IMG/VR virus record: IMGVR_UViG_3300021197_001813
Location: 1-22,601 of that record
Direction: 5' to 3' (one strand)
DNA from: a virus
DNA length: 22,601 nucleotides
A program made the translations under genes and the position numbers. Numbering within the stretch: the first letter of the stretch is position 1; each line of letters opens with the position of its first letter. This document shows positions 1 to 22,601 of the stretch, piece by piece. A model generated the notes under the pieces. The model was given only the letters and a program-made list of their open reading frames with translations. It was not told where the DNA came from and did not search any database.

Positions 1-499
1 CTTGGAAAGAAGACATAATCCACAAAGACATCTTTTCTTCGGCAAAAAACGATACTTGCATCGGCCTGGGGGTCGTCTCGCCTACAGGTCGCTGAAACGG
101 AGGTTCTTTTGCTCCCAGCACTGACCACGCTGGAGTGAGGTCAATTCTTATGCCTCCATCCAGCTCTGGCTTATCTCCAGTATTGTTGTGTCCAGTTACA
201 TCATCAATGACGCACCAAGCGCCTCTAGTTGCACCAGTACCTCCCTCTGCCGCGGTCTGGTTCGTCCCCCTTGTGTTCACATATTCAAGCCCAAAGTTGG
301 CAGCCTCAACGTTTGTATCTGGAATGTATTTGTCGCCACCAGAACCCCAAGACGTTCCGGTTATTATTCCTGACTTTAGGTTATGCTCGTTGATCCTGCC
401 CTGAGCCTCCATGGCTGCAGGCACAAACCCGTCATTGAGGCCCTCTTCTGTGATGACTTTATTGGGCCCTAATATGCTTTCTGGGAACTTCCAACTCAT
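1..499 (-). CDS. Probable virion structural protein, 3' end beyond the window
   Basis: The minus strand is open from an ATG at 499 to the window edge, giving 166 codons without a stop. The protein begins MSWKFPESILGPN and includes DKYIPDTNVEAANFGLEYVN and a Gly/Thr-rich stretch. The start overlaps the stop of the upstream tail gene as ATGA (496-499), the coupling used throughout this cluster. I do not recognise the family. Its place just after the tail nozzle gene suggests another tail or virion protein, for example a minor tail or internal protein. No signal peptide or membrane segment is seen. The real length is unknown because the gene is truncated. Confidence 0.75.
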   Translation of the reverse strand, partial: MSWKFPESILGPNKVITEEGLNDGFVPAAMEAQGRINEHNLKSGIITGTSWGSGGDKYIPDTNVEAANFGLEYVNTRGTNQTAAEGGTGATRGAWCVIDDVTGHNNTGDKPELDGGIRIDLTPAWSVLGAKEPPFQRPVGETTPRPMQVSFFAEEKMSLWIMSSFQ

Positions 500-2826
500 T
501 GCTGAACCCTCGCGCCGCCGGATGGGTGTGGTACGTAGTCGTACGACAGACCCACGAACTCAATCTTATCAGAAGACTCTAAGACGATTTTAAAAACCTC
601 ACATCCCGGTACAAATACCTTTGCCTTAGACCAGTAAGGTCTGGCTTTTCTGATGGTCTCTCCAGAGTCAAGCTTTGTAGTACCGTAAAACGGAGGCACG
701 TCCTTTTCGTAATACAGATTAACGGTCTCAGTGTGAACGATACTTTTTCTCCAGTCCCTGTACACCTTTACATTAAGACTTTGCGACGAGGTCTCCAACA
801 TCCATATGTAAACCGTAATTGGTGTCTTTGCATCGTACTGCGCTTCGTTTAACAGCCAGTTTGTTTCTATAGTGTAAGTCCTGGCGGGCAGTGCGTAGAC
901 TGTGCTGGCCACCTCTTTGTCCAAAAGGTAGGTCGAAAAAGGCGTTAAATTGGGCTCTGTGCCCACCGAGCCTGTCGCCAGCATGTAAGAGCGGTGATCT
1001 TGCGTAACGCAAACAGACGAGGCCTTTATGTCCGTTCTAGTGCGCCACCCGGTATTGGGCTGCCTTGAGTCAAAAACAAAACACTTGTCATTTACCTTAC
1101 TGCTGTACATCGGAACCCAGCATCTGTACTCACCAGATTCTAAATCCACCGCAGCAACTGATTGTTTTTGTCTTGAAGTGTTGAGGTATCTCAGCTCTTC
1201 TCGGATACTTTCAGAAAAATATGCAACTTTTCCGTTCTGGTACGCATAAAATGCACGCTTCCCTAGCCAGATTGTGGTCCCGTCCGGCATAGATGCGATT
1301 GAGCTCGGGGCAACACATCCGTATTGCCTACTGAGGGTCGTGACGGCAAATCCCGTTTCTTGGCTTGTGTCTTGTATTAAAAATGTAGAGCCCTCGGTAA
1401 ACACCAGCAGGCCCTCTTGCACCGTTGCCATTCCTGTAATCATGCCTCCAGACGGATCTGGGTAGAACAGGTTGTCCTCGAGGAGCGTTCCCCATCGACC
1501 CTTCATGGAATATCTTACTAAGCCGGGGTCACTGGGGTCGTTTGCAAAAAACATTCTTCCAAATGCCTGCTTGCATAGACGAAATCGCTGCATTGGAACA
1601 ACCTTTGGAGACTCTGCAATAAGCCAAGCGTCTGGGCCATTATCAATGTAAATTTCACTCTGGTTGTCCGGCAAAGTGGAAAAAGTAAACACCCCGCCGT
1701 CTGCATTTGAGGGCAAAAGAAAAAGCGTATTGAAGGACTCTTGATTCAACGAGTCCCTTGTGCGCAAAAGATTTCGACCAATAGTCTTCGCCTCCGAACT
1801 GCGCTCTTGGCAAACAGAAACGTTTTGCCACATTATTTGCTTCAACAGGTTTTCGGGCGGCTGACTTAACTGTTCTTTGTCATAGGCCGCCTGACCAACC
1901 AACGTGCCAACAGGTATGTTTTCAGGCCCTGCTGCTGACTGCTGATGCCACGTAACTGTGTTGCTCGTCGGTGAAACGGCTGAAAGATTGCCGTACTTGT
2001 CAACCCATTGCACAGCGCCAGTATATGATGCTGACCTTAATATGCCCGGAGATATGCCGTTCCTAAGAGCGATTGTAGAAAAAGACGTTTTTTCTTTACT
2101 GGCTCCGCGCTCCCCCTCAACCGTTCCATCTGAAAATGTGGTGCCAATGCGACCCCTGCCAAACGCTGTATGCATCTGCGTCTTTCTAGAAAGAGAATTA
2201 GGAGTCCATTGACTAAAAATATTTGCGTCGTGAGAAAACCCTTCAGAGTTTGGGGTTGTTGATGTTTGCGTTGAATCAGCGTCATCTTCAAAGGTGAACC
2301 TCACACCCCCCTCGGGCCCCAGAAGTGAAGGGGCTCCTGGAACCTTGTCATATCCAAGAGGAGCAAAGTGACCGTCTTCGTCGTAGAACCGCGGTCGCGC
2401 ATCATGTTGGCTGATAACTACAATTCCATTAGAGCACTGCTCAAACTGTGTAGGGAATTCTGGGAATGAAGATTTTTCTTCGTTAGGCTCATATGCATAG
2501 GCCTCATTCCATGAGCGAGACCACCCATTAAATTCAAGCAATACTCTTGTAGTTCCATTGTGCGCCGTGGCCAAAAGAGCTTCTTTCTGACCGTCTCGAA
2601 GAGTACCGTGAAAGATTCCGTTCATATCCGCAAAAGAAGGTTGAGCAGTTCCGCCATACGCAGGAATGTACGGAGCAGGCCCGCTTACGCTTCTAAGCGT
2701 ATTTCTGCGCGTCTCCGACATATTGTTGATCTCATTTGCCAACTCGTCTGGAGAAAATATCTTAGAAGTAACTGCTCGGATGTTGAGAAGGCCCGAGCGT
2801 TTAGTCGGACGCTCATCTGACATCAT
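496..2826 (-). CDS. T7 gp12-like tail nozzle protein (tail tubular protein B)
   Basis: The product has 776 residues, close to the roughly 790 of T7 gp12. It has no membrane segment and is rich in Trp, Tyr and short beta-like repeats. Examples are ALLATAHNGTTRVLLEFNGW near residues 84-103, a NGIVVISQHDARPRFY segment near 133, and a middle part running FANDPSDPGLVRYS to TEGSTFLIQDTS. These 'look up the value, print the state' segments are typical of beta-propeller nozzle proteins. In T7-like particles this protein forms the distal tail tube below the adaptor, and the adaptor gene lies just upstream here. Its start overlaps the stop of the preceding small gene. Two adjacent ATGs (2826 and 2823) are possible. 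The call rests on fold-type features and gene order, not on a diagnostic motif. Confidence 0.6.
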   Translation of the reverse strand: MMSDERPTKRSGLLNIRAVTSKIFSPDELANEINNMSETRRNTLRSVSGPAPYIPAYGGTAQPSFADMNGIFHGTLRDGQKEALLATAHNGTTRVLLEFNGWSRSWNEAYAYEPNEEKSSFPEFPTQFEQCSNGIVVISQHDARPRFYDEDGHFAPLGYDKVPGAPSLLGPEGGVRFTFEDDADSTQTSTTPNSEGFSHDANIFSQWTPNSLSRKTQMHTAFGRGRIGTTFSDGTVEGERGASKEKTSFSTIALRNGISPGILRSASYTGAVQWVDKYGNLSAVSPTSNTVTWHQQSAAGPENIPVGTLVGQAAYDKEQLSQPPENLLKQIMWQNVSVCQERSSEAKTIGRNLLRTRDSLNQESFNTLFLLPSNADGGVFTFSTLPDNQSEIYIDNGPDAWLIAESPKVVPMQRFRLCKQAFGRMFFANDPSDPGLVRYSMKGRWGTLLEDNLFYPDPSGGMITGMATVQEGLLVFTEGSTFLIQDTSQETGFAVTTLSRQYGCVAPSSIASMPDGTTIWLGKRAFYAYQNGKVAYFSESIREELRYLNTSRQKQSVAAVDLESGEYRCWVPMYSSKVNDKCFVFDSRQPNTGWRTRTDIKASSVCVTQDHRSYMLATGSVGTEPNLTPFSTYLLDKEVASTVYALPARTYTIETNWLLNEAQYDAKTPITVYIWMLETSSQSLNVKVYRDWRKSIVHTETVNLYYEKDVPPFYGTTKLDSGETIRKARPYWSKAKVFVPGCEVFKIVLESSDKIEFVGLSYDYVPHPSGGARVQQ

Positions 2827-3158
2827 TCACCGTCTTTAGCTTGAGTAGCCTTTTTGCTCACCGGCGTTTTTTTCTTTACAGTTGTCTTTTTGGATGCGGA
2901 CTTTTGAAGCTCCTCAACTGCACTTTCCAGCTCTTTAATTTTACTGAGCAAGGCAGCCGTGTCTCCTGACACAAGCTCTGACTGCTTTACTAGCTCATGC
3001 TCCTCTGTGACAAGCTGTCGAGCCAAGCCAAACCTTTGGATCCAAGCAGATGTTGTTCCATGCCTATTTACTGTTGCCCAGCACATGTACTCTTCGATAC
3101 TGCCATCTTCCGGGACATATCGAAGCACGTTTCCGGCCTTTAATTTAGATTCACTCAT
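2823..3158 (-). CDS. Small virion-cluster protein with coiled coil and lysine-rich tail
   Basis: The product has 111 residues starting MSESKLKAGNVLRYVPEDGS. A longer in-frame start at 3191 exists, but it lies inside the adaptor gene with no ribosome site. The ATG at 3158 has GGAGAAG nearby and sits 8 bases past the adaptor stop, so I chose it. The N-terminal half (EYMCWATVNRHGTTSAWIQR) looks like a compact beta domain. The middle (LLSKIKELESAVEELQKS) is a short coiled coil. The end is a Lys/Thr tail (KKTTVKKKTPVSKK) that could bind DNA or be disordered. It sits between adaptor and nozzle genes, so a structural or assembly role is plausible. No family is recognised. Confidence 0.75.
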   Translation of the reverse strand: MSESKLKAGNVLRYVPEDGSIEEYMCWATVNRHGTTSAWIQRFGLARQLVTEEHELVKQSELVSGDTAALLSKIKELESAVEELQKSASKKTTVKKKTPVSKKATQAKDGE

Positions 3159-3166
3159 TACTTCTC

Positions 3167-5098
3167 CTACTGATTTGGCGTATTCCACCACTGACGATAC
3201 CTTAGACTTGTCCTGTATCCAGGGGTGGCTCTAGACAAGCGTTTGAGCATAGGGACCGCCGATGATGCAAGGTCTCCATACCGTTTAGAAAGTGTTACGA
3301 GGTTTCTCTCATACCGCCCCTTTGCGAGGCGCATCATATTAATATTACCTTCAGTTTCATACAGCAACTGAAGCGCCCGGTCAACCAGCAAGTCGCACGC
3401 CTCTGCGTGTATCAACGGGACATCTTGATTATCCTTGAGCTCTTTTGGCCTTCGTATGCATCTGATCTCAACTTCGTATCTGTCATTAGGAGTAGGGTAC
3501 ATACCGATAGTCTGATACCCGTGCGTATCACGAAGCCTGCGGTGATAGTCGGGAAGGATGGTGCCATCATCAATGAAATATCCTTGGTTGTCCCAATCTA
3601 CATTTACTTCTGCTAACAGAAAAAACGCATTAGGAAGATCTAGTTTTTTTAAGCCTTCTACCCACTGCCCAGGCTCTACTACTCCGCTCGATGGAGTGCC
3701 TGTGTTTAGCAGGGTATAGTTTGTAAAGTCAGCAGTAATCCTTCTTCTATACACCCTTACATGCCAACCACTTAGTCTTGAGTTTACCCTGACAAAGCCC
3801 TCATTATACTGAGGCGGAATATCTCCTACAAACGCCCCATTGTGACCAGAGGATAATGGTCCAGAGCCCATCATCATAAATCCCTGCATGTACTGGATGT
3901 TTGGAAGAGTCAAGACAACCGCAGCGCCGCCTGCAGAAATAATCCCTTGGCCTGTATCAGAGGCGTTAACTGTCACTACTTTTGTAGACGCAGGAGACGG
4001 GGCGCTTTCGTACAAGGGCTCTCTAAAACGATTACGCCCTGCCTGAGACCTGTTAGCCGCGCCCTTTCTTCCGTCACCGTCGGTCCACTCTGCTGCAGTA
4101 GGAGCAGATCCATACTCTGGATTAGCCCAGTCGTAAGGGTTGTCGTTCCACAATGAAAGCCCTTGATTTCTAAACCAAATGTCCCTCTTTCCCCAAGTGT
4201 ATGTGATCACGTACTCAAATTGACCAGCAGGCTCAGGACCCTTCCATCTTGGGTACTTAGTAATGCTCTGTGGATTATCATACTGCCCGAAGTCTACCGT
4301 ATTCGAAAGCGCTGCATCAGGGGCAACTGATGGCCCCTGTATCTGCTTATGCTGCCTTCGGTAAATAACTCTTGGAATCCCCTTCGCTACATCCGTATGC
4401 TTGTCTAAGATGTTTTGACGCTCTGCATCCTCTTGGCTGACGACCGACATGGGCCAAGAGTTATTTGTCTTCCAAAGCCTCGTGCTATGCACTTCAATAA
4501 TGTCGTCAGGAAGAGCATACTCTTGCGTGTAAATCCTGTATCTAAATGGCCCACTGCCATATTTAGAAGTATCCCACGGAGTCCATAAGCTTAATATTTT
4601 ACCAGTAGCCGGTGTCGTTCTATTCCACTGCAAGGGACGAGACACCTGAGTCTGCGGATATGAAGCGTTCCAAACTGTTCTAATAATATTTCTATGCCAC
4701 ACATTGTTTGAGTCTTGAATCTCAATAACTCGCCCGTCCCAAGACCTGTCTGTTGGCCAGTCAGTTAAGGTCCCTCCAGCACCAACAGGGTCCTGCTTTA
4801 TAACCCAAGGATTGGGCTGCAACACTTCACCAGTAGCACCCTTGGGAAACATAGGGTTCCCGTCCACATCCCAAGTTAGGTCCGTAGCAAAAGATACTGT
4901 ATTAGACGCATCAGGAATGACATCAGGCTGAGTTGCGACCCTAAGTATTTCTTCAAAGAAAAGAAACGGTGCTTCAAGGGCTATAAGATTGTAAGCCCTA
5001 TTGATGAACTTGTTCATACGCTCGTCAGCACCAGTGCTATTTTTTGGGCCGTAGTCGGCCTGAGCGTACATTGCCTCTCTAATGTCCTTCAAGTTCAT
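3167..5098 (-). CDS. Head-to-tail adaptor (T7 gp11-like) with a large insertion
   Basis: The product has 643 residues. The first 55 or so (DERMNKFINRAYNLIALEAP) and the last 100 or so (HAEACDLLVDRALQLLYETE, then RLAKGRYERNLVTLSKRYG) are helical and resemble the adaptor or tail tubular A proteins that sit under the portal. Those proteins are usually only 160-200 residues. Here about 450 residues rich in Trp, Pro and Gly (roughly 60-530) separate the two helical parts. These could form an outward domain, for example a fibre or appendage attachment site. Start at 5098 has GAGGTG six bases upstream. A strong terminator (5111-5145) lies just before it, so the gene is probably reached by readthrough. 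An alternative is a fused minor tail protein. Confidence 0.55.
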   Translation of the reverse strand: MNLKDIREAMYAQADYGPKNSTGADERMNKFINRAYNLIALEAPFLFFEEILRVATQPDVIPDASNTVSFATDLTWDVDGNPMFPKGATGEVLQPNPWVIKQDPVGAGGTLTDWPTDRSWDGRVIEIQDSNNVWHRNIIRTVWNASYPQTQVSRPLQWNRTTPATGKILSLWTPWDTSKYGSGPFRYRIYTQEYALPDDIIEVHSTRLWKTNNSWPMSVVSQEDAERQNILDKHTDVAKGIPRVIYRRQHKQIQGPSVAPDAALSNTVDFGQYDNPQSITKYPRWKGPEPAGQFEYVITYTWGKRDIWFRNQGLSLWNDNPYDWANPEYGSAPTAAEWTDGDGRKGAANRSQAGRNRFREPLYESAPSPASTKVVTVNASDTGQGIISAGGAAVVLTLPNIQYMQGFMMMGSGPLSSGHNGAFVGDIPPQYNEGFVRVNSRLSGWHVRVYRRRITADFTNYTLLNTGTPSSGVVEPGQWVEGLKKLDLPNAFFLLAEVNVDWDNQGYFIDDGTILPDYHRRLRDTHGYQTIGMYPTPNDRYEVEIRCIRRPKELKDNQDVPLIHAEACDLLVDRALQLLYETEGNINMMRLAKGRYERNLVTLSKRYGDLASSAVPMLKRLSRATPGYRTSLRYRQWWNTPNQ

Positions 5099-5110
5099 AT
5101 ATCACCTCAT

Positions 5111-5145
5111 AAAAAAGGGGCGGAGGCCAAAAACCTACCGCCCCT
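5111..5145 (-). terminator. Rho-independent terminator after the capsid genes
   Basis: Read on the minus strand, AGGGGCGG (5145-5138) pairs with CCGCCCCT (5123-5116), extended by AGG/CCT across a one-base bulge. A run of six T follows (5116-5111). The 80-base gap between the decoration gene and the adaptor gene holds little else. The T-run ends only about three bases before the GAGGTG ribosome site of the adaptor gene, so termination would cut the transcript just ahead of that gene. Confidence 0.85.
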
Positions 5146-5178
5146 ACACTACCACCAAGTAGTCGTAACTTCTACAGA

Positions 5179-5703
5179 TTAGCCAGCGAAATTAACGTAT
5201 ACGTTTCCGGAACCAGCGGCTCCGATCGCGTCACCGAGGACAACGCCCACTTCTGTGTTTGCTGCAGAAGCAGCAGCGTCATCTAGCTGACCACCAGCAG
5301 TATGCACAACAAGTGCGTCGTTAGCCGCAGATGCGCTATTGACTACCGCAACACCAACGCCACGGGTAAGAACAAACCCGTAATGAAGTGCAGGAATCCC
5401 TCCAGAAGGATTCGCTGCTGTTGGGACTTGTTGAGCAACACCGACGTATCGGTCCATTGCCATTGCTGCCGTAGCAAGGTCAGCAAAGTCGTAACCGGCC
5501 AGACCTGAGGTGGCTGATGCAGCGGCTGCAGGAACCTTTGCACAGGTGATTCCGTAGGGAATAGGATTTGCCGCACGCACATATGTGTACACAGCGTTTC
5601 CATTATTAGCAGTTGGAACTGTAATTTGGAATCCCAATGGAGCCTGTTGACTTGTTGTCGTTTGAGTAACGCTGACACCAGCGGCTGTTGTAAATCCAGA
5701 CAT
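5179..5703 (-). CDS. Probable capsid decoration or head-stabilising protein
   Basis: The product has 174 residues and is rich in Ala, Gly and Val. It has almost no charge in its first third (MSGFTTAAGVSVTQTTTSQQ) and ends with GVVLGDAIGAAGSGNVYVNF. No membrane segment is seen. It lies immediately downstream of the major capsid gene with its own AGGAGG ribosome site, one of the best in the window, which suggests abundant synthesis. Small Ala/Gly/Val-rich beta proteins in this position are commonly head-stabilising or decoration proteins. I infer the role from position and composition rather than from a motif. It is the last gene before the capsid-unit terminator. Confidence 0.55.
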   Translation of the reverse strand: MSGFTTAAGVSVTQTTTSQQAPLGFQITVPTANNGNAVYTYVRAANPIPYGITCAKVPAAAASATSGLAGYDFADLATAAMAMDRYVGVAQQVPTAANPSGGIPALHYGFVLTRGVGVAVVNSASAANDALVVHTAGGQLDDAAASAANTEVGVVLGDAIGAAGSGNVYVNFAG

Positions 5704-5712
5704 GTTAGCCTC

Positions 5713-6864
5713 CTAAGCTACTGCGCCACCGGTGACAGCACCGTTTGCACGAAGTTGGTTAGTGTGGATGCCCATATTTAACACGATCTCGTAACGGAAG
5801 AGGTCCTGCTCTGGAATACGGAATGGTCCGCGTACAGAGAAGTCACCCTTAGTTTCGCGATTTGCATCATGGCCAAGCGTGTATGCGTACCATGTTGCGG
5901 TGTTAAGGAAGTAAATGACACCATCGTTAGCAGGCCCTGGGGCTCCGCCCTGGTTGAACGCTGCGCTTGTAATATCAATGCTGTCTTCAAGGTAGAAGTC
6001 TGCATCGAGGAACTTAACGCCCTGTTGGATCTTGCGTGGAGCACGATCGCCTTCTTTGGTCGAATCAGTGATGATGCGTACCTGTGAATCAAGGCTGTCA
6101 AGGTAGTTAAGGTAAGACGCTTCATCTCCGAGGAGAAGGTCAACTGGACCCATGGTCTTCATCTGACGAGAAGCTGCGTAATAAACTTCGCGCATGAATT
6201 TACGACCATTAGAAGCAGCAAAACCAGCACCCGGAATATCTGCGAATTGATTGTACCACCCATCAGTTGTTCCAGAGGTAAGGCCGAAACGAAGGTCAGA
6301 CAAACCAACAGCAGCACCACCGGCTTCCTGTGAGCCACCACCAGAGCGTGGAGCAAACTTAATTGCGCCAGATCGAGCAGCACCGTTCGGGCTGTAAGTC
6401 GTTGCTCCGTTAAGAGTAGCGAAGCCACCCACTCCAAGGCCTGTTCCCTGTGAGAACTGCTCTGCAATTCGCTCGTGGAAATCAGCAAGAGCTAACTCTG
6501 GGTAATGTTGAATAATACGCGCAAGGTCCATCTCACCGTTGGCCTCTGCAAGGTCCTTACCGGGAACGTCAAACGCATAAATCAAACGAGGTGCGTATGT
6601 ATCACCGCGTGTTGCGTTTTGATTACGGCCACCCGCGATGACTTCAGAACCTGTTACTACTTGAGTAACGGTACCTGGTCCGCCGGTTACAACCGCAAAT
6701 TCACGGAATGGGCCCTTGAGGACGCTGCGGTCCATGTTCCCTTTATTAATGACACGGTCCAATACCGGGTGCCATGTTGCAAAAAGTTCAGAGTATGAAG
6801 GCATAAGCTCTTGTAGAGCGGTAGCCAACACATCTGGACTGATTCCAGTTCCTACTGTAGGCAT
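5713..6864 (-). CDS. Major capsid protein (HK97 fold)
   Basis: The product has 383 residues, the usual size for an HK97-type coat protein without a propeptide. It follows the scaffold gene directly, with only two bases between the scaffold stop and this ATG. Its AGGAGA ribosome site lies in the last scaffold codons. Segments in keeping with a coat protein include an extended N-terminal arm (to about residue 60), a Gly-rich loop with FATLNGATTYSPNGAARSG, and a conserved-looking C-terminal segment RGPFRIPEQDLFRYEIVLNM. It is rich in Ala and Gly with few Cys residues. The call is supported by size, composition and the scaffold–coat–decoration order. The fold itself cannot be proved by eye. Confidence 0.8.
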   Translation of the reverse strand: MPTVGTGISPDVLATALQELMPSYSELFATWHPVLDRVINKGNMDRSVLKGPFREFAVVTGGPGTVTQVVTGSEVIAGGRNQNATRGDTYAPRLIYAFDVPGKDLAEANGEMDLARIIQHYPELALADFHERIAEQFSQGTGLGVGGFATLNGATTYSPNGAARSGAIKFAPRSGGGSQEAGGAAVGLSDLRFGLTSGTTDGWYNQFADIPGAGFAASNGRKFMREVYYAASRQMKTMGPVDLLLGDEASYLNYLDSLDSQVRIITDSTKEGDRAPRKIQQGVKFLDADFYLEDSIDITSAAFNQGGAPGPANDGVIYFLNTATWYAYTLGHDANRETKGDFSVRGPFRIPEQDLFRYEIVLNMGIHTNQLRANGAVTGGAVA

Positions 6865-6866
6865 TT

Positions 6867-7718
6867 CTATCTCCTAGCGTTTTTGAGTGCTCTACGAGCC
6901 ACAATCATTCTTTTGTCATCTAACGTTGACGTTTCATTAATGTCCATCATCTGCTGTTCAGGTGATGAACGTGTGGTGGCTCCAGAGGTGATCTTCGCCG
7001 CAGGACGAGGATTCGCTTTCGGCGCTTGCCTAACAGCGTTCTCTGCCAACCGTATTGCGTATTTATCGGGAACGCCATCCCGTTTTGACTCGATAGCAAT
7101 TCGCATTTGCTCCTCGCTCAAGCCAAGAATCTTCACAGCAGAATCGGGCTCCCAGTCATTCTGAATAAGAAGCCCTAAAGCTTCTCTCATCTCTGAGTTT
7201 TCAAAAATGTCTTTGTGCTCTCGCTCAAAGTTGTCGGCCCAATCGGAGGCCTCCTGCATTTCGTACTGCTCAATCTGCTGCTTATACTGTTCAAACTCTT
7301 GAGAGGTCTGCTGCTGTGCAGACAAGGCATCCTCAAGCTTTTGTTGAAATTCAGATACTCTTGGGTCTTCTTCGCCGACCATTAAAGCGTCATTTAGACG
7401 ACGCATTTGATCAAGCTCCGACTCAATAGAAGAATACTTATTATTGTAAATAGACTCCATTCGCCCATGAATATTATGATACATGTCCGGCAAATCATCG
7501 ATGCCGCCATCCCAAGCTTCAAAGTCAAACTCAGGAAGTACCGGCTCTTCAATGGCTGCTTCTTCAAGGCCGCCAGATGCCACTTCAGTCTCTGTCCCCA
7601 CAGAAGAGGGAACCGCCCCAGAGTCCGGGGTAGCGTCAGAATCAATAGCAGGAGAAGAAGATTCAACAACCGGTTCGGCTGCGGCCCCCTCTAAAGCTTG
7701 GGTGGTTTCTTCGCTCAT
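6867..7718 (-). CDS. Capsid scaffolding protein
   Basis: The product has 283 residues and is strongly acidic in its first third. A long Gln/Glu-rich coiled coil (about residues 95-165, including EFEQYKQQIEQYEMQEASDW) follows. It ends in a short basic helix, DDKRMIVARRALKNARR. This plan, acidic coiled coil plus a basic C-terminal coat-binding helix, is typical of phage scaffolds such as that of P22. The gene sits directly before the capsid gene, as expected. The ribosome site is GAAGGG. The stop of the upstream 107-residue gene abuts its ATG. That neighbour shares the C-terminal helix. Confidence 0.8.
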   Translation of the reverse strand: MSEETTQALEGAAAEPVVESSSPAIDSDATPDSGAVPSSVGTETEVASGGLEEAAIEEPVLPEFDFEAWDGGIDDLPDMYHNIHGRMESIYNNKYSSIESELDQMRRLNDALMVGEEDPRVSEFQQKLEDALSAQQQTSQEFEQYKQQIEQYEMQEASDWADNFEREHKDIFENSEMREALGLLIQNDWEPDSAVKILGLSEEQMRIAIESKRDGVPDKYAIRLAENAVRQAPKANPRPAAKITSGATTRSSPEQQMMDINETSTLDDKRMIVARRALKNARR

Positions 7719-8042
7719 TTATTTTCCCTTCTTATTGTTAAGGGCCTTACGAGCAGCAGATAGTCGGATAACACTTACCTTCGGCATCATGCGATTCATT
7801 CCGAGCTCTTCTTCGATGTCTTCGAATTTAGATGACTTCATGTCTTCGGAGCCTTCTTTTTTAACAAGCTCCCATCCATACTCATCCATTTTCTTTTCAG
7901 CCTCTTCGATGGAGGATGCCTCTTTCATCAAGCACTCGATCATATCATCTCGAGAATATTCTTTTTCTTCGTCCTTGTCAGACTTATCGGAAACTTCTTC
8001 GGACATTTCCTCAGACTCCTCCATTTCTTCATTATACGCCAT
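7719..8042 (-). CDS. Small acidic protein with a scaffold-like C-terminal helix
   Basis: The product has 107 residues. The first 35 are extremely acidic (NEEMEESEEMSEEVSDKSDK). A middle segment, YSRDDMIECLMKEASSIEEA, looks helical. The end is a basic helix, RLSAARKALNNKKGK. That end resembles the scaffold C-terminus (RMIVARRALKNARR), sharing the pattern ARxALxN plus flanking basic residues. The gene abuts the scaffold gene and is the first gene after a likely promoter at 8059-8087. I infer a scaffold accessory, or a decoy that binds the same coat site. No named family is recognised. Start ATG at 8042 has GGAG six bases upstream. Confidence 0.75.
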   Translation of the reverse strand: MAYNEEMEESEEMSEEVSDKSDKDEEKEYSRDDMIECLMKEASSIEEAEKKMDEYGWELVKKEGSEDMKSSKFEDIEEELGMNRMMPKVSVIRLSAARKALNNKKGK

Positions 8043-8058
8043 AATATGCTCCAGTCTT

Positions 8059-8087
8059 CAAATACATTAATTTACAAATCCAGTCAA
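8059..8087 (-). promoter_or_regulatory. Candidate internal sigma70 promoter for the capsid genes
   Basis: On the minus strand TTGACT (8087-8082) is followed after exactly 17 bases by TATTTG (8064-8059). The -35 box overlaps the stop of the zinc-ribbon gene. The expected start of transcription, near 8052, leaves a short leader before the 8042 ATG. It occupies the only gap, 41 bases, in the upstream half of the late cluster. The -35 is good and the -10 is weak (three of six). Confidence 0.5.
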
Positions 8088-8470
8088 TGATTTGCCGTAT
8101 GCTTTCGCTTCTTGAGAAACTTACCACGATCTTCATGGTCGCGAAACCCCTGCTTTTTTGCTTGGCTGTCGCAATGGTTTCTAACCTTATCGTAATGATC
8201 GCGATACTTCTTTGAGTCTTTATTCAAAAACTCGGCATTAGGGTTGTCTTTTTTGTACTGACGATACTCTGCATTAGTCTCAAATGACTTCTTAGTTTGA
8301 CAGCCAAAAGATAATTTTTTATCAAACACTGCTCCAATTGTTTTTACCGGAGACACAAGGCGCACTGCAGGTTTTCCACATGCGCATTGAATAGAATCTA
8401 TTTGTGAAAGAGGCACAAACACTTCGCTCTTGCCACAGTCTCCAGTACATCTGATGTCATATAAAGGCAT
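8084..8470 (-). CDS. FmdB-like zinc-ribbon protein
   Basis: The product has 128 residues beginning MPLYDIRCTGDCGK, with a second pair at QCACGK. Cys8, Cys12, Cys29 and Cys31 would form a small zinc ribbon like those of FmdB-type proteins, which start MPxYxYxC. The remainder is lysine-rich and charged, with two further Cys residues and a basic C-terminus (FLKKRKHTANH), suggesting contact with nucleic acid or a virion partner. It overlaps the portal stop by one base (TAATG), so translation is coupled to the portal. Zinc-ribbon proteins of this kind occur near phage portals, but their job is not established to my knowledge. Confidence 0.7.
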   Translation of the reverse strand: MPLYDIRCTGDCGKSEVFVPLSQIDSIQCACGKPAVRLVSPVKTIGAVFDKKLSFGCQTKKSFETNAEYRQYKKDNPNAEFLNKDSKKYRDHYDKVRNHCDSQAKKQGFRDHEDRGKFLKKRKHTANH

Positions 8471-10269
8471 TATATCCCCAAAATTCCACGTAACTCATTA
8501 GGCAACTTGCTGCCGGGACCACCAGCCTCTGAAGGAGCGGACGGGGGCTCCAGACCTGGAGGCATCCCCCCAGTAGCAATCGTGTCCGGTGACGGCTCTG
8601 CGGCTGCTGACGATGGCGGAGCTTGCTGCACCTGCTGCATCTGGGCGGCCATTTCTGACTGCTTCTGCTGCATTTCTTCTTCCGAAATCGTAAGGTCTTT
8701 CATATTTAATAAATCTAAAAGCTTAGACACTAGCCTGTTTTTATCTACATTTGGAGCCTGCATCAGAACTGGCAAAAATGACTGAATACTCCTAAGCTGC
8801 GCCAGCTTGTTATTTTCTGCTGGACTGTACGCAATGGCCTCATAGTCATAATCATACCCCCCTGCTTCTGCTGAACCGATGTTTTCTCGGCTAATAACAA
8901 CAGGCTCTCGAGAATCAGCAACACGAGCTGCAATCTGACTTGTTGGCTCTAAAAACTCCTCAAACAAAGCAATTGTATTGATTGCTAGTTGAGCAATTAC
9001 GTCATTGACTGCCTTGATTCTTCTTCCATTTCGAGTCCTTGTGGCAGAGTCTGCGAGTGCAACCTCTGTTGCAACGTCAGTAACACCGACGACACCACGA
9101 CTATATTGCGGAACGCCCAAAACAAACTCAATGACCTGCTGCGCCCTAGCCCGCATTTTGTCAAAGCTTGGGGTAAGCCCAGGCTGCGGTGTCGCGCCAA
9201 AAAGGTCCCTTAAAGGCACGTCGGCCTTGCCGTGGACATCAACTACCGATCCAGGCTCTGCGGCATCTCTAATGGCCGTTTTAACCTGCTCTGGATTATC
9301 GACCAGACCGCTTTGAATAAGAGTAACAGGAATTGACGACTGTGCATGCCAGAGCTCCAGTGTGTCCAGCTCATTTAGTCGCTGCTGCAAGCTAGAAATA
9401 AGCGCAATATCAGAAAGGCCACCAAGGTCTTTCATGTTCTCATTAAACTGTAGCATTACAAAGGGGTTATCGCAGTACGTATACGGCAAGTCCCCTTCAA
9501 ACAAAGGCTCATCAACACCGTCCATAATATGATAATACTTTTTGTTTTCAAAATCGTAAAACTCGTAAACGGTTGCCCAGTTATACACGTCTCTAGACGC
9601 ATTGTTCACCATGCTCCCGCCGCCACCATAGCCCTTCAACCAACTTGGGTATCCACCAAAGCTAACGTCTTTTGAGGCCTTTTTCGGGTAGTAACCGCCC
9701 TTCCGGCCCGGCTTTCTTACTCGACTCTGAAACTCTGATTTAGTAATTACAGTAACTTCAACCAGATACCGAATATCTTCCCATCGGGTGGAGGACATAT
9801 CAAAAAAGATGTGCCTAGGGTCAACGACCATATACTCCACTGTTTCTCGCTTAAAGTTCCAAACAGATTTAATAAACCCGCGACCACAGATGGCTGTTCC
9901 AATAGATAGCCGCCAAAGGTCCGCATGAAGCTTTTGCCTATAAAATACATCGTTAATTAAAGCCTCTCGAACCATAGCTGATTCTGTGTTCTTTTTTCGT
10001 CGAGCACTAACGGTAACTTTAGGATTTGTAGGACAAATGTTTGCTACCATTGTGTCAATGTATGCATACGGATAGTTTGTCTCGAAGTTTACGTTATCGT
10101 CATCAATTCCAGTCTCTGCCGTGAACGCTCCGGTCGGGGCATCATAGGCATTATTCCAATACTCTCCTAAGTACCATCGCCTCCAAGAGTCCCATCTCTG
10201 ACGCTCAGATCCCGCTTTCGCTTGATGCGTTTTTACAATCCCCTGAATCTGTTCATGCGTTAGGCCCAT
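8470..10269 (-). CDS. Portal protein
   Basis: The product has 599 residues, within the usual range for portals of short-tailed phages. The N-terminal part (RQRWDSWRRWYLGEYWNNAY) and the segment VDPRHIFFDMSSTRWEDIRY are typical of portal wing and stem regions. A helix-rich segment follows around residues 290-440 (LISSLQQRLNELDTLELWHA). The C-terminal 80 residues are Gln/Pro/Ala-rich and probably flexible. The portal forms the dodecameric ring through which terminase packages DNA. It lies downstream of terminase and upstream of scaffold and coat, the expected order. The ATG abuts the stop of the preceding small gene. Confidence 0.8.
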   Translation of the reverse strand: MGLTHEQIQGIVKTHQAKAGSERQRWDSWRRWYLGEYWNNAYDAPTGAFTAETGIDDDNVNFETNYPYAYIDTMVANICPTNPKVTVSARRKKNTESAMVREALINDVFYRQKLHADLWRLSIGTAICGRGFIKSVWNFKRETVEYMVVDPRHIFFDMSSTRWEDIRYLVEVTVITKSEFQSRVRKPGRKGGYYPKKASKDVSFGGYPSWLKGYGGGGSMVNNASRDVYNWATVYEFYDFENKKYYHIMDGVDEPLFEGDLPYTYCDNPFVMLQFNENMKDLGGLSDIALISSLQQRLNELDTLELWHAQSSIPVTLIQSGLVDNPEQVKTAIRDAAEPGSVVDVHGKADVPLRDLFGATPQPGLTPSFDKMRARAQQVIEFVLGVPQYSRGVVGVTDVATEVALADSATRTRNGRRIKAVNDVIAQLAINTIALFEEFLEPTSQIAARVADSREPVVISRENIGSAEAGGYDYDYEAIAYSPAENNKLAQLRSIQSFLPVLMQAPNVDKNRLVSKLLDLLNMKDLTISEEEMQQKQSEMAAQMQQVQQAPPSSAAAEPSPDTIATGGMPPGLEPPSAPSEAGGPGSKLPNELRGILGI

Positions 10270-10536
10270 TTAATCATTCCCCTGCTTTGCTATCTTGCCC
10301 ATATTCAATGCAAACTGAGCCTGCTTTTCTGTCTCTTCATTAAACTTGTCTTTGTTTGCAAGAACATGTTTTGCATAGGCTTGAGCGTTGCCTGTACCAT
10401 CTTTTTTGGTAAAACCAGCGCGTTTGGCCTTGGCGGTAAACTCGCCCTTTGTGCCCTTTCTCTCCATCCCCTTGTTTGCTTTTTTAAGGAAATAGTTTTT
10501 AGCAATGCCTTCGCGCGTGGCTTTAATTTTATCCAT
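10270..10536 (-). CDS. Small basic protein, viral FTxxAKRAG…YAKHVLANK type
   Basis: The product has 88 residues and is rich in Lys. The N-terminus MDKIKATREGIAKNYFLKKA resembles those of the next two upstream genes. The rest, GEFTAKAKRAGFTKKDG then AYAKHVLANKDKFNEETEKQ and AQFALNMGK, fits a short motif I associate with small basic proteins of several DNA viruses (G-x-F-T-x-x-A-K-R-x-G, V-L-A-N-x-x-K/R-Y/F, A-x-F-A-x-N). I know no function for it and cannot confirm the match here. A DNA-binding or virion role is an inference from charge and location between terminase and portal. Confidence 0.7.
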   Translation of the reverse strand: MDKIKATREGIAKNYFLKKANKGMERKGTKGEFTAKAKRAGFTKKDGTGNAQAYAKHVLANKDKFNEETEKQAQFALNMGKIAKQGND

Positions 10537-10538
10537 GA

Positions 10539-10694
10539 CTATTTGTCACTCTTCTTTTTCGACCTACTAATAGTACTGTCTTGATGATCGTAGGCTTTAT
10601 CGTCACCCTTGTCGCCTTTCTTGTCTTTCTTTTTAGACTTTTTGGCGTAGTAGTTCTTTACGATCTCCATTCGCTTGCTTCTCATCTTATCCAT
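10539..10694 (-). CDS. Very small lysine-rich protein of the MDK group
   Basis: The product has 51 residues starting MDKMRSKRMEIVKNYYAKKS and is then almost all Lys, Asp and Ser (KKKDKKGDKGDDKAYDHQDS). A longer frame reaches 10766 but runs into the upstream gene. The ATG at 10694 has GGAG six bases upstream and starts one base after the preceding stop, so I prefer it. The N-terminus matches those of its two neighbours. The tail is likely disordered. No family is recognised; a DNA-binding or internal virion role is a guess. Confidence 0.65.
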   Translation of the reverse strand: MDKMRSKRMEIVKNYYAKKSKKKDKKGDKGDDKAYDHQDSTISRSKKKSDK

Positions 10695-10695
10695 T

Positions 10696-11319
10696 TTATT
10701 CTCCGCCAGATTCACGGTATGGTTTATTTGGATTAGCTCTGCTGAACTCTCTTGCTCGACGAGCAAACGGGGTCAGTTCATATACGTCTTTAGATAAGTC
10801 TTGTAAATCTCGAAGGTACTTATATTCAGAAACAACATCATCTTGCGCTTGAACAGTATCTTTATTTTCCAGAACCTTTGGATACATTCCCCTTTCTTTC
10901 ATAAACTTCAAGGATTCCTCAGTCTTACGCAATGCTTTTTCTGCGGCGACTCGAAATTCGTCAGAAAGCTTCATGGCCCCTTGTTGTTCCAGCTCCAAAA
11001 GCTTGCGATAAATGCCTCCTCCTGGACCGAATTCTGGTTCAAACTCTCCTAATCCATATGGATGCAAGTCCTCTCTAAATCTCTTGTCCGTCATGTCTAA
11101 ATTCTCTTCAGCCTTGTCTATTTTTCTGAGGCGAGAATCTACAGATTCTGAAAACGACTCCCCTCCGACAGGAGACGAAGCGACCTTCACATCTCCTATA
11201 GAAACTGACCCTGGAAGATCTTCAGTGCTTCCGCCAGCCGCCTCAAATTCTTCTACGTCATCGTATTTTCCGGAAAGCTTTTTAGCAAGCTCCGTTCGTT
11301 TTTTCTTCAGCTTATCCAT
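10696..11319 (-). CDS. Unknown protein of the MDK group, helical and charged
   Basis: The product has 207 residues starting MDKLKKKRTELAKKLSGKYD. An ATG six codons further upstream (11337) is possible. The 11319 start has GGAG seven bases before it, one base after the previous stop, and gives the same MDK beginning as two downstream genes, so I chose it. Residues about 60-120 are charged and helical. A segment FGPGGGIYRKLLELEQQGAM is the most distinctive part, and the C-terminus (LTPFARRAREFSRANPNKPY) is basic. No motif points to an enzyme. Its position between terminase and portal suggests a head or packaging role. Confidence 0.7.
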   Translation of the reverse strand: MDKLKKKRTELAKKLSGKYDDVEEFEAAGGSTEDLPGSVSIGDVKVASSPVGGESFSESVDSRLRKIDKAEENLDMTDKRFREDLHPYGLGEFEPEFGPGGGIYRKLLELEQQGAMKLSDEFRVAAEKALRKTEESLKFMKERGMYPKVLENKDTVQAQDDVVSEYKYLRDLQDLSKDVYELTPFARRAREFSRANPNKPYRESGGE

Positions 11320-11320
11320 T

Positions 11321-11512
11321 TCATGCTCCAGATTCATTCATAGACGTAAACATTTCAATCATTTGGTCATCGACCTGCTCAACAGGAACACCAAAGTGTG
11401 CTGCTGCGGCACTTCTTTGATTTTTTTTGCGAAGAACATCTCCCGTCACTTTGGCAGTAAGCTGCCGCAAGCCCTGTGGAGACCCGTCAAACCCAAGCTT
11501 GTCTTCTTCCAT
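11321..11512 (-). CDS. Small unknown protein downstream of terminase
   Basis: The product has 63 residues and includes LRQLTAKVTGDVLRKKNQRS and AAAAHFGVPVEQVDDQMIEM. The second part could form a small helix-turn-helix (AAAHFGVPVEQV). The start overlaps the terminase stop by one base (TAATG), so it is translated with terminase. No family is recognised. A role linked to terminase or portal is only suggested by position. Confidence 0.65.
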   Translation of the reverse strand: MEEDKLGFDGSPQGLRQLTAKVTGDVLRKKNQRSAAAAHFGVPVEQVDDQMIEMFTSMNESGA

Positions 11513-13209
11513 TACTTCCTCCGTCTAACGGAACGGTAGCGCAATTTACCGCGCTTCTTGCCGCTAGAACCGTCAGCCTTTCTATACGCCTGTAACTGGT
11601 TCCAAGTCAAATCCTTAAATAAAACAACATTTCCCTCGCTGCCTTTGCTGATTGAGCCTTTGGGGCGTTGCGGCACCCTTCTTGCGCCAACAACCGCCAA
11701 CTGTAGGGCAGAAATCTTATCCCAGTGATGACGCTCACGTCTCTTTGGGCCTACAGAGCCACGCAGCATCTCCGAAACTACTGACGCTTCTGTTCTTTTG
11801 TCGTGCCGATATGACGATAGTTGACCAAATGTGTCCTCGTCATTTAGCACGAGCTCGTCAAGTAGCGCATCTTGCAGCCATCCGATCATCTCTTCCAGCT
11901 TTTTGGAGGTACTTGTGAGCCCTGCTTTGTAGGGCTTCTCGTAGTATAAGTTTTTGTAGTCTGCCTGTTTAGCGAGTGCAATGGTTGCGGCACCGACTCC
12001 GTTTGACTCGATGACGACGAGTGCTCGGTTATATTTCTCTGCGGCCTCGAGGAGCTTTTGAGTGAAGAGGATGGGCTCGGTGTGGTCTGCATAGCAAGCA
12101 ACTTGTGTCCACTCCCCTTCATATACTTTAACCACTTGGAAAGACGCATGGTCTCGTGCTGCGTGCCCTGCTGGGTCCACTCCGATGACATAAATTGCTC
12201 CCTCTTCAGGTGGCTCATACTCCATGTATGAAGGAGACCACTTCTCCATCTTTCTACTTCTGTGCCTCTCAAGCAAGCCTTCATTAAAAATTGCTCTGTG
12301 GTTGGAGATCCAACAAGAGGTGTCGTCAAACGGATAGAACACTCTAAACAATGCAGGGTCTCTACGGATTTGTGCGTCTGTGTTCATCATAAAGCGCCTA
12401 AATGCAAGATTTTCTTTTGTCAGGCCCTCTTCTCCGTACTTCTCAATCAGCCTAAGCTCTTCTAAGGTGAGCTTTTCATCTTTGCCCCACGCTCTTCGGT
12501 TTAGTTTACCGTCCCAAAACGGAAAAAAAGCGTACACCCATCGGCCACTACCAGCCCTTGCGTCGTTGCATTGGTCGTGCCACCAGTCTCCCGCATGCAA
12601 AGGGGTGGACTCCAGCACCATTAACGAGTGGTTTCTGTTAATCATTGACGGATAAATCAATGAAAACTGACCCTCGGGGTCCGACCAAAACGGAAGTTCC
12701 GATCCATGAAACGAATCGGGTGATTGACCAATACCTACACTGCCAGACTCACCTGACAAAACGCGCATCTTACCACCTCTGCTGGGGTCGAAAGATAGCT
12801 GGCGCACTTCTCGCGTGACAGCCGTGGATGTACGCAACTGCTCAGGCCACCGAGCATGCGTAAAGTGAACTCTCCGATGAAGATACTCTGCGCGATCCCT
12901 TGTGTCCGCAATACATACGTGGTCCATGCCTGGTGTGTATGCTGTCTTGGCATAGGCACACAGCTCCGCGGTCAAAGATTTTCCAGCCTGACGATAGCCC
13001 AAAAGGACTAACCACTTTGTCTGACCATCTGCAGTCTTTGGGGGATCAGAATAATACGACAAAAGCGTAGACTGAAGCCTGTCTGTGATTTTATACGGGT
13101 CAAAATTTACCGCACGACCCGTGGACTGGTCCTGTATCTGCCCGTATGCCCTAAGCATCGCGCTCGGAGTTGGGTTTACTTTAGGCTTATTCGTTGACCG
13201 CTTCGGCAT
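11512..13209 (-). CDS. terL: Terminase large subunit (packaging ATPase and nuclease)
   Basis: The product has 565 residues with both expected domains. The N-terminal ATPase has a Walker A motif GYRQAGKS at 71-78 and a candidate Walker B-like stretch ending near Glu171 (HGSELPFWSD). The C-terminal RNase H-like nuclease has the acidic residues expected: Asp345 in YVIGVDPAG, Glu401 in LVVIESNGVGAA, and Asp498 in RHHWDKISALQ. The last 50 residues are very basic (GKKRGKLRYRSVRRRK). It docks on the portal and pumps DNA into the prohead. The start at 13209 has GAGGCGG upstream and overlaps the end of the previous gene by 23 bases. Confidence 0.93.
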   Translation of the reverse strand: MPKRSTNKPKVNPTPSAMLRAYGQIQDQSTGRAVNFDPYKITDRLQSTLLSYYSDPPKTADGQTKWLVLLGYRQAGKSLTAELCAYAKTAYTPGMDHVCIADTRDRAEYLHRRVHFTHARWPEQLRTSTAVTREVRQLSFDPSRGGKMRVLSGESGSVGIGQSPDSFHGSELPFWSDPEGQFSLIYPSMINRNHSLMVLESTPLHAGDWWHDQCNDARAGSGRWVYAFFPFWDGKLNRRAWGKDEKLTLEELRLIEKYGEEGLTKENLAFRRFMMNTDAQIRRDPALFRVFYPFDDTSCWISNHRAIFNEGLLERHRSRKMEKWSPSYMEYEPPEEGAIYVIGVDPAGHAARDHASFQVVKVYEGEWTQVACYADHTEPILFTQKLLEAAEKYNRALVVIESNGVGAATIALAKQADYKNLYYEKPYKAGLTSTSKKLEEMIGWLQDALLDELVLNDEDTFGQLSSYRHDKRTEASVVSEMLRGSVGPKRRERHHWDKISALQLAVVGARRVPQRPKGSISKGSEGNVVLFKDLTWNQLQAYRKADGSSGKKRGKLRYRSVRRRK

Positions 13210-13555
13210 ATTCCGCCTCTATAGTTGTATATGAGGCCGAAACCTCGTCGTCCTGAACAGTGGTTAAGGCATCAAGCAGCTCTACGTATGTCTCTCCAGA
13301 GTTCATCGCTGAAGCTTCTTTTGCTGAAAAAGATGCAAGCATAACTTCCGCCCATCTTACTGCCGCATCTGCAGCAACAGGAGGGATATTTCCGCACAAA
13401 ACCTGAACCATTACCTTTTGGGAGAACGAAATGACATCCTCATACGTTTCTATCGACACATTGCTAAATACTATGGCCATTTTGTTCCGAGCTTCCTCTG
13501 GAACACGCTCCAACCACTCAATATACTCGTCTGGTTCAAATTTACTGCGTCCCAT
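13187..13555 (-). CDS. Small acidic protein upstream of terminase, candidate small terminase
   Basis: The product has 122 residues and is mostly helical and acidic. Segments are FEPDEYIEWLERVPEEARNK, SFSQKVMVQVLCGNIPPVAA and AAVRWAEVMLASFSAKEASA. The central part has the look of a small oligomerising helical domain. The gene overlaps the large terminase gene by 23 bases, the usual place for the small terminase subunit, but I see no clear DNA-binding motif. The ATG shares its last base with the stop of the previous gene (TAATG). The small terminase call is positional only. Confidence 0.6.
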   Translation of the reverse strand: MGRSKFEPDEYIEWLERVPEEARNKMAIVFSNVSIETYEDVISFSQKVMVQVLCGNIPPVAADAAVRWAEVMLASFSAKEASAMNSGETYVELLDALTTVQDDEVSASYTTIEAEYAEAVNE

Positions 13556-14031
13556 TAGTCATCCTCGTAAAATGATTTGATAGCAGGAACCTTCGATGGC
13601 CCATCGAGATCCATCAACTTGCCTGCTTTTGCCATCTTTCTGGCCGCGCCTGCAGGGCCTCGGCTAGAATAATCCCTACTTCCAAGGGCAATACGGGCTT
13701 GCTCTCCCTGCTTCTGCATCGCCCTTTTCTCTGCTGCTCTAGTTGCCGCATCCATGCCATATGGACTGCCTTTTACTTCGCCCGCCTTGTATCTGCTCAT
13801 AAAGCCTGCAGGGATATCCTTAATGGCATTACCAAAAACACTAGAGTCATTGTAATTTTTCTTTACAGGACGAGAACGCTGCTGCCGAACCGGCTTGTTT
13901 TGACGATCTCTTTTATTGTACTCTTGGATTTGCTCACGCTGCGCGTCACTTGGCTTGCCAGCAATCCTCATGATGTTTTTTGTGGTCTCTCCCACACCCA
14001 AAATGTTTCTTAAGATATCAAGAACTGCCAT
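13555..14031 (-). CDS. Unknown basic protein in the packaging cluster
   Basis: The product has 158 residues. It starts MAVLDILRNILGVGETTKNI, followed by a very basic Gln/Arg-rich stretch (NKRDRQNKPVRQQRSRPVKK) around residues 40-60. Its second half contains ATRAAEKRAMQKQGEQARIA and a Gly/Arg segment YSSRGPAGAARKMAKAGK. It has no Cys residue and no membrane segment. Composition suggests nucleic acid contact. Ribosome site GAGGTGA lies over the end of the upstream gene. No family is recognised; it could be a head-internal or packaging accessory protein. Confidence 0.7.
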   Translation of the reverse strand: MAVLDILRNILGVGETTKNIMRIAGKPSDAQREQIQEYNKRDRQNKPVRQQRSRPVKKNYNDSSVFGNAIKDIPAGFMSRYKAGEVKGSPYGMDAATRAAEKRAMQKQGEQARIALGSRDYSSRGPAGAARKMAKAGKLMDLDGPSKVPAIKSFYEDD

Positions 14032-14034
14032 AAA

Positions 14035-14835
14035 TCACCTCGGCTCACAGATAATAACATGTTTATGTATCGGCCTGTGCTCAATACGCTTGGGAGTCAT
14101 ACTCGATTCTACACCATATTTAAATACAATAGACTGCATTGCCTTGTCTACGTCCCTTTTCTTTAGGCCCAGGGGGTTATTCTGAATGTCCTTCATGAAT
14201 CTAGACCTCATCTCTCGAGACTCACCCTGTAACGCTATGTTTGTAATCCCTGACCAGTCTAAATTCATTGCCCAAAGCTTGAATCTAGGTATAGACATCA
14301 GCTTTTTCGCGCCCGATTGCATGTGCGACAAGACTGCACGCTCGTTAATGCCGCAAATTTTAGAAATCTCCCATATTGTTAAGCCGCAACAGAAAGATAT
14401 TAATGTAGATACATCATGCCCATACCACTCTGGGTTCTCCCTCTTATAGGGGAAACAAAAAGGTACCGCATTAGCCAGTTCCCATGGCTCCGGAACGTGA
14501 ACCCCGAACATAACCTCTACCTCCTCAGGCCAATATGATGGCGCTCGGAGAGCTCTTGGAGAAGAAAGCCAGTACTTTGTATGCTCCGTGCCCTCAATCC
14601 AACGCCACAATGACTCACTAGGAGGGGAACGATGGCCGATATACCTCCAATGATATTCCTCACTGTAGTGCTCAGATAAAGTCACCAACAACTTGCGGCC
14701 ATTGCCCGGAATATCTACCTCTTTATATCCACCCTTTTCATGCAAAAGTATGTGCCACAACGGATCTAAAGTGCGCTCCCTCAATTTATTCGGGGTGGCC
14801 ATTGAACCAAGACATCTGCCTGTATCGTAAAACAT
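14035..14835 (-). CDS. Helix-turn-helix protein leading the late cluster
   Basis: The product has 266 residues from ATG 14835; an in-frame ATG at 14802 (MATPNKLRER) is an alternative, and neither has a clear ribosome site. Residues about 150-180 (LTIWEISKICGINERAVLSH) have the spacing of a helix-turn-helix, like sigma region 4 or small terminase DNA-binding domains. The N-terminal half is Trp- and Tyr-rich (HYSEEYHWRYIGHRSPPSES). It is the first gene of the minus-strand cluster, so it could be the small terminase subunit or a late transcription regulator. I cannot decide between them. Cys149, Cys150 and Cys161 lie in the same region. Confidence 0.7.
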   Translation of the reverse strand: MFYDTGRCLGSMATPNKLRERTLDPLWHILLHEKGGYKEVDIPGNGRKLLVTLSEHYSEEYHWRYIGHRSPPSESLWRWIEGTEHTKYWLSSPRALRAPSYWPEEVEVMFGVHVPEPWELANAVPFCFPYKRENPEWYGHDVSTLISFCCGLTIWEISKICGINERAVLSHMQSGAKKLMSIPRFKLWAMNLDWSGITNIALQGESREMRSRFMKDIQNNPLGLKKRDVDKAMQSIVFKYGVESSMTPKRIEHRPIHKHVIICEPR

Positions 14836-15142
14836 GGTGCGAATCTAGCTCAATTGTTGGGTTTTGTAAATATTGTATTTTTGAAAAATGGGTCTCGGGT
14901 TTGAGAGGGGGTACTTTATTATAATGGTGTGATGGTGAAGGGGGGAAGCCCCCAAATCGCATGGGGTCCTGGCGGAGGTCTGTCGGATTTTTACAGGTGC
15001 CTGATTTGGGTGGGGTTTTGGCGCTCTCTTTTGACGCGATCCTTGGAAGGAAAAAGAAAAGAAAAGGGACGACATACAGCGAATAGGGGTTGCAATACCT
15101 AACATAAAAGACTAAGGTGTATATACAAACAAGGAGGGCCCA
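14836..15142 (+). promoter_or_regulatory. Divergent intergenic region between late and early arms
   Basis: These 307 bases separate the two transcription directions. An 8-base palindrome ATTATAAT (14918-14925) puts a TATAAT box on both strands. On the minus strand it lies about 83 bases before the 14835 start, but no good -35 accompanies it. For the early arm, TTGCAA (15090-15095) is followed after 17 bases by the weak box TAAGGT (15113-15118). A purine-rich tract lies at 15044-15069. A short GGGGG/CCCCC inverted repeat at 14941-14953 has no T-run. I see no convincing gene here. Confidence 0.5.
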
Positions 15143-15628
15143 GTGTCCATAATTATAAATGACTGTCTCGTGTGGGGCGCTTTGCTTTACATCGTAGTCG
15201 TTTACTGTTTAGCCTTCGAGGCTGTTAACTTTGCAAGGAGAAAGAAGATGAGTAAGTACGAAATACCGAGTCCAATGGTCGCCCCATGGGGGACCCTAGA
15301 CAACCAAGGAATAGACAAACTGATAGCGGGTGGGGTGTGGCCCGGGAAGCCGTTTGTCGGAATGCGTCTAATTAATGGCGCGATAGTGCACGCAAGTGCA
15401 CAGCGGCGTGGCGACAACGACAAGGATCATATTGTGCTGTGCCATTGGGAAACCGAGCCCTATACACCTTGGGTTGTTTGGGCCTACAGCCTAAATACAC
15501 CGGGACACGCTGTATCCGGCGTGTACTGCAAGACTAAATCGGAAGCTATCCACGCTTTCCATAGCAGACTAGCCAACACCGCCCCGCCGGGCTGGGCATA
15601 TCTTCCCGGAAACAAGGAGGTGCTGTAA
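15143..15628 (+). CDS. Unknown protein with membrane anchor, two in-frame starts
   Basis: The full form (161 residues) starts with GTG at 15143 behind a near-perfect AAGGAGGG. It has one N-terminal membrane segment (VWGALLYIVVVYCLAFEAV) followed by basic residues (ARRKK). A second in-frame ATG at 15248 has AAGGAG seven bases upstream and would give a soluble 126-residue form starting MSKYEIPSPM. The soluble part includes GVWPGKPFVGMRLINGAIVH and KDHIVLCHWETEPYTPWVVW and is not recognised. It is the first gene of operon A and overlaps the next gene by one base (TAATG). Confidence 0.7.
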   Translation: MSIIINDCLVWGALLYIVVVYCLAFEAVNFARRKKMSKYEIPSPMVAPWGTLDNQGIDKLIAGGVWPGKPFVGMRLINGAIVHASAQRRGDNDKDHIVLCHWETEPYTPWVVWAYSLNTPGHAVSGVYCKTKSEAIHAFHSRLANTAPPGWAYLPGNKEVL

Positions 15629-16365
15629 TGGGTAACCTATTACAGGTCAGCGCCACAAATCGCAAGTTTACGAAGTTAGACAGCACGCGACGCGTCTACA
15701 GTATAAGCCTACCAGCCGGGTACACTTGCCCATTTGCAAAGGACTGCCACGCTCGCGCAGTCCTGCAGGATGACGGTACCCGCAAGATTGTAGACGGTCC
15801 CGATACCGTGTTCCGTTGCTTCAGTGCCTCACAAGAGGCGCAATACAAAGCAACGTACACCGCGCGACATCGAAACCTTGCCTTGCTAAAAGCAAGTGAG
15901 GCCCCCGCCCGGTTGATTCTCGATTCTCTGGAATCAAAGATGCCGAAACGTATGCACGGTCCGGACGGGACTGGGCTCGTTCGCCCTCATATCTCGGGTG
16001 ACTTTTACTCGCTGCGATATCTGAACGCATGGGCAAGCGTTGCACGCATGCGGCCGCTATGGACGGTGTACGCATATACAAAGGCGTTGCCTCTTGTCGC
16101 ACGCATGGAAGACAAGCCAACGAATTTCCGGCTCATTGCCTCCATGGGCGGGACCCATGACAGGCTGGCGGAAACCTTGGGGATGAGGACGGCGCGGGTA
16201 GTTTACTCGGAAGAGGACGCGCACCGTTTGGGCTTAGAGATTGATAAGGACGATTCCCTTGCGGCCTATGGTCGCGACTCGTTCGCGTTGCTTATCCATG
16301 CAACGCAGCCCAAAGGGAGCACCGCCGCGGCGGCGGTTTCTAAACTAAGAGCAAACAAACGATAA
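15628..16365 (+). CDS. GP88-like phage protein
   Basis: The product has 245 residues. It resembles the 'gene product 88' family known from actinobacterial and other phages. Shared features are an opening FTKLDSTRRVYSISLPAGYT, a cysteine cluster (Cys34, Cys40, Cys64) in TCPFAKDCHARA and FRCFSAS, a central RPHISGDFYS at 119-128, and a following WTVYAYTKALPL. The Cys/His set suggests metal binding. The family's activity is not established to my knowledge. The ribosome site AAGGAGGTG lies in the end of the previous gene. A GC-rich hairpin follows the gene at 16372-16389. Confidence 0.75.
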   Translation: MGNLLQVSATNRKFTKLDSTRRVYSISLPAGYTCPFAKDCHARAVLQDDGTRKIVDGPDTVFRCFSASQEAQYKATYTARHRNLALLKASEAPARLILDSLESKMPKRMHGPDGTGLVRPHISGDFYSLRYLNAWASVARMRPLWTVYAYTKALPLVARMEDKPTNFRLIASMGGTHDRLAETLGMRTARVVYSEEDAHRLGLEIDKDDSLAAYGRDSFALLIHATQPKGSTAAAAVSKLRANKR

Positions 16366-16371
16366 ACCAAC

Positions 16372-16389
16372 GCCCCCCGCAAGGGGGGC
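16372..16389 (+). terminator. GC-rich hairpin after the GP88-like gene, possibly a weak terminator
   Basis: GCCCCCC (16372-16378), a GCAA loop and GGGGGGC (16383-16389) form a perfect 7-bp stem with a GNRA-type loop. It is followed by CTATTTG rather than a T-run, so termination would be weak. The bases before it (AAACCAAC) match those before the strong terminator at 17543, suggesting a duplicated module. It may instead be an RNA processing or stability element. Confidence 0.5.
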
Positions 16390-16408
16390 CTATTTGAAGA
16401 GGTGTAGT

Positions 16409-16621
16409 ATGCGATTACCAATTGCTGTAAAAATATCAGGCAAGACGTATAACGTTAAGAGGATTACCCAAAGCGGGTCAAGGGGGAAAGAGTACGAGCT
16501 ATCCGAGATAGACGGTGGGGGCGCTATATGCCGGGTGTGTCATGCGCCGCCGCGCATGGTAAAATCCGCCCGCACTAGCGGGGAAATCATCGAATATTTT
16601 TGGGACAAGGGCGAGGTGTAG
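16409..16621 (+). CDS. Small protein with a CxxC pair
   Basis: The product has 70 residues starting MRLPIAVKISGKTYNVKRIT. The N-terminal part looks like a small beta domain. A CRVC pair (residues 41-44) is followed by basic residues. The chosen ATG has AGAGGTG five bases upstream; a TTG 15 bases earlier is less likely. No family is recognised. A single CxxC could take part in a zinc site formed with His45 (CRVCHA) or across a dimer. It is the third gene of operon A. Confidence 0.65.
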   Translation: MRLPIAVKISGKTYNVKRITQSGSRGKEYELSEIDGGGAICRVCHAPPRMVKSARTSGEIIEYFWDKGEV

Positions 16622-16622
16622 C

Positions 16623-17027
16623 ATGGAAGACAAGAAGGAATACTGTATCGGACTAATGACCGGGTTCATTCCCCGTATCAACTGGCTTGACGAAGAGGAG
16701 CGCCCAACGACTGAAGAGGTCCGGGAGTGGTTCAACGGATGCACGACAACGCGCGGCGGCCTCCGATTAATCAAGCGACCCCGTAAAGATGCAACGGAAA
16801 CACAGAGGGCCGTATTCGAGCGGCTACGGTGGCACCGATGCCTTCCGGGCGGCTCGTCTTCCCTTTGGGGTCCGATGGGCTCCCTTATGAGGACTGACGC
16901 GAGGACATATGCGGCGGTTGACGCTTTCGCTACAATGGTCTCTGTACTGTGCGGCACCTATCGACACAGTGGCGACCACCAATGGAGCGCCCTCTTAAAT
17001 GACGGGCGGAAAGGAGGTGCGGAATGA
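16623..17027 (+). CDS. Unknown early protein
   Basis: The product has 134 residues starting MEDKKEYCIGLMTGFIPRIN. It has a charged, probably helical middle (EEERPTTEEVREWFNG) and a basic segment (LRLIKRPRKDATETQRAVFE). The C-terminal part contains RTDARTYAAVDAFATMVSVL and His residues. The ribosome site is GAGGTG and the ATG lies one base after the previous stop. No motif identifies it. Small early phage genes of this sort often modify host functions, but nothing visible shows that here. Confidence 0.7.
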   Translation: MEDKKEYCIGLMTGFIPRINWLDEEERPTTEEVREWFNGCTTTRGGLRLIKRPRKDATETQRAVFERLRWHRCLPGGSSSLWGPMGSLMRTDARTYAAVDAFATMVSVLCGTYRHSGDHQWSALLNDGRKGGAE

Positions 17028-17230
17028 GCTTTAAAAAAGAGGAAGCAATAGCCATCTGGTATACCTTGAGCCGCCCCCGTAAAGGTGGGCTACTCCGACA
17101 ATTAGAAGACGGAGGAATGGTTGCCAAGATTAGACAACGGGGCATAGAGGGCGCTGTAGATTGTTTGAAAGAGGACACCCTAGATTGTTTACTGGAACAA
17201 CTCCGGAGCTATCAAGGGGGTACGGAATGA
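17024..17230 (+). CDS. Small unknown early protein
   Basis: The product has 68 residues starting MSFKKEEAIAIWYTLSRPRK. It is helical and charged, with a second helix pair (QRGIEGAVDCLKEDTLDCLL). The start overlaps the previous stop as ATGA and has a strong AAAGGAGGTG ribosome site. No family is recognised. Confidence 0.7.
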   Translation: MSFKKEEAIAIWYTLSRPRKGGLLRQLEDGGMVAKIRQRGIEGAVDCLKEDTLDCLLEQLRSYQGGTE

Positions 17231-17469
17231 GGTGCCGACTTCCATACATTCTTAGCCGCCCGCCGGTTCAATACGATATTGAAAAGACGGCACCCGTGCG
17301 GCCCGATACGCGTCTATTCGGTTGCGCCGTAAACTCTTCAGAACTGCCCGTCATTGGGCTTCATCAATTAATGTCAGACGAGCAGCACTTGATTGCAGAC
17401 CACGAGCGGTGGCACCCTCATCCTTGCATTATGGTATGCCAGTGGGAACGGTCATCATGGAGACAATAG
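17227..17469 (+). CDS. Small unknown early protein with His/Cys-rich end
   Basis: The product has 80 residues from the ATG at 17227, which overlaps the previous stop (ATGA) and has AAGGGGGT upstream. Longer non-ATG starts run inside the previous gene. It contains YILSRPPVQYDIEKTAPVRP and ends LIADHERWHPHPCIMVCQWE. Four His residues and two Cys residues in its last 40 positions could bind a metal. No family is recognised. Confidence 0.6.
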   Translation: MRCRLPYILSRPPVQYDIEKTAPVRPDTRLFGCAVNSSELPVIGLHQLMSDEQHLIADHERWHPHPCIMVCQWERSSWRQ

Positions 17470-17537
17470 TCGGGTACGTGGGCCTATTATGCCTCTTGTC
17501 GATTGCCCTCTTTTTTAGTAGTTGCGCAGTCATGTAA
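17457..17537 (+). CDS. Tiny membrane peptide at the end of operon A
   Basis: The product has 26 residues starting METIVGYVGLLCLLSIALFF and ending SSCAVM, essentially one membrane segment. It overlaps the previous gene by 13 bases, and its stop lies five bases before the strong terminator. The ribosome site is poor (GGGAACGG about nine bases upstream), so the start is uncertain; an ATG seven codons earlier (17436) is also in frame. FSSC near the end is a weak lipobox-like sequence. It could be a small membrane-active or membrane-anchoring peptide. Confidence 0.45.
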   Translation: METIVGYVGLLCLLSIALFFSSCAVM

Positions 17538-17542
17538 CCAAC

Positions 17543-17566
17543 GCCCCCGAGAGGGGGCTTTTTTTT
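17543..17566 (+). terminator. Strong Rho-independent terminator of operon A
   Basis: GCCCCC (17543-17548), loop GAGA and GGGGGC (17553-17558) are followed by eight T (17559-17566). It begins five bases after the last stop codon of operon A. The preceding AACCAAC matches the sequence before the hairpin at 16372. Confidence 0.92.
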
Positions 17567-17570
17567 ACCC

Positions 17571-17616
17571 CGTCCTGGTGACAAAACTTGACACGTCAAG
17601 GGCCGCCTCCAGGACG
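17571..17616. repeat. 46-bp concentric dyad
   Basis: CGTCCTGG (17571-17578) and CCAGGACG (17609-17616) are perfect inverted arms. Inside them lie CTTGAC (17587-17592) and GTCAAG (17595-17600). Both pairs share the same centre, between 17593 and 17594, with 8 unpaired bases on each side between the two arm sets. An overlapping pair AAACTTG/CAAGTTT (17584-17590 and 17620-17626) gives an alternative fold. This could be a dimer or tetramer protein-binding site, or a cruciform element. Confidence 0.75.
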
Positions 17617-17662
17617 CGACAAGTTTGGCCGGACCTCCCGCATGCCGCGACCCCGGCCAGCG

Positions 17663-17694
17663 TGATAGTGATATGGTTCATCAGGACACGAGAA
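17663..17694 (+). repeat. Direct repeat, copy 1 of 3
   Basis: This 32-base unit runs TGATAGTGATATGGTTCATC then AGGACACGAGAA. It is identical to copy 2, whose start lies 71 bases downstream. An imperfect inverted repeat, TGGCATCTCG … CGCGATGTCA, follows it. Confidence 0.9.
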
Positions 17695-17733
17695 CGATGG
17701 CATCTCGCACGAAAACGCGATGTCACACGAGGA

Positions 17734-17765
17734 TGATAGTGATATGGTTCATCAGGACACGAGAA
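17734..17765 (+). repeat. Direct repeat, copy 2 of 3
   Basis: This copy is identical over 32 bases to copy 1. It is followed at 17771-17780 by a perfect 10-base palindrome, GCTCATGAGC. Confidence 0.9.
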
Positions 17766-17817
17766 TGAGTGCTCATGAGCTCTCTGGTGCTTGGCATGCA
17801 ACTGCCTTGATACAAGA

Positions 17818-17850
17818 TGATAGTGTTTATGGTTCATTAGGACACGAGAA
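17818..17850 (+). repeat. Direct repeat, copy 3 of 3 (diverged)
   Basis: This copy is 33 bases and reads TGATAGTGTTTATGG then TTCATTAGGACACGAGAA. It differs from copies 1 and 2 by a one-base insertion and a few substitutions. A perfect stem, CAGCATG/CATGCTG with loop TTTTG, follows at 17851-17869. Confidence 0.88.
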
Positions 17851-17968
17851 CAGCATGTTTTGCATGCTGAACGAGCGTGAACAGCCCATGGCGCAATGTT
17901 GCACAACCTAACAGTGTAATGTTACAAAACATAACATAAAACCACCGTGACACCGTGGCTACCCTACT

Positions 17969-17999
17969 TTGCAAACCTTTCTCTATATACGTGTATTCT
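17969..17999 (+). promoter_or_regulatory. Weak candidate promoter upstream of operon B
   Basis: TTGCAA (17969-17974) is followed by TATTCT (17994-17999) at a long spacing of 19 bases. The -35 is the same hexamer as in the stronger promoter at 18167. It lies at the edge of the AT-rich tract and may instead be part of an origin. Confidence 0.3.
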
Positions 18000-18166
18000 G
18001 GTTATTTTTACCCTATTTTTCTTCTTTAAGTAAATAAAACAAGAAGCCACTATAGCCACTTTGTGATTTACAATGGTCCAAGCCTAAATATCAGCGGCAC
18101 GCGCTACCGGTACCGTTGGCCGTTTACTGATTATTTGTCGCTGTCCGTTTGTTCGCGAATTTTCGT

Positions 18167-18195
18167 TTGCAATAATTAATCGCAAAGATTATACT
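18167..18195 (+). promoter_or_regulatory. Likely sigma70 promoter of operon B
   Basis: TTGCAA (18167-18172) and TATACT (18190-18195) are separated by exactly 17 bases in an AT-rich context. Transcription would start near 18202, leaving a 48-base leader. The leader begins with a GCCAC/GTGGC hairpin (18203-18215) and a repeated GGTGGCC, which could act as an operator or leader structure. Confidence 0.72.
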
Positions 18196-18249
18196 TATGG
18201 AAGCCACACGGTGGCCGGGCGGTGGCCCAGCAAAAACTTGGAGTTGAAA

Positions 18250-18540
18250 ATGTCAAAAAGAAACTGTTCAGCAGTGACGGGCCGTGCGATTGAGAAGTCA
18301 ATCCGCCGGTTCACGGATAGTCGTGACTGCTATACGAAGTGGGACTTCTACGATTTGATGCACTTACTATTCGAGTCGGGTCGTGTAACGATTCGAGAGA
18401 TGAGTGACATCACGGGTATTGAGCGCGGTGTCCTAGTGGATCGCCTTCATTACATGAGGATACTGTCGGGCTCTAGAATGAAGAGGCCCCTGACTGACAA
18501 TGACCGTAAACGTTTGAATGATTTGATGAGAGGTGTGTAG
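18250..18540 (+). CDS. Small DNA-binding protein with helix-turn-helix
   Basis: The product has 96 residues from ATG 18250, which has GGAG seven bases upstream; a GTG at 18211 would add residues with no ribosome site. The segment VTIREMSDITGIERGVLVDR (about residues 46-65) has the pattern of a helix-turn-helix. The flanks are basic (AIEKSIRRFT; RMKRPLTDNDRKRLNDL). It is the first gene of operon B and lies beside the repeat and dyad region, so it may bind there as a regulator or origin protein. That link is an inference. Confidence 0.72.
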   Translation: MSKRNCSAVTGRAIEKSIRRFTDSRDCYTKWDFYDLMHLLFESGRVTIREMSDITGIERGVLVDRLHYMRILSGSRMKRPLTDNDRKRLNDLMRGV

Positions 18541-18794
18541 TGTTAGATAATTTTGAATTCATATCGCCCGACAACAACGGGGATTACTTTGAGAACTACC
18601 AAGATGCCATGGATGCTGCCCGAGGGCTTGATCCTAAAAGTCCAGAGCGTCACATGTGGACAGTGACGGAGGGGGAGGGCGACTCCCTCTGGGTTTCGGA
18701 GGGCATCCGCTTCGTGAACAGCATGCACATGTGGTGCGTGTCTAAACAGTCCCACGAATTTGGTGGTCATGACTTTCCTTGGGGTGCAGCATGA
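18540..18794 (+). CDS. Small acidic unknown protein
   Basis: The product has 84 residues starting with GTG at 18540, sharing one base with the previous stop (TAGTG), with GAGGTG as ribosome site. It is acidic and rich in aromatic residues: FEFISPDNNGDYFENYQDAM and RFVNSMHMWCVSKQSHEFGG. It may be a small beta-alpha fold. No family is recognised. Confidence 0.68.
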   Translation: MLDNFEFISPDNNGDYFENYQDAMDAARGLDPKSPERHMWTVTEGEGDSLWVSEGIRFVNSMHMWCVSKQSHEFGGHDFPWGAA

Positions 18795-19111
18795 GTGTAG
18801 CAATGAATGTGAATGATGAGACCACTGATTCTGACGGGACATATCGCGTTGGGAGACTCCGGTGTGGCTTTCTGGAACTGATAGAATGTTTCGGTGAGCC
18901 CCTATTGAGTCAGGACTATGGGAAGGTTGACTTCGAGTGGGTGATTGAATTTACCAACGGCGTGGTATTGACTGTCTACAATTGGAAGAACGGCCCTAGT
19001 GCTGGGGTACAGGGTCCTATCACCCAATGGAACATCGGTGGTAGAAGTGTGAATGATTTGAATATGCTCAGGGACATTCTACCTGAGTCAATGGAGGTGT
19101 GTAATGCATAG
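18791..19111 (+). CDS. Small phage protein, LxExFGEP…WVIEFxxG…YNWK type
   Basis: The product has 106 residues from ATG 18791, overlapping the previous stop (ATGA), with GGGGTG upstream. It contains LIECFGEPLLSQDYGKVDFE, WVIEFTNGVVLTVYNWKNG and ITQWNIGGRS. This pattern (FGEP, then K-V-D-x-E-W-V-I-E-F, then IYNWK, then W-x-I-G-G) matches a small protein type I associate with many phage genomes. I know no function for it. The composition suggests a compact soluble protein. Confidence 0.72.
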   Translation: MSVAMNVNDETTDSDGTYRVGRLRCGFLELIECFGEPLLSQDYGKVDFEWVIEFTNGVVLTVYNWKNGPSAGVQGPITQWNIGGRSVNDLNMLRDILPESMEVCNA

Positions 19112-19607
19112 TAGTCATCTTGAAATAGTAAAGCATTATTGGGATAATGACCTCATGGATGACATGGGGATGTCTGCTGGTTTATTGAGTGCGGCCATGG
19201 ATGCGATGCCTTGGTTCCCCTACGCTTACGGTGAGGTTCATGACAAGAGCTTTATCTCTATAGAGAGTAAGAGGCATGGCTACTACAGGAGGCTATGGAA
19301 GGAGCAGCAGGACAGGTTCGCAGATTGGCTGGGCAAGGCAATGTCAACAATGTCTAGAGAGGAAATTTTGGATGCCGTGGACTCTTCTGCCGAACATTCT
19401 ATGGTTCGAGACGGCGTGGGTGATTGGGGGATGGACCCAGACAAGTTCTTTACTGAACTCGATAGCCATCTTACGAGCATCGAGCCCAAACTAAAGGCAT
19501 GGGTGAGGGGCATCCTTGAGCATCACGGGCATCCCGGAGAAGTCGAGGAGGTTCTGGACGGATGGTATGACAGTCTGACTGAAGTGCTAGCAGGAGGTGG
19601 GCAGTGA
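19104..19607 (+). CDS. Unknown early protein, helical
   Basis: The product has 167 residues starting MHSSHLEIVKHYWDNDLMDD, with TGGAGGTG as ribosome site, overlapping the previous gene by eight bases. It is rich in Trp, Asp and Glu, with helices such as YYRRLWKEQQDRFADWLGKA and LKAWVRGILEHHGHPGEVEE. No catalytic motif, Cys cluster or membrane segment is seen. No family is recognised. Confidence 0.7.
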   Translation: MHSSHLEIVKHYWDNDLMDDMGMSAGLLSAAMDAMPWFPYAYGEVHDKSFISIESKRHGYYRRLWKEQQDRFADWLGKAMSTMSREEILDAVDSSAEHSMVRDGVGDWGMDPDKFFTELDSHLTSIEPKLKAWVRGILEHHGHPGEVEEVLDGWYDSLTEVLAGGGQ

Positions 19608-19855
19608 GTATGATAAAGCTTCCCATAAACAACAGAGGTGAGTCTGTTACGGTAGGGGTAGAGTATATTGCCTTCGTCAGCAAAGAGCCGAATGGAAGTG
19701 GCAGTTTGGTCCATATGGGTGTTCGTACCCTCGGTATGGAGAGAAGGGTAAGGCTTGCCGTAGTTCGCACCATTCTGTCGAAAGACCGGGTTGACGACAT
19801 GCTTCGCTCTTGCACTCAGGTGAGCGAGCCCGTCATGAGATGGGGAAACCAATGA
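19604..19855 (+). CDS. Small unknown protein before the methyltransferase
   Basis: The product has 83 residues starting with GTG at 19604, overlapping the previous stop (GTGA), behind AGGAGGTG. An ATG two codons later is an alternative. It has alternating strand-like segments (VTVGVEYIAFVSKEPNGSG, RRVRLAVVRTILSKD), suggesting a small beta protein. No family is confirmed. Its stop overlaps the methyltransferase start (ATGA), so the two are probably translated together. Confidence 0.65.
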   Translation: MSMIKLPINNRGESVTVGVEYIAFVSKEPNGSGSLVHMGVRTLGMERRVRLAVVRTILSKDRVDDMLRSCTQVSEPVMRWGNQ

Positions 19856-20910
19856 GACTCGGTAGTCTCTTTAGCGGAATAGGAGGTCTTGAGCTTGGTC
19901 TTGAGGCCTCCCTTGGAGCCACCACTGTGTGGCAAGTGGAGATAGATACCTATGCAAGACAAGTCCTCCAAAAAAATTGGCCCAAAGCAAGTCGAGATGT
20001 TTGCGACATCCGGCAAGCAGGAGCCCACAACCTTGAACCCGTCGATGTGCTTGCCGCAGGATTCCCCTGTCAGGGAATTAGTGTGGCAGGAAAAGGCAGG
20101 GGTCTCGAAGACGCGAGATCGGGCCTCTGGTTTGAAGCTCTTCGAATCATTCGCGAGATACGACCACCGATCGTCGTGCTGGAGAACGTGCCCGCAATCC
20201 GAACACGAGGGCTCGGAGTTGTACTCGGGGGCTTGGCCAGCCTCGGGTACGATGCGGAGTGGGGTATGCTCTCCGCTTCCGATGTCGGTGCCCCACATCA
20301 AAGAAGACGTTGGTGGTGCATCGCCTATATACCCAACGCCCAGCGCCTCCCCTTCCGGGACATCGAACAACGGGAAGAGGCCAGACGGGACGACGTACCG
20401 GACTGCGGGCAGGCCGTCTCTTCGTCACATGGCGAGGCACGGTCTCTGGCCTACGCCCACTTCGATAGGTCTGGACGGGGGAGGCAGGTCTCGGAAGAGG
20501 CTGGAGAAGTTGTGGCCAACTCCCAGAGCGTGCGAGGGAGCGTCTCCATCGGGAGGGAAGAATCCAGCGAAGCACGGACTACAACGTCGAGTATGGAGTA
20601 CTCCGACAGTTCAGGATTCAAAGAACAACGGCTCTGCCTCCCAACTCAGGAGGAACTCGGAGCCATTGAACGCTCAGGCACGTGGGCCCCTGAACCCAGA
20701 GTGGGTAGAGCTTCTCATGGGTTTCATGGCTGGTCATACGAGGGTGAAATGACATCCCAGAGTTGGGAGCTTGGTCTCGCGAGAACAGTGCAGCCCCGAA
20801 CGGTTCCTCATCGTGTATCAAGACTCAAGTGCCTTGGTAACGCAGTGGTTCCGATGTGGTCTTTTTGGATTGGAATCAAGACTAGAGAGGTGGTAGATTG
20901 GCTTCAGTAA
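19852..20910 (+). CDS. DNA cytosine-5 methyltransferase
   Basis: The product has 352 residues from ATG 19852, overlapping the previous stop. Conserved C5-methyltransferase motifs appear in order: SAM-binding FSGIGG (7-12), catalytic Cys73 in GFPCQGIS, ENV (111-113), QRRRWW (150-155) and LGNAVVP (328-334). The variable region before the last motif (about 158-270) contains repeated blocks of the form xAxSxxxR, such as LAYAHFDRSG and VVANSQSVRG. No restriction nuclease is seen, so it is likely an orphan enzyme protecting phage DNA or changing host methylation. Another complete reading frame is nested inside it at 19952-20752. The ribosome site is modest (GGGG); coupling probably matters. Confidence 0.93.
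   Translation: MRLGSLFSGIGGLELGLEASLGATTVWQVEIDTYARQVLQKNWPKASRDVCDIRQAGAHNLEPVDVLAAGFPCQGISVAGKGRGLEDARSGLWFEALRIIREIRPPIVVLENVPAIRTRGLGVVLGGLASLGYDAEWGMLSASDVGAPHQRRRWWCIAYIPNAQRLPFRDIEQREEARRDDVPDCGQAVSSSHGEARSLAYAHFDRSGRGRQVSEEAGEVVANSQSVRGSVSIGREESSEARTTTSSMEYSDSSGFKEQRLCLPTQEELGAIERSGTWAPEPRVGRASHGFHGWSYEGEMTSQSWELGLARTVQPRTVPHRVSRLKCLGNAVVPMWSFWIGIKTREVVDWLQ
19952..20752 (+). CDS. WPTP-repeat phage protein nested inside the methyltransferase gene
   Basis: A 266-codon frame, shifted by one base relative to the methyltransferase, lies wholly within that gene. It begins MQDKSSKKIGP with GGAG ten bases upstream. It carries features I associate with a phage protein type often found beside such methyltransferases: SSCWRT (74-79), YSGAWPASGTMRSG (91-104), four blocks YPTP, WPTPT, WPTPR and WSTPTVQD (127, 166, 188, 215), NNGSASQLRRNSEPLNAQ, and the ending PLNPEWVELLMGF (246-258) just before its stop. 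Motif order, spacing and the end point all fit a full-length protein. Function is unknown to me. Because both frames carry conserved motifs, I treat both as real. Confidence 0.72.
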   Translation: MQDKSSKKIGPKQVEMFATSGKQEPTTLNPSMCLPQDSPVRELVWQEKAGVSKTRDRASGLKLFESFARYDHRSSCWRTCPQSEHEGSELYSGAWPASGTMRSGVCSPLPMSVPHIKEDVGGASPIYPTPSASPSGTSNNGKRPDGTTYRTAGRPSLRHMARHGLWPTPTSIGLDGGGRSRKRLEKLWPTPRACEGASPSGGKNPAKHGLQRRVWSTPTVQDSKNNGSASQLRRNSEPLNAQARGPLNPEWVELLMGFMAGHTRVK

Positions 20911-20972
20911 GTTTTATAATAAGTGTCTTGGCAATGCTCGCTATTGTCATGTTGGTGTGGATTCAAAAGTGA
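20898..20972 (+). CDS. Tiny membrane peptide overlapping the methyltransferase end
   Basis: The product has 24 residues starting with TTG at 20898 and beginning MASVSFIISVLAMLAIVMLV, one membrane segment followed by WIQK. A strong GAGAGGTGG lies just upstream, inside the last methyltransferase codons. The stop overlaps the GTG start of the next gene (GTGA). It is too short for most gene callers. Strong ribosome site, membrane segment and coupling argue that it is real. Its role is unknown. Confidence 0.55.
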   Translation: MASVSFIISVLAMLAIVMLVWIQK

Positions 20973-21166
20973 TAGTGATTTGGTCCAAAGAGGGTTCGGA
21001 GTGCTTGGCTCGTGGATGCAGGATGCCTCGACGTGGTGAGATGCACCGTGCCTCAATTTTTAAAAAGGGTCCCCAAGGCGGATGGTCTTGTGGGGCCGGT
21101 CATTCTGGATGGGTGTGGCCATCCGAGTGTGTGTTAGCAAAGGAGAAGATAGATGATGGTAGTTAA
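20969..21166 (+). CDS. Small Cys/His protein
   Basis: The product has 65 residues from GTG 20969, overlapping the preceding peptide stop; an in-frame GTG at 20957 is also possible. Neither start has a strong ribosome site. It contains CLARGCRMPRRGEMH and WSCGAGHSGWVWPSEC, with four Cys and two His residues that could bind zinc. The opening bases match the core of the direct repeats at 17663. No family is recognised. Confidence 0.55.
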   Translation: MIVIWSKEGSECLARGCRMPRRGEMHRASIFKKGPQGGWSCGAGHSGWVWPSECVLAKEKIDDGS

Positions 21167-21389
21167 TTTGGCAGCGGTCCCGCAAGGGTTGCGTATTGCG
21201 ATTGTAAACTGGGTAAGGCATATGTGTGCCCACTACAAAGTTCAGAAGGGCTTCCGGCTTGGGGCCGATGACGAGGAGGTGATTACCTTCGAGAACATGC
21301 CCGTGAAGACCGCGACTGCTCTGCGTGCAGAGTACGACATAATGATGAAGAACATGGGCAGTCTCGCTCAAGTTACATCTTGGACTTAG
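21153..21389 (+). CDS. Small unknown early protein
   Basis: The product has 78 residues starting with tandem ATGs at 21153, with AAGGAGAAG upstream. It contains LRIAIVNWVRHMCAHYKVQK and ENMPVKTATALRAEYDIMMK, mostly helical. No Cys cluster, membrane segment or catalytic motif is seen. No family is recognised. Confidence 0.68.
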   Translation: MMVVNLAAVPQGLRIAIVNWVRHMCAHYKVQKGFRLGADDEEVITFENMPVKTATALRAEYDIMMKNMGSLAQVTSWT

Positions 21390-21398
21390 GAGAAGAGC

Positions 21399-21650
21399 AT
21401 GGAACAAGTACTTGTAGGATTTCTGCTGACGTTGCTTATCGCCGGAGCCCTCCTCTTCATTAGGAATGAGAAGCTTTCCGCAAAGCGAATAAGGAATACT
21501 CAGGCACACAGGTTTTCGGCGAAAGAGTACATCATGGTGACCTTTCGTTTCGAAGGAGAAGAAGTAGTTCTCTGTCTCACGCAGACGGAGTTTAACAAAG
21601 CACGGCAACGTGCAGAATCAAATCCAGAGGATGTCTGGAAAAACCAGTAG
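21399..21650 (+). CDS. Small membrane-anchored protein
   Basis: The product has 83 residues. The first 21 form a membrane segment (MEQVLVGFLLTLLIAGALLF). A basic linker and a small soluble domain follow (FSAKEYIMVTFRFEGEEVVL, ending in a helix TQTEFNKARQRAESNPEDVW). The likely orientation has the soluble part inside the cell, given the basic residues after the segment. The ribosome site is TTAGGAGAAG. No family is recognised. Confidence 0.7.
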   Translation: MEQVLVGFLLTLLIAGALLFIRNEKLSAKRIRNTQAHRFSAKEYIMVTFRFEGEEVVLCLTQTEFNKARQRAESNPEDVWKNQ

Positions 21651-21659
21651 GAGAAGAAG

Positions 21660-21977
21660 ATGTCAGTAAATAAAGTAATTCTAGTAGGTAACTTGGGCGC
21701 AGACCCTGACAACCGCGGCGCCGTCACAAAGATGCGCATCGCTACCAGCGACAGGCGAAAGGCCGGAGACGAGTGGGTTGACCACACCGAGTGGCACAAT
21801 GTTGCCTGCTTCGGTAAGACTGCCGAAAACGTCTCTCGGTTTTGCCGCAAGGGGAAGCAGGTGTACGTTGAAGGTAAGATCCGAACCAGCAAGTATCAGG
21901 ACCGGGACGGCAACGACCGCTGGGCCACCGAGGTAGTGGCAGACAACGTACGCTTCTTGGGGTCGAAGGATGAATAA
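21660..21977 (+). CDS. ssb: Single-stranded DNA-binding protein
   Basis: The product has 105 residues, one OB fold. Hallmarks include the opening [19 protein letters not shown], the strand KMRIATSDR, the aromatic segment [19 protein letters not shown], and [20 protein letters not shown] followed by [15 protein letters not shown]. It ends at FLGSKDE and lacks the disordered tail with an acidic tip (DDDIPF type) by which bacterial SSB recruits host proteins. It therefore likely coats DNA during phage replication without that recruitment role. The ribosome site is AGTAGGAGAAGAAG. Confidence 0.92.
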
Positions 21978-22290
21978 CATTCTTGAGAAAAGGGTTCTAG
22001 CTAGAATAGAGAACGTCAAGTCGGGTGCCATTACTGATGCAGATAGAGATGTTTTCTTTAGAATGATCACCGATTTGGCCTGCCGTCCCCTAATTAGGCA
22101 GGCTCGAAAGGAGGCAGGACTTCCTAAATTTGAGAAGACTCATCGACGGTGCGTCCACCCTAATGGAGTGCACCCCAGGCTGGCCTACCTTACAGAAGGT
22201 GAGCCTGAATGGAAAGAGCATCAAAGGCTCCTTGAGGTTCAAGAGGGGATTTTCCAGAGGATGAGGCTAGAATTGTGTACTGGGCACTAG
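21970..22290 (+). CDS. Unknown protein after ssb
   Basis: The product has 106 residues starting [20 protein letters not shown], overlapping the end of ssb by eight bases. It is charged and helical, with a basic middle ([20 protein letters not shown]) and a His/Cys segment ([12 protein letters not shown]). Its place next to ssb suggests a replication or repair role, but no motif supports a function. No family is recognised. Confidence 0.68.
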
Positions 22291-22577
22291 ACTACGCAGG
22301 ACTCTGGGCGTGCCTCGATGCATGCTCGGAGTCCGACTTTATTGAGGAGGTTGGTTTCTTAAAGAAGACTGCTCACCAAAACATGAACCATCAGGTTCTT
22401 CTTTGTTTCCCAAAAGGAGACAAGGCATATGTTCTAGTCAGAGTAATGCTTGATTTCTTTATTGATTGCGTGGACGTGGACATCATGGTTGATATCAATC
22501 TGCTAATGTCTGCTACCGTGTTTGACCAACAATGCGACGAAGCTTGCAGTGACTATATTTGTGTGATACAAAATTAG
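22275..22577 (+). CDS. Unknown acidic protein at the window end
   Basis: The product has 100 residues from GTG 22275, overlapping the previous stop by 16 bases. The ribosome site (GAGG) is farther upstream than usual, so the start is uncertain; the next ATG at 22383 would leave a much shorter product. It is acidic and hydrophobic in its second half (LVRVMLDFFIDCVDVDIMVD) and has several Cys residues. No family is recognised. Confidence 0.6.
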   Translation: MYWALDYAGLWACLDACSESDFIEEVGFLKKTAHQNMNHQVLLCFPKGDKAYVLVRVMLDFFIDCVDVDIMVDINLLMSATVFDQQCDEACSDYICVIQN

Positions 22578-22579
22578 TG

Positions 22580-22598
22580 ACTCTTCTTCAGAGTTTTT
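22580..22598 (+). terminator. Possible weak terminator at the window end
   Basis: ACTCT (22580-22584), loop TCTTC and AGAGT (22590-22594) are followed by TTTTT. The stem is short and AT-rich, and the context is cut by the window edge. Confidence 0.3.
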
Positions 22599-22601
22599 GC
22601 T

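Follow-up and report, generated by a model that had tools for sequence, protein, structure and literature searches.

The C5 methyltransferase M.EcoHK31I (YGGCCR) is built from two polypeptides (Lee, Kam and Shaw 1995, cited in PMC3404938). Its larger polypeptide contains motifs I-VIII, motif X and the predicted target recognition domain (TRD), and the smaller one contains motif IX (PMC3404938). In M.AquI, motifs I-VIII are located on one chain and motifs IX-X on the other (PMC3404938). C5 enzymes can be cut in two between motif VIII and the recognition domain, and the halves complement each other well (PMC5944983). In ShiLan, an out-of-frame HNH is present within a phage methylase (PMC11855218). 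M.BatI, an active C5 enzyme from a prophage, has a recognition region that is unusually short (PMC8936443). It is a possible characterised relative; its motif I differs.

The locus described here is found in the window, a stretch of 22,601 nucleotides from the virus record IMGVR_UViG_3300021197_001813. It codes for a C5 methyltransferase in frame 0 (alpha) and for a second protein in the +1 frame of the same strand (beta, the WPTP protein). In M.EcoHK31I, too, the small ORF is reportedly nested out of frame in the large one. By the described partition of motifs, the window matches M.EcoHK31I, with I-VIII and X on the large chain and IX on the small one, where the identity of motif IX in the window rests on its position, on a homologous element in split relatives (E 4.6e-16) and on a weak in-register match to the canonical motif. 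However, the predicted recognition domain of M.EcoHK31I resides in the large subunit, whereas here selection in 50 gene pairs places recognition in the nested protein. Moreover, M.EcoHK31I belongs to a restriction-modification system, whereas no restriction enzyme was recognised near the window methyltransferase among the named products of the ten ORFs scanned, which are a part of those present.

The likeness to M.AquI lies in the split in the variable region, with motifs I-VIII on one chain. In some relatives, namely Streptomyces phage Samy (L002), Arthrobacter phage Jamun (L003), L173, L180 and L209, the second chain holds both IX and X as well. In contrast, the window keeps motif X on alpha and has beta fully nested, and is thus not of the M.AquI type. 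In ShiLan, as here, a phage methylase conceals an additional protein in another reading frame. The ShiLan protein is a mobile HNH insertion of patchy distribution, whereas the nested protein is present in every relative checked, and Pfam and NCBIfam searches did not detect an HNH in it. The same nested arrangement is found in Paenibacillus phage Shelly (gp55/gp56, KP296795), where the depositors used the label 'g55 internal gene' but annotated the nested gene as a hypothetical protein, without function. PHROGs lists phrog_363, to which alpha belongs, and phrog_1008, to which the nested product belongs, as separate families that are both named 'DNA methyltransferase', whereas at this locus they occupy two frames of the same DNA. 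In the searchable literature, the coverage of which excludes most subscription journals, we found no account in which nesting is family-wide, selection passes from one frame to the other, or cassettes are exchanged in two frames.

The two frames of the window locus

The initial annotation had placed a methyltransferase at 19852-20910 and a nested protein of 266 residues at 19952-20752, and both ORFs were found at these positions (Table 1). Its list of nested motifs (SSCWRT, YSGAWPASG, four xPTP/WSTP blocks and LNPEWVELLMGF) is also correct. Separate similarity searches with the two frames, which it had suggested, gave distinct results. Alpha matches PF00145 (8.9e-46, confined to residues 1-189, profile search), phrog_363 (1.7e-69, PHROGs search) and TIGR00675 dcm (3.7e-38, NCBIfam search). 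Beta matches phrog_1008 (1.8e-28), with residues 8-263 aligned to positions 14-279 of 329, which is most of the profile length, and has no match in profile searches of Pfam or NCBIfam. A single-protein search of viral contigs did not identify a close relative of the nested protein, and the PDB yielded nothing for beta by sequence or profile search.

Table 1. Coordinates of the features of the methyltransferase locus in the window
Feature	Position	Strand	Basis
Alpha frame, C5 cytosine DNA methyltransferase, 352 aa	19852..20910	+	ORF, PF00145, phrog_363, TIGR00675
Alpha catalytic core, motifs I-VIII (LFSGIGG, PCQ, ENV, QRRR), aa 1-160	19852..20331	+	Conserved columns of alignment A7, AF2, selection
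Shine-Dalgarno-like GGAG, 10 nt before ATG19952	19938..19941	+	Sequence
Nested +1 ORF (beta, 'WPTP protein'), ATG19952 to stop 20752, 266 aa	19952..20752	+	ORF, phrog_1008
AGGAG, 9 nt before TTG20033, alternative internal start	20019..20023	+	Sequence
P-T-P blocks, nested frame: YPTP 20330-20341, WPTP about 20447-20458, WPTP 20513-20524, WSTP 20594-20605	20330..20605	+	Translation
Alpha-frame 'shadow' linker from motif VIII to motif X, aa 161-296	20332..20739	+	Low pLDDT, near-neutral in relatives
LNPEWVELLMGF, motif IX-like, nested frame	20690..20725	+	Near-invariant in alignment A6, homology to split relatives
Motif X of alpha, RLKCLGNAVVP	20821..20853	+	Alignment A7, strong alpha-frame selection past the nested stop in relatives

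The conserved alpha motifs fall on residues 72-74 (PCQ), 111-113 (ENV) and 329-334 (GNAVVP) in alignment A7. In the nested frame, T129/P130, P167-P169 and T217/P218 of the P-T-P blocks are conserved (alignments A4/A6). The bases of LNPEWVELLMGF spell ..EPRVGRASHGF in alpha. With motifs I-VIII (PCQ, ENV) and motif X, the window alpha belongs to the C5 methyltransferases. It does not, however, have the recognition domain and motif IX of a single-chain enzyme in the same chain, since the Pfam match stops at residue 189, residues 181-296 are predicted to be disordered and are near-neutral, and the IX-like element is in the +1 frame. Between HGF and VPHRV (window 20719-20813), alpha is about 27 residues longer than most relatives; the locus L089 has a similar insertion, and the nested stop of the window falls within it.

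Dual coding and internal initiation

When the window's own methyltransferase codons were shuffled synonymously (n=200), the +1 frame acquired a mean of 4.7 stops and was open in 0/200 cases. The real +1 frame has a single stop, the terminator of the nested ORF. Relatives were sampled from this methyltransferase family and not from C5 methyltransferases at large. In the 80 loci collected via the nested frame (L009-L088), the nested ORF lies in the +1 frame of a C5 methyltransferase in 80/80 cases. An independent set was collected via the methyltransferase frame only (L089-L168 and L269-L514), and here the nested profile matched in the +1 frame of all 228 distinct full-length genes, and in the +2 frame of none (0/228).

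In the same 228 genes, nested-frame stops, for which the initial annotation had proposed to check homologous methyltransferases, are rare, and the dual-coding claim withstood this attempt at refutation. Over motifs IV-VIII, 19 stops in the +1 frame compare with 675±18 expected from synonymous shuffling, and beyond motif VIII there are 0 versus 242±12. A smaller run with 64 genes agrees with these counts. The +2 frame, used as a control, is not depleted over IV-VIII (797 stops versus 814 expected). Beyond motif VIII, a smaller shortfall is seen in this frame (815 versus 1018), and over LNP..MGF its stops exceed the shuffle expectation (177 versus 67.5). For the canonical control, 17 of 19 C5 methyltransferase genes were scored. 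Ten canonical C5 genes from six bacterial genomes, the same genomes as those of family members, have about 118 stops in the +1 frame versus about 115 expected, and the nested profile did not match in any of the ten. Among the seven scored genes in which the PF00145 match ends after motif VIII, six have zero +1 stops, with nested matches of 200-232 bit.

In the 64-gene run, the nested-profile score of the real gene was higher than that of all 100 shuffles in 64/64 cases; for the window's own score, the profile contained the window's sequence, and the phrog_1008 match is independent of that. When alpha is shuffled synonymously, WPTP profile scores remain moderate (median about 42 bits), since part of the sequence is dictated by the conserved motifs of alpha. 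It is essentially certain that the methyltransferase locus is dual coding, and chance is excluded as the reason. The long same-strand overlap with conservation in both frames, as originally proposed for the window, is thus borne out by the 228 relatives and by selection in 50 gene pairs (see below).

The internal start was examined at most 30 codons upstream of the PCQ motif, counting +1 starts with a Shine-Dalgarno match of at least 5 nt. Such signals are present in 42/126 genes, compared with 5.6±2.0 (maximum 12) in synonymous shuffles. The locus L005, with AAAGGAGAGTTTTTATG, is an example. In the window there are three candidates, ATG19952 and TTG20033, each with the signal given in Table 1, and ATG19997. 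All three are possible, and the nested start is not fixed among them. The Shine-Dalgarno sequence before ATG19952 is modest, and the context of this codon, TATGCAAGACAAGT, is retained in L089, the nearest relative. An internal start, claimed from the outset to be an ATG, is upheld.

Selection, motif partition and cassette exchange

Substitution rates in both frames were compared in 50 independent gene pairs with a mean identity of 0.876, aligned as nucleotides since protein alignment is unreliable in the cassette. Before the nested region (I-III), the three alpha codon positions (1/2/3) show.087/.044/.271 substitutions per site, and over IV-VIII the values are.096/.040/.201. From motif VIII to LNP, the pattern becomes.257/.076/.057, and over LNP..MGF it is.147/.052/.041. 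Past the nested stop, the values are.050/.016/.300. When substitutions from VIII to LNP are classed by their effect, alpha-altering and beta-silent ones score 2.52, alpha-silent and beta-altering ones 0.35, and those silent in both frames 2.87, which gives an omega of about 0.88 for alpha but of about 0.12 for beta. Constraint on beta is also seen over IV-VIII, in weaker form (alpha-silent and beta-altering 1.72 versus both-silent 4.63; 2.47 versus 3.40 in the non-overlapping control). Purifying selection acts on the alpha frame through motif VIII, on the nested frame from VIII to IX, and on alpha again for motif X.

The alpha frame contains 0 stops between VIII and LNP, whereas shuffling of beta codons predicts 354 (112 loci). 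Both frames are thus kept open over this stretch, which implies that alpha must be translated across it to motif X, and that its sequence there matters little. The selection analysis specific to the window relies on L089, the sole relative close enough, with which it shares 120/160 core residues and 145/242 beta residues. In the cassette region, beta codon positions 1/2/3 differ 40/39/72 times between the two.

The family distributes its motifs in three ways. In the nested form, which comprises the window and most loci, the IX-like element is in beta and motif X in alpha. In the split form, alpha ends after motif VIII, and beta has the IX-like element and motif X (Samy, Jamun, L173, L180, L186, L209, L214 and others). 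In the third form, the IX-like element and motif X are both in alpha, with the P-T-P blocks in the +1 frame (L006, L007, L231, L232, L237). In all three forms, each motif occurs once across the two products. The nested-frame consensus of the IX-like element is LNPxWVEWLMGFP. This C-terminal element of beta is clearly homologous (hhalign E 4.6e-16) to the element found ahead of motif X in the other two forms. Against canonical motif IX the element falls in register, but the match is weak (hhalign probability 0.7-1.8%), and the split and third forms align just as weakly with canonical motifs IX and X (1.8%). The name motif IX is for this reason based mainly on position.

The stretch from VIII to LNP behaves as a cassette that is exchanged between near-identical cores, as in the pairs L380/L398 and L280/L285. 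It is less than 45% identical in 16/67 pairs with a core identity of at least 95%, and in 92/145 pairs with a core identity of 90-95%. Where cassettes can be aligned, the beta frame is more conserved than the alpha frame in 117/120 pairs (mean 0.80 versus 0.61).

In the AlphaFold (AF2) model of alpha, the core has pLDDT values mostly above 90, residues 181-296 are below 50 and predicted to be disordered, and the motif X helix is confident. The beta model is of low confidence (mean pLDDT 58.9), with a helix at residues 249-256 in the position of LNPEWVELLMGF, and a fold search with this model gave no usable match. In view of the near-neutral evolution of the VIII-IX stretch and its predicted disorder, the alpha frame seems to be without a recognition domain of its own.

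A putative two-polypeptide enzyme and its alternatives

Dual coding, internal initiation signals, the handover of selection between frames, the complementary motifs and cassette swapping were computed directly. As judged from sequence, the locus most plausibly encodes a two-polypeptide C5 methyltransferase with beta as the DNA-recognition part, a reading to which we assign a probability of about 0.78. Alpha would provide the catalytic domain with motifs I-VIII and, after a linker of little conserved sequence, motif X. Beta would in this phage be translated separately from a ribosome-binding site inside alpha, and would supply motif IX together with the putative region for target recognition. 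Both chains would then assemble into the active enzyme. Anti-restriction is the usual role of orphan phage methyltransferases, and the enzyme would most likely serve the phage to mark its own DNA against host restriction.

Alternatively, the nested protein could be a separate functional protein, such as a regulator, an inhibitor or a partner with another job, that shares its DNA with a self-sufficient methyltransferase. We regard this as unlikely, even though the nested ORF has initiation signals of its own and beta is without a relative in Pfam, NCBIfam or the PDB. None of the loci examined has the nested protein without a methyltransferase, and alpha is near-neutral exactly at the position expected for the recognition domain. 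Furthermore, split relatives carry motif X in the nested frame, with alpha stopping after VIII, and cassette swapping is typical of recognition domains. The same observations bear on the initial annotation, which had described two complete genes. Two overlapping ORFs are indeed present, but with alpha near-neutral and predicted to be disordered between VIII and IX, they are probably not complete, functionally separate genes. It had also assigned the WPTP protein to a separate phage protein type, whereas in every locus examined this protein is nested in, or overlaps with, a C5 methyltransferase. Standalone WPTP proteins, which had been expected, were not found among these loci. Two apparent cases, Virus Rctr197k (L004) and a Microcystis phage (L008), have an unannotated methyltransferase ORF in the other frame.

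A clearly smaller probability is given to a single chain made by programmed ribosomal frameshifting, which would be read in frame 0 up to motif VIII and in the +1 frame through the WPTP region. Such a mechanism would agree with the change of the selected frame after VIII, and with the split relatives, in which the WPTP region, IX and X all follow in +1. However, in the nested class the ribosome would have to shift again, returning to frame 0, in order to reach motif X. A shift after VIII would also have no need for the open +1 frame upstream (19 versus 675 stops over IV-VIII) or for the weaker but visible beta constraint there, and it is at odds with the enrichment of internal Shine-Dalgarno sequences and starts. 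Finally, the +1 ORF could be a non-functional shadow, open by codon bias or as the relic of an older frame. This is very hard to reconcile with real profile scores above those of all 100 shuffles in every gene scored, despite the moderate scores that shuffled alpha sequences retain, with a more than tenfold depletion of stops and with selection on the +1 frame in the cassette.

The arrangement is not peculiar to this phage; it is a family-wide architecture with a biochemical precedent in M.EcoHK31I. Returning to the two-polypeptide enzyme, it probably represents a large class of C5 methyltransferases, for the most part unrecognised, that occurs in phages and bacteria. In this class, a recognition subunit would lie wholly out of frame inside the catalytic gene, and recombination would swap a cassette that has to remain open in two frames, so that a single exchange provides a new recognition subunit while the catalytic chain stays intact. 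If so, half of the enzyme would be missing from the annotation of hundreds of 'DNA methyltransferases' in phages and prophages, and cloning or modelling of the annotated frame alone would miss the DNA-reading part. Specificity predictions from the annotated frame would then rely on sequence that is hardly under selection. The overlap is long, deeply conserved and on the same strand, and the division of labour between the frames can be read directly from substitutions. The locus also opens to testing how overlapping genes arise and are maintained.

Public annotation of this type of locus is inconsistent across L001, L002, L003, L004 and L008. Both frames are annotated in Shelly, only the nested frame in Rctr197k_201, and two neighbouring 'DNA methyltransferases' in Samy and Jamun. 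A prophage region of the E. coli PT62 chromosome (L515, NZ_CP090448) has two genes of this type, at L515 positions 1-526 and 2399-3254, about 2 kb apart, each of which matches both profiles, and L081 and L082 are tandem methyltransferase/nested pairs on one viral contig. In the window, the minus strand from 499 to 13209 codes for a virion structural protein, a tail protein, the major head protein, the portal and the terminase large subunit (PHROGs). The methyltransferase belongs to a plus-strand block together with a single-strand binding protein (21660-21977). Two antisense ORFs run across the methyltransferase, at 19816-20370 (184 aa) and 20147-20575 (142 aa), both on the minus strand.
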